Shown here: positions 1-64,000 of the stretch, piece after piece
How positions within the stretch are numbered: position 1 is the stretch's first letter
Layout: each line of letters opens with the position of its first letter
Notes under the pieces: model-generated
What the model saw: the letters and a program-made list of their open reading frames with translations, nothing else
Told to the model about the DNA's origin: nothing
Databases searched by the model: none
DNA from: Favolaschia claudopus
Lineage: Eukaryota; Basidiomycota; Agaricomycetes; Agaricales; Mycenaceae
Direction of reading: 5' to 3'
Assembly: GCA_037176885.1 (NCBI GenBank)
Contig: JAWWNJ010000126.1
Coordinates: 1-64,000, forward strand
DNA length: 64,000 bases
Translations under genes and position numbers: made by a program

Positions 1-3000
1 TCTCATCCACGATAAGCAATTTTACATTCTGCCAGCGAGTCTGGACACGAGTCAGGCCCGAGCGAGAGAGCTGAGCAAAGCCTGACTTTTCCTTCACAGG
101 AATTGTAAGACCAAAGTTAATGGTCCAGCCGCGAATGCCAAATGCTGATATCCCAGTTGGAGTCAGTCGCACCACTGGATCTTTAGCACCTTGCTCTGTG
201 ATGTCAATGCGGAAGTGTTCTCGAAGAGCTGTGGTTATACACCAGATAAGGAAAGACTTTCCAGTCCCAGCAGTTCCATCAACATTGATTCGAAGGGGAG
301 GTGGCTTAGGACCTGGAGCATCTGAATCCAATCTCTTGAAGTATGCCATGACCTGTAAGAAGACATCTCGTTGGACACCTTTGAGCTTTTGATAGTCATG
401 CTCTGGCAAAATTTGCAGCTCGTCATTTGGAGACTCTTTGACTCGACTGGACAGCCACTCTGCTCCCGCAGTAACTGTAGCTCGATCGGGAGAGTGCTGC
501 ACCCAATCATACTCAACATCTATGTCTCGCTTTCCAAGGTTTTGGAGATCAGAGTGAGCCGGTGCGTTTGGGGCACGGCCAGCTTCTCGCATCCAGTCGG
601 CTTGGTAAACATCATCCTCACGTTCCCCTGCAATTGACTCAGAGTCACTCTCTATGTCATTCTCCGGGTCAGAGAGTTTCAGAGTAGTTGGGAGGGTGTC
701 ATCGAAATGAACATGATGGTGATCGAGACATTTAGCATGATATGCTGTGGTCCAATCGGCATATTTCCCAGGCTGACCATTGACTGGAGGGAGAGAATTG
801 TCTTCAAGCAAGGTGTTGTGATCCTTGAATGGATGGTGCAAGATCATTCGGGCATAGCAATACTTTTCGTAGAGCTCGTCATTGAGACGATCTGGTTGGA
901 AGCGGGGCCATACTCTGACAACATATGGTAGGGCAGTTGCATGTCGTGTTCCACGCCGTCGAGCACCCTTGCTATCATAGTCCCAGTGAGTTGCAAACTC
1001 CAGAAGCGTGACGTCTTGTAGTTCTTCAATCTGTGCAGCATATTTCTCGTACCGCTCGATCAAATCGAGCCTCTCCACTCGACTGTTCTCGAAGTGGATC
1101 ATAGACCTCTTGAGCTCTGGGTCAACGCAAAGGCTGCGTGGAGGCTGGCGAGAATTGCGGACTAATTTGCAGCCAAGAAGGATGTGACATGTCTCCTGCG
1201 CTGAAATATCACGCTCAGCTACAAATGTAGATAGCATCTTTTGATATGCAATGCCGCCACGATCAGTGTCTTTCAACCGTGAGATGGCTGTTTGAAGGAT
1301 TGTAGTGTAGGAAGAAGATTTGGTGTCAGCCTTGCTTGCGTATTTGGCTACATAAGCAATGACTGCGTCTCGATTGATCACAGGGCGAAAGTCGATATTG
1401 GCTCGCCAAGTCAAGATCACACCTAGAGTTGAGAGAGTCAACTTGTGTCCGGATATAATGACTTCAAAGCATTCACCTGGGTTATAAGAATTCAAAATTT
1501 CATCATTGCGCCGCGTATGAAGCTCAGCAAATTCGCGTCCAGGCTCTTTCGTAAATTGAGTCTGATCACGACATTGTTTTGGAAAACCAAAGCGACAGAA
1601 AACATCTCCTGTGTCCTTCTTTTTGCGCTGACAATAGCCTGCAGTGCATCGAGTGTGACGTTGGAAGCGGTTTAATGTTTGTGCAAGTTCAAGCTTTGTG
1701 TCCTCCAGCGTATTGAACAATCGGGCAGAGGGATGAATTTCAGCAGGTGGGGTGTTTTTTTCAGGGTGCCAAGTTGAGATATGCTGATCCCAGAAATCTA
1801 TGAACTGTCTCATTTGTGCTGGATCTGATGTATCCAGTGAATCAATTGAGGGTGCATCTCTAAGCCAACCGAATCCATGTACATGACTGCTGCCACGATG
1901 CTGCCACTCATATCTCCACCAGAAATCCTTCAACTTGAATTTCGGCTTCAAGTAGTGTTCAAAGAAAATTTCGAATCTTTTCTGGAAGTAGTAGGCAGCA
2001 ATTGCGGGATTCTCGTTCAAGTCCTTCATGCGAACACGATAAGAGTGTGCATCCTCTGGAGCATCAGGATCATGATTGGGCATATGTTGGTGCATGTCTG
2101 GCCATTGAATGTCGGCTGATGAGAATGTCATAAACACATGAGGTGTTCCGCACTCTGGAGATCGAATTTGAGCAATTAGATCCCGTTGAGTCCTTGTCCA
2201 AAAAGGACGTGATCCCGGAAGTTCCTCTGCTGCATGTGAGACTCTGTCTGCTAGTCCCTTCGCATCATTGTCCTCCAACATCTGCTTTATGTCTTCCACA
2301 GTCAAGTCTCGATCGTCCTTATGGGTTGTGGCATACCATTTGGAAGCCTTTTTTGCATCATGTCGCATGATAGTGTTGAGAGCCCAGTAGCGGAATCGTG
2401 GATGACATGCAAATCTCCCATCCCTATACCGCATCAAATGTGCAGCCCATTCTGTCATGGTGACTGGAATCTCGCGAGTAGCTGTGAAATCGGTGTGCCC
2501 TAGGGGGAAAAGGGTAGGAAAAGCATTGATTGCAATAGCATTACCCGCATGTTCATTGATCGGTGTTCCATGAACATTGGGTACAGTGAGGATAATCGGT
2601 TGATTGTCATCGAATGCAGCTGCCCGAAGTCGATCTATCTCAGTTTGTGCAGTAGTGACATTGGGCACAAATCCTCGGGTGAAATGTGGATCCTGCGGCT
2701 CAGAAGGTTCGGATTCCTCAGGAGGGCCAGCATCATCTCCAGGCTCGGGCATGACCTGGTTATCAATGGTACGCAGCCTATCCCGTACAGAACCATCTTG
2801 TGGAAGGTTGTTCACACGATCCCAATCTATGGCGACTGAACGGGACCGGAAAGAAGGGTGGTTGTCTTGAAGATATTCTAGCCACTGTTGAATTGCATCT
2901 CTTCGAACTCGAAAGTCCTCATGTACATCCTCGTCTGAGCCTGCATCCACTCCTTTTCGACGCATGATTATGATATCGCATTCCTCCGGGAGCAATGGGA

Positions 3001-4559
3001 CACGGTTGTGAAATGTGGCAATGTCTCTAGCGAAATTGCAGCAGTGCCCAGAGTATTTGAACTGTCCACCGCGAATTTGGTAAAGCGAGACAAGAGCATG
3101 CACAGGAGAGATGAGGATCTCCTCAATTTGTGTAAGTTTTGGGAGAAAGTCCAAAACGTCTCCAGGATCCATTTTGTTGGCCTGTCGAAATTTGTTCCCA
3201 TTTTTTTTGTTCCGACACTTTGCACACTCTCCGTCCTCAACCTTCAAGTCGAACCACCGCTCAAGACATCTATGACATGTTTCCATTTTTATATCCATAA
3301 GCCGCTCTCGAACATTGTCCATCAGTTTCTTGTCTTCATCAGAAACTGCAGATTGTTCCAATGGATTCTGAGGAAGCTCCATAGCATTTGGATCGGGGTT
3401 TAGATCAGGGGCTGCTGGTGGTTCATCTGGAGGAGGTGGGTTAGGGGGAAGTTGTTGTCCAAGTATAGCATCTGCAGCATCCGCAGCCTCTCTCTCCCGA
3501 TCCGCATTTCTCGTTGTGACACGGCGCACATGACATTCATCGCATGTCAAATATCCCAAGGAAAAGTTATTTGCAGGGACCCAATGTGGCTTACGGGTGC
3601 ACAACAGTAGACCGGGATATATTGGGTGTTGTTCCTTTCCCCTGCCGCCACGTCGAGGAGGAGGTGGTAGTGGTGGAGGCGGAGGCGGTGGCGGCGGCGC
3701 AGGAGGCGGGGGTGGAGGCAGGGGCGGAGGCGGAGGCGGAGGCGGAGGAGGCGGCGGAGGTGGAGGTGGAGGAGGCGGTGGAGGAAGTGGAGGAGGCAGA
3801 AGTCGAGACGAGCCACTTCCCCCAAAAACATCTCCAGTCATGTCAACATCAGGAGAGACCATTCCCGGAAATAGTCTTCGAGGCTGGAAGTCAAGACCAT
3901 AATCAATCTCCATTGCATTATCGGAACCTATAGACAATGTTGGACTGTGAGGAGGTGCCACTCGTGATCGCTTTCCCCGATGTTCACGTGAAGTAGGTGT
4001 CTGAGGAGTACGCTGCTCAAATGGCCGTAATCGCCAATCTTAAAAGTTCTAAGAATCTTTTGAATTGGTACTGTTCAAAGCTTACTTTTTTTACATCTCC
4101 GACGAATTTCAGGAGATAGATTCTGTAATGGTAGGGCATCTGGTAAACTTGGTTGTTCTGATGTCCGTGTACGGATCCCGCGAGGGCTGTGTTGTATTGC
4201 AGCATATGGAGGACGATCACGCCTGTCTATATACTCATCCCCTGGCAACCGCTCGACCGCCCATCTTGGTGGAGGAAGAGGGACTTGAAAATAGAGATTG
4301 GTCTCTGAGGCATATTCAAAGGGAATTTAAACGTACCACCACCAAAGGGCAACTGTGGAAAAACATATTGCAATCTCGGTTGAGTCATATTGGGCGGGGA
4401 AGAGTGGTTCGTGTGAGAAGGCCCAGCCACTGGGTTTTGGCTATGATAAGCATTTCGAGATGCCAATGCATTTGTTCCTTGAGATCGTTTCCGGTCACGC
4501 CGAACTTGTGTAGCTCTTGCACGTGCAGCTTTAAGAAGTTCCGGATCAGTAGCAGGCAT
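1..4559 (-). CDS. Helitron RepHel transposase/helicase (3' part beyond window)
   Basis: This is the rolling-circle transposase of a Helitron, joining an HUH-type Rep endonuclease to a Pif1-family helicase. I start it at the ATG at 4559 (MPATDPELLKAARARA, a usual Helitron N-terminus). Two introns are inferred: 4336-4284 (53 nt, GTACGT donor) and 4085-4039 (47 nt). From 4038 one frame stays open to the left edge, giving about 1,480 residues in the window. In order I see a Pro-rich tract (about residues 205-260, from GGN repeats read on the other strand), a Cys-rich finger near 390, the HUH motif HRGSSHVHGFGWL near 857, the two-tyrosine motif YVAKYASK near 1036, and the helicase Walker A GTAGTGKS near 1396 followed by LLIVDE. 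All catalytic signatures in view are intact, so the element may be autonomous. The C-terminal helicase motifs and the Helitron 3' end lie outside the window. Confidence 0.92.
3650..3800. repeat. GGN/GGCGGA trinucleotide-type low-complexity tract
   Basis: Nearly pure GGN/GGA repeats on the plus strand, read as a run of prolines by the Helitron on the minus strand. The glycine-rich frame on the plus strand is only its shadow. Confidence 0.85.
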
Positions 4560-5071
4560 TTAGGGCTACAAATATCAGACACAGAAGTTGGATAGTATAA
4601 GGATACAATTCTTACAGTGTTGAACACAGAGTTTCAAAAGCCAGAGAGTCTGAAAGAACCAGCAAAGAGGGGTCCAGAGATATCCAAGTAGTGACCTCCT
4701 TTGATGAGAATCACTCCAGAGTATTTCACTCTTAGAAATCACCGCGAGACAGTGCCAGGGGAAATTCCCAAAACTTATTGACGCTCTTTAACACCCCTTT
4801 TCTGCTTTAGGCAGGTGGAAGTGAAAATTTGGCGTAGTTAAAACTTAAGCAACTGGACACCGCTCTGTGTAAGAGGTCTGAGGCAGCAGCAGACTAAGGC
4901 CGCGCAGGTAGACTTCACACAGTTTGAGCTATTCTAAGAGATTCACACCAAGTAGCTATTCTCGGAGGGATTCTCGAGGCCGTGGGCAGCCGTGAGAGCA
5001 GAGGAAGACGGGGGAGAGAGCAAAAGACGACGAAAATTTCGACAGCTGCCAAAAGTCGTTGATGCCAACAG
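4560..5071. other. Gap between Helitron start and hAT stop
   Basis: About 510 bases upstream of the Helitron ATG and downstream of the hAT stop codon. It should hold the Helitron 5' end and promoter (on the minus strand a 5'-TC end inserted between A and T) and whatever remains of the hAT 3' end. I could not place either boundary: no GGGTCGGG-type hAT subterminal repeats are present here, unlike at 9.84-10.0 kb. Confidence 0.5.
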
Positions 5072-8000
5072 CTAACTGATGGCGTACCCGTGGGAGATCA
5101 CAGCTGATGGCGTACCCGTGGGAGAGTAGGCACATTGCACAGCCATCCACTTTTCGGGAACCTCAGACAAAAGGGGGGAGCAAGCTCCCCCAATAAATTG
5201 AAGCGCCTCAACCACGTCACCTTTAAGTCGATTTCGCCGCTTTGAGATGGTTATACCACCAGACGAGAACGCCCGTTCGCACGACACAGAAGAAGCCTGT
5301 ATGGCGAGATAATCCAACGCCAGTGATTTCCAAGTAGCATGGAACCGAAGGTGGTTTAGCTGACGGAATAATCAGCATATGCTACAAGAGAAAGGAAGAT
5401 CGGAATAAAACTTACCCCCCACCATGCTACAACTGACATTCCCTCGGGCAAAACATCGACAATATCAATGTACTTTCGAAAGTCAGCGTACCACGGCTTC
5501 GACGAGTCTGCGGAGGTCGATGTGTTTGAGACGGCGGGGGATGCCTCATCTTCGGAATCCGAGTCAAACGCGAGAGTTTTCTTGAGCCGACTTTGTTTGC
5601 GAGTCGGTGCAACAACAGTGGGAGTCTCTGCGCGAAGCTTCAACCACCGCTGCTCAAACTGAGCAAGATTTTCAATTAAGACCAGAAGGGTAAGAGTAGA
5701 GATAGAAAACACACGATTTTCTCGGCAGCTGCCAATACTTCAAGCTGCAGTTTGGTGTCCCAGTGGACGTTGAAGTATGCTAGCTTCTGGGAAGGATCCA
5801 ATACTTTGTGCAGATTCAATCAGAGCTGTACGAACGTGACAAACGAAAGCATGAAAAGACTTACACATGCAAAATAGGTACGCTTCAGAGTCCGTGACTT
5901 TGTTGTAATATTCTTCGATCTTTGCGAGACCGGCATCGAGCGCAGGTTTGAATTCAACGTTGGAGATCTTCTCGGCTTGCTCCTCCCAGTTGCGATGGAT
6001 GGATTCGAGCGCAGGGATTGCGAGATGCATGCTAGGTCCTTCGTCGGATGAGAAAGCCTGCTGCGCCGCATCAGCGTACTAGAATAATAGCGTCAGCTTT
6101 CAACGAATATGTGGATGCAAAATGAAAGAAGATACCCGGAGAAGCTTGACAAAGGCCTTGACTCGAGCCCATTCTCCCGGCGTCAGCGCGAGTCGCTCGA
6201 GCTCTGCACTCTTCTTTGCGTCTTTCTCGTCGTGTGCGATCCGCCGAACGAACTCGTTGACAAACTTAATTGAAGTCAGTCGAATGGAACACTGCAGACA
6301 AGATCATGATACGTACATCACGCAAATTGTAACCCCGGTAAAGCATCGCATAGGTAGAAGACCAGCGAATTACCATGTCGAGGATAAGCTGCAGCGGCTT
6401 GTCGCTTTTAGCTTCAGCTTGAATCTGACGAAAGATCTCCTTGCGCTTCGCCGACGACCGTTCCTGTCACAGTAAAATATGTTAGCTTTGTCGATAAAGA
6501 TACAAATGATTTTACCTTCACACAGATTGCCCGTACAAGCCCGATAACATCACGCACTGCGGCAGTGAGATCCGGCACATGCTCATCTGGTGTGTGGGGG
6601 TTGTAGCATTTCGCCTTGGAATAGGCTTTGATGAAAGCCTGGGTCGCTAAGTTGATGATATGAGCGAGACAGCTAAACAATCATTAGCATCATACTGAGT
6701 CAAACACGACGCAAATACGTACCGTAGTCGCCTCGAAGTCTTGTCGTAAGATATCCGCGTGAAGCGGCGAAGCTGGAATGCGAACTCGGTCATCATGGTG
6801 TCATTGTTGCTGGCGTTGTCACAGGTCACCCAGCCGACCTACAGATTGAGGGGATGAGAGACGGGCACGACGGGAAAATCAAAGAATACACACCTTTTTC
6901 TCGAAACCCAGACGTCGAACGATTCGAAAAAGCGCCTGGCCAAGGCGCTTACCATTATGCGCATTTTGCAAACGTACAAAACCAATCAAGACAGTTTTCT
7001 TCTTCCAGACGGTCTCGCACACTTCAATGAAGGAGCCGGTAGCAGCAAAGTAGGCGTCTTCATTGTCGGCTTGCCAAGCATCGACGGCCAAAGAGATCTC
7101 GCCGGGAACGGTGTCGCTCTGGAAAACCGGCGTCAGAAAGATAATGATTGAAGAATTAAAACACACAGACGTTGAATAAAGCCTTCAGCCGCCAAAGGTT
7201 TTCCTTGAAGAGCCGCATGACGGTCGCCCGAGACGCGTGGCGACCCGGAATCTCGACACCGTTGGTAGCGAGCGCGGCGGTGTCGATCATCACGATGAAA
7301 TACTCGTTTGCTAGTGCAGAAAGCGACTGAATTTTACTCAGAGTGAAGCTCAGACTAGATATATAAACAACACACCTGGTCAGTTGCGATCATCCATCTG
7401 ACAGCGGCCTCCGCAAAGCGCTCATGGGTGTAAATCAACTTCTTTGTTGCAGGTGGCCGTGGGACAAGTTGCCCGTCCAAGGTGAGTTGGCGTTTCTTCG
7501 CAACCTCGGCCTTCAGCTTCCGAGCTTTCGTATCTTTCGGGAGCATGGAAAGGAAATTTTCAGTTTTGCACCACTTGTAGTACGCGGGCTAGGATTAAAT
7601 GAGACATTCAGAACGAATGAAGATGTCCTGCGGTAACACACCTGGTGGTAACGTTCCAAATGCCGGCGCAAAGTCGAAGCATCTTTAACAAACTCGATCT
7701 GATGTGCAGCTTTCCTCCTGTAACGTGAGATCGGTGAATGACCGTGGGCAATGTGAATGGAAGTAACGACTTGCCTGCATGACTTACACACACGCTTCGG
7801 ACTGAGAACACCGTTGTCGTCCTTCGTAGCCGCGTCGAAAAAGTAATTGATGTCCTTTGCCCGCTCAGCCAGCGTACGAGAATTGTCCTCCTCGAGGTCG
7901 TGCACTGGAATATCAGCGAGAAGGCCATCCTTATCGACAGCTGTGGGATCTGCCGTGGACTCGGTGCGTTTGCGCTTGTTGGATACTAGAGGGATTGAAA

Positions 8001-9004
8001 TTGTGAAACAAGATTAACGGTTCTTACTAACCTGACTTCTTTGCCGATTTCTTTTTACCTGGTATCACAATCGAGGAGTGAGAGCTGATATGCCGTGGGA
8101 TAGAAGATACTCACCTTTCGATGTGGATGGGGCCATTTCATCGGCCGAAACCGGTTCGTCATCGAGACCTGTTCACTCACTCGTGAATGTGTGTGAGAAT
8201 GGTACCAAAATTGACGTACTCATCTTGTCGGACTCGTCGTCCGAATCGTCTGGTGGGGGCATGAAGCCATCGTCGGGTTCAGAAGCGGTGCGTGGAGGCG
8301 AAGAGGCGCGAGAAGTCGTGACGTCCTCGTCGTCGTCAACAGTGATCGGAAATTCAATCTCACTCGGGAGAGACTTTCCACCGCTCAGTTGTTGTTGGGC
8401 AGAGGAACTCGGCGCGCTACTGCAGTGCATCAAAACAATCAGTAAGCGAATGTGAAGGGTTTGATACTCGTACCAGAGATACTGCATTTCGGCGACGATC
8501 CGCTCCAACTTAGGCAGTGCGAGGTCGACGATGTAGTGGGAGGATTTCCAGTCGAGACCAGAAAGATAATCGGCGACAAGTGTCATACCCTGCTCCCCGC
8601 GCCGCACATACTTCAGCCTGCCATTCACACGCACATCTTCGCCAAATAAAATGTCGAACTTTCGATTAAATGAGCCCCAGACGGAATTATCGATGCCCGC
8701 AAGCTTGGTGAGTGTGTGATGAATTTTGTTGTCCTCTGGAGAAGCCTCGGGAACGTATTCGGGCAGACGGCGAGCCAGGTGGGCTATCTGCTTGATGTGC
8801 TCAAGTATCGGCTTCACTGAATTAGTGCATTAGCCAAGGAAAGTGTGGTAAGACGCGTCCGACTCGAAGATACATACCTTCCAGCGCGCGTCTTTGATCA
8901 GCAGTCAAGTCTCCAGCATTGCCGCCTTCGAGGATGCGCGTGCTGGGAAGAGCATTGCGTTTAGGTTTGCTGGTAGTAGGCGCTGCCGCGGCATTAGAAG
9001 CCAT
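5072..9004 (-). CDS. hAT-family transposase, multi-exon, apparently intact
   Basis: Transposase of a hAT DNA transposon, built from roughly a dozen exons. I read it from the ATG at 9004 (MASNAAAAPTTSKPKR). An acidic linker follows, then a BED-like zinc finger whose parts lie at about 7,840-7,780 (VCKSC) and 7,700-7,650 (STLRRHLERYHQ). The RNase H-like core has LAVDAWQ near 7,080, the acidic motif TCDNASNNDTMM near 6,830, and CLAHIINLATQAF near 6,660. The helical region has PALESIHRNWEEQ near 6,010. The C-terminal dimerisation domain is split by an intron at about 5,384-5,330 and includes YLAIQASSVSCERAFSSGG (5,310-5,255), which is canonical. Introns are 45-65 nt with good GT/AG ends. No internal stop is needed, so it may be functional. 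The join between the 8.2-9.0 kb exons and the BED exons is plausible and in frame, but could hide a separate upstream gene. Confidence 0.8.
5076..5125. repeat. 28-bp near-perfect tandem duplication at the hAT C-terminus
   Basis: The 22-base unit starting CTGATGGCGTACCC occurs at 5076-5097 and again at 5104-5125, a 28-base period. It lies across the end of the hAT reading frame and changes the last codons. Confidence 0.9.
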
Positions 9005-9835
9005 GAATACGACAAAGAAGTTGTGTGGAAAAGGAAGGAAGAAAACGCGTACCGTCACAGGTGTCACAGAATTTATACGCGTTACGAATTTCGCGAGTCT
9101 GACGACGGTATTGCACCTGGATTGCGCCATTCTGGTGAATAATCAATCTGTAAGCATGAGGAGCAGCTGACTGACCAAAAACACGCGTGGTGATCCGCTT
9201 CAGCACTGAATTTTGACTGGAAAGCATGGGCAACCCAATAATTTGGCTTGGCATGTCCGCAGGTCGGTCTTTGAGGTGAATCCGGTACAAGGACAGAGAG
9301 TAATAAAGTGTTGAGCAGAAGAAACGATCTCTTATTGTTTAGTGCAGATATCTATGCTAACACCCCGGCCGTTACGCGGTTACCTGGATAACATGAACAA
9401 AATCAATACGACATTGCGGCGGTCAATCGATTTGCATACGAAGCTTGCGACGTGTGGATTTTCCTTTGGTTTTTGGAGGGGATTGGCGCTCTTTCACGGT
9501 GGTTTGAGGCTCGCATTCCAAGACCTCGAGTCCGAGTTGGATTGAAAGCAACGTCCGGAGAGCAGCATTAGATGTTGCTGAATCGACTGTGATTGCGGAA
9601 TGGGGAGCCTATTTACTGACAGTTGAAGCAAGGAAGTGAGCGGTATGCAGCACCTACCATTGGCACTACACCAGCAGCCATGGCGGCGTGAAGATGACGG
9701 TGAGAAGTGAAAAGCAATTAGACGTAATTAGCCGCGGCAGTCGATCAACCACGGCAAATGGTGCCGAGTTGACGGCAACTCGAGTCAATCCCGAAGTTGA
9801 AATTGAGGAAATGTGCTGAATATTGCGATTTTTTA

Positions 9836-9996
9836 TCGCCCGACCCGGGTCGGCGACCCGGGTCTAGGGTCTTCCTGAACGCGCGACCCGACCCACGACC
9901 CTAGTTGAAGTAGGGCTCGGGTCGGGTCAGGGTCGGGCTCCAGAGCCCGGGCTTTGGTCGGGTCTAGGGTCGGCGACCCGACCCACGACAACACTA
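9836..9996. mobile_element. hAT right-end subterminal repeats and probable terminal inverted repeat
   Basis: A block made of many GGGTCGGG / CGACCC(GG) units in both orientations. It ends at about 9996; read inward on the minus strand the terminus is TAGTGTTGTCGTGGGTCG. GGGTCGGG-rich subterminal DNA and a (C/T)AGTGTTG end are typical of hAT elements, and the block sits 830 bases upstream of the transposase start, as expected. The next 8 bases (atagaata) would be the target duplication. No matching left end was found. Confidence 0.65.
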
Positions 9997-10443
9997 ATAG
10001 AATAAGTACATGAATGATCCACTGTGCTATCTCCTGCGTACTCATCAACTTTCTCCCGATCGGTCTGCACGAGCAGCTTCACTCACATGCTGGCCCATCT
10101 CCTTCTCGTTTGCGTCTTTTTCCGGGGCATTTACTTATGCCTTAACTTTAAGTACGCTAAGAACGTCGTTGTTTCGAGAAATGCTCAAGCAGTCCAGTAA
10201 TTCAACTGCCAGATTGTATTCTCGTGTATGCCATTTCGACGAGGCGTACCCACGACGCGCGATTATAGACGTACGCGACACGTATCCGAGACGAACGCAA
10301 TCGCCTCTGAGTCTGAGTCTTCGCACGATCACTCCTATTTATGTGGGAATCTCATCTCGCTTCGTGCTTCTTCTTGGCTTCTTCTCGCCTAGCTCCAAAC
10401 CTCCAGCGAGGCAGGCAGCAGCCTTCCAGCGTCGGTCCTCGAG
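9997..10443. other. Intergenic, nothing recognised
   Basis: Unique-looking sequence between the hAT terminus and the next gene. It should contain the promoter of the small membrane protein at 10444. Open frames on both strands are not supported by any motif. Confidence 0.4.
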
Positions 10444-10997
10444 ATGCACCCGGCCCTTGTGCGTGCCCGTGCTGCACTAACGGAAGACAATGGCACTGTC
10501 TCCGGCCTTGTCCGTCGAGATTCTCCCGTGTAAGTCCCTCTCGTCCCACCGTGTATCCAAGGTAACTCAAATAATGTATCTACCCCAGCTCGCTCTCCTT
10601 GAACGCATGGCAGATTTTCGGCATCGCCGTAGCAGTCGTCCTCATCCTCGGCTTCGCTGGCGGGTGTTATTACATCGAGCGAAGGAAGAGGAAAAATGCT
10701 GCTGCCGCTGGAACAGACCCAGAGGATGGCGCGCAAAGGAACGCGAACGACGCCAAGGGCGTTGCTACGGAGACTACAACTGACAACGGCGGAGTTGCGT
10801 TCCCAACGTACGAGCAGGAACTGGAAATGGCGGAAAGGTCGAAAGAGCGGACGCGCGACTGGGCGGAGGCGCAGAAGGATGCGGAGCATGATGTCAAGGT
10901 TCCCGGATCGTTTTTCGTGAACAAGGCTGGAGCTGGAGCTGCTGGGAACGGGGCTCCAGAGACAGCGTCGGCTGAGGCTCCGACTCAAAATGCTTGA
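10444..10997 (+). CDS. Small single-pass membrane protein, unknown function
   Basis: Two exons, 10444-10529 and 10589-10997, joined across a 59-nt GTAAGT...CCCCAG intron; product about 164 residues. The first exon (MHPALVRARAALTEDNG) has no signal peptide. Residues about 37-57 (IFGIAVAVVLILGFAGG) form one clear transmembrane helix, followed at once by a basic stop-transfer cluster (RRKRK). This predicts a short outside N-terminus and a roughly 100-residue cytosolic tail. The tail is charged (FPTYEQELEMAERSKERTRDW) and ends in an Ala/Gly-rich segment. I do not recognise the family. It may be a small plasma-membrane or ER adaptor. The long frame on the opposite strand is a shadow with no natural motifs. 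Confidence 0.65.
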
Positions 10998-11446
10998 TTC
11001 CATACCAGTGAAGTTCTGTTGGCGAGTAGTCACTTCAACAAAGATTCGATTGTGGATTTCCTCTCGACAAAGATCACTCCTTTGGCCAATCTCTGGCAGC
11101 TCTTTGCCTGAACAAATAGAAAGCTAATAACCATCAAATATCTGAACGAACTTCTGAAGCTGCAATTCATGAGGACTTCGTCTGATTGTAGAGAAGGGTA
11201 TACATATAGTTCCGCAATCCTGTTGCGAGCCCGACGCAACGTCTTCGCAACTACAAGCCGACATGAAAAAAATCAGACGTCGTGAAATCAACCCAAGCCA
11301 ACTATCGTGGCGCCGGAAATTATTTTAGCTAACCAGCGCACAAGTACTAGTATTGCGTACGGGCCACGGTACTCCGGACAAGACGGACGCAATGTCCCAG
11401 CATTTATCTTTATAATGGTGCGTAGTCTAACAAAAGATAAATTTCT
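10998..11446. other. 3' intergenic between convergent genes
   Basis: Convergent 3' regions of the small membrane protein and the FAD oxidoreductase. No gene seen. Confidence 0.4.
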
Positions 11447-13602
11447 TTAAAACCTCGACTTTGTCCACAAAATCTTCCACAGCACCGTCGGCGTCATGAA
11501 CGCTATGTCCCCCACCATCATATTGCGGACATACCAGAGCACCGATGCGACCTCGGGGTACTGAAGGAAATATCAGAATTTGAACCAAACTTGAGAAAAG
11601 TAAATAGGATATATGATACAGTGTGCTTACCTTGAGGGCAGCGGACATGGATTTAAGCTCGAACCATCGCAAGGTACGTCCATGGTCTCTTGTTTCGCCG
11701 TCCATGGGCTCGCAGGAAGCGGATCCGTAATCTAGCCGAAGTTCAGTGAGCAGCGGAATTCAAGTTGGCGAATAGAAGATGCATACCATGGAACCGCGTG
11801 AAATCCCTACATACCAAGGAAACAGCGAAGTCAGCTACCACAGTATCTGCGGACATTGAATGAAGAGTTGGGATATACTTACCAGAGGCCTTCCGTACGG
11901 GGACGATTTTTCTTGAAATAGCGCACAGCGAAATCTTTAGGCAGCAGCGAAGCCGATTTAGAGGGATCGCCGAGCGAATGGAGGATTGTGTTCAATGTGA
12001 TAGCGTTCATCATGAGTTTTGCGAATCCTTGCCTATGTACACAGCGTAAGACAGAGCACAAGATAGAAGGTGAATGAGCCTACGCATAAAGTGGATTGAG
12101 CTGCATATGCGCATCCCCGAAAGCGACGTAATTGGAAGGCAGGGCGGAAAGGGCCGTGTGGTATTTGACGTAGGAGTGTCGGGCTGGGTGATGAAATACT
12201 ATGGGTGACTTCGAAAGATGCCAATAATTACGACTACGCACGTAATTTGATGATATCGAACGAAGGCTCTTCGCAGTGTTCGCAGAGCAGTTCGACGGAC
12301 CTTACGAACCATGGGGCGAGCGGCTCGTGTCCGCGTACCGTCGACAGGAATGGGACGATCTCTGAGGTGGTGCGGGGAAGGTTGTCTTGACTTGAGGTGA
12401 GGAGTAGGAGCACTGAAGGGAGGGAGATTCAGGCAAACCATAGCAGACGATTCGGCGCACTTACTGGTATTATTTTCGGTTTTCACGAAGGATGTTACAG
12501 AAGGGCCGAAGTCGACATGTTGGGAGTAAATGTATTGACCAAGATATTTCGTCGCTGTCTCGGGAATCGGAAGCATAGCTTCGACTTTTGGGGGAACGAC
12601 GAAGCACATCGTTGCATAATGAATGTTTGGGTTGTATGAGCAGCGGATGTTGGCAGGGAGCGAGAATCCGGCGGTTTCGAGCCATTTTAGACCGGATTGG
12701 AGGGCACCCGTGGCGTCTGTATCGCGATGTGTTAGCTGAAATTCTTATGTTTGACTTCGTAAATACGCACCCACGACAAGCCCTACGTCGTTGATCACGG
12801 TTTGCGTCCCGTCGGCGTTGCGAAGATTGACCGACGTGAGGGATTTTCCGTTTGCCGATGCCTCCACACCGCGCACTGTGCCCGATATGATTTTGATGTT
12901 CGAGGCTGTCGGGTGATGCACGAGGAGGTTATGCATGCCCTTCTGAATCGCGGGCCGAGATAGAGCAAGGGCGGTGGGGAAAGCGCCTTCAGCATCCTCG
13001 CCGAAAGGAGTGGGAATTTGCACTCCGGAGTAGTAGAACGGGATATCAGCGAATGCCGTCCTACGACACGAGGTAAGTGACGCTCTGGACCATTATTCAC
13101 TCAGACTATTCACCTTCCACCTACGGCCTTCAATTCCGCGTCGTGATTAGGCCACAGACGTCTAGCACCCTCAGTGAAAAGGGTCAATAACACTGGCGAT
13201 GACTGGTTAATTTGTGCGTAGAAAAAACGCGCGTCAAGGGCTGACCGTGGCTGGCATTGTACTGCATGATGCGCGTTTTAGGCTTTTCGGAATCTTGGAG
13301 TTCGGGATCGATGATGAGGACGCGCTCGAAGTGATCAGCCAGAACACGCGCAGCGACGATTCCTGAAGCACTGTCTCGCCATTAGATCCTTATGAAATAT
13401 TTTGACGGTAAGCCATGACATACCTCCCGCCGCACACCACCGCCGTCCCTGCCAATTTCCGCTTCCTCGGCTGACCCAGCTGCTCGAGCTCGCGAATCCA
13501 TTCGGGAGGAGAGGTGCAGATTTTTTGTAGCCATACGATACCGGTGCCCAGAACTAGACATGTAGCTGAAGCGATACGAATTGACGAAGGGGTATTGCCC
13601 AT
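11447..13602 (-). CDS. FAD-dependent monooxygenase-like oxidoreductase
   Basis: An FAD/NAD(P)-binding protein of a family common in Agaricomycetes. It starts at the ATG at 13602 (MGNTPSSIRIASATCLVLG), whose hydrophobic stretch could be a membrane anchor. The Rossmann segment AGTAVVCGG...SASGIVAARVLADHFERV is split by an intron right after the GG, giving the dinucleotide-binding GGSASG. Next come RIMQYNASH, LFTEGARRLWPNHDAELKAVGG and ALALSRPAIQKGMHNLL, the usual order in this group. A second conserved block near 12.8-12.7 kb (VVDATGA type) precedes the substrate domain (IPETATKYLGQYIYSQH). The last exon follows the intron inside the 11.6-kb region and reads YPEVASVLWYVRNMMVGDI, stopping at 11447. 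I count about nine introns. The substrate is unknown; the family is flavin hydroxylase-like, and no biosynthetic cluster is evident nearby. Confidence 0.8.
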
Positions 13603-14297
13603 TTCAAATTTGAAGGAGGTCGGCCGGCCGCTGAGCAGAATCGCTATGTACCACGTTTTTGACTGGCGCGCGCGAAGAGGGATCGCTCGTCGATGTTGTG
13701 GGGATTAGGAGGACCCGAGTTTTTTTAAATATAAAATAGCCGACATTTCCTGTGATGATCGGAAGTTGCCTCGAAACTTACCCCAGAAAGGTTGGGCGTT
13801 TCGGAGACAGTGCTTCCGAGAGTCTGGATCTCTCCATATTCTCGGCAAACCGACGCAAATCAGGGTCATAACATCATGTAGGTAACGGCTTGACGATTTG
13901 AATGTTAACTTCGATTGGGAAGGAAGTAAGAAAATATCCAGATGGTAAGGGAAACAGGTTCTTCGTGTCAATGCTCGAAGGATTTCGGCGGCGTCGGTTC
14001 CTCCCAAGTCGGCGTACGGCCAACTTAACGAAATCGCAGCGCCTCGTTCGTGTCGAGCGGCGACGACTTCGTTTCCCCCCGCCCACCTCCGCATCGCCTT
14101 CCTTCTCCCCTCCCCTTCAAAATTACAAAATCCCATAATTCCCGAGTGCTAATCGACTGCGTTCGCTGGTCGTCGTCTGCGTACTTCGATACCAGAACGC
14201 GAGTTGATTCCCAAAGCGCGGAAACACTGACACTGGCGTTGATTTTTTTTCCAGCGCATTTTCGATCAGGCGAGTCGGCGTTGGTGTTGGTGTTCCG
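13603..14297. other. Gap of about 700 bases, no supported gene
   Basis: Upstream of the FAD oxidoreductase. A 143-codon frame on the minus strand (14136-13705) has no family motif and irregular composition; I do not call it. The promoter of the 13602 gene should be here. Confidence 0.4.
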
Positions 14298-16349
14298 CTA
14301 TTGATGGTCGAAGGGCGTAGGATGCTGGGATTGCGTCGCGCTGGGATGAGCTGAGCGAGATATTGCAGGAGGAGGGCGGCGGGTCCGGGGGCGGCTTTGC
14401 AAACGATGGCGGTGTGGTGTCGGCGGGGGGCCAGCGACTCGATAGGTTGATGGAGGACTGCGGCGGCGGCGGCGACGGTGTGACAGGCTTGGATTCGGAG
14501 GGAGAAACAGGGGTGGCGAGTCGGGCGAGGGCGACGTGGGGGGAGGTTGGGAGACGTAGTCGTGTCGAGTACGCGTATGCGTACGTACGTAGGTCACTTG
14601 ATAGCTGCGGAGTGGCGCGCGGATCGTGTCTCGTCTTGAAGGGGTCGTAGCGAGGCGGAGTGGTCGGCGAGGCATGAGGTGGTCACAATGCTGCAGGCTT
14701 GACGTACGAGTGGGTGGGTACGAAGAATCGGAGTTGGAGGTGGGTAAGGGGAGGCTGATTTGAGTTGAGGTCGGAGTCGACAGCGGGGAGGGAAGAGCGC
14801 GGGCTTGAAGGAGAGGCGTTCCGTTCGCGCGGGGTGATCGGGTGACGTGGCGTCGAGGATAGATTGAAGGCAGCGGCGGGGACGTCGGTAGAGGGCGGGG
14901 GTAGTGGCGGGACGTCGTAGAGAGACTCGGCGACGAGTGGGCGACGATGTCGGGGTCGTTGACGAGGGCGGAGGCGGAAGGGCATGGAGTTGGGTTGGTG
15001 GGGCGAATATTGCTTGCTGAGGTTTTCGAGCGAGTCGGCGGGGGGCAGCGCACTGGGCAGCGTCGGGGCGGCGATGTCGACGCCGGTGGAGTTGCTTTCG
15101 CGGCGCTCAGGACGGCGGTGGGCGAGCGCAGCGTCCAGGGTCGGTGGCGGGTAAGTGCGCCGTCGAGGATTGAGTTACGCGTCGAGGGCGGAAAGGCGGG
15201 GGATTGGGGCGACGATGTCGGTGGAGCGGTGAAGGCGGGATCGAGTCGAGAAGCGCCGGCGGCGGCGGGTGTAGGAGAGGAGATGGGCTGCAGGGCGTTG
15301 TTATCGAGGTGCGGGAAGGAGAAAAGCCAAGGCGGCACGCACCTGTTTTTTCCTCTGGGCACTTCTTGTTGGGTATGTAGGTACACGTCCGCGTCCGCGT
15401 CGGGTACGCGAACGAGGGCGGCGGCGGCGGGGCGAAGGGTGTGGGTCGTCAAGGGGGTGCAAACGGGTCAGCGGGAAGGAGGAGAGAGGGCGTAGGGGCT
15501 AAAAGATGTCGTTGGGGGGAAGGCGAGAGGAGCAAGTTCATCGCCGTCGATGACGTCGCTGGTGACGCGGCGCGAGTAGGAGTGGTGGTGGGATGGGGCG
15601 GGGAGGGTGCGTGGCGGCGGGTTTTCAATGCGAAAGGGCGGGTTTGAGGGTGTGAGAGTGGCAGTCAGGAGGGGATAACGAAGGACTTGAAGATTTGAAG
15701 TGAGAGTATGGTTGACGGGAAAGCACGGCGTGTCGGTGGACATAGGGCGGGGTTGGCGTCGTCGTGGTTGTTAAAGAGCGAGGTCGTGTTGGGCGTAAGG
15801 GAGTCGGCAGTGTAGAAGATGCCAGGGGGCTTTGGAGATGACGAGGGGTTAGTATAGAGCAAGTTGAAGAGAAGGTGAATAGACGCACCGTGGGCGAGCT
15901 CCGTCTCGCAGGGCAGGTGGAGCTTTGTCAAAGGGCGGGCGGGAGCCGACGACGAGAGGAAGAGGTGGAGGGTCGATGTGGCGAGTGCGGCGGGGGTCGA
16001 TGGGACGATGAGACTGAATTCACCAGCAGGACTTGCCGAGGGACTTGGCAGACAGGATGGGCCACCATTGGGTGGAGATTCGTCGGCGGGCTGTTGTCGA
16101 GGCACTTGTAGAAGTCCCTGACAAGTCAGTCGGAGGAAGATGGGGGTGAGGATTGGGTGAGGCGGCGACGAGTGAATTCTGCGAGGAAGGAAGGAATGAG
16201 CAAACGAGTGAGTCGACGACATACGTTTCTGTTTCCGGCATCCACATACCAAATACTCCAAATGCTTCCCGTTCAACGCTCTGCACGTCCCCCGACTCCT
16301 CACGTCGACATGGCCTCGGCCCTCCCGAGTCGGCAATATCAGCTAACAA
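14298..16349 (-). CDS. Probable Pro/Ser/Thr-rich disordered protein, exon structure unresolved
   Basis: A GC-rich stretch in which minus-strand frames stay open for long distances: 16336-15665, 15743-15468, 15452-14298 and 14985-14683. They read like a low-complexity fungal protein rich in Pro, Ser, Thr and Ala, for example LIVPSTPAALATSTLHLFLS at about 16.0 kb and RRVTSDVIDGDELAPLAFPP at about 15.5 kb. I could not build one continuous spliced frame; an apparent stop at 15468 and several frame changes remain. The start could be near 16349, divergent from the DUF2828 gene with under 100 bases between them. No domain is visible, so no function can be given. It may be one gene, two genes, or GC-driven open frame. 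Confidence 0.35.
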
Positions 16350-16436
16350 TGATCATCATCAGAGATTCAGCACCGCCCACTTGAGTGTCTACATCTACCT
16401 CCACTGTCTTTTCTGCTCCGTCTTTTCACCTTTTAG

Positions 16437-18762
16437 ATGTTGTGGTCGCGTCCGAGAGTGTGGACACCGGTAAACCGCCTGTTCCTGCACGCTCAGCGCT
16501 ACCACATCTCTCGAACTAAATCCTCTCAAAATCCCCTTCTCCCCGCTCTCCCCGAGCTCTTTGACCCCAACTTTCTCGACCAGCTCATTCCGCGCCCGTC
16601 GACCGTCAAGGAACATGTCTTGGACACACCCGCACCGTCTAACCCAATGATGGCCGCGCTGTCGCAACTTCCGCATCGTACCCTCACTGAAAATTCCGCT
16701 CCCGCATATGACTCGACTCTTTCGCCGACCCTTGATGCCTTCCAAAGGCTCACGCATTTCTCGTGGGGCGACAGCGTAAAGGATCTTCTTGACGGGGTAA
16801 GCAGGCGAATCCATTCACACTCGCACAATTGACTCAACTGTGCAGGCGTGGGCAGAAGATCCACAATTGACCCTCAAGATCATCTGGAACTTGAGGAGTA
16901 TTCACGATGGTAAATCGGAGAAAGAGGCGTTTTATCGGTGTGTACGTTCGTTCGGCGCTTGACGTGAGCTCAATCGGCGATGCAGGGCATTCGGCTGGCT
17001 GTACGACAATCATCCTCGAACAGCTATCACCAATCTTCATCTGCTCGTTGAGCCCGTTTGCGGCAAAGGCAAATCCGAGCAAGAATTGACTCTTTCTCAT
17101 GGCTATTGGAAAGATCTTCTTAACATTCTCGCCCTCGAAACAGTAGGCGAGCTCAGCAACATATCCAAACGGTCTCGTCTTCTGCACTGCTTTCCGGAAC
17201 GCAAAGGCAAAGACCGACTCGGATCAGAAAATCTAGACAAACACGGCATCAAGGTCGACCTGAAACCCGTCGTAAAAGCAAAGCGAGCGGCCATTGGCGA
17301 AGCGAATCACGCACTGCTCGAGAAGAAGCTGCAGGACCCCAAATTCCGCGCCCTGTACATCGCCGTCGCCCGCCTCTTCGCCGACCGACTCCTCACGGAC
17401 TGGCGTCTCCTGCTGGACTCAGAGACAGCGGAAACCGCCGACGCGCGCAAGGCGCTCCTGCGCAACATCTCCCTCGCGTCCAAATGGGCTCCATCGCTCT
17501 TGGGCATGCACGACCGGCACACGAACATCGCGACCGCCATCAGCCGGCTCGTCTACCACGCCAAGGACGCCTTCCCGACGTTTCGCTTCCCCGCGGCGCT
17601 CGAAAATCACCCCGCGCCGGAGTCCGCTGAGGCGACGGACATTCTGCGGTCGTTTTACAGACGCTGGCTGCTAAGCCCGCTGCGCGCGGCGTCGGAGGTT
17701 ACGGAGACGTTCATGTCGGCGAACCGGTGGAAGGAGATCTCGTATAGCCGCGTCAGCTCGGTGTGCATGAAGAACAACAAGGATCGGTTTTTCGCGCACG
17801 ATCCCGACGGGTTTCAGAAGTACCTCATCTCAGTCGAGAAGGGCCATCGCTCAATTAGCGGCGCCACTCTCTTGCCCCATGAGCTCCTGGGCGAACTTTA
17901 CGGCGCGTCCACCTTCGGCACCAGCAGCGCCAGCGCCAAGTATCCCGAATTGCACAAACATCGAGCGGAGCTGGCGGGTATCAAAATCCGCGTGCTTGAA
18001 GCGCAATGGAAGACGCTGCTGGAGAATTTACGCGCTTCGGGGACGCTGAATAACTCTATCGCTGTCTGCGACGTATCAGGCTCCATGGGTTCTATCGATT
18101 TTTACAACTCCAAATGCGTCGATCCGATATTCCCCGCAGTCTCGCTATCGATTCTCTTCGCGCAGCTGGCCAAGGCGCCGTTCGACCGCGGGTTCATCAC
18201 GTTCTCGGCGAATCCGCAATTCATCCAGCTCGACCCGCGGCTGTCGCTGGTGCAGATGGCGGAGAGGGTGGTGTCGTCCGAGTGGGGGATGAACACCGAT
18301 ATTAGGGCTGTTTTCACGAAGCTTTTGCTGCCGCTGGCGATTCAGAATAAGGTCAAACAGGAGGATATGATTAAGCGGGTGTTTGTGTTTTCGGATATGC
18401 AGTTCGACGGGACGGAGAGGGCGGCTGGTGGATGGGATACGAATTATGATGTGATTGAGAGGAAGTTTAGGATGGCGGGGTATGAGGTGCCGGAGATTGT
18501 GTATTGGAATTTGGGGGCGTTTGAGACCGTGGAGGTGTTGAAGGATAGGAAGGGTGTGGCGTTGATGAGCGGGTTTTCGCCGTCGATGTTGAAGGTGTTC
18601 ATGGGTGAGGACGACGCGGAGGCGAGGGAGGGAGAGGAAGCGGCGGTGGATGGGGAGGTGAAGGTGAATGTGGAGAAGGCGAAGGAGGAGTTTAACCCTT
18701 TGAACGTGATGAAGAAGGCGTTGTTGAGGCCGAGCTTTGATGGATTGGTGGTCGTCGATTGA
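16437..18762 (+). CDS. DUF2828 family protein with C-terminal vWA domain
   Basis: Three exons (16437-16796, 16846-16937, 16986-18762) give a 742-residue protein, normal for DUF2828 (PF11443). Landmarks in order are FQRLTHFSWGDSVKDLL, LKIIWNLRSIHDGKSEKEAF, AFGWLYDNHPRTAITNL, a helical domain with FYRRWLLSPLRAA, and VSSVCMKNNKDRFF. The vWA-like domain has the metal-site motif CDVSGSMGS near residue 512 (DxSxS) and VFVFSDMQFDG further on. DUF2828 resembles the TROVE/Ro60 RNA-binding proteins in domain layout, so RNA or ribonucleoprotein binding is possible but unproven. The N-terminus (MLWSRPRVWTPVNRLFLHAQRYH) is rich in Arg and hydroxyl residues with no acids, like a mitochondrial presequence. 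An acceptor-like TTTTAG just before the ATG leaves open a 5' UTR intron. Confidence 0.92.
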
Positions 18763-19007
18763 GGAGTGAGCTGACTGACTGACTTCCGTATAGCATAGTA
18801 TTATTATCAACCTACCCCCGCACGCATACCCCCACACTGTGTTTTTAGTCGCATCTCAACTCTGCAATAAAATCAAACGTGTATATTACCATAACTCGAA
18901 TACTTGAGAGAGTGACAGGAGAAGACGATACTCTGCGAACAGAATATAGTTATATGGTCCCTCGAATGGACTATTTACTTCAACAACGGACTACATGACG
19001 CGCGATT
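18763..19007. other. Short convergent intergenic
   Basis: Shared 3' region of the DUF2828 and GMC genes; no feature seen. Confidence 0.4.
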
Positions 19008-21476
19008 CTAGGCTTTCTCAACACCTTTCGCCGCAGCGATAATAACATCAGCGGCCTTCTCTGCGAGCTGGATCGATAATCGGCACATGAGAATCGCAGG
19101 AGCGAAACATGAAGACAAAACGAACCATGTAGGTCGGCGTGGTGACAAACCACCCGGGAACGCGATGCCAGGAGCTGATGTCGACAACGCGAAGGTTTTT
19201 GATGCCGCGAACGTTGAAGTTTCCGTCAAGGACAGCGTTGGGGTCTGAAGTATTCATCAAATTCGGAACGAGACTCAGGCTCTACTAAAAGCTTAAGCTG
19301 ATTATAACGCACCGTCGTCTGGGCCCATGGAAGCCGTGCAGCAAGCGTGATGACCTGAAGGTCAGATTGAGTATCCCGCAGCCGGCTTCGAGAAAAAGAA
19401 AGAAAATCAATAATTACCAAAGACGTGCTGCAAGATATGGTCGTCGATCTCCGCGTCGGGCTCAGGCCAAAGCTGCCCCTCAATATGTTTAGTAATATTC
19501 GGATGGCCAACAATGTCGCGCGCAGTTTGAACCGTTTCACGAATGGCGGCAAAGTCGACGTCGCTCCCAGGAGCCTCAAAGTGGCGCTTCTCGATCTTCA
19601 AAAAGTCTTGCGGGTGATTTCCCGTGAGCTGGACTACGCCCTGTGAGACCGAATGCGCTCTCAATACGATAGCGTTGAGAATGTTGTGCCTGTTGGCGAG
19701 TTGGTCAGGGAAGCCGCGGAAGAATCCGGGGAAATATCCTAGTGCCCAGTAGATCATGATATCTGGCTCGGGCAGGTCGGGCGAGGTTTGGAAGAATTGG
19801 ACGGAGGAGGTGGCGCCTACGGAATAAAGGTTCTGATGCCCCGATTCAATCCAGTATGCGAGGCAAGGATCTTGCTCCGGGGTGGATCCGAGGGTGCACC
19901 CGTTGAACAAAGTGTGGTTCTGCTTGAGCGTCCAGATGTTGGAGACTTCGTCGTGATCTTGATTTCGTTGAGTTAGTGTTATACAACAACAAAATCTGGA
20001 AATTCACCTTGAAGGTTAGTGCCGACACCGGGGAGATGAACGACCGTTTCGATTCCATGTTGAGAGAGTTGTTCCCGATCACCGATTCCCGAGAGCTGTA
20101 GAGATATAATATAAGTCCCTTTCGATTCTGATGAATGACGTTGAATATTAATACCATAAGCTGTTGAGGATGATTTCATTACTAAAGTAGTAACAAGATT
20201 CAGTGAACAGTCGTACCAGTTGAGGCGTTTGGAACACTCCAGCGCTAACAATTACTTCATAGCGGGCGGTGACTGTCTTCGTGTTCAAAGTCTGTTTCCC
20301 AGCGAAGTTGCTCGCCACCGCTAACGCGGCTCCAGGCGCCATCTCGACGCCGTAGGCAGTTGGCGATCCGCCATCTCTGCCCTCACAAAGCAGAATTTTG
20401 GTCACCAGAGTATCCAAAGAAAATTGGAGCTTTCCGGCACTCTTTCGCTTCACCTCGACGAGATGGTCGCGAATTGACGAGCGGTTGAGGTTCTCATCGA
20501 TGGTGAAGCTGGGGGTACCGACACCAATAGCACCGTCGTTTGCTACGCTGTTGATATCGTCTGGAGTAACGGGCGGTCCGCTCGAGGCCAAAGTATTGGC
20601 AATGTCGGCCAACTGGGCATCTGCAAGTGGGAGTGAGATTTTGAATTTTGTCAAGCATGCGATATCGCGTACCTGCGAACATGGGGTTCTCCAGAACGGA
20701 AGCGGGACTGAACCTGGTCCTAAGCCACCCGCTGAAACCATGATCGGGATTGGATTTGTCAAAGTCCAAATTGCGTTCCATCCGCTTGAAGTAGTTTCTC
20801 ATATTTTCGAACGACCAAGTGGAGTCATTGAACATAGTGGCCAGACCGTTGAAGTCGCCTTTTGTGACACCGATGAGGTTGATCATCGCATTGTGAACCT
20901 TTCACAGATAATTAGTTGTATATACGATCAGAGAATCGTCGAAACTCACCGTCGAACCACCAACTCCGCGAGCACGGGGATACCTGCGGGCCTTGAGTTT
21001 CGAGTTTGGAGTCAGAATTGAAAGCAGGCTCTAACCAGGAATTGGGCCGAGGAAATTTAGCCCCAGGAGAATATTCGTCGTAGGTATAATTCAATTCCAA
21101 CTGGGGATCTGTTAAAGTCAACCGTCAGAACTTGAAATCAAACCGAGAGAATATAGAAGATTCTCACCGTCAACGGCGCGCGCCCAGTAGAAAGGGATAG
21201 TTGTATTGATGTTGAAGGCGTCATGACCTGCGTCAACAACCAGCACTATGCAAAGACGATCAGCAGCATGGCTAAAAATGGTACCACTGTATATATACCG
21301 GAAAAGCCGCTTTCCGCGAGACGGGCGGCGACGGGACCGCCTCCAACACCCGCACCGACAACAACGAAGTCATAGTCGGCCGTGGATGTGTCTGAGCAGA
21401 TAGGTAGAGCAGCAGAGCCTGATATTTGGACGGAGAGATAAACGAGAGCAAGAAGGTTTTGCAGGTTTCGTCTCAT
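19008..21476 (-). CDS. Secreted GMC (glucose-methanol-choline) oxidoreductase
   Basis: An FAD enzyme that oxidises alcohols or sugars outside the cell, producing H2O2 or reducing quinones. The ATG at 21476 opens a signal peptide (MRRNLQNLLALVYLSVQ...GSAALP). The FAD-binding ADP motif follows: DYDFVVVGAGVGGGPVAARL. Then come GGSTVHNAMINLIG (GMC signature 1), VSAGVFQTPQLLxLSGIG (signature 2, near 20.2 kb), FGHHACCTASMG with the catalytic His (split by an intron at about 19,420-19,346), and the C-terminal DPNAVLDGNFNVRGIKNLRV. The protein ends VEKA at 19008. At least ten introns of normal size are needed. The usual second catalytic His/Asn lies in SSWHRVPGWFVTTPTYM. Subfamily cannot be fixed by eye: aryl-alcohol oxidase, glucose or pyranose dehydrogenase and choline dehydrogenase-like are possible. 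A TATA box lies 36 bases upstream of the start. Confidence 0.93.
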
Positions 21477-21511
21477 GTTGAACGATAGAGAGAATACAAG
21501 TCGAGTCCGGG

Positions 21512-21518
21512 TTTTATA
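21512..21518 (-). promoter_or_regulatory. TATA box of the GMC oxidoreductase gene
   Basis: TATAAAA on the minus strand, ending 36 bases before the GMC ATG at 21476, the right distance for a short 5' UTR. Confidence 0.55.
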
Positions 21519-23136
21519 CATGCTCTGAATCAACAGTATCTCATCATCAGAATGCACAATAAATGAAAGCGCACCCGGACAGTCGGGCTTGTGTCTATAT
21601 GCAGCTATTTCCGATTTTCATTGGACCAGTCTTTGGAAGCTGAATGTTCTCGGATCAGCTAAGTGATGGCAAAAAACTGGCTTCTGTGAACTGAACGTCG
21701 CATGTCGTTCAGGCCCATTTGACAAACCGGGCTTCGTGCTCGTTGAAGAAACATCCTTCAGCGGAAACAGCCGTCTCTGGATCACCGAGCGGCTCCGAAG
21801 GCTTGTATTCGAACTGTGGATTCTCATTTAAGTATGAGGTAGTAAGTAGTCAACTAAATTTCTAACTCGAAACAGCCGGTGAGCTGTGTGTTTGTTTCGA
21901 TGCGAAACTGAGGAAAATTTATGAACTACGCACCAGTTGGCATATTTTCGAGAGTAAATCCAAGGACGCTCCGCTGGAGGTTTCACCTTTCCTCTCAATT
22001 TCTTGGCGACGCATGGCGACCAAACTTGCTGAGTGTCAAAGACGCAGTCATAGCATGCCGGTCAGACACGGCTCCTACCTTAACAAGTAATTAGCATTTC
22101 TATCGGTCACCGTCATGTAAGCCGCGGGCAGCCCGGGGGGTATTTTCTTGGGATTTTCGATTACTTACTGATCGTGCGATTCGAAATCGGAAATCCAGCC
22201 TAATTTGAGCCTAATCCGGCTCGCTGTGTTACCGTACTTGATCGGAGTGCATTGAGTAATGGAACGGAAGAGGGGAGCTTGCGGTGGCGCAACTCTGCGG
22301 CTCAAGGAATGTGGCAACAATGTGGATGAAGCCAGATGAAATCAAGTGATAAAACACACGTGCACCAAAACAGACTCGGAACTTTCGGCCGAGTAACGCC
22401 GACTTTACTTGCTTTGTGCCAGCATGTCCTCAACATGTCTTCCCGAGCTAGGACCTATCGAACATAAGTATCGTCCTGGCGACAACACGACTATAGACTT
22501 TGAATAATTGGCGAAGCCGTTCTGGAATCGCCCGGACCCTGGAGTGCTTGTTCCAAACTTTTTCCTTGATCGAAGATTTTGCTACCGACAGCCATTAGCA
22601 GCCATTCTATTCGAGGGAAGAGTCGATTGTGGTCTCTGTATGCCACAATGGTCTCACATAGAAGCCATTGTGTGTTGACTTGATACCTAAGTGGACACTG
22701 CATATCCCGTCGTAGACTCTGACTCAGACTGTGCCACCGTCAAGCATCTGATTCTGCGCGGCAGTTGCCATGTTTCTTGGGATCCTGAAGGCTGCGAACT
22801 GGACAGTCTGTATTTAGAACTCTACATCTACTGCAGCCGCTCAACTTGTTGCGCAGAACCGAGCCATTGATGCCCTTTTACACCTTCTACATAGAACTTG
22901 AAGACCTCGGTCTCTGCCAGTCTGGATGCGCTCCTGGAATTCGTGTACTTTAATCCTGGGCAGTTCATCATCGACTCTCCACCTCGCATACGCCTCAACA
23001 GTTACCGCACCGCAACCGCAACAGGATGAAATGATCGAAGTTGCTCAGCAATTCCCGCGTGGGACTGGATAAACATCCTCGATATAGCCCACGCCAAATT
23101 GACAGACCTACGTAGCATCCTCCTTCATCTCCTACG
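21519..23136. other. Long divergent intergenic region
   Basis: About 1.6 kb between the minus-strand GMC gene and the plus-strand membrane protein gene. No frame of more than about 70 codons has any natural motif. It presumably carries both promoters; I see no repeat in it. Confidence 0.45.
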
Positions 23137-25650
23137 ATGAACCTCGTTTTCAAGAACCCATTCGACCCCGCAACCACTTCGACGCTACCCAGCGACGACG
23201 CTAGTCTTAGAGATGACTTCCGAATCAATTCGACGGGGGCGAAGCGCGGATGGAAGCGTTTTCCCGTATTCGTTTCTACTGGGTATCAATATTATATTCG
23301 TTTTTTGTCTTGACTTCATCGTCCAAACCTCCAGAAAACTTCTGGCGCAAAGAAACCTCGCGGGCTGGGCTGGCGCCGTCATCGTCTTGCAACTTTCCTT
23401 GTGGACCTTCGCATTCCTGTTCCTTCGCTCCATATACTTCTCTGGAGGTCTAGCCTTCCCGCTCGCCGTCGCTTTATTCGCGCGAGACAATTCATCCAGA
23501 TTCAATTGGATAACGAATCAGATTACAACAGCGCTCGCAATTTCCTCTACATCGTGAGTTCACTTCCGTCCATCTACCTTGCAAATCCAAGTTGAACGCT
23601 CATGTCCGTCGTAAACAGTTTGTATATTTATTATTTGGGCCTCGGGACCCTTTCGATACAAACAACCGTGGCTCACAGCATTCACGGCGATTATCCTCGT
23701 CCTCGCGACTTGGGCCCAGATATGGGGGTCAGCATCCACTCGCTCCTTACGCAGCTCTGCTCATCGACTCTTTTTTTCCGTTCCTTTTTTCCAGATGGAG
23801 TGACATTCTCGAAGCCCGCCCAATAAACACCTCGATCCAAGTCACGGGCGCCGAACTCGATCTCTCGAGCTCTCGCCTTCATAAATTTGACGATGCTAAC
23901 ATCACGTTGATGTGCATGGAGTCTCACGGTAAATACGCTCGCCGAGTCAAGTTTCTAAGTAATTTGGAATAACATCAAAAAATATTGAACAGTTGTGAGC
24001 CCCGACACTAGGATGGGGTGGACAGGCAGCGGATACGCCTCAGTCTTAGCCAATCTCGGCCTCACTCCGAAAGCAACAATAACCACACCAATCGTATTGA
24101 TGGGCCACTCGATTCACAACTCTACAGGCAAGGCATTTCATTTTCCTGCTTCTCCTCCCCTCTTGCTCGAGTCTTACTGCGATTTAACCCGACAGGTGGC
24201 ATCCTCCCAGCCGTAATAAGAGACAACAACGATATCACACCGTGGTTCCCAACACATTGGTTCCCCGACATAGAGTCGTGGCACAATCTCGACGTACCTT
24301 CTGAGGTCTTTGAAATTCCGGACCCGCCGCCGTACCGGAAATTTCGCTTAAATTTGACACAGCAAGGTGAAGCTTTCCCACATGGCGACAAAGCAGCAAT
24401 AGCTAAAATGTTGAACTCCTCAAATAGGGTTCACTGCCGATGTGTCGTGCAAATTCCAAGCTGCCGACGACGATGAGGATGACGCTGATATCCCTGTCGT
24501 CATTCCCCCGCGCGCAGTCACACTTGCACAAGGAGATGTGGATTTAAACGTTACATTTACCTCGTTTGCTCCACTTGAGGACGACCCACGTACGTGTCTC
24601 TGATATTGAACAGAAACAATGTTGAACTCAGATACAGTGTTGACGAATTCAATCGGCGCATTCACCCACGAAAACCACTCAAGCTACATCTTGGCGTTCG
24701 CAGTGCCGAGTCCGTCCAATGATAGTTATAGTAAGTTGAGTTCGATATCTCACCAAACGTTCCTCCATGCAAGTTCTTTCAATAACTCTATTGCTTACTT
24801 ATCATCGTTGTTAGCTTTCACTCTTCACGCAGACAAGAACATCACCAGCCCGTACCGTTTTCTGCGCACCACCGTTTGTACGATTAGACCCAAGGTCACC
24901 CGCGTCGACGTCGAACATCTTGCGGAGCTCTATCCCGTCGACTCTGATTCTGAGGCCATCTGGACTCCGGTCCGAGTTCGCCCGCGGCCACACGATATTG
25001 CGGTGGACGCCGATATCGACGCAGGGCCAATGAGGGCAGCGGTGTGGAATCTGGCACAGACGATCGTATTGTCGCAGGGGGTTTACACCCATGGCGTCGG
25101 CGACCAGCTGCAATCTCTCCTCGACTTGGCTATGGATTCGGACCCTTTGAGGTGGCTGGATGAGGATGCGGTCGTTTTGCGAATCGTTGTTAGTATATTT
25201 CTTCAGCTTCTGAACTATGTTTCTGACCGGGATGTTCACTTTGACAGGAAGAATACATGCGCGGTGTCGTCGAATACAGTGCAAGCGTAAGCGAATATTC
25301 AAGTTTCCCTGCCGCAGTTTTTCGCTATGGAAGGGTTCAGGTTGACTGCTGAATTAATCCTTCCACAGGTATTCCGTGCGTGTCTTACTGGCCACAAGCA
25401 CTACCTCGAGACATCGGACGAATCGGACGACATGAGCGTCCCAATACATGGCGAGGTTGGTCTTGAAACTCTAGGCTGGATCTGGGAAGGGAGCTTGTGG
25501 CGTATGATGTTGAACATCTTACCCTCAATAATCCTCGGTTGCCTGGCGCTGAACTCTGCGATTGAGGAGATCCGTCGACGTCGGGCTGCTGAACTTTCGG
25601 ATGGCGAGGATAGTGTTCAAGTTGGTATATTAGTTGATTATTCAACGTGA
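23137..25650 (+). CDS. Multi-pass membrane protein of unknown family, paralogue 1
   Basis: I assemble a gene of about ten exons from the ATG at 23137 (MNLVFKNPFDPATTSTLPSD). Intron 1 is 23283-23334. Then come a hydrophobic segment (GWAGAVIVLQLSLWTFAFLF, about residues 60-80), another around GGLAFPLAVALFARDN, and a third (TAFTAIILVLATWAQIWG). A large non-membrane domain with several N-x-S/T sites follows: RMGWTGSGYASVLANLGL, LMGHSIHNST, DITPWFPTHWFPD, GFTADVSCKFQ, HENHSSYILAFAVPSPSNDS, RFLRTTVCTIRPKV, SQGVYTHGVGDQLQSLLDL and MRGVVEYSAS. Near the C-terminus a further hydrophobic helix (MMLNILPSIILGCLALNSA) is followed by basic residues. Nearly every one of these blocks recurs in the gene at 50756-53142, which is what supports the splicing. 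I do not recognise a named family. Topology suggests a lumenal or extracellular middle domain held by N- and C-terminal membrane helices. Confidence 0.78.
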
Positions 25651-25951
25651 ATATTTGGTACATACCCAGAAGTCTCGTGGAGAAATTCAAAGCATATTAT
25701 GTTTCGGCTTGGTTCCCACCGAGCCGGTATACTGTACTGAGCATTATCGACCTTATGCCAGTGGAATTCGAGTCAGTCGTCGACCGCATATTTGGAACTC
25801 AACAGAAACGCGCGGCTCGCTGGACCCTCATGTAACTTGAAGCAGCATGCACAACTGGCAGTGCCCACACAAGCTCCAGTTGAGCTACTACATGGCAACC
25901 TTGAGATGGTATTCCGACTTCCCAGTCGCTCCACTCAACTGTAAGAACAGA
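25651..25951. other. Convergent 3' intergenic
   Basis: Between the membrane protein and the methyltransferase. A 62-codon frame (25647-25835) overlaps the end of the membrane gene and has no recognisable motif. Confidence 0.35.
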
Positions 25952-27153
25952 TTACATGCGCTGCGCCCAGACAAGATAAAAATCGAAAAGGCACTGGAAC
26001 GCTTCACTGTCTAATTCCGCGGCAGACTTTTCTGTGAGTTCTTTCGTGACTCCTTCTTCAGCGAAACGATCACACCAATATTTCGCCAGTTGCTTCAGTG
26101 TGGACCTCAAGGTGACTCCAAGTTGAGCTAATTCCGGTGCGACTGTCAAAAAGCTTCATTTAGAGAACATCATTCAATCGAGAATGAGAATTTGAACCCA
26201 CCTCCCATATTATCGCACACCGGGATGGGCACTTTCTGGGTATGGATTGTTGAAAACATACTTGTGCTTCGAATGGCTGACTCCATCTTCCTACCGAAGC
26301 CAATGTCAGCACCGTATGCTGCTACGATGCCACTCCACAAGGTCAGGAGTTTCGACACTATCGGTCCCCCGGTCTCAATTGCCGAGTAGTTGTCCATGTC
26401 TTCCAGGAAAAGCCAACCCCCACGTTTGACGAGTTGAGCGGCACGTTTCACGGCGTCTACGGCATTTGGAACCTGCATCTGGTATTGAACAAGGACTGAG
26501 GCAGTCGAACAAGGACAGAAACGGACATGGATGAGAAGGAACCGCGCGTGAACCACGTCAAATGACATTGGTTCGAAAGCCAGAGGCTGCGTTACGTCGA
26601 CAAGCTGGAAGCGCATGTTGTTTAGCAGGTTCGTGCTGAAAAATAACAACATTGATATCGGGTTGCGATAAGTTTTTGATGGGACTTACCCTTGAAGAGT
26701 ATGTGATGTATCGGCCACCACCACCTCCGCTTCGGGATATTGAGAGGCAATATCAAAAGCCCTGAGGATATGACAAGTAACTTGTACCCCTAGGCGACTC
26801 GTACGTCTGCTAAGTACCAAGCTCCGCTTCCGCAGCTTGAAATTCAAGTTCAGAGCTTGACCTTGGACGATATATTCAGACAGGTAGGCTCACCCAAGAT
26901 CCAGAATCCTTCGCGGCGAGGGGTCGTATATCTCGGGAGCAAAAGCCACTTGGCTGTTCTGGTAATTTCGAATCGAGAGATGGAGCTCGTCAAGTCTGTT
27001 TCGTTTGTGAACAAATTTAAATGGAGAGATGGGTTGAAGACGCTCACCTGTCTTTCTCAGCCGTGGCCTGGGCAGTCTGGAATAATGGGGGGTTGGAAAG
27101 GATTTTGGTTCGCGCTACCAACTCACCTCGATGGTGTACAGTGACTTGACCAT
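25952..27153 (-). CDS. Class I SAM-dependent methyltransferase
   Basis: A seven-strand Rossmann methyltransferase of about 310-330 residues, in the broad UbiE/LaeA-like group. From the ATG at 27153 (MVKSLYTIE) the spliced protein reads ATAEKDRLDELHLSIRNYQ, then FAPEIYDPSPRRILDLG, then motif I CGSGAW, then AFDIASQYPEAEVVVADTSH with the acidic end of strand 2. Motif I is supplied by a micro-exon of only 18 nt (26835-26818) between introns 26893-26836 and 26817-26762. Later blocks are MRFQLVDVTQPLAFEPMSFD, VVHARFLLIHV (motif III area), RAAQLVKRGGWLFLEDMDNY (motif IV area), LTLWSGIVAAYGADIGFGRK, and a C-terminal helix stopping after WAQRM at 25952. Substrate unknown; there is no biosynthetic cluster to help. 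An extra upstream exon cannot be excluded. Confidence 0.85.
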
Positions 27154-27671
27154 GGCGAAACCAGTGTTGAATTGGAGATGAGAACTGCCTTATCGCGTTC
27201 CGATTGCAGGGTATTAAATCGTCAAAGCAATACATTCTAGAAAACTGACCATTTAATCCAGTTTCCTCGTCCTTCCAGCACCCGACAAAGATCCGCTTCA
27301 CAATGTCATAGAAGACTTTGGCTTCTCCAGAGGATAAGAGGAACTTGGCCAGAAATCGCGGAAAGGACGGATTAGAAGAAGATGAACGCACTATACATGT
27401 GCTCGAGTGCGCAGGCGGCAGTACTTATAGAATTGCCAACTGGGGAGCTATCATCTGTCGACGAGTTACGTCCGTTCGTGACAGAAGTCGGTGCATGGGC
27501 GAGCAGCCCCGAAACTCATTCTAACAAATGATAGAGACCAAATCAAGACGAACCATATCCCAAGCAGGGAGCACTGAGCTGCTATAATCCAACTTGAAAG
27601 GGGGATTCAAAGATAAGGAAAAACATATCTCACCTCCAGATTTTTTCAAGCTCAGCCTAGTACCTCCCTCC
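27154..27671. other. Intergenic upstream of the methyltransferase
   Basis: About 520 bases with the presumed methyltransferase promoter; no gene seen. Confidence 0.4.
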
Positions 27672-30170
27672 TTCCCGAATGGGGATTACTTAGCCTGTCT
27701 ACAGTAACGACAGTTTTTTTTTGCCGATGTTATGAAGATACGGTTGACTGGGTCCCAGGAGGGGTACTATTCCTTCGAAACGACAGAAAAAAAACAGCAC
27801 TACGAATCTACGATGCGATGGGGATGCTTGGAAAGTCACATCGTCATCGGAGATAGGCGCGTGCGGCAGTTCGCCAGAACTCATTAAATAAGTGAGCTAA
27901 GGGCAAAGCGAGGGGACGCTGAAAGCCCACTGCTTTCGAGGTGGAAGTTGAGAGCAAGTTGGTATTCGGTGTTTCGGAGCAAACGCAAATTTCGGCCGAG
28001 TAAGGCCGAGTCCCAAACCCTTGCCTCCTTCGCCATAGACGCAACACAGACGACGACGACGACGAAGATTCTGTCTTGTGAGGCGTTTGGACTATGCTCG
28101 CTAGGTCACTGCTATATGCTGCGACTGTTCTGTACGAGACCTCCCCAGTATCACTGGCGCCTGCAATGCCCAGTCTGCTGCACAAATGGCTGGGAATGCT
28201 CCCCGTTCTGCTACCAGAGGCACGAGCTTAGACGCACGCGCGTCTCTGGGAGTGTGGTGCTATAGGGAACAACTATGAGTACCGAAACTTCAAAAGCACT
28301 TCATGCACAAGCGCCAACTTCTTTGTCAACAAATCTATTCTCGCTGAGCTCGCCATGACTTTTTGGGAAGTAGTGTACAAGCAAGGTATGTCTCATTCTA
28401 TCATCTCTGTTTACTACAATTCATGTATAAGCTCCCTACCAGGATCTCAGAATCTCTTCGGACTCTCCATTGCGGTTCTCGTCGACGGATGATGCGTACT
28501 ATTCTCCCTCTCCGAGTCAGACTTCGACGCCCTGTCCGCCATCGTCGTATCAAGATTCTACGAACACAGACGGCCAATACTCGCCGATTCACTTGCGCAC
28601 AGACTCAGCTCCTTGTCATCTCTCTCCTCTTCATTGCCGCCCTCGCCCACCACACATCCTGTGTTTATTTGTGTCACGGCTACAATACGTGCGCGCGTGC
28701 CTTCTATTAACCTGCTTCACTTACTTATGATCCTTTGTGCTCTAGACGACGGGTCGAAGGCAGCCGAAGGCTGTTCATCGCGTCGGGATGATACCCTCGC
28801 GGAGTAGACTCCGTCCCTGGTGCTGGTGCTCGTGGCGCCGGACGAGGATCCTGATCGTAGTTGCTGCAAGTATCCGGACGCGCCTGACTGCAATGCAAGA
28901 AGACAGGCTGAGGAAGGAGGGATGTTGTTCGGCGGTTAGCGGGAGGCGGGTTTGTGAGGTACCACCTGCGGGAGGGAGGGGCCGCCGTCTCGTTAACACC
29001 TAAGTCAGCTCGATGCCAGCAGCATGACTTCGAGCGCATGCAGCCCCGTCCGTGGCATCAACGTATCGCCCCCTTGACCACAGGAATTCGTGGCGCATCG
29101 AGATGACCGACCGTCGAGATATCCACGCACCAGTCGGAGCAGTGGGCGCTGCACGGGCTCCCCGCTTCTATGTCGCCTCGTCGGATGATCCTTACAACCC
29201 TCACTAGACATTCTCCCCGCTCAGCCACACCCGTTCCCACTCTCGACTCGACCCCTACCAGGCTCATCGATGACAATCATTCTCCCCGTTTCTCTGGATT
29301 CGCGTACGACATCCAGCGTGCTCAGCAGTATCGAAGCATTCCTCTTCGCGGGCCATGTACTCGCCCTTGGGACCGGGGGGTATACGAGCCAGTGGTGCAT
29401 CCAAAACCAGGACTCGCAAAGGCGGGATGAGGATGTCGCGGGGTGAGACGGAAGGATGTGTCAATCTGAGGAGCAGATAGGATTTTCCGCTATGGCTGGG
29501 CGGCGCTAAGAAGGAGGGTGAACGTGTCGGTGGAGAGAGCGGAAGCGGAGGGAGATTGGCATTGACGGCGGTGTGTTGCGGCGCGTCCGGATGCCACGCA
29601 CCGGTGGACCCTTAACGCGCTCTGTCTCGGCATCCTATCCGCCCATCGGATTGACAGTGCACCCTATCGGCGTCCCACCACTCGACATTCGCTCCACCTC
29701 CCGATTGCGTCCAGTATGTATGTATTATATCCTCGTTTTGGGTACGCGACGTGATTGTATATATCATGCCCTAGACCCCAAAGACGGATGATGTAGACCA
29801 TGTCGGGAAGGCGAAGGGAGATCGGACGGACATTGGAGGCAGGATTGGCGGAGTACGTGCGGAAGGACGTTGGGAGGTGGGATGTAGTTGGGGAGATGAT
29901 GGGATAGAGAAAGTACGAGCTGCCGGGAGGGGGATCCGCGAGCTGCGAGGAGTCCGGGTGCGCCATGTGTTACCGTTGTTCAGCATCCCGCGATTTCGTC
30001 GCACAACGGTCTCGACAGGGGATCGACAGCAATGTGGCTCGAGCTTTTGCTGCCCCGCTCGTCGCGAGACGTCCACTCCATGCTTGTCGTTGCTCGAATA
30101 CGGACAATTCATTCAAACCATTGTACCCAACGACAGATCTAACTTGACCACTCACGAATACAAGAAAGTA
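27672..30170 (+). repeat. Dispersed repeat, copy 1 (long)
   Basis: A stretch of about 2.5 kb with a second, same-orientation copy at 39955-41955 and a short inverted copy at about 31540-31842. Matching anchors in copies 1 and 2 include GGGCAAAGCGAGGGGACGCT, GTTTCGGAGCAA, AAGGTATGTCTCATTCTATC, the run around CCGATTCACTTGCGCACAGA, AATGCAAGAAGACAGGCTGA and CTCGAATACGGAC near the end. The copies differ by many substitutions and indels. In both, short open frames change or stop, so I see no intact gene; it looks like an old transposable element or a duplicated non-coding segment. Its first 210 bases are the part shared with the inverted copy. Confidence 0.7.
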
Positions 30171-30242
30171 CATGATTCATTCTAAACTTCTTCCCTTTCT
30201 TCCCCTCCTCTAATTTAAACTTCCTTTCCTCCCGTCCGGCCC

Positions 30243-31430
30243 TCACGGTGCGCTAAAATACTCGGGCAACACATACGCGAGCGCGGCGTTCTTGACTGAC
30301 AGAGGCGGGGCCATGAGGGCGAATTGCATGCAGCCTTTTTCTTCGGTGAGGAGGGTGGAGGTCTACGGAAGGGGAATAAGCATGAGCAAGGAAATGACGA
30401 CGAGAAGAAACCGAGGACTCACCGAATCCGCAGCTGCAGCACCGAGAAGGCGCTCGATAACGTGCGCGGCGACGTGTCGGGAGGTGTCTGCATTTTGCTT
30501 AAGGATGGCCCCGACTTCCGCTGCGGTGACGCCTGCTTCGTGGGGTCTCCAAGCGTCGTAGTCGGTCGCGGTTGCGATGAGTGCGAAGCTGCGATCGTAA
30601 GCTGATCAGTAATGGCGGACATCAGGCACACATACACACACCTAATCTCCGCCTCCCTGGCAAGCTTCGCCTCCGGCAATGCGGTCATCCCAATGAGATC
30701 CCCACCCCACATCCTATACATCAGACTCTCCGCCCTCGTCGAGAACTGCGGCCCCTCCATCACCACCAACGTCTTTTCCGTCCAAAGCTTCGTCCCTCTC
30801 CCTTCGCTCTGTAACGCCTCCTTCACCGCGCCCTCCAACCACCGCCCCAATCCCTTCGCATACGGATCGCCGAACCCCGCATGGGCGACGACGCCGGTGT
30901 CATCGAAGAAGGACGTGGGGCGCACGCCCTTGGTGCGGTCGATGAGCTGGGAGGGGAGGATGAAGTCACCTGGGGCGATCTCTTCGCGGAGGGAGCCGAC
31001 GGCGGAGAAGGCGAGGATGGTGGAGACGCCGAGCGATTTGAGGGCGGCGATGTTGGCGCGGGCAGGGATGGTGGAGGGGGAGATGGTGTGGCCGACGCCG
31101 TGGCGGGCGACGAAGGCGACGAGGGCGCCGGAGGGGAGGGAGGAGATGGCGATCGGGGAGGAGGGGAACCCCCAGGGCTGGAATTATGGTGTGTGAGGGA
31201 AGATATAACAAGCTAAAGGTTCAGATTTACGCACGGTTTCGGGGTTCACATGTTTTCTACAAGAGCTTCAGCCTTTGTCTAAGCGAAAACGAAGCGATTT
31301 GACTTGCATAAAAGTCAGATTGTCGAGGTTATACAGCCCGCTGCCGCCGATGACGCCCACAAGCACTACAAATGCTCAGTCCCGACAATTTTGGAGCAGT
31401 TCCATTTGACTTACCTTTATCGGTGGCCAT
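30243..31430 (-). CDS. MEU1: S-methyl-5'-thioadenosine phosphorylase
   Basis: Cleaves methylthioadenosine, a by-product of polyamine synthesis, with phosphate to adenine and methylthioribose-1-phosphate; cytosolic, first step of methionine salvage. The ATG at 31430 gives MATDK, then after an intron [19 protein letters not shown] with the phosphate-binding GGSG. A GC-AG intron (31307-31257, donor GCAAGT) leads to a 22-nt exon encoding KHVNPET, and the next exon opens [11 protein letters not shown]. Later family blocks are all present: [100 protein letters not shown] and [14 protein letters not shown]. The final exon (30350-30243) ends EYFSAP. The gene looks complete and functional. It lies between dispersed repeat copy 1 and its inverted fragment, and near a purine-type permease on the same strand. 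Confidence 0.95.
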
Positions 31431-31539
31431 TTGTGAGGTGGGAGGTGTGGGAGGGTGGTGAGAGTTGCGAAGAAAATGTGGGATCAGTGATCGTCGGCGA
31501 TCGCCGTGCGCATCAGATGGAATTGCGATGTGTTGGCTG

Positions 31540-31842
31540 AGCAAGCTGAGGTCTCTGCGTTCGCCCCGGGCCCGCTTTGCCCTTGACCTATTCATCTGCA
31601 TGATGTCTGGCGAATTGTCGCACGTCGCTATCTCCGATGACGATGTGACTTTTTAAGCATGCTGCATCCCCACCGCATCGTACTTGGTGCTGATTTTTTT
31701 CTTCAATGTCGTTTCGAAGGAATATTATAATCCCTCCTCAGCCTGGAATCCAGTCAAAATCCGGAAGAAAAGAGCCTGTATCTTCAAAACATCGGCGAAA
31801 ACTGTCGCTACTGTAGACAAGCTAAGTAATTCCCATTCGGGA
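31540..31842 (-). repeat. Dispersed repeat, inverted partial copy
   Basis: Positions about 31602-31842 match the reverse complement of 27672-27881 (for example ATCTCCGATGACGATGTGAC and TGTCGTTTCGAAGGAATA). Weaker similarity continues back to about 31540 (CGCTTTGCCCTTG), that is, into the main repeat. Both arms can be read as SGEL-H--ISDDDVTF, but neither is an open gene. Confidence 0.75.
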
Positions 31843-32078
31843 ATTGGACACCGCGCGAGTCAGGGTTAGAAATTCAATTCCTTGTATTCGAGCTTCCTTG
31901 ACAAATCTCTGGGCTCGGCAACAGAACCAATACTCAAATTCCAGGGATGCTGCTCGGTCCAGCGACTCTCACTCTACTGATCAAAACGATCCGAGCTGGC
32001 CCGGCTAAAATATGTTTAGGAAGCTTGGGAATGGTAGTCGGAATACCTGCACGCTGAATATTTATCAAGTGAGAAGGT
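31843..32078. other. 3' region of the permease
   Basis: No gene; presumed transcript end of the NCS1 permease. Confidence 0.35.
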
Positions 32079-33998
32079 TTACCGGCCAATGTATTTGATT
32101 TCTAGCCATCGAAAGACTGGAAATGTAACACCAGCAAACACGGCAGCAAGCTATCTCGGTCAATGAGGAAGGGATAAATCAAAGCATCAAATATGGGACT
32201 CACCTCAAATCCCAGATCCGCGCCGAATTCCTCGCCCGCTTTACGACCAAGCGGACCGATATACCAGACCTGGGCCATCCCAACGACAGCACCTGCGACG
32301 CCAAAGCATCCCGCAAGTAAACCCGCGATTCCAATGGGAAGGCGAGATGGGCTATCCCAATCCTCGAAATTGTAGCCGCCAAGACGTCCCCCAGGTCGGC
32401 GAAAAATGAAATGCTCCTCAGCAGCAATGACGGTGAAGAAAGCCGTCCAATAGCTGAGAATCGAAAGAAAATTGGACAGGATCTCTGAAAAGTGTTCTCG
32501 ACCGGCGACTCCAGCTCCGGTGTACGCCGCAAACACTATGACCGTCCAGAAGAAGCGGGGTATCTTTGCGAATGGGCGCCCGAGGGCTTGGATTGATAGT
32601 GCTGCGGAATATGTATTTGGCACGTTGTTAGCGCTGAAAGATGGAATCAAAACAGGAATAAATTATTGTGAAATGGACTGACATCACGGAAAATGCGAGA
32701 ACGAAGAGGATGAATTTGCCTCCGCCTCGCCACGGCGAAAGAATCTGACCCAACAGTCCACCAGGTCCGCCATTGGCAAAGGCGTCGGTGTAAGACGGGT
32801 CGGTGATAGTCATGAGAGCCGCTCCCACGATTTCAACGAAGACGATTGGGATGAAGAGGCCGAGGAAAGTGAGGATGAAGACGCTGACAGCTGGGGTTTC
32901 CGCAGGCAAACGACAGTTATAATCAGCGGCTACAGGTGCCCAGCCCACGACGGAACCGAAAACGATTCCCCCAAAGCTCAAAATGTCTGATGAAAGCGCC
33001 TTGCCGGAATCTTCCGACTGTTTCTGAGCATTCACGTCGTAACCCGCTTTGCTACCCAATCCCAGGAGGAAGAGCATTACTAGGAAGAGAACCATCCAGG
33101 CGTAACGCTCGCAATGATGCACCATATGATATCCTGTATTCATTTCAGTAGATCAACGAGAAGGAGAACGAGGCTGTTATACCGATGAAGCACGGAATCA
33201 AACTGCATACACCGATAATGACAATTCCGGCGGCTAGAGGAAGTGTTCCAGGATTGATGGATGCGAGGGTCTGTCCGCCGAGAATCACTGCAGTGACGGA
33301 GAAGCCTAACCTTGGGGAATGTTCAACAAAAATCCAGTAAAAGGCAAAGCAAGCCTTACTGCGTCAAAATATTCAGAATCGAGTGAATTGTGCATCCCAG
33401 ATACCCTGAGCTATACCGCGTGATAATCATGGTACGTAGACCGGTTTGCGGGCCCAATGTCGAGATGAACGAAGTGGGTATAGCTCCGAGTGCGGTAAAG
33501 CAGAAAATTGTGGATATCGCATGGCTATGGGTAGAAGTCAGCGGCTTTGGATCGTACGATAATAGTATCGTCACGTACGGCAATGTGAGCGTGAAAATAC
33601 TTTGGGCGAGCATGCCAATTGGAAGGGTGGTTAGGACAGTGTTTACTGACCTAGAGGTAAGCTTGAGGTGAATTGCTTATTGCGAGGCAAGCAACGACGA
33701 GCTTACCACCACATCAACAGGCTATACTCGCCGGAAGTGTAGATATAGCCAGCCGCAATTCATCAAATGAGAGAACACACTTGTTCCACATATTTCTGGT
33801 CTCTCTCTGGTCCTCCGGCACTCTCTCCACACCTCGAGCTTCAACGCCGCCGCGAGCGAAAAGTCGGGACAAGGCCGAACCCACAAAAGCAAACCGCTTC
33901 GGAGGGTCATGGCTCGGAACGCTTGAATCCTCGGGGCCATTCTGGTGTGCAGATTCCAAGTCTTTGGTTTCAGAGGGAGCTGGGGTAGGCGCGGTCAT
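32079..33998 (-). CDS. NCS1-family purine/cytosine permease (Fcy2-like)
   Basis: A plasma-membrane proton symporter for nucleobases, about 520 residues with 12 predicted helices. The ATG at 33998 opens a hydrophilic tail (MTAPTPAPSETKDLESAHQN) and LSRLFARGGVEARGVERVP, the usual NCS1 entry. Family blocks follow: GYHMVHHCERYAWMVLFLV, FGSVVGWAPVAADYNCRLP (signature loop), FANGGPGGLLGQILSPWRGG, then after an intron NNVPNTYSAALSIQALGRPF, FWTVIVFAAYTGAGVAGREH, FLSILSYWTAFFTVIAAEEH and RLPIGIAGLLAGCFGVAGAV. The last exon starts after an intron within 32204-32153 and reads ELAAVFAGVTFPVFRWLEIK, stopping at 32079. It resembles fungal Fcy2/FcyB carriers of adenine, guanine, hypoxanthine and cytosine. 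A TATTTAA lies 65 bases upstream of the start. Confidence 0.93.
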
Positions 33999-34426
33999 AC
34001 TGTGAGGAGGGTGGGGAGGCGGTTGACGGTTGACAGCCACAAGAAAAAAAACTCTCCGCGGCTTAAATAGATCGGGATTTTGCGGTACCTCGTGGTGGGT
34101 CTTGAGATAGTGGACACTATTTTTGGCATGGCAGGAATAGAGTGAACACGAAATTGTTGAAACTTTTCCGATCAAGTAAGTATCCAGTCCACCCACCAAC
34201 AAAATACCTGGGGGAATAACTGGGCTTGCAATTTTGGACAGAGTCTTTGAGATTTGCAGAAAGGTTGAGGCATCGCCTTACCGCATATAGAGGGTCTGTA
34301 GACAGGAAATTGGTTCGGTGAGCGTCCGCCGTTGTTCAAGTTCACTGTTCAGCTACGGAGATGACGGTAGAAAGCAGATGGACGTGACCGTGATCGCATC
34401 ATTACGCATCAGATGCGCCTTACGTT
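33999..34426. promoter_or_regulatory. Divergent promoter region, permease and MYND protein
   Basis: About 430 bases between the minus-strand permease and the plus-strand MYND gene. A TATA-like TATTTAA (34063-34069, minus) serves the permease. No other element is certain. Confidence 0.4.
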
Positions 34427-35757
34427 ATGACAACGGCCCTGCTTGCCATCAGCCTTAACGCAAACTTTTCTCTTGATCCTTCCAACCACCAGCCAAAAGC
34501 GCTAGGCTCTCAGACGTTGGGTGACATGGCCTTTTCCCCACCCCCGACCGACATGCTATCGAGCCTCCTCGGGACGATGCGAGACAACTACGACCTCACC
34601 CCACAAACCATCGCAGAAACTTTCGGACTCATCGATGGGAAGTGGAAGGATTTTGTACAAGACAAGTGCACATTTCAGCAGAGGATGATTGCGGGTTTGA
34701 ACGTACTTAATCTCCACTCTTGTTTCAAGAGAAATCGTCTCACTTTTTTCCGTGGACGACTCCTATTCAGCACGGAAAGTTCGTCCAGGCGACTTTCGGG
34801 AGGAATCCAGCATTGGAGCCGATTACGAATGAGGTATTCAAGTATTCATGATCGAACAAAGCTCGAATCGACTTCTCCCTCAGCTCGCCTCGCTCTACTT
34901 ACCCGCTTTGATCGAAGCCTACACATCTTCCTACGAAATACGAACACCCCTCGACTCAAACTGGATGGATTCCTGGGAACGTTTCTACGGAGGCGTTCTC
35001 GGAGATTGCCTCCAGACGATGTATTTCTCGCGCTGGATGCGTAAGCATTCCCCCGAAGCCGTCGGGCTCATGAATACACTCGCTGAACAACTCGCGCGCG
35101 CGCCAACGGAGGCAAGCATCCCATTTTCTCCATCGTACAGGACTAATCGAATCCAATGAAATTCAGTGGCCACACGTCTACGAAGCTCAGCGCCAACTCG
35201 AACGCCTCGAAATCTTCCTCTGGGCCGCCCTCCGCACCCGCCAATGCGCACCGAAGCAAGCCGTGCACATCCCTCCCGAAACGCGCCAAAAAGTTATCCC
35301 ATACCTCAAAAACCTCAAGAAGCTCGTAAACAATGAGCTCAGAAATCCGAAATGGCGTCAAGATCTTGCAGCACAGAACCTCGAACTCGCGTCAAAAAAT
35401 ATCGAGAACGCACTGATGCACTACCTCGATGGCGAACAGCGCTTTGGCGGGAAGCGCGATGTGACGATGAGGGGGCAGGTGCAGCAGCGGTGGGACGTAT
35501 GCGCCGCAAAGTCGTCGAATTGTACTGTGAGTGATAAAAAGAGGTTGAGAGAGTGCGCGAAGGTGAGGGGTTTATCAGTGTATTGGACGTTGTTTGTTTA
35601 ACTGACTTTGATTTTAGTGCCATACAGTTCGGTATTGCTGTCCCGGTGAGTTTCAACAATCCTTGCTTATTATATATCTGCCGCTGACGCTGTGCTAGAA
35701 CATCAACGGCAGCATTGGAAGGAACATAAGCCGACCTGTTTCGCTCCTACGTATTGA
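34427..35757 (+). CDS. MYND-type zinc finger protein
   Basis: A protein of roughly 370 residues with a C-terminal MYND finger. It starts at the ATG at 34427 (an internal Met at 34526, MAFSPPPTDMLSSLL, is an alternative). The long N-terminal part is helical: LTPQTIAETFGLIDGKWKDF, then LLPQLASLYLPALIEAYTSS, MDSWERFYGGVLGDCLQTMY, EAQRQLERLEIFLWAALRTR and ETRQKVIPYLKNLKKLVNNE. The finger is spread over three exons: WDVCAAKSSNC...LRECAK; a 28-nt exon (35618-35645) with CHTVRYCCP; and 35699-35757 with EHQRQHWKEHKPTC. All eight zinc ligands seem present. MYND domains usually bind Pro-rich peptides; the partner here is unknown. Two other MYND genes are in this window, but their N-terminal parts differ. 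Confidence 0.82.
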
Positions 35758-36024
35758 GTGCAAGCTGCGTGCAATGATTCTGAAGCACGCCACCCACTTT
35801 TGCTCGAAATCGACTTAGTCTTGTACCAGTCTGATTCGATCTATTTTATCAATGTTACTTGGACAGTCTTCCTTGACTGTCAAGTCTTTATCTCAATCGC
35901 CTTAGACGCCGAAGAGGATAGCGTGTGAGCTTGATGAAAATCTGTCAAGCGACAAGCGAAGCTGTACATACTCATTCGGCGGTTCTCTTCTAACCACCAT
36001 CTTCACGAGCATCGGCTTCTGCCC

Positions 36025-38585
36025 ATGGCCGATGCGAGCCCAACGGCCGAGCGGGAAGTTCTGTCGATTCCTCAGTCAGACTGTCCGTGAGTCCTCAGCC
36101 ATCCTTCCGTCAATCCTTCTTTCTATTGAGTAGCTCTCTCACGCCAATTAGCTGCTATTCTCATTCTCAAGTCAGCAGCGGGATCACCAGTGGCCGCGGT
36201 GCATTTTTTCCGGCGGCACAGAATTTCACTGTGCTTGGGGGAACGTTCACCAGCGTCGCTGGGAACTATATAAATGCTCCCGAAGAGCCGTCTGGTCTGC
36301 TTCCCTTTTCTATCCGACGAGAAAAAATAACGACTTACTCACTTGCCCGATCTTTCATGAAGACTTGCGGAAGATACCACTGGGCGATATCTACTTGCGC
36401 ACTGAAGTACATGCGTCTGGGTATGCCACTGTTCGGCGGGGGAAATGTCCTACACGCAGACTCTTCTCTGCGAGAGTATGGGGCGGTAATCATAAGTCGA
36501 GAATGACCGTGGCGCTGTATGAGGGACCTGGTGCAGAGGAGGTATGCCAGTATTCTCCATTTTCTGTAAAGATGATCGGTGGCAGAATTCGAAGCCTTCA
36601 TCCGCTGCAGGAATGGCGCAAACACGTTCGGAAATATATGGCGATACGGTCGGTTTCAATTGTGTTCAAACGTCCTCAGGAAGAGTGACTTGCCAGGCAT
36701 CCGCATATTATCCAGATTCACGGCGTTGCGAGCTCAAACAACATACACGCTGCGATATTCTATGACGGTTCGTCCTTCTGGCATTCGTATTCGACTTATA
36801 TCGATTGAAGTTGGCGCTTCGATTAATGGATCGTAGATCTCATCCCTTTTCAGCAGTTTCTGGAACTGTATAGCGAGTCACCCATCTTAACCGTATACAT
36901 CAATCAATCCTGCGTACGTTCTCATAGCTAGCATTCCTCACGACGCCGCGGCTGACTCGTTGTTCTCAAAGAACGCTGAGTTCAGGGTAGGCCACTGTTT
37001 ATTGTTCTATGCCGACCGACTGAGTCTCTTCCCAAGGCCGCCAGTGCTTATTTCTTTTCATTGTTTGACCGCCATCTTGTATGTAGCTTTTTTTAGTTCC
37101 ACTGAACTTGAAGTCTCACAGTCATCAACTGAAACATCCAACAGTCCCAACTCGAATGCACCTTCTGGATGCGTCGCAAGACCGGCCAGCTTTGTGCAGA
37201 TATCGCCGTTCGCGGGAATATCATGCACTTTTATTGGAGCGCCACGCCCTCAAGTTCTCCGAGTCACCAAGCTCGTCATATACCTTCAAAGTCAATAACA
37301 TCGCTATTCCATTCCCCGGCCAACATCGCGGAGCAGGAGGAGGCCGTCATCAAGTCTCTCTCACTGGCGCAGTACCACAAGATATGCGACTGGGATCTCG
37401 CACGTCCGAGATACCTGTTCGTGCCTGTGTCTCCGGCAGTGCCCGTGAGGCTTGGGACGGTCATCCGGTGGTGTCATTCTGCCACCTCAGACGAAGATGC
37501 GCCGGACAATTTCACGGAGGTTGCATACCTTGCTCCGAGTTCCGACTCGGACATGGAAGATCTTCCACTCAATCTGGCGGCGGAGGAGGCGGAGTGGATG
37601 GTAAGCAACAATGCACCTTGGGAAGTTCTTGATACCGGTTGGATTAGGTATGTAACTTCAACATACCTGTTTCGAGAATCGGGGTTTTGACTGACTAGAA
37701 GCCGTTGTGGTCTATACTTAGGCTCAATGCCAATGATGTTCTGGATAGCACTATCTGGCTGAACGCAGGATGGCCGACCTTTAGGCCGCGTTGCCAGTAT
37801 TGGCTCAGTCAAGCGAATTATATCTTTGATCAGTTGGGCGTTACCGAGAATCTGGACGAATATGGTGAGTCTCATCGTCCGACAAGTGGCATCTCTGATT
37901 CATACTTCACATTTACATCCCCACAGTGGTCGTGGATGATCTGGAATTTTCAGTTTCGATTCAGTGTACTACAAGCTCAGACGAATGTCCGACAGGCTAT
38001 CTATTCCTCTGCCCTGCTTCAGATCTCAAAATTGGACCTACCTCGTTTACATGGCCCGAGAATCCAGCGTACTGGTCCATGGATCCCACAGGCGCTCCTC
38101 CTAATCGTCTCAGCATGGTCGACGCCGAGAAGTTGGGGTTTCCTCCCATACGGCTCACAACGGAGGTGTCGACTAATTCGTGGGATGACACCGTGTATGC
38201 AGGGGTGAGGAAGTTTCATCATGGCAAGGGTTTCATGGGGAGGGAGGTAGCAGATGAGATGGGGTATCCGATGTATGAGCTGATTTCAACGGATGAAACA
38301 TCTCTCGAGGGTGCTGTACCAGAACGTGAGTTAGTTGAATGGTATTCCATTGACAGAAATTTGACGCGGCAGGTTGACGAACCAGACTCAAATCTTGACG
38401 ACGGCGTCTCGCCGAAACCTGAAGCAGAGAACGGTGACAGTGGAGTCGTTGATGCAGAGCTGGCACCGACTTCCACAATGCTTTCGTTCATCATGCAGCT
38501 TCAACTGACCCTGATTTCCATGCTGCTTGTTATGCAGTTAATTGACTATATATCTAGGTCGATAGTAGATATGCTTGATTCATGA
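36025..38585 (+). CDS. Agaricomycete-specific protein with kinase N-lobe-like segment and C-terminal membrane helix
   Basis: A multi-exon gene of a large mushroom-specific family with no accepted function. The start at 36025 (MADASPTAEREVLSIPQSDC) is tentative. Next comes the family's opening motif AQNFTVLGGTFTSVAGNYIN, then IPLGDIYLRTEV. MTVALYEGPGAEE, EWRKHVRKYMAIR, HPHIIQIHGVASSNNIHAAI and FYDDLIPFQQFLELY are joined over three short introns. This order resembles strands and hinge of a protein kinase N-lobe, but no HRD or DFG motif follows, so it is not an active kinase. The second half contains YHKICDWDLARPRYLFVPVS, GYLFLCPASDLKIGPTSFTW, and PENPAYWSMDPTGAPPNRLS. The C-terminus has one hydrophobic helix (FIMQLQLTLISMLLVMQLI) and ends at 38585. 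Confidence 0.75.
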
Positions 38586-38800
38586 ACAAAATACCTCAAT
38601 TGTAAATTACATGGCAATAGTTGAGGCACAACAAAGTTCTTCATTATTGCCATCACGAATCCGTTGAGATAGAACTAAGCTACGGCGCTCTCCACTCCTT
38701 AAGACGGGGATATATTGATCTAATCGACCTTGCGTGCATTCTTATTCACAAAATCCCTCGCCGATGCTACTCGATTGCCTGGTTAAATGCTACAAAGATC

Positions 38801-39924
38801 TTATCGTCTTTTTTTCGTGGGCTTGCAGGACTCGCACACCCAACCTCTTTTGCCCCCCGAAGCTGCACAGTCTTCGTGGAACTGAGATTCACATAAGCTT
38901 GTCATGCGTAGAGTCTTGAGTGCAAATCACAACGTACCCAAACCGTCTCGCATCCCGATCTATCGCACTTTACAGCTGAAGACACGCGTTGGTCTTCGGT
39001 GACTTGATTACCACATATACATTCCAGATTCAAGCTATCAGTAAGATTCCGTTTGGCGCTCACGCATTGCAGCTCGGGGAGCGCCGCATGCGGAGCTGTT
39101 GCTGGATTCACCGTTGCAGAGGCCGGCGACGAGGGAAGGACTTGTGATGCGACAGTTGCTGCTGGTTGGAGAGAGTCCGAGGTTGTGGTGGGTACGATGC
39201 TGGTCAAATCGGCGCCAGAATTTTCGTCGGTGGGAGCTGCTAGGTGAGTGATCGCCATATCAACGTCGTCGTTTTCGAGCGGTAACAAGACTACATACGG
39301 GGAGAATCTGGCGGATTTGTGATACGTGAGACAGGCTCCGAGTCGTACATGATATTGGAGCTGGATGCTCTATGGAAATCGTTCAAATCAGCGTCTCAGT
39401 CAAACAACCAAATTCACCTGGAGGACGCAGCATAGACAGCACCGGGGGCGGGGCTAGAAGTACGAGAGATGGGCGGGCTCGCGCTCGAAGCACGCGGAGG
39501 CGGCCGGACAAGAGGCGGCGTAGGAACGGTTGCAGGAGTTTTTGTAGCAGGTTCTTCGAAGAAATTGCGAAGCAAGGTAGCTCTTTTCTCCTCTGAGCGT
39601 TTCTTTTTGAGCGCAGCCTCTGCCTTTTTGCATTTTTTCGATCTTTGGTGCTGGTCGTAATTATACTGTCCACCAAGGCCGACGTTGACAGGTTTTTCGC
39701 ATTTGCTACATAGCCAAGTGGTCTCGGGAGAAAGGGGAACTGAATCTGAGTTTCCTGGGCCAGCAGCCTCTTGATGTGACGCGTTCGCTGGGGTCGGCGA
39801 AGTGGATGGGCGCGACGTAAATGAGAGCTGCCAGATTGATAGTTTCAGTGTCGGGAGTGGAATTTTGGTTTCGTTAGTATACCGTTAACAGACGTTGCGT
39901 GAAGGCGGCGGGAGCCTTTTTCAT
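38801..39924 (-). CDS. C2H2/PHD-like zinc finger protein of an expanded mushroom family
   Basis: Spliced from the ATG at 39924 (MKKAPAAFTQRLLT), intron 39882-39828, then a long exon with TTWLCSKCEKPVNVGLGGQY followed by NYDQHQRSKKCKK, a CxxC...H...C finger. A basic linker and Pro/Ser-rich segment follow (EEPATKTPATVPTPPLVRP). Then LNLECICGNQVTEDQR and VKCDRSGCETVW. A GTACGT intron (38937-38882) joins this to FHEDCAASGGKRGWVCESC, completing a PHD-like C4-H-C3 finger; the product ends KKKRR, perhaps a nuclear signal. Without this intron the frame would stop at 38902, losing half the finger, so the splice is well supported. Related genes seem numerous in Agaricomycetes and may be transposon-linked; I give no biochemical role. 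The 5' end lies only about 30 bases from dispersed repeat copy 2. Confidence 0.72.
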
Positions 39925-39954
39925 CCGTGTCAGCAAATATTGAATTATTGAGCC

Positions 39955-41955
39955 AAGGGCAAAGCGAGGGGACGCTGAGAGCGAGGCTTTCGAGGTCAGA
40001 GGTGGCAAGGTGGCAATTGACAAGTTGATGTTCGGCGTTTCGGAGCAAGAGCAAAGACGGTGTGACAGCCGAATAAGGCCGAGCACCCAACTTCTTCAAG
40101 TTCGCCACCAACGTCGACGACCACAGCGATTCTGTCTCAGAACTCATCTACGCGCTATACTCGCCAGGGTACTGCTATATGTTGTGACAATGCTCCCCAA
40201 CGACGACTATGCCTGCTAAGTCTCAATGACGTCCCCTCAGCTTGCCCTCACGAGTCACGGTGCCCAACTTGACGGTGGCGATGGGGACTTGTTGCGTCCT
40301 CCTAAGTTACCAGACGACCTTAGACCTACGCGCGTCTGAGCACCGAAGTTTCAAAAACCCTGCCTCCGCAAGCGCGAATTACTGCGGCAACAAATCTTTT
40401 CTGGCTGAGCTCGCCGTGAATTTTTTTTTGTATAGTATACAAGTAAGGTATGTCTCATTCTATCCTCTCTGTTTACTACAGCTCATGTATGAGCTCCCTA
40501 CAAGGATCCCAGGATTCTCGGACTCTTCATTGCGGTTCTCACTGACGAGTGATGTGTATTTTACTCAGACTTCTACGCCATGTCCGCCATCGGCGTATGG
40601 AGACCTTTCGAACACAGGCGGTCAATACTCGCCGATCCACTTGCGCACAGACTCAGCTCCCTATCAAGTTTTTCCGGTTGTTAGCGCGAAGCACATGCCT
40701 CAAAGCGATATCTCCCCTTTTCATGCGCTATCTACCGCGTCCAGAGTCTAGACACGGATTCTCTTCATTGCCGCCCTCGCCCTTGCCCACCGCTGCTTGT
40801 ATCTGTACAATGCGTGCGTGCACTTCTTCTACTACCCGGCGTCCCTTCACTTACGATGCTCTGCGCTCTAGACGACGAATCGAATACAGGAAAGCTAGAT
40901 GGGGGTTGCCCATCACGGCGAGATCATGCCCTCCCGGGGTGAACTCCATTCCTGGTGCTGGTGCTCGTGGCGCCGGACGGGGTCCTGATCGTAGCATGCG
41001 GACGTGCCTGACTGCAATGCAAGAAGACAGGCTGAGGAATCGGGATGTTGGTCGGCGGTGACTTGGAAACGGACCACCGCGATGCAGGAGGGGGATCCTG
41101 TTAGCTCGTTGACATCTAAGCATGCTCGATGATAGCATGACGTTGAGCGCCTGCAGCGCCGTCCGTGGCATGGGTCTAGCGGTGGCGCCTCAAGATGACC
41201 GACCGTCATGGAGCAGGGAAGACTTCACGGCTACCCGCCTTGATGTCCCCTCATCGGACCAATACTCTACAACCCTCATTCGACGCTCTCCCGCCGAGTC
41301 CCAGCCATCTCCGCTCTCGACTCCCATCGACGACGCTCATCCTCCCTGTCCGACATTCGGCATGCTCAGCAGATGAAAGCACTTATAACCACCATGGTGA
41401 GCGGAGGTTTCGGTGTGCGTGTTGCAGTGCGTCCGTTGACAGACCTCCACGCATACCCGCCAGGCTCCTATTCGCCTATCGGATTGACCGTGGACCCTAC
41501 CGCCGCCCCACCACTCGACATCCGCTCCACCATTGATGACGCTGTTCCCGCTCTTGTCCCGACCCAGTGACGACGCTCATGTGTCGGTGCAGAGAGCGGA
41601 AGCGGAGGGAGATTGGAATCGGAGGAGCTGACAGGGTATGTACACGCGGACGGACGTTGGGGAAGTGGGATGTGGTGCCACGGACGGAAGAAGCTCGAGC
41701 AGTTGCGAGGAATCTGTCGGGTCGGGGACTCGAAGAGAGGAAAGAGGCTACCGTCTCTGTTCAGCGATGCTCGACCTCGTCGCGTGCTTCCTCGGTTTCT
41801 GTCTCTTGACGAGCAGCAATATGGCGGGAGTTCTCACTGCTACGCTCTTGGCAACACGTCCACTCTATGCGTAGGGTACTACTCGAATACGGACCATTCT
41901 ATTCAAAGGATTCTACCTCGCCGACAGATCTTACTTGACACATGACGGTGTAAGT
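39955..41955 (+). repeat. Dispersed repeat, copy 2
   Basis: Matches copy 1 (27880-30170) in the same orientation, from GGGCAAAGCGAGGGGACGCT at the left to the CTCGAATACGGAC / GACAGATCTTACTTGAC block at the right. It lacks the 210-base left arm seen at 27672-27881 and 31602-31842, so it is truncated there or the arm is a separate unit. No intact gene inside. Confidence 0.7.
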
Positions 41956-43740
41956 ACGGCGCCGTGGCATCGGTGCCTGGAGAAGAAACTGAATGCCGAG
42001 CCAGTAGCCCAGGGAGCATCGCATTCGCCGCGAGTGCCCAGCGGGGAGAGAGAAGCCAGGGAGGGGAGAGCGAGAGCGAGGACTCATGACCGTCCTCGCC
42101 GTCTCGTCGTCTCGCCGATCCCCGCACGTCTCCACCTCATCCACCTCGAACCGCCCACCGCCATGTTTCCCCATGCCTCCGCACCTCTTACACCGACGCG
42201 CTGCGAGACCCGCGTGAAATCAGACTTCGAATCCCTCCACCACCGACGCACGATTAGCCTCCGCAATAAAGAAAACAAATCGGACGTCGAGCAAGGAGTG
42301 CGATGATGTGGGCGGACAGGGAGGGTGCACCGCCGGGGCGTAACGGCAAAGAGGAAAGAGGACGAGACGCTGCTCGAGGATATATCACTAGCATACGGGT
42401 GCAACCGTGAGCGTCTCGACTCCCAGTGGCAACAGCAAGGAGGATGAGTATCGGCGGCAGTTGTAGCGGACGTCGTCGAGCTACACCGGAGTAGCGGCTA
42501 AGCGAGACGGAGGAGATCGCTCGTCAATGAGCGAGTTGGCGGTCGCCAGGATATCATATAGGTAATTGAGCAAGAGGCCGCGCAGCCAATCGACAGCACG
42601 AATCAAGTCTCTCGCGCGATTTACGCCTATCGTACCCTGTTCCTGCACCTTCGCATGGAGTGTGATCTGGGACGACACCTCCGCATCTTGAGTACTCTAC
42701 GACGCATCTACCCATCTTCTTCCCCCCTTGCGTTTTCCTGTATCTACGTTGGCACACGCACCATAGATATAGGCCGACACCTAGTACAATCGACATCCAT
42801 CCCGATGTCCGCCGTCCGTGCATTTGCAGTCGCCGCAGAAGCTGAGATGGACGTTGACCACCGGATGCGGGACGCATATTCCCCGCCGCCCAGGCCGACA
42901 TATGGTTAGCTACAGCCCAAAGCGACGCGCTGGCCTCCAGATGCAGCTGGGACGGCGACGTGACAAAGGAGGGGTTCCAGTTGGCAGAGAACGTCTGTAG
43001 ACGTGTGTCCGCCCACACGAGCGGTCGAGCAGGGAGATTGGAGGGATTGGGCGCGAAATGGCCGCAGCGGTGTGTGTGTATCGGGTCCTTTGCAGCGTGG
43101 AGGACGTCGTATAGGAGTGTGCAGCGTACTAGCGGTCGATACAGATCCGCGTTTAAGGATGCAAAGCGGAGCAAGTCGGGATATAGATCGATGCCAGGAG
43201 GAGAGGGTGGGCAACCCACTGGGCATGCAAGCGGCACGAGAGAAGGAGAATTCTCTTGAGGATTAGGTACGGCGTCGCGGCAGAAACGCTTTTCGGTACC
43301 GCACTCACGCGACCGCCTCTACCGGATATGACGAGCGTTTGGGATAGAAAGGGTCCCGCTAGTGCCAAGAAAGCCGCGCGTATACCCAGGTCACGCTTGC
43401 CAGCACAGTTACGGCCAGGAATCCGTTAGGGAGCAGCCGCTACAGGTGCAAGCCGAGCTTAGTTTGAAAGCTCAAAATAAGCCCTTCGAGCGGCGGTGAA
43501 AGTCGGCAGGAGGACGTGAGCAGTGACTCCTGCAACTGGTCAACTTGTAGGCTGCGAATCATCTGCCACGTCGGCGGCGCAGCTGCGGAAACCTTTTCTC
43601 TTGGTATGTAATCCACAAGGACGACTAGCTGACGGTGGATACACTGAGGGAGATGTCATGCGTTGATTTCTCGAAGTGCGCGGACAGGTTAAAATGAACG
43701 AGATCTGAAAGCAATAATCTACACATTATTATAATTTAAA
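41956..43740. other. GC-rich stretch with one long unexplained minus-strand frame
   Basis: The minus strand is open for 227 codons at 43237-42554 (starting MPLACPVGCPPSPPGIDLYP; a natural-looking block SQLHLEASASLWAVANHMSA lies near 42.9 kb). I recognise no family and found no convincing splice partners. It may be a remnant gene or part of the repeat neighbourhood. The rest of the stretch shows nothing. Confidence 0.3.
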
Positions 43741-46700
43741 TCAATCCGCAAGTAACAAGAACACGAGATACGACCAGAACCCATTCGGTCTCTCCACCTG
43801 CTCAGTCTGAGAGGCACCGTCTAAAACCTCTCCTTGACTCCCCACTGCACCTGCATTCCCTCCTTGATACGCCTCCCCCTTCCCATTAAACCCACCCGTA
43901 CTCAGACTCTCCGGTACATCCCCCGCCCCCGTACCCCACTTACTCTCCTTCCCCTTCCCCATCACCAACTCCAACGTCCCGCCATACCTGAAAAAATCAT
44001 GCGATATCCAATTCTTCGTGTACGGTTTCCCGTTGAGGGTCGCCGATTGAATGTACCTGTAGTCGCGGACACATTGATTGAATCTAAGATGAGTTGAGGA
44101 GAAGAGACTCACCGATTCTCCCCGCCGAAATTGACCGCCCGAATGATAGCGGTAGCGCCATTGATCTCGTTACGCAGGGTAATTTTGGGAAAATAAGGTC
44201 GGTTGAGGAGGTAGATAGATTGACCGGCGACGGGGAAAAAGCCTACGTGGCGGCGTTCATGCACTTGAATCTTCATCGAAATAAAGACAGCTATAACTAA
44301 CCAAGATGGCTCCAGACCACGTATGCGCCCATTGAACCCGAGTCGTCGTTCCCCGGGAGCCCAATCACGCTAAGGAATGGGGTGATCAAGATCGCTGCTT
44401 CATTTACAAGGGTGAAGACTGACGATGTGTTGTAATACGCCGCCACAGTTTCGTCGACCCGATCGACAGTCTTGACGGGCTCGCCGACGTAGTTGTAGAG
44501 ATATGTCGGGACTGAAAGACGTCAGATGTCATTCGAGAAAATGAATCCAAGGTATATGAAAAAGACGCACGAAATCCCGGTTCATCTCCCATATCCTGTA
44601 AGAAGAATCAAGCGATTCATTAGTCACAAGGCCGATCTACAAGTAGAAAAACGCACATGGAACCCAGCCTCGAAGAAATGATCCAATCGCTTGCTAGAAA
44701 CACCATCCTCATCAGTGCTCACACCACAACAAAACGAAAGCCCCAAACCCACCTAAACATCTCCTTCCCACCCATAACCCCCACCAACCTCGCCATATCA
44801 TGCGGCACATAAAAACTATACTCCCACGACGAAGCCTCATAGAACTCGCCCCCACCCCATCCACCAAAACAATCCAGATGCCCAAAGACAGGACTGCAAT
44901 GGTCCGGCCTAAACACCCCATTATGGTCGTACCGCTGATCAAAAAACCACGACCCATCCGCGCTCTTGGGCTGAATGAATCCAGAGAAGCCGCTATGCGT
45001 GGCGTTGGGGTTCCATATATTCAGCCAGTCATGAGATTTGTTGAAGTAGTGCTGCACGACCGAGTCGGATTTGTTGAGACCTTGAGCGACGAGGGCGATG
45101 GAGAAGTCGTTGTAGGCGTATTCGAGAAGACGCGAGGCGGATCTAAGCGCAGATAAATAAATATACGAGTAACACGCGAGAAACAAACGCACCTCGTATT
45201 CGCCCCACCACTCGGCGGGTGATCCGTATCCCCCGCAGGCACATACCCCAACCTCTCCCTCGAATTAACCCCTCCCCTCCCCTCCACCTCGAAATCCCCC
45301 ATCTGCGTCGCATCCTTCACCATCCCCTCAAACGCCTTCTCCCAATCCACCCCCTCCCCCGCCCGCATCCCAATCCCCTTAACGAACGAATCCGCCAACA
45401 GCGAATCCGCATTACTCCCGCCCTGCGTGAAGCCCTTGTCCATCGACATCCGGCAGTCGGGGAGGAAGCCCGTGTGTTCGTAGATGTTGATGAGGGCGCG
45501 GACGATCTCGGCCTGCGCAGAGGGCGCGGTGATGGCGTAGAGCGGGTGCACGACGCGGAAGGTGTCCCAGATGCAGTAGAAGCTGTCCCAGTACGGTTCC
45601 GCCGAGGCCCAGAGCGGGTTGTCGCCTGTGACGTTCGTGGGGGCGATGTACGTGCGGTAGAGAGACGTCCAGAAGAGCTGCTGGGTGTCGGTGGAGACAC
45701 CCGTGGCGTCGAGCTGGATTGCGCCGAGAAGGTGATTCCATTTCGCTCTGAGTGGCCGATTGTGAGAGTCATAGATTTGAGTAACAGAGGCACGCACCTG
45801 GCATCACTCCGTACCCCCTCGAATCCTTCTGACGACACCCGCGCACTCGGAATCTCCTCCTCTGCAAACGCACACGCCCGCTCAGCGCTCACCCACGACA
45901 CCCCCATCCTCAGCACCAACTCCGCCTCCTGCCCCTTCACGCCCTTCTTCGGCGCGAACCCCAATAGCACGCCCGCAGGCGCGTGCCGCTCAATCTTCCT
46001 GTCGAAACTCGCAGTGTTATTGAGGTCGGTGTACTCCAGCGCACGGTTGGACGTTTGATAGTATTTGGCTTGAGCGAAGGGACGCGGGGAGTCGAGGCAG
46101 AAGAAGACTTGATAGGTCGTTTGCCCGAAGGAGGGGATCCAGCGGCCGGTGCCTGTTATGCGGCTGCCAGAGATGGAGGGGGAGGGGGAGACGGTGACGT
46201 GGCCGTCGCCCTGATATCGTACGGCGAGGTCTACTCGGATTAGATCTATGTACAGTGAAAGTAAGTAGTGCGACGCACCGTTTGTTACGTCTAGCAGCAC
46301 AAGCAGCTGGTCTGTGCCTTTGGGATAGGTAAAGCGATGCAGGGCAGCGTGCTCGGTTACGGTAACTTCAGCGTGAACGCCATTGTCGAAAGGAATGCCA
46401 ACTGCGAATTGTGAGACGGCTAGGATAGTAAGAAGGAAATCGTGCTCACAATATCCCGGTGATGCGCTGGGCTCGCCGTGTCCCAAGGCTCTACTCTCGC
46501 GATCCACCGTACATTTCGTCAAATCGTTATCCTGACAATTTGCTTTCGTGAACGGAAGCAAGGCGAATTGGCCCAGCGATGAAGAGCCTCCGGTTCCGTC
46601 ATCATGTCTATCGTCCTCAGTCAAAAGCAACGGGATAGGAAGGCAGTCTCCTCACAGCTGCGAGATCCCCGTCACCGTCGACCCATCGCTAACATATCCC

Positions 46701-46882
46701 GCTTGGTTGTCGCCAGACCTGCTGTCAGCACCGGGTTTTATAGAGCCCCAAGGAAGAGTAGCGCCGGGGAAAGCGTGGCCGCCGTTGGCGGTGCCAATAA
46801 ACGGGTTAACGAACGAGGCGGGGTCTTGCGCGCTGACTATCGCAAGCCATGGAAGCCAGCCAACGAACAACCGGGGTTTCAT
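43741..46882 (-). CDS. GH92 exo-alpha-mannosidase, secreted
   Basis: A calcium-dependent, inverting exo-alpha-mannosidase that trims mannose from N-glycans or mannans. From the ATG at 46882: a signal peptide (MKPRLFVGWLPWLAIVSAQD), then FVNPFIGTANGGHAFPGATL and DNQAGYVSDGSTVTGISQL, the classic GH92 start. Later blocks: GTGGSSSLGQFALLPFT, QQLFWTSLYRTYIAPTNVT, YWDSFYCIWDTFRVVHPLYA, GFLPDCRMSMDKGFTQGGSN, DHCSPVFGHLDCFGGWGGGE, FYEASSWEYSFYVPHDMARL, and LPGNDDSGSMGAYVVWSHLG near 44.33 kb with the conserved catalytic DDSG. The C-terminal domain has SATLNGKPYTKNWISHDFF. It ends in a hydrophobic GFWSYLVFLLLAD, which could be a GPI-type signal or weak anchor. About eight introns. The plus-strand frames over 45.2-46.1 kb are GC-driven shadows. 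Confidence 0.95.
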
Positions 46883-47908
46883 GAAGGTTCAGGAGGAGGA
46901 AGAGGTCGTGACAAAAGCCTCCGAACCCCCTTATGGATGCCGATCAAAAAATATGTTAGCGTTGAATTAGTTGAATTTTGTGTTCAAAATGTTTAAGTGG
47001 TGGAGGGATCGAGCGAAAGAAAACTGGCGGAGGTGCTCAGAGTATATGCTATACCATGAGGGAATTTTTACCGATTTCTATAGAGGTGTCCCACACCAGC
47101 CATCCTACGCCGCGGCGTTCGAAACGGTATGAGAAACTTCGAGTTGACTGCAATTCAATCCTACCTACCTACCTACCCCCGCTCGGAATGTGGAAGGAAC
47201 AAAGGAAGGAAGGAGGGAGGCTGAGCCGGCACGGTCTCCTGTAGAACGGCGGGGCCGAGTAAGTGACTGGGATGACGGGAGCAATTATATACGGTCTTGT
47301 TATAAGGATAGAATCAGTTCAGAGACCGTTCAGCTTTCGACTGCGCGGAAAATCGATGAACCGTTTGCATCTGCCATGATGGGCACGAGCAACTTTGAAG
47401 GTCGAACGCTTGCTCGAGAAGATTCAGAAGAAGTCAACAACTTGAAGACGGGCGGCGAGGGTTCGGGTCCCGGGATTTTTCAAAATTAGGAGAGAATAAC
47501 TGCCAACGCAACAAGAAAAAAAGATTGACAAAGGGAGGGTAAGTACAGTAGACAAGAAGAAGTGCAGTTGAATTTGATAGACTCAATAATTAAATATGAG
47601 TTGAATGTGCTTCGAGCAGGTTTTGTGTACCTAATTTCTCTAGATATATTAATATTATTATTATGTGTACTCCAGCGCTTGGCATACGAACATCTGCTTC
47701 AAGTTGTAGGCGAATTCATTGAGTGTAAGTAAATCGCAGCCGGAGATCACCGTTTGCGGCAATTATGGCAACCTGCCTCGGGCGTACCCGGGAAAATGAT
47801 AGCCGATACAGACTCTCTTGTCAGTCCTCACCTTGATCTCACCCCAACCTCACGCTCAAGGCGTGCTCTCCGCAACGCTGCCGCGCGTCGGGGCGAAGAA
47901 GTCTCACA
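46883..47908. other. Divergent intergenic, about 1 kb
   Basis: Between GH92 (minus) and the next MYND gene (plus). Contains a short (CTAC)n run at about 47160-47176 and AT-rich DNA near 47.6 kb. No gene seen. Confidence 0.4.
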
Positions 47909-50109
47909 ATGAGTCACATGCATTCTTCCCTTCAACCTTCCAACTTGGCTAGACTTCCACCCTCTTTGAGAGTAAAAATCACTTTGTAAATTTGTTACAC
48001 GCCACTGACGAGCTGCCATTTCCAGCAATATGCCAACGCTGCAGTGTCTGGTTCTACAGAAGCGACTATGGCGATCATCGAGGGTGTACTCAAGCAACCG
48101 AATCCCCCAAATCTTCCCCTCGTGCTTCCGGTCATGTACGCCGCCTTGGACCCCGCAAAAATCTCCCTGTATCTGAATTTGATCGACGGATCGACTTCAC
48201 CCGCAGACTTTCAGAGGAACGGGATTATTTGGCAACAATCCATGGAAAAGACATTCGTTCTTCGTTGTCTATGGGACATCGGCCAGGAAAATAGCTTTCC
48301 GGTGGACACGTTAATAGATTTGTGGCCGCGAGCGTGGGCCTGGATCCAGATTCTGGACGAACTTGGTTCCCTGGTTCCCGGTTCCGTGCCCATACAGGCC
48401 AGATATGGCGTGTTTCTCTCCGCATTTCGACTGTTTCGCGGCAACCGAGAGGTTGATCGCTTAATGAAAGAAACACCCAAGGTATTTGACATCCTAGGAC
48501 GGGCATGGAGCATGTTCCTGAACGAAGACAAATGGGACGACGATGAACGCTATACTGAAGCACACAGACTGGGGAATCTCTCCGATGTCTCTAACCTCCT
48601 GAGCTACTAGTTTCGATTTCAGCCATGGGGGTCATTCGCCTTCGAGCAGCTCATCCTCGGCGCCGGTGGAACTCGTACTCACCTTGCATCTCTTGTCGTG
48701 TCACAAATCACTGTCGCTCTACCCAATCCCGATGTAACAGCCACCGATTCCAACATTCTTCCCCTCCTTGGTATCGTCTGTTTTATCGCCAAGGGCCCGG
48801 AAGACGACGACGACGAGGAAGTGAATGCAGACCACCAAGATACTGTATTTCGGAGCGCCCTTCTATCCGAAGGGATTATCCCGGCGCTCACTATAGCCAT
48901 ACAGGCTCTTCGGGACAGCAAGGCGCGAATGGCGGCCGCGCTGATGAGGAGTCTGCTCATCGCCCTCCTTGAACTCGTGGACACATTCCCGCGACATAAA
49001 TGGCTGGCGCAATCTCTTCGGGCTGGACTCCTGAACGTCATTCTGGGGTGTGGAAGCTCAAAGCATGTGGATGAAATGGGAGGATTCCTGTTTGATCTTC
49101 TGAGCGAGATGCTTCCCGCCGCATCGGTCTACCGCTCCGTACTCAACGCCTTCCGTGTATCTCTCGCACAAGTCTCCCACATCGACGTCGAAGCTGAATT
49201 GGCGGATCCAGATCTTTTGGAATCTTGGGAAGATTTAATGAACATTGCTCGACCGCGGCTTAGCATACTCAAAAAATACGATGGCGATCTGTTGGCTGTT
49301 CCCAGAGCCTGTGATAACCTTCAGGTACGTATGGCATTCATTATGTGTCTGATTCTTTCTCGACTGAACCACACATCCGCAGTGCGATAAATTGATGCCT
49401 AGGCGAACTTGCAAAGTATGCGGCAACTGCCGGAGTTCGTATTATTGCTCTCGATTGTGTCAAAAGGCCGATTGGGATGCGGGCCATCGGCATGGATGCG
49501 CAGCTCTGCGCGAGCGACGCCGGAGCCGTACGTGTCATATATATTCTTGTTGAACATCATTGACAAATTCTTGATTCCGTGAACGCAGAATTCCACTTAT
49601 CCACTAGCGCGAAAGATAAATCGTTTTTCCGCGCCCTCATGCATCACGAATACGATTCCCGCCGGGAAGAAATCGCGTTGAATCAGATTCTTTTCATGCA
49701 CAGGAATCCGAGATCCACGCAGTCGTTTGTCTCGTTCGTCTTCGTGTTTGGGACTTGCGATGTCTGAGTTGCCACAGTGGAGCATCTAACACGGTCCAAA
49801 AACAACGAGGGCCGACAAAGCGGTGATTCACACATGAGCTTCTCGTACGAGGTGTCCCGGGCAGCCAGGAGCGAAGGAAAGATACAATTGCACTGGATGG
49901 AGGTCTTGGATCGGCCGGGATCTTGGGAGAACGCGCAGGGGTGGATCTTTCCCACTCGGCTTTCGCTGAACAGCGGTCGCTCGGCTTTGATCAGTGGGTT
50001 GAGGGAAATTGCGGACAGTTTACCACAGGGTGCAAATCTTGAGATTGGTGATTTGGAAGAGTATCGAGAGAGGGTGAGAGGGTTGATAGCCGAGGAGGTG
50101 ACTCATTGA
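47909..50109 (+). CDS. MYND zinc finger protein of the mushroom HPSLR family, with one in-frame TGA
   Basis: Exon 1 (MSHMHSSLQPSNLARLPPSL) joins over a GTAAAA intron to QYANAAVSGSTEATMAIIEG, the typical opening of a large Agaricomycete MYND family. A long helical-repeat region follows: LPVMYAALDPAKISLYLNLI, DLWPRAWAWIQILDELGSLV, SALLSEGIIPALTIAIQAL and LSEMLPAASVYRSVLNAFRV. The finger spans an intron near 49.39 kb and reads CDKLMPRRTCKVCGNCRSSY then YCSRLCQKADWDAGHRHGC. The C-terminal domain (KDKSFFRALMHHEYDSRREE, ILFMHRNPR) runs into a TGA at 49765-49767, but the same frame continues at once (VATVEHLTRSKN...) for 113 more codons to 50109. No GT-AG intron with length divisible by three removes the stop. 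So the gene is a recent nonsense allele, or there is a sequence error. The function of the family is unknown. Confidence 0.78.
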
Positions 50110-50755
50110 AAACTTCTTCTGGATTCGAAAGTGTTTAAATTGTAACGCATGAACTGACGCTTGGTCCGGCCCATATCCCAAAAATTCGCCTTCCTTGAGA
50201 ATCTTACCAGCCTCAGCTCACGTACAGGATAAACGCGGGTACGAGGAACATCGTGTTATAGTGTCTGTTTACGACAGACCACACACAAGACCCCTTCTCC
50301 TGAATTTTCGTCTAGACAGGAATTTCTCCCGTGAAACTCTTGTTTCAATTCCAGAACCGTTATCCGTCGGAAAAATCACCAAGAGCAAGTGTAAGTGCAT
50401 GCAAGTAGCAGATAAGTAATGGGAGCGGTGAACATCATCCCCTTCGAAAAGCGAGTTGGCAGTACAACAACATCGGCATTGGTCGGCGAGCCCTCTATCC
50501 CGGAAATCACCGTCGGCAATTAATTGGTATCCGAGTCGGCATCAGCCCCCTCCTCCTTGACAACCAACCACGTAACTCAACGACTCCCGAACTGCCAGCC
50601 AACTGCCAGCAGCAGGGCGCACACTTAAATATGACCATCCCTCGTCGAACGTACTCCAACACTCCAAACCTCTCTGTCCGAGACTGCATAGGCCTTAAAC
50701 CAGTTTACTGTATCGCTGGCTCAATTTCTTCACGCGCCCCGTCGTACTCAGATCC
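50110..50755. other. Intergenic between MYND and membrane protein genes
   Basis: About 650 bases; should hold the promoter of the membrane paralogue. Nothing recognised. Confidence 0.4.
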
Positions 50756-53142
50756 ATGAGGTACGACAAATCCTACTAGTATACGCTCAGCCCCTTGTTG
50801 AGCGGTTGGGCTTTGCATCCTGTTCTGCTGTCAAAATACGCTGAGCCGATACTGATCAAGACCACAGTAATATTCTTACACGACGCAACTTCGCGGGATG
50901 GCCCGGAATCGTGATTCTCGCGCAATTATCACTGTGGACAATCACGGCCGTAGTGGTGATTTTGCAGTGCAAACGTGGTGGATTAGCTTTCCCCCATTGG
51001 CTCGGGGTATTCGCCCAGGAAAAACCGCATTTCATTGAGTTGATGACGACCCAAATGTCCACCGTCATGGCGCTGTGGTCCACTTCGTAAGTCCATACAT
51101 CGGTGTACTAATAGTATCATGACATTTATTCAACTCCCACATCCTGCAAACAGTATTTACGTATGGGCTACCGGTGTCTCGTCGACGTTCAACATCAAAA
51201 AGCAATGGTGGCTTGTTATCTGCGTACTCTCCAACACCGGACAACAAATCTGGGCGTATGTACATTGAACATATAACTCCCTCGGCGAATATAATGGCTG
51301 TTTTTCAGGTGGACGAAGCTCCTGGAACCACGCACAATAGCTCTGATGTATCCGCTCGTTGGCAAGGAGCTCGATCTCTCAGCTCCACTTTGGCGACAGC
51401 TGAACGATGACCCAACCGTTGGATCATGCATTCAGTCGAGCAGTCAGTTCACCCCATTCGTAATGATCCCAGCTGCCTGCCATCTAACTTCAAAGATAAC
51501 AGTGAAAAGTGGGACATCCAGAATGGGATGGATGGCTAGTGGCTCTGCCGCGGTCGCTGACGAGCTTTCGGGCTTTCCCGCATCGTTCAAACTTTTCGGA
51601 CACTTGATTCACGGATCCACAGGTACATAGTCCATTTGGTTTTTATTTTTTCCACAACTAACCTATTCCAGGAGGAGCTCTACCATTATCGCTAAACCCC
51701 ACCGAATCCAGACTCTGGTTTCCCAATGATCATTTCCCCGACATGGACATGAGCGGCTTGAGCGGCGGCATAAATCCTCCGCCGAACCTGAGATGGCGGT
51801 ATCATAGTATAGATCAGCAAGGTGATTATTCGGATTATCTCACGAAAATTCGACATTGCAGCAACTAAAGTAATGGATAGGATTTACTGCCGAGGTTTCT
51901 TGTGAATTTCAGGGAGCGGCCGATGATGAACAAAGACAGAGACCAGCCCTTCGCAACGTTACGTTGGCAAAACAATGGGAGAGCGAAACCCATAGCGCAG
52001 ATATGGATGCGGAGAACATCACTTTCACTTCGTTCGTTCCTCGAGGTGCGGATGTAAAGGAGAGAGATCCAGGTATCATATACTATTGCGGTGAAGTATA
52101 TCTTGCTACCGGGCTCATTATCAATAAAATTCCTAGTGTGGACAAACTGGATCGGCGCGTATACGCACGGAAAGGGCTCAAACTATCTTCTGGCGCACAT
52201 TGCACCGAGTCCGTCAAACGACAGCTACAGTAAGTCATGTTCACCTATTTTCTTATCGGATACTGGTATCAATTAATGCTGCTTGTAGCACTGACTCTAC
52301 ACACCTCTGAAAATGCCCGCATATACCGCTTCCTGCGAACTACCGTCTGTACTCTCAAACCAAAAATTCCCCGGGTGAACGTCCTGTACCAACCCGAATG
52401 GGCTAGCAACTCTGTTCGCAGCACGCGTTGGCGGCCCGGCGCCGCTGCGGTGAATGCTGACATTCACGGAGCGCCGATGTTGGCGGCGGCGCATGCTTTG
52501 TCGCAGATGGTTGTGTTTTCGCAGGGTCTTTCAACTAATGGGGTGGGCGATCAGCTAAAATCGTTAGTCGCATTTTTGGATCCGACGTTGAGTGATGAGA
52601 ATGTGATATTGCGTGTTGCCGTGCGTACTCTCTGTCTCTTTGCCTTGGCTTAGGGTGCTTATCATCTCTTTACAGGAAGAATACATTCGCGGCGTCGTGG
52701 AGTATAGTGGAACTGTAAGCACTGCGATCTTCTATGTCACTGAAACCAAATTCGTAATCAACAGGTGCTCCGTGCGTGTTTGACTGGGCATGAACATCTG
52801 CTTCCGGCCCGCCAACAAGCAGCTGCAGCCAATATTGACAATGAAAGTCACCACAATGAACATACGATGAGGACACCATACACCGGTCAATTCGAGACGC
52901 ACAATCTAGGCTGGAGCTGGCCCTCATCTTTGCAGAATATATTCTGGTATCTGTTCTCGAGTATGCACCTGGGATCGATGACTTTGTTTGCGGCGATTAC
53001 GGAGGTGCTGGACCGTGCCTGGGCCAGGGATTCGGAGGAGGAGGATGAGAATGACCCGGTCGAGACAGAGGCTGTGGCTGCTACCGGGATCAAGTTGGAC
53101 AACGCTGGTGAAATGCGGTATCGAAATCGGAATACCCAGTAA
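50756..53142 (+). CDS. Multi-pass membrane protein of unknown family, paralogue 2
   Basis: Paralogue of the gene at 23137-25650, same order of blocks and matching intron placement. I start at the ATG at 50756 with a 5-nt first exon and a 107-nt intron (50761-50867), giving MSNILTRRNFAGWPGIVILA; this start is the weakest part. Membrane segments: PGIVILAQLSLWTITAVVVI, GGLAFPHWLGVF, and QWWLVICVLSNTGQQIW. The middle domain has KELDLSAPLWRQLNDD, RMGWMASGSAAVADELSGF, GHLIHGSTGGALPLSL, WFPNDHFPD, GFTAEVSCEFQ, SNYLLAHIAPSPSNDSYS, YRFLRTTVCTLKPKIPRVNV and FSQGLSTNGVGDQLKSL. A 38-nt exon (52677-52714) encodes EEYIRGVVEYSG, then VLRACLTGHEHL. A last hydrophobic helix (IFWYLFSSMHLGSMTLFAAI) precedes an acidic tail. 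Conserved Cys, Trp and N-glycosylation sites point to a folded lumenal or extracellular domain. Confidence 0.8.
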
Positions 53143-53565
53143 GGAAGCGGGACTCGGAGCGAAATGAGTAATTCGATATACTTAGCTTTGAACTGCCCAG
53201 AGCCTGCCAGTGCTGAAATTCAATACTTCTGCACATCTATAGCGCAATCCTAATAAACACCGCAGGGACAAGGACTTTTTGTATTCAATCGTGTCTTTAT
53301 GGAATAATTAAGAGACTACTTACTGGGATCTCAAATTTGGAACTCAGGGCTTGTCGTCGGACGTCGTATAATCAATGATTCAGGGCTTCGTCTTTGACGC
53401 TCGAAGTCGGACCCCACAGATGAAGAACTCGGTGTTGCCTTGCTCGGCTCACCCGCTTAAACCCAAGCTCGGCGATTTCCGAGATCGATCACTCGATCAA
53501 AGCCTTTTGACCTCTTCCTTTGCTTCCTTCATCATCTTGCGCTGCGACCGAGAACTCTCCAGAGA
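53143..53565. other. Short intergenic
   Basis: Between the membrane paralogue and the next MYND gene; nothing recognised. Confidence 0.35.
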
Positions 53566-54574
53566 ATGCCTACTCAAAGTGAGTGCCGCCGTGATAACTC
53601 ACGCTAATCTGCCCTCTGCATAATGTTGACGCTCTGGTAGAACCTTCCAAAGACCGCCACAAAACTGACGGGACGGGTTCCCGCGACTACGAGAAAAAGG
53701 GAGCGACGAGGTTTTGCTCGATGGACGATTGCTTTAATTTCAAAAATCTGAAGGAATGCGCGCAGTGCAAGTGAGTTAGACCCGGCAATCTCATCAATAT
53801 CTTTTCAATTTCTTTTTTCGCTCTGTTCCAGAACAGTCTGCTATTGTGTAAGTCCCTTCGGAAAATTTTTGGATACGCAACAACCAAGATACAATCAGTC
53901 TAGAGAATGCCAGCGTCTGTCTTCACCGAATTCTGTCCCGCAAAAAAAACTCTGTTAACGACGACTATGTAGGGAAACACTGGAAGGTGCACAAGCCCGT
54001 CTGTGCATACAACACGGAACAATACGCCTTGGCGGACGGAGAAGAGCCCCTCCTCCAACGTAATCTTCGTCACTGGATTGCTCGGTTTCATACCTCACTT
54101 CTTGTCGCATGCATTCGGGCCCTGAATGTCAGGTCTAACTGGGACCGTCTCGACAACTACGGCCTCGTCATCCGGTTGGAGCCGCGTCCGCATGCAAACG
54201 TCGGTGCACGTTGGCACGTTCGGGACGCCGGTGTGCGCTCAATCAAAGAAATCTTCGTCCTCGTGGAGCACCTCGGCGTACTTGAGCAATTGCGGGACCA
54301 AGTTCTTCCGATGCACAACGAGGCGCGGAAGCGCTTGCACCAAACTAGCGGCGGCAGGTCAGACTATACTTTTGTCATCACCATCGCAAGCAATATGGGG
54401 GATAATGTCCTGGAGGGAGAACATGAGCCCACGTTTCGGTTTACGCCAATGGATGTGCATCGCGATTTGATTGAGCTGATGCCGGCGGAGTTTTTAGGGA
54501 TGGATTGGCGTAGGGAGTTTGATTTTCAGGTTGAGGAAGATCATCCGTTGAAGAGTGTTGTTCCATCGTCGTAA
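53566..54574 (+). CDS. Small MYND zinc finger protein built on micro-exons
   Basis: Five exons: 53566-53578 (13 nt), 53641-53770, 53832-53847 (16 nt), 53899-53914 (16 nt) and 53973-54574. They join in frame to a 258-residue protein. The N-terminal finger is RFCSMDDCFNFKNLKECAQC then KTVCYCSRECQRKHWKVHKP then VC, a complete MYND domain at residues about 28-70. The micro-exons supply TVCYC and SRECQ. The C-terminal domain (NLRHWIARFHTSLLVACIRA, YGLVIRLEPRPHANVGARWH, FRFTPMDVHRDLIELMPAEF) matches proteins in which MYND precedes a small mushroom-specific domain of unknown role. Exon ends are all GT/AG and the reading frame closes only when all five are used, which is strong support. Probable protein-protein adaptor. 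Confidence 0.85.
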
Positions 54575-55458
54575 ACTAAATGGCATTTGCTTCCTAGGAC
54601 GCCCAGAATATACTCATTCCAGCAGCCGCAACAATAACGCGTTTGACTTTCGCTGTTCCCCGAATCCGTGGCCAGTTATTCGGCTCTGCGAATATTGGCA
54701 TCTTTGTCCCATGAAGCGATTCTCAATGTGGGTGAGACTGCTTAGATTTCTCTGTTGCTTCAAAAAACTTATTAAATCAACAAAGAGGAGGATTTATTTG
54801 ACTCGGGCAGTTCACAGTCTGAACAACGAATTTACGGAAGACACATATCCTTCCCGAACTTCACGAGAACAGCTTCGTGCATACGAATCAAGTGCTATTC
54901 AAAAAATCTTTGCTTTCTTCTCTGACCTCAATCGACCTCCAAGTAATCTATAGGTACTACTCCAATACGAATTGCCCACTGGTACTGTACGATTTACAAC
55001 TCGAAACGGTTTTCAATTTCGTGGCTGATTAATATTCAGACGGAACACCGATTGAACCATTCATCACTTGTCATCTCCAGCGCTAGTGGTACAGTAATTC
55101 ACTTGCCATTCAGTTTCAAGGCCAATATCCCGGGGGGTCGGGAGTTGAGTCAATCGCCTGTCAATGTCAGTCGAATCTTTTCTCAAACGAGATTGGTCTG
55201 AAGACTCTGAACCGGAGGTAGATATTAGTAACGAGTCCGAGGATTCAATGCTGGTTTTTTGACATCCTAGAGACGCGGAAATCGCTACTAGCGTTGGGCT
55301 TGGCCAGTAGTCAGTGCAGTCAAGGCTGACCCAACGAACGTAGCCATATGAATGAACCGCTTGTTGTACGGCGGGCTCCCGCGCTGATACATCTGAATTT
55401 GACTTCACATCGCAGGGGTTGCTAATTCGCGATGGCAATAAGCGCTGGACTTTAACGG
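54575..55458. other. Intergenic, about 900 bases
   Basis: Several short frames on both strands (for example 55438-55064 minus) without motifs. The right edge is the CVNH promoter. Confidence 0.4.
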
Positions 55459-55465
55459 TATAAAG
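55459..55465 (+). promoter_or_regulatory. TATA box of the CVNH lectin gene
   Basis: TATAAAG, 54 bases before the ATG at 55519, suits a strongly expressed secreted protein with a short leader. Confidence 0.55.
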
Positions 55466-55518
55466 CCTCGCGGGCTTCGAAAACGGATGATCACTTGCCT
55501 ACCAGTGAATATTTCGCG

Positions 55519-56066
55519 ATGCAATTCTTCCAGACGCTCACTTCCTTCATTCTCGCCTCCGCCTTCATTGGAGCTGCTCAAGCGATCGCGGTACCAGATA
55601 ACAATGCCCCGGGCGAACTCGAAGCGCGAAGCAATGCCGCAGCGACCTGCACCCTCTGGTCCCTCATCCCCAACACCGCCAACCTCCGTGCCTCGTGCGA
55701 TGAACGAGATGGGACGCATCATATATCTGAAATCGAGATCAGCAAATGTGTGGCAAATAGGAACGGTGGGCTGGCATGTCAGCGCAAGTAAGTGCTTCCG
55801 AATTATTTTCTGGCTGGATGTACAAAGAGACTAACATTGAATGATAGCGGCGGCGCAGGCGGAAGTTGTGTGTTCTATGGAATCGACTTCGGCCCGAGTT
55901 ATTTCGTGATTTCAGCCCATTGCAAGGATGACAAGGGCGAGACTGTGACGACTGAGAATTTCGATATCAGTGAGTCGTTGCTATTCATGTGTTTGAATTG
56001 TGTGGTTGAGTTGAGCAAATCGTAGACCAATGCTTGACCAACGACAACGGAGATTTGACCTGTTGA
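55519..56066 (+). CDS. Secreted CVNH-domain lectin
   Basis: Three exons (55519-55787, 55848-55969, 56026-56066) give 143 residues. It starts with a signal peptide (MQFFQTLTSFILASAFIGAA), then a short propeptide ending in GELEAR, a possible Kex2-like cleavage site. The mature part fits one CVNH (cyanovirin-N homology) domain of about 100 residues in two sequence repeats: NLRASCDERDGTHHISEIEI with CVANRNGGLACQ, and YFVISAHCKDDKGE with INQCLTNDNGDLTC. The paired I--C--N-NG-L-C endings are the CVNH hallmark. Fungal CVNH proteins bind high-mannose glycans; some act in development or defence. Family placement rests on pattern matching, not a search, but the fit is good. Confidence 0.82.
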
Positions 56067-57432
56067 TCGGACTCCTTCACGATAGACAAATTTACTGTGG
56101 TACAAACATTCATGAATGATTCGTTCGAAGTTAGTTTTCGACCAACCGTGTCGTGCCTTGCACCGCGGCCAGTTCCCGTACAATAGCGTCCCGTTCTTGG
56201 AAGTTGACTCTACACATACACCAATCGGCCCGCACTGCGCGTTTCGGCTTGAGACCCTCTGGTTCGTCACCTGCGTCTTTGTGTAGCAGGACGAGGCCAA
56301 CTTGAACGTGAGACGGGACGGCGTCTAGAAATACTTATGAAGGGGAAAGACAAAAGGGCGACCGTCACGTCTGTCACAAGAAAATGGAAACTTTCTTCGA
56401 CACGTGAGCGGCATCTCGGCGCAATTCGAACTCCGCTCCGGTGCCTTCCGTCATTTTGCTTTCTTCCTTCCTGCCACCACCCACCTCTATTGCCTCAACG
56501 CGTATATCGACATAATTCGCCTATCTATTCTAACTGCGCTTGCTCCCCTCCAGCCTTTGCTTCGACTCCATCAACCTCGCGTTTTGGGCAGCTTGCCACC
56601 GCGTCGACATTACGCCGCGGCCACCACACCGGGTCGAGTGCCAGTGACAAGAGGACTGTTAAGCTTCACCGGCATGATTACATGGGCCATTCAGGTGAGT
56701 AGTCGCTTCTTGGAGCTCCCAATGTCTGCCCGTTCCTCTCCTACCGAGTCCGACGCGTCACGCGTCGCGATGATTGGGACGCGTCGTTTTTTTTTTTTTT
56801 TTTTTGTTACGTGCACTGGGATATGACGTGCCTTCCGACGCCCGTCGCACGCGTCCCCCAGTCACCGGAATCGAGTCGTGTCTTGAGCAGTGTACTCGAT
56901 GCCGTTCAAGGCCAAAGCGCGAACTGTGCCGAGCAGTCGCGTCACATGTGTGCAAACTTGTGAGGCTGAAAGGACGCAACTTTCTCTGTGTCCATGATCT
57001 AGTCTCTCTAAGACAGACGCTACAACTTGTAGCTCGTTCCTCGCAAGTTATAGTCTGTTGGTTACCGCGCCCTGATAACCGGTGACTTGCCGTATCACTG
57101 ATTGATGGTGATGCACGACCAAACAACGCGCTCACGGTCACCAATTTGACGCGATTGAGAGCTCTGAAACCGTCAAAACTATGGAAGAGCTAAAAGTTCT
57201 GCTCAAGACTCCTTCCTTGACCCAACCCACATATGTTTTGTGTTCAAATCAGTACTCACCGGAAATGTGCCCAAATCCGGGAATTCTACGTTTTTCACCC
57301 CAAATACTGTGAAGGAGACCAGAATCTGTTACTTGAGGATACAAGGAGGCTAGACCTGTTCAAAAATTAAATTTCTGGGCTCAAAGTCATGCGGGGACGC
57401 GTCGAAGTCGCGTCAAGGCGCGGTTGCCATTA
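56067..57432. other. Intergenic with a T19 tract and GACGCGTC palindromes
   Basis: Contains T19 at 56787-56805 next to several GACGCGTC-type palindromes (about 56751-56786, again near 57,396). No gene supported; lysine-rich minus frames arise from the T tract. Confidence 0.4.
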
Positions 57433-57906
57433 GGGTCATTCACACCTCCCTTTTTTGCTCCCTTTTTGCTTCCCTTTTTTCCCTCCTTTTTGCTGATTTT
57501 ACAGTTCTATCAAAAAAGCTTGTTAGAACTTGGTTTTTTCTGTCAACTGCACCTTTTTATACCTCTCAATAGAAAAGTCAACATATATTAGGCAAGAACT
57601 GAGGTTAATGAGAAGAAGTATGAAAAAGGAAGAATAAAATGAGATCAAAAGGGCTCAAAAAGGATGCTCTGAGCGGAGCGTTCACACCTCCCTTTTTGCA
57701 GCCCATTTTTCGCTCCCATTTTTCTACCGTTTCGGCCAAAACTGCACATTTGACCCCAATTTTTTCATAGGTCTTCCCTTTTTAACAATCTGATTGGAAA
57801 AGGCCAAAAAAACCAGAAGAAAAACGAAGAGAATACAGAAAACGGCGAAAAAGGGAGTGAAAAAGGAAGCAAAAAAGGAGCGGAAAAAGGGAGGTGTGAA
57901 CGACCC
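57433..57906. mobile_element. MITE with TA target duplication and an internal extra terminus
   Basis: A 474-base element bounded by TA on both sides. Left end GGGTCATTCACACCTCCC, right end the inverse of GGGTCGTTCACACCTCCC; the imperfect inverted repeats extend about 60 bases as T/C- and A/G-rich arms (CCCTTTTT-GCTCC units). No coding capacity. A third copy of the left terminus, GTTCACACCTCCCTTTTTGC, occurs inside at about 57,680-57,699, so the element is nested or tandem. TA duplication suggests a Tc1/mariner-like source. Confidence 0.75.
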
Positions 57907-58868
57907 TATTACTTCCCAAATAGGATGCTTATATAATAACGCAGGACACCACTCACTGGGGCGTGGTAACCACAGGACTATCCATGATCAACCGTCCATT
58001 CTTTTTCATCGTGTTGTCGGGCGGCTTGCAACGGTGATGCGCTGCACATCTGCACGTTTCATTACGCGAAGATGGATTTTGGTCGGAATTTTTCGTATGT
58101 TGGGGTAAGTAGGGCCACGTTGACATCCAAGGAATGAAGGCAACACAGCCTGGGGATACACAACCACAACCGAAGGGAACATCTCTATCCCGGCCCCGTC
58201 GGAATAATTTTGTCTCCTGGCGTCGATCTGCACAAACAAATTTCAATTTGAACGTGCCTGACCTGAAAAGCGGGGTCTTGGCGCTTATGGAGTTGGTCGT
58301 GTTGATGAAATGCGGGGAAATCTATGGAATCAAGTAAAAGATTGTCAGAAGTGGCCGCTTGTGGGGTCAAGGATGTTCCATGACCGAACGGGGTGGGGTA
58401 TTGGCCGCCAAATATCGAGTCAGACGGGCTTTGGGGTTATGAATCAAGCGTATATAGACGTGTCGACGTGGTCAACAAGGCGACCGCAATATCCATGTTC
58501 CAAGACTGTAACACATGCTCGTGCTTCATGCAAGTTCGTTTGTGAATGACTCACAATTTTCTTTGACCTCAGTGTTTCTTTCTGTGGGGTTCAGAACTTG
58601 TTCCTACGCCGTTCCTATCAGATCGTTTGCTTTTCTTCAAAAATTTGTTCTCAACTTTCTATGTGGAAGTGCTACGAATACTTATAGCCTCTGCATTCGT
58701 CAGCTCTCGGGGTTCAGCTCGGTTGCTGTCTTAAATATCCCCGTTAAACCAGCGCCGACGCGGGTCAACGATAAGGCAGCGTGCGAAATACGATCACCAT
58801 AAAATCAGCCGTCAGATGATCTCGTTCAACGTTGTTTTCCGTCTTCTTTGTTCCTGCCAGCTAGCACC
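57907..58868. other. Intergenic upstream of the aminotransferase
   Basis: About 960 bases, no supported gene; should include the aminotransferase promoter. Confidence 0.4.
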
Positions 58869-61064
58869 ATGGCCGAGTCTGCTTCGACGTCCGCCGCAAT
58901 CCTCGACATTACGACTTTCTTCTCCGAACAATCACAGTTATGGAGGGCTTGCGGAAGTGCGTTGCTCCGCTGCCCTATACTGACCATGGAACTGATCGAA
59001 AAGAAACTCTCTAAACACTACAGTCCGGGGTTTATTCCATTACGAAGATGTCCCTGGCATGATCTCGCTTCTCGCAGGTTCGATTCGATTTCCTTCTTTT
59101 GTTTCCCTCGAGGTAATCGGCTTTACACCATTCGTTTGTGTACAGGGAGGCCCAACTCATCGACCTTTCCTTTCGAATCTATAACCATGAAAGTGAAACC
59201 TTCCGTGGCGGGCCTCGACCAAACTGCTACCGATGATCCATACACCATCACCCTCGAGAACGATGTCCTCAATGAAGCCATGCAGTATGTTTATCGTCTC
59301 GCTTCATCTCCGCTGCCATCGCTGCGATCTCATTCTTGGCCTGCAGATACGGTATGACTGCGGGTGTCGGCCGATTCATCAAGGTACGTTCGCGAAACGC
59401 GTATTGTTCGGGTTTCGACATTGGCTGATAGATCGCATCGCATCTCTTCACTTTTATTTTCGTTTGCAGTGGCTACAAGAATTCCAGACACATGTCCACA
59501 AACGCCCGTTCGACGGGAGTTGGGGTGTCAGCGTGGGTTCTGGAAGCCAGGATCTGATGCATAAAGTGAGAGGACCTTATCCACGTTTCCGCGTTGGTTT
59601 TCTTGACACTCTTTTACCCAACATAGGCCTGTGTATCTCTCGTCGAGAAAGACGACTACGTCCTAGTCGAAACTCCCGTCTACTCGTATGTGCTCTCCCC
59701 CGAAATTCCGGAACGCCCAATGTCGAGTAAATTTATCTATTCCCAGCGGCACCCTGGGCTTCCTCGCCGCTCTCCCCTGTACACTCATAGGTATTTATAT
59801 TCTACTTGACCATCAGAGCGTTTCCATTTTGATCTGAGCAACGAAAATATCACAGAGGCCACCGCCGACGCGCAAGGTCTCAATCCCTCCAAACTCGAAC
59901 AAACCCTAGCAGATTGGGAGACAACGCATCCAGGGAAACCATACCCCAAACTCCTGTATACAATCCCCTCCGGAAGCAACCCAACCGGCGCCTCGATCCC
60001 GGAGGACCGCAAAATCGAAGTGTACGTTTGGCTTGTATTTATTTATCCTACGTTGTGATCGCAAGTGACGATTTCAACGCGCCATGCAGGTTAAAGCTCG
60101 CCAAAAAGTATAATTTCCTCGTCCTCGAAGACGACGCGTATGCCTATTTATATTACGGACCTGAGGGCAAGCAAGCGAGGAGTTATTTCGCGCTAGAACC
60201 GGAGGTGAATGGGGAGATGGGGAGAGTCGTGAGGTGAGTGAATAACTGGACGATATTTTCCCTTCTTGCCAGTTCCCCCGAATGCTGACGGAGATCGATC
60301 TGGCAGGTTCGACTCCTTCAGTAAAGTTCTCAGTAGCGGTATGCGTCTAGGATATATGACCGCAGCGCCGCAGCTCTGTGCCGCTGTCAACATGATCACT
60401 TCGAATACCAAGTTCGTGATTAAATTTCGACTCCTGTTCATTTTGCTTCGGGTTTCCCTCATTTTGGTTCCCTCCCCAGCCTGCAGCCCTCAACCCTCAC
60501 CCAAATAATCGCCTACTCACTCCTCTCGCGCTGGGGCCCCGACGGCTTCCTCGCGCACTGCCACGGGGTCGCGGCGTTCTACCGCTCGAGACGGGATATG
60601 TTTGAGAGGGTTGCGAGGAGACATTTAGAGGGATTGGCGGAGTGGGTGACGCCGGTGGCGGGGATGTTCCTGTATATCAAGGTTGGCTGTGGGGTTCTAC
60701 TTGATGACTGGTTTGACGTTGAACTCATTCTGACAGCTCCTCGTCCACAACGACGGTAGAGAGGCGGATTCCGAGAAGATTGTCTTGGGGAAAGCTACTT
60801 CGAAGGCACGTTTTTTCCCTCCTACGTTTTCCATGCTTTATTCAAACTCAAACTCAAACTCAACATCACTTCCAGGGCGTCCTAGCTGTGCCCGGCACCG
60901 CTTTCATGCCCTTGAAGGGCCCGTCGCCGTATCTCCGCGTGAGCTTCAGCTTGATTGAGGAGGATCAGGCGGATGAGGCGTGTCGGAGGTTGAGGGAGGC
61001 GGTGTTGGAAGCCAAGGTGGAAGCGGAGGCGGAGGACGCAGTGGGGTTGGGGAAGAAGAACTAA
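58869..61064 (+). CDS. PLP-dependent aminotransferase, Aro8/2-aminoadipate type
   Basis: A class I/II (fold I) aminotransferase of roughly 450-480 residues acting on aromatic amino acids or 2-aminoadipate. The ATG at 58869 gives MAESASTSAAILDITTFFSE. Intron 1 (58957-59023, donor GTGCGT) restores the family block GIRGLFHYEDVPGMISLLAG, which no unspliced frame gives. Then RPNSSTFPFESITMKV, TLENDVLNEAMQ, YGMTAGVGRFI, WLQEFQTHVHKRP, VSVGSGSQDLMHK, VEKDDYVLVETPVYS and GTLGFLAALPCTLI. Further on come LLYTIPSGSNPTGASIPEDR, FLVLEDDAYAYLYYG, and FDSFSKVLSSGMRLGYM with the PLP-binding lysine. The C-terminal part has FYRSRRDMFERVARRHLEGL, AGMFLYIK, and VLAVPGTAFMPLKGPSPYLR. About ten introns. All catalytic parts are present. 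Substrate choice within the family is not certain. Confidence 0.92.
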
Positions 61065-61519
61065 TGTAATCTATGCGATGCAGGAGGTTATTTGGGACTG
61101 ATGGATAGTGGGACATCATGATCTGGATGCTCGAGTGGCAGAACTATAATTATATAATAGCTAGGTTCAACGCGGCATTCAACTGCCAATCATCAAAAAG
61201 TTTTTGCTTTACAGGTAAAAGTCTGAACTAGTAGAGTAGTCGAAGGACTGGCATAACACGAAACACGCCTGTGCATATTTTCATGACAGCGGGGCATAAC
61301 CGAGTTTGGAGATAAAATATTGCGTCTACATTCGCAGAACGAGATATCCCGGCTTAGACCCCGCAGAATCGTGGAGGAATCCCTGGCACCATTTGAAGGA
61401 GGTATGCGTAAATGCATATGGTTGCATGAATTTTCCAATCCCATGACTCAGATACGTAGATTCCCTGGCAAAAGTAAGATCGCCCAAGAAGACAGCGAAT
61501 TCACGAACCTCAAGCCAGA
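61065..61519. other. Convergent 3' intergenic
   Basis: Between aminotransferase and F-box gene; nothing recognised. Confidence 0.35.
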
Positions 61520-62784
61520 TCAGACATTCTCCCGCCAATCCATCTCAAATTTCTCCACCACTAACTTCTTCATTTCCTCCAGTTCAGGCATTTCTTTCTT
61601 ATACAGCTCTTTGAGCTCAACAAAATTCGCACTCCCATGCTGACGGACATGTACCGGCCCGTAGCCCAGTCTCCAGCGCAAACGCGGGATGCCGAGCGAG
61701 AGTCTAAGGAGGAGGGATTCCAGCTCCCGGAGTAGAGGTACGTAAAATGGGTTGGCGCGGTAGCGCTCGACGCCCGAGTAGGATATGATTATTTCTTGGA
61801 GGGAAGAGTTTTGGTTGGATGCGATGATTTGGTCGAGGGATTCGAGGAACCATGGTTGGGTGCGGCGTCCGATGTCGAGAATGATTTCGAAGGAGTGGAG
61901 GTGGGGGAGTGCGGGGAGGGGGAGGCTGAAGTGCGGTTTGGTGAAGTCTACATATGTGCGTTGCATTTACTTCGTCGCGTTTTGAAAGTGGTAGCGAAAG
62001 GCGCACCTCGACAGTCGAGACAAACGAACCTGAGCGTGGAAGAAACGGACGAAAAAAGGTTAATCGCCGAGTCCGTTTTGATTACAGTCACCGCCAATCG
62101 TCTGAGACTGGAAAGGTGCGCCGAGAATTGCGAACGTGACAATAGGTCGCTGGCATCGGTGCTATCCTTTCCCAGGAGAAGTTCAGTAGGGGTTGTCGTT
62201 ATCGAACTCGAACGTGGTGAGGTGATCCTAGAGACCTCCGCGGGACTCCCATTCATAGAGACATGAGAAAAATGGAGCTTCGGCGCAGAGGCGAGGAAGG
62301 ATTGGAATGGCTGCGGGGGGATTTCTGCGAGTGATTGGATCCGCAACGATTTGAGCTCCTGTGTAAGTAGAAAATCCAGCAGGTCCGAGGAGAGATTTGG
62401 TGGGTATCGACTCCATCGCGCCCAGATGTTGACTCCGTGCAGTAGACAGTGTCGCACATAAACAAGTTTTAGCAAGACGCGTCGAAGACTTTCGATTTCG
62501 TCCGCGGGTGTAGCTGAAGTGGGGAGGTATATTTCTAGATTGGTGGTATATGCAGCGAGATGGGGTGATTTTGTGAGCAAAAGGTTTGCCCGGGTGTAAT
62601 TTGGATGCCAGATGCTTGGCCCGCCTTCTCTACCGCCCTTGAGTGTTAAGGTTCGAAAGAGGAGGCGTTGGCTGGCTGCACAGAACCCAGAGGAAACTAG
62701 TGAGCAGGCCTTGAGGGAATCAACGTCCGCCTCTGCAACGATTGCCTCCACGAGTTCGTGCGGGATCATCATGGAAGACGACAT
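61520..62784 (-). CDS. F-box-like protein
   Basis: Two exons (62784-62007 and 61947-61520, intron 59 nt with GTGCGC donor) make 401 residues. The N-terminus MMIPHELVEAIVAEADVDSL, with LKACSLVSSGFCAASQRLLF, is the F-box-like pattern widespread in Agaricomycetes: IPxELxxxI, then LxxCSLVSxxFxxxxQRxLF. The rest is a leucine-rich-repeat-like array: FLLTQELKSLRIQSLAEIPP, FSAHLSSLRRLAVTVIKTD, LPALPHLHSFEIILDIG and NSSLQEIIISYSGVERYRAN. It ends with a charged helix (ELYKKEMPELEEMKKLVVEK). F-box proteins usually recruit targets to SCF ubiquitin ligases through Skp1; the target is unknown. I chose the Met at 62784 because upstream in-frame sequence does not look like protein. Confidence 0.85.
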
Positions 62785-63465
62785 GGCCACAAGACTAAAA
62801 AAAACATACTGTCGTTCTTCAGTCTGACAGTCGGCAAGGGGTGAAAGGACCCCCATCACCGCGGTTCGCCTATCATACAGTTTCGGGGAACCCGACGCTA
62901 CTAGTTGTAACTTAGAAGAGCGAAAGTTCAGCAAACTTAGGAAGAAGAAGGTTGAGATCGATCGGAAATGAACCATGCAGACAAGCAAAAAAAATCTGTG
63001 GTCACTTCCTCTGTCCCTTTTTGCAAACTCAAGTTCAGTTCGGACCCAGTCTCGAATTCAACTCTCGAGTCATCCTGATCTTCAACGCCACCTGAAGGTA
63101 AATTCACAACCAAAGTAGAATCTGAGTCATACAGACCACTATGATCATGAGTACTGGAAGGGAAATTCCAAGTGTACCAAATATACAGGAAAAGACTCGA
63201 GGATTCACCATGATGCCGCTCGGAATTCGAAGGTCAGAATAAGTAGCTGCACAAAAAATACCACCGTAAGCGAGATGCACCTCCGGCTCGCTCCCGTGAA
63301 GCCATGGCCAATAAACCAATAAATGACATTAAACAATTGCGACGGAGAGCATAAGATGAGGGCAGGGAGTGACCGGGGGCCTTCGTCGATCATGATGGAT
63401 CACTTAAGTCACTCTTCCCCCAAACCTGGCAACCTCAGTCAAGCTCCGGTTGACCTCCGGCCACG
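62785..63465. other. Divergent intergenic with a possible small membrane ORF
   Basis: About 680 bases between F-box and GH27 genes. The minus strand has two overlapping hydrophobic frames (63393-63205 and 63319-63104; for example FSCIFGTLGISLPVLMIIVV) that could belong to a small membrane protein, but I found no convincing splice joining them. Confidence 0.3.
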
Positions 63466-64000
63466 ATGAGCACGATGAGCGAGAAAGCGACTATCCAGCC
63501 CAAACCCTCCACCGCGCCTCCCCGCTATACCATTGTTCTTACTTCTGCCATAAGTCTCGCTCTGGGTGTCGCTCTTGCCTCGTTTTCGTTACTCCATTCA
63601 TCCTCGAATGCGGGAACTCATCATCCTGCCGTGCATCGTGTCGGCCGACTTCCAGGTTCGTGTCTGCCTGTGGTTATTTCAGTTCGATCTTGAAAACGGA
63701 GAAATCTTAGTCATGGGGTATAACAGTAAGCCCATTGCTTCCTTCATTGATCGCAAGCTGATGACAATGTAGCTTGGAACGCATACCATGTGAGTTTCCT
63801 GTTGTGAATGCGTGAAAGTGTCGAGTTGTAACTGACTGCTTTTTCAGTGCGAAATCAACCAAACCCTCATCCTCGAGACTACCCAACTCATAAAGTCGTT
63901 GGGCCTTTCCGTGAGTTTCACGTCGCCATCCTGATATCTTTCGTTCTTTTAAACTATTCGCTAGGACGTCGGCTACAACTACGTCAACATCGACGACTGC
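63466..64000 (+). CDS. GH27 alpha-galactosidase, N-terminal part (runs off right edge)
   Basis: The start of a family 27 glycosidase that removes alpha-galactose. Exons: 63466-63655, 63711-63725 (15 nt), 63773-63789 (17 nt), 63848-63910, and from 63965 to the edge. Joined they read MSTMSEKATIQPKPSTAPPR, a hydrophobic segment (YTIVLTSAISLALGVALASF), a short stem, then the catalytic barrel start VGRLPG, VMGYNTWNAYHCEINQTLIL, ETTQLIKSLGLSDVGYNYVN and IDDC. MG(W/Y)N(S/T)WN and GY.YVNIDDC are GH27 hallmarks; in known enzymes the DD residues help bind galactose. About 22 hydrophilic residues precede the hydrophobic segment, suggesting a signal anchor rather than a usual cleaved signal peptide. The catalytic aspartates lie beyond the window. 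Confidence 0.93.

What the first reader, a model, noticed from the sequence alone, without database searches (positions are those of the whole stretch)
26762..26893. An 18-nt micro-exon carries the SAM-binding motif of the methyltransferase
Seen directly: between a 58-nt and a 56-nt intron, 18 bases (26835-26818, minus) encode CGSGAW, turning ILDLG...AFDIASQYPE into the canonical ILDLGCGSGAWAFD. Without it the enzyme lacks motif I, and gene predictors would likely miss it. Skipping the exon keeps the frame (18 = 6 codons), so alternative splicing could switch the enzyme between active and cofactor-dead forms; that last point is inference.
Basis: partly seen in the sequence, partly recalled or inferred. 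Interest (0 to 1): 0.75.

Follow-up and report, generated by a model that had tools for sequence, protein, structure and literature searches.

The report
Tiny exon encodes enzyme's cofactor loop
In a wood-rotting mushroom, an 18-letter exon squeezed between two short introns supplies the cofactor-binding loop of a methyltransferase; the same tiny exon recurs in most of the gene's relatives examined in this genome, so it looks real and old, but nothing found here shows that the cell uses it as a switch.

Summary
It completes ILDLG-CGSGAW-AFD, motif I of a class I SAM-dependent methyltransferase. The genome is almost certainly Favolaschia claudopus (Mycenaceae). Spliced alignment finds an 18-nt exon at the same place and phase in 25 of 29 family copies examined; three carry the residues in a fused 90-nt exon and one is frameshifted. 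Published proteins for five copies or copy sets contain the motif; two contain my models over 272 residues. All 91 relatives examined carry motif I, among them STR2 of the strobilurin pathway. The switch idea is not supported: skipping stays in frame in 25 of 25 copies, but flanking introns of distant copies match no better than shuffles in 14 comparisons, a skip needs a 119-155-nt intron where 168 of 171 modelled introns are shorter than 119, and no skipped form was among the 91. No RNA reads could be mapped. Best reading: an old, constitutive micro-exon, a new member of a known kind.

The parts
27127..27153 (-). exon 1 (27 nt), start codon at 27153
   Evidence: same exon length in L039, the locus of published protein P0001
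27048..27076 (-). exon 2 (29 nt)
26894..26995 (-). exon 3 (102 nt), ends ...ILDL + GG of the split Gly codon
26836..26893 (-). intron 3 (58 nt, GTGAGC...TTCAAG, phase 2); retention gives a stop at once
26818..26835 (-). exon 4, the 18-nt micro-exon: last base of Gly, CGSGA, first two bases of Trp
26762..26817 (-). intron 4 (56 nt, GTACTT...CCTCAG, phase 2); donor among the weaker ones (rank 14 of 167); retention gives a stop
26690..26761 (-). exon 5 (72 nt), begins with the last base of Trp, then AFDIASQYPE
26527..26635 (-). exon 6 (109 nt)
26202..26472 (-). exon 7 (271 nt); acceptor moved 6 nt from my first model so that HVPN matches relatives
25952..26142 (-). exon 8 (191 nt with the stop codon)

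Best explanation
The 18-nt exon is a constitutive micro-exon, ancestral to this STR2/STR3-type family of fungal SAM-dependent methyltransferases. Two short introns, each recognised on its own (intron definition), cut the coding sequence on either side of the glycine-rich loop between strand beta-1 and helix A. Both are removed in the normal mRNA, and the exon supplies GCGSGAW, the loop that binds SAM. Shown: the exon, its phases, its recurrence and silent divergence in the genome, and motif I in the 91 relatives examined. Inferred: that splicing is constitutive, that intron definition is the way, that the exon is ancestral, and that the loop binds SAM in this very enzyme. The exon stays 18 nt because the protein loop cannot change, and it is in frame because both introns have the same phase, which needs no selection for skipping.
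For: 18-nt exon with the same phases in 25 of 29 copies, motif kept while codons change. P0001 and P0002, published F. claudopus proteins, contain my models of L039 and L048 over 272 residues, motif included; the genome project sequenced mRNA for annotation (PMC10905254). 91 of 91 relatives examined carry the motif, including STR2 of Strobilurus tenacellus (P0053), whose cluster's coding sequences were refined with transcriptome data and whose str2 and str3 were among the genes expressed in Aspergillus oryzae to reach strobilurin A (PMC6158276, passages). 14 of 14 of these on contigs under 1,300 bases, which encode the protein without interruption and so look like transcripts (inference), carry it; whether those genes have the micro-exon is unknown. 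The predicted structure of the close paralogue P0001 puts residues 53-57 between strand 48-52 and helix 58-66. Foldseek's best matches are methyltransferases, several solved with SAH or SAM. Modelled introns have a median of 54 nt.
Against: No RNA read was mapped here for any copy. The window copy's intron-4 donor (TTG|GTACTT) is weak (1.38 bits, rank 14 of 167), and intron-4 donors as a group average 4.41 bits, below introns 1, 2, 3 and 5, so splicing there might be leaky. No published protein equal to the window's gene was listed, so expression of this copy is unproven. In-frame skipping in 25 of 25 copies is what a switch would also show. With the motif masked, 9 of 25 copies did not return the exon. 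Exon structure in other species could not be examined.
Confidence: 0.88

Rival explanations
1. Regulated switch: the exon is skipped under some conditions, giving a stable protein without motif I that is inactive or dominant-negative.
For: Both introns are phase 2, so skipping keeps the frame and leaves a Gly codon in 25 of 25 copies. A glucose-controlled microexon switch is described for Xlr2 in Trichoderma virens (PMC11121469, abstract start, passages and introduction). The intron-4 donor of the window copy is weak.
Against: Flanking introns of distant copies are no more alike than shuffled ones: for seven distant representatives against the window copy, 12 to 198 of 200 shuffles scored as high, in 14 comparisons; the one close copy tested, L039, does share its introns (0.86 and 0.85 identity), as a recent duplicate would. 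A skip would need a 119-155-nt intron, where 168 of 171 modelled introns are under 119 nt; the three longer ones lie in weakly aligned parts of the distant copies L058, L070 and L071. Fungi are thought to use intron definition, where a missed site gives retention; in Ustilago maydis 114 of 193 alternative events were retention and 12 exon skipping (PMC2219887, passages). No protein without the motif among 91, though clustering at 90% identity would hide isoforms. Two adjacent introns share a phase about one time in three by chance (inference).
Confidence: 0.06
2. The window copy is a poorly spliced or decaying duplicate, with motif I present in the DNA but often lost to intron retention.
For: Weak intron-4 donor; no published protein equal to it was listed; it has KRGG where most relatives have KPGG; one family copy, L051, is frameshifted; copies are many.
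Against: The window copy reads through eight exons without a stop over 272 residues, and its 4 differences from the nearest copies in exon 4 are all silent. The sister copy L041 has the same GTACTT donor, and the L042 group has KKGG at the same place.
Confidence: 0.05
3. Wrong gene model: another exon, or a frame carried through one intron, supplies motif I.
For: No RNA was mapped.
Against: Spliced alignment with the motif masked still picks the same exon in the window copy; independent published proteins agree for sister copies; retained introns give stops.
Confidence: 0.01

Closest known systems
Strobilurin O-methyltransferases STR2 and STR3 (Strobilurus tenacellus; homologues in Mycena and F. 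claudopus)
   Same: Near full-length alignment (P0053 31% identity over 92% of the query) and the same kind of motif I; F. claudopus proteins named str3 (P0047) and str2 (P0065) correspond to loci L055/57/60 and L071, which have the same 18-nt exon.
   Different: The window gene lies outside the clade that holds STR2 and the str3-named proteins. The copies nearest STR2 (L056, L058, L059) lack intron 4. Substrate unknown.
Micro-exons of the P450 genes of Phanerochaete chrysosporium (PMC1184071, passages)
   Same: Basidiomycete genes with exons encoding 2-10 residues and frequent introns of 45-55 bp.
   Different: Described as spread over P450 families, not as one fixed exon kept across a family for a cofactor loop.
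One-nucleotide exon of CYP621A in Fusarium (PMC12940212, abstract and introduction)
   Same: A tiny exon inside a conserved motif, needed to rebuild a full-length enzyme; accurate splicing seen in reads under several growth conditions.
   Different: 1 nt, so leaving it out shifts the frame; ascomycete P450.
Xlr2 microexon switch, Trichoderma virens (PMC11121469, abstract start, passages and introduction)
   Same: A fungal micro-exon whose inclusion decides whether a functional domain is made.
   Different: Two isoforms, glucose-dependent; no isoform evidence here.

Membership tests
Class I SAM-dependent methyltransferase | Pfam methyltransferase domain above the curated cut-off | tested here: met
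   Methyltransf_25, 53.4 bits against a cut-off of 27 (274-residue first model)
Class I SAM-dependent methyltransferase | Glycine-rich motif I between strand beta-1 and helix A | tested here: met
   GCGSG between strand 48-52 and helix 58-66 in the model of the close paralogue P0001; the window protein itself was not modelled
Class I SAM-dependent methyltransferase | Methyl transfer from SAM | not testable with these tools
   needs an assay
STR2/STR3 strobilurin methyltransferases | Place inside the STR2/STR3 clade | tested here: not met
   the window gene branches outside the 17-row clade holding P0053, P0047 and P0065 (support 100/99)
STR2/STR3 strobilurin methyltransferases | Methylation in strobilurin synthesis | not testable with these tools
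   needs expression; strobilurin cluster genes were not specifically sought in the window
Micro-exon (usually up to 36 bp, wording of PMC11121469) | Short coding exon between two spliceosomal introns | tested here: met
   18 nt, GT-AG on both sides; splicing itself not observed
Micro-exon (usually up to 36 bp, wording of PMC11121469) | Kept in relatives | tested here: met
   25 of 29 copies in the same genome; other species could not be examined at DNA level
Regulated micro-exon switch | Two isoforms that vary with condition or tissue | not testable with these tools
   no RNA reads held
Regulated micro-exon switch | Conserved flanking intron sequence (usual in animal switches; recalled) | tested here: not met
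   seven distant copies no better than shuffles in 14 comparisons

The most novel reading that the evidence does not exclude
A family-wide, in-frame 18-nt exon that carries the whole cofactor loop is used as an on-off splice switch in mushroom methyltransferases, so that one gene makes an active enzyme and a stable cofactor-dead form.
Probability: 0.06. Interest if true: 0.75.

Novelty: new member of a known kind. Interest (0 to 1): 0.36.

Why it matters
It is a clean case of a catalytic motif carried by a micro-exon that a gene family has kept. Its age can perhaps be bounded: copies with the exon fall on both sides of a split that also holds polypore proteins, so it may predate the Agaricales-Polyporales split (inference from one tree). 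It is a useful test for gene-finding in mushrooms: a pipeline that drops 18 nt would return an in-frame, plausible and probably dead enzyme. The absence of intron 4 in the STR2-like copies is a natural fusion of the micro-exon with its neighbour.

Tried and rejected
Considered and rejected: a chance motif; a different donor after the exon (only GTACTT keeps the phase; read by eye); exon 7 beginning with ATGCAG (my first model), dropped because relatives have HVPN-type residues there and lack the two extra ones. The surroundings were looked at only by nine open frames against Pfam; no cluster was evident from those nine. A search for a skipped isoform in the protein database was not run, because entries are clustered at 90% identity and an isoform about 98% identical would be hidden. 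Literature: 'microexon' with 'fungi' (61 papers, 25 listed), 'micro-exon' with 'basidiomycete' (2 papers), 'microexon' with 'methyltransferase' and 'basidiomycete' (2 papers), 'very small exons' with 'Agaricomycetes' (none). No title or abstract start listed there reports this exon; the library holds open-licence papers only, and the STR2/STR3 paper (found) was read in passages only.

Rows dropped before counts: 36 loci were aligned. Seven were left out of the 29: L064, L067, L068, L069 and L073 scored under 200, and L065 and L066 (score 210) were removed by hand because they look like other methyltransferase families with motif I in one exon (GCADGT, GCGPGT). L069's weak model put an intron inside its own motif I; not checked. 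Of the 107 matches I fetched 35 regions, and the locus of P0087 was not fetched, so the family census is incomplete. Copies come in near-identical sets, probably haplotypes, so 25 copies are fewer independent events: 14 distinct exon sequences. The intron statistics (167 introns, 44-105 nt) rest on the 130-nt cap; one search repeats them with 200 (171 introns, 44-184 nt). GC donors were allowed only. In one search intron 3 of the three fused copies was counted as intron 4; one search corrects this.

Full report
What was claimed and what is there. The minus strand reads ...ATT CTG GAT CTT GG, a 58-nt GT-AG intron, C TGC GGA AGC GGA GCT TG, a 56-nt GT-AG intron, then G GCT TTT GAT. Skipping exon 4 deletes CGSGAW and keeps the frame; keeping intron 3 or intron 4 brings a stop. 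The first full model scores 53.4 bits with Methyltransf_25; without the six residues it scores 29.1 and the match starts at profile position 14.

Where it comes from. The window lies on contig C126 of a 264.6-Mb assembly. Protein P0001 of Favolaschia claudopus sits on a contig of 1,278,044 bases, the length of contig C76 here, and P0002 and P0047 on contigs with the lengths of C16 and C4. The published genome of that species has 265 Mbp, was annotated by JGI with mRNA sequenced from three media, and has 86.8% of its BUSCO genes duplicated (PMC10905254, part 1 of 2 of the text). So the species is very likely F. claudopus, Mycenaceae, and near-identical copies are probably haplotypes.

The exon in the family. 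The window protein has many relatives in its own genome (107 matches at E up to 10). I fetched 35 regions and aligned them and the window copy to the protein with a spliced-alignment script; 29 belong to the family by my cut. With GC donors allowed, and introns up to 200 nt allowed, 25 of 29 contain an 18-nt exon at the motif (the same with a 130-nt cap). L056, L058 and L059 have one exon of 90 nt there, that is 18 plus 72, so intron 4 is absent. L051 is frameshifted and gave no 18-nt exon in the alignment, but such an 18-letter stretch, identical to that of L050, is visible in it. In four copies intron 3 has a GC donor (L049, L061-L063). The 25 exons have 14 distinct sequences: all six third codon positions vary, three of six first and three of six second. 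The window's exon and that of L039-L041 differ at 4 of 18 bases, all silent.

Controls. Shuffling the 132-nt segment 2000 times never reached the real score. With the motif masked in the query, 16 of the 25 copies still gave the same exon; nine did not. The full query scores 14 to 31 points more than a query of the skipped form in the 25 copies.

Agreement with independent annotation and relatives. P0001 and P0002 contain my models of L039 and L048 in full. P0030, P0047 and P0065 match L045, L055/57/60 and L071 at 97-99% identity and carry the motif. A profile search had 343 hits, of which the best 120 were listed; I examined P0001-P0021 and P0030-P0099, 91 proteins, and all 91 carry a motif of the form GxGxGxW. 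Not counted were P0022-P0029 and P0100-P0132, bacterial or more distant, P0100-P0103 among them distant fungal proteins that were fetched. Fourteen of the 91 are on contigs under 1,300 bases (P0003, P0005, P0018, P0040, P0052, P0057, P0061, P0072, P0077, P0079, P0083, P0086, P0091, P0092), which look like transcripts. On the other side, no F. claudopus protein equal to the window gene, or to the L042, L052 and L063 models that were in the query, was among the listed hits; those copies may be unannotated, mis-modelled or missing from the database.

What the enzyme is. The nearest relatives with a functional name are the strobilurin methyltransferases STR2 and STR3. In the published work coding sequences were refined with transcriptome data, and str2 and str3 were co-expressed with other cluster genes in A. 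oryzae in the experiment that gave strobilurin A (PMC6158276, passages). The tree puts the window gene outside the STR2/STR3 clade, in a group of 26 rows whose own support is modest (86/71). The fused-exon copies are nested beside STR2 inside a clade whose other F. claudopus members have the micro-exon, so one loss of intron 4 is the simplest history; the root is by midpoint and some long branches are unsure. L061-L063 join P0031 and P0051, from Taiwanofungus and Fomes (98/96), polypores by recall, which suggests that the exon predates the Agaricales-Polyporales split; their branch is long (1.12). The model of P0001 has mean pLDDT 90.1 and places the residues of exon 4 between the first strand and the first core helix; its nearest solved structures are methyltransferases.

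How it most likely works. Fungi are thought to recognise introns across the intron (PMC2219887, passages). The modelled introns of the family have a median of 54 nt; 168 of 171 are under 119 nt, and the three longer ones lie in weakly aligned parts of distant copies. Each of the two introns can therefore be removed alone, and the exon's small size is no obstacle. A missed site would leave an intron in, and a stop or a shifted frame follows in 24 of 25 copies for intron 3 and 25 of 25 for intron 4. This is inference from anatomy; no reads were mapped.

The switch idea. For it: the frame is kept in 25 of 25 copies, and the intron-4 donor of the window copy is weak (rank 14 of 167; intron-4 donors average 4.41 bits, below introns 1, 2, 3 and 5, level with intron 7 and above intron 6). 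Against it: seven distant copies share no flanking intron sequence with the window copy beyond shuffles, the skipped intron would be 119-155 nt, and no skipped form was among the 91 proteins, a weak test. I give it 0.06.

Verdict. The thing is a conserved, probably constitutive micro-exon, of a kind described in other fungal enzymes, in a family where the literature searches showed no report of it.

Noticed in passing
L049 (G000:C16) and L061-L063 (G000:C26, C108, C5): Intron 3 beside the micro-exon has a GC donor in four copies instead of GT, with the exon and motif intact.
   Followed up: partly
L056, L058, L059: Intron 4 is absent and the 18-nt and 72-nt exons are fused into one of 90 nt, in the copies nearest STR2.
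   Followed up: yes
L051 (G000:C11:98600-100700): A frameshifted copy of the family, close to L050.
   Followed up: partly
window 16963-18762, plus strand: Open frame of 599 residues with DUF2828 and DUF7788.
   Followed up: no
window 30419-31183, minus strand: Phosphorylase superfamily (PNP_UDP_1) gene, perhaps a methylthioadenosine phosphorylase (recalled).
   Followed up: no
window 45021-45803, minus strand: Glycosyl hydrolase family 92 exon.
   Followed up: no
window 32102-33152, minus strand: Cytosine/purine permease fragments, one above and one just below the Pfam cut-off.
   Followed up: no
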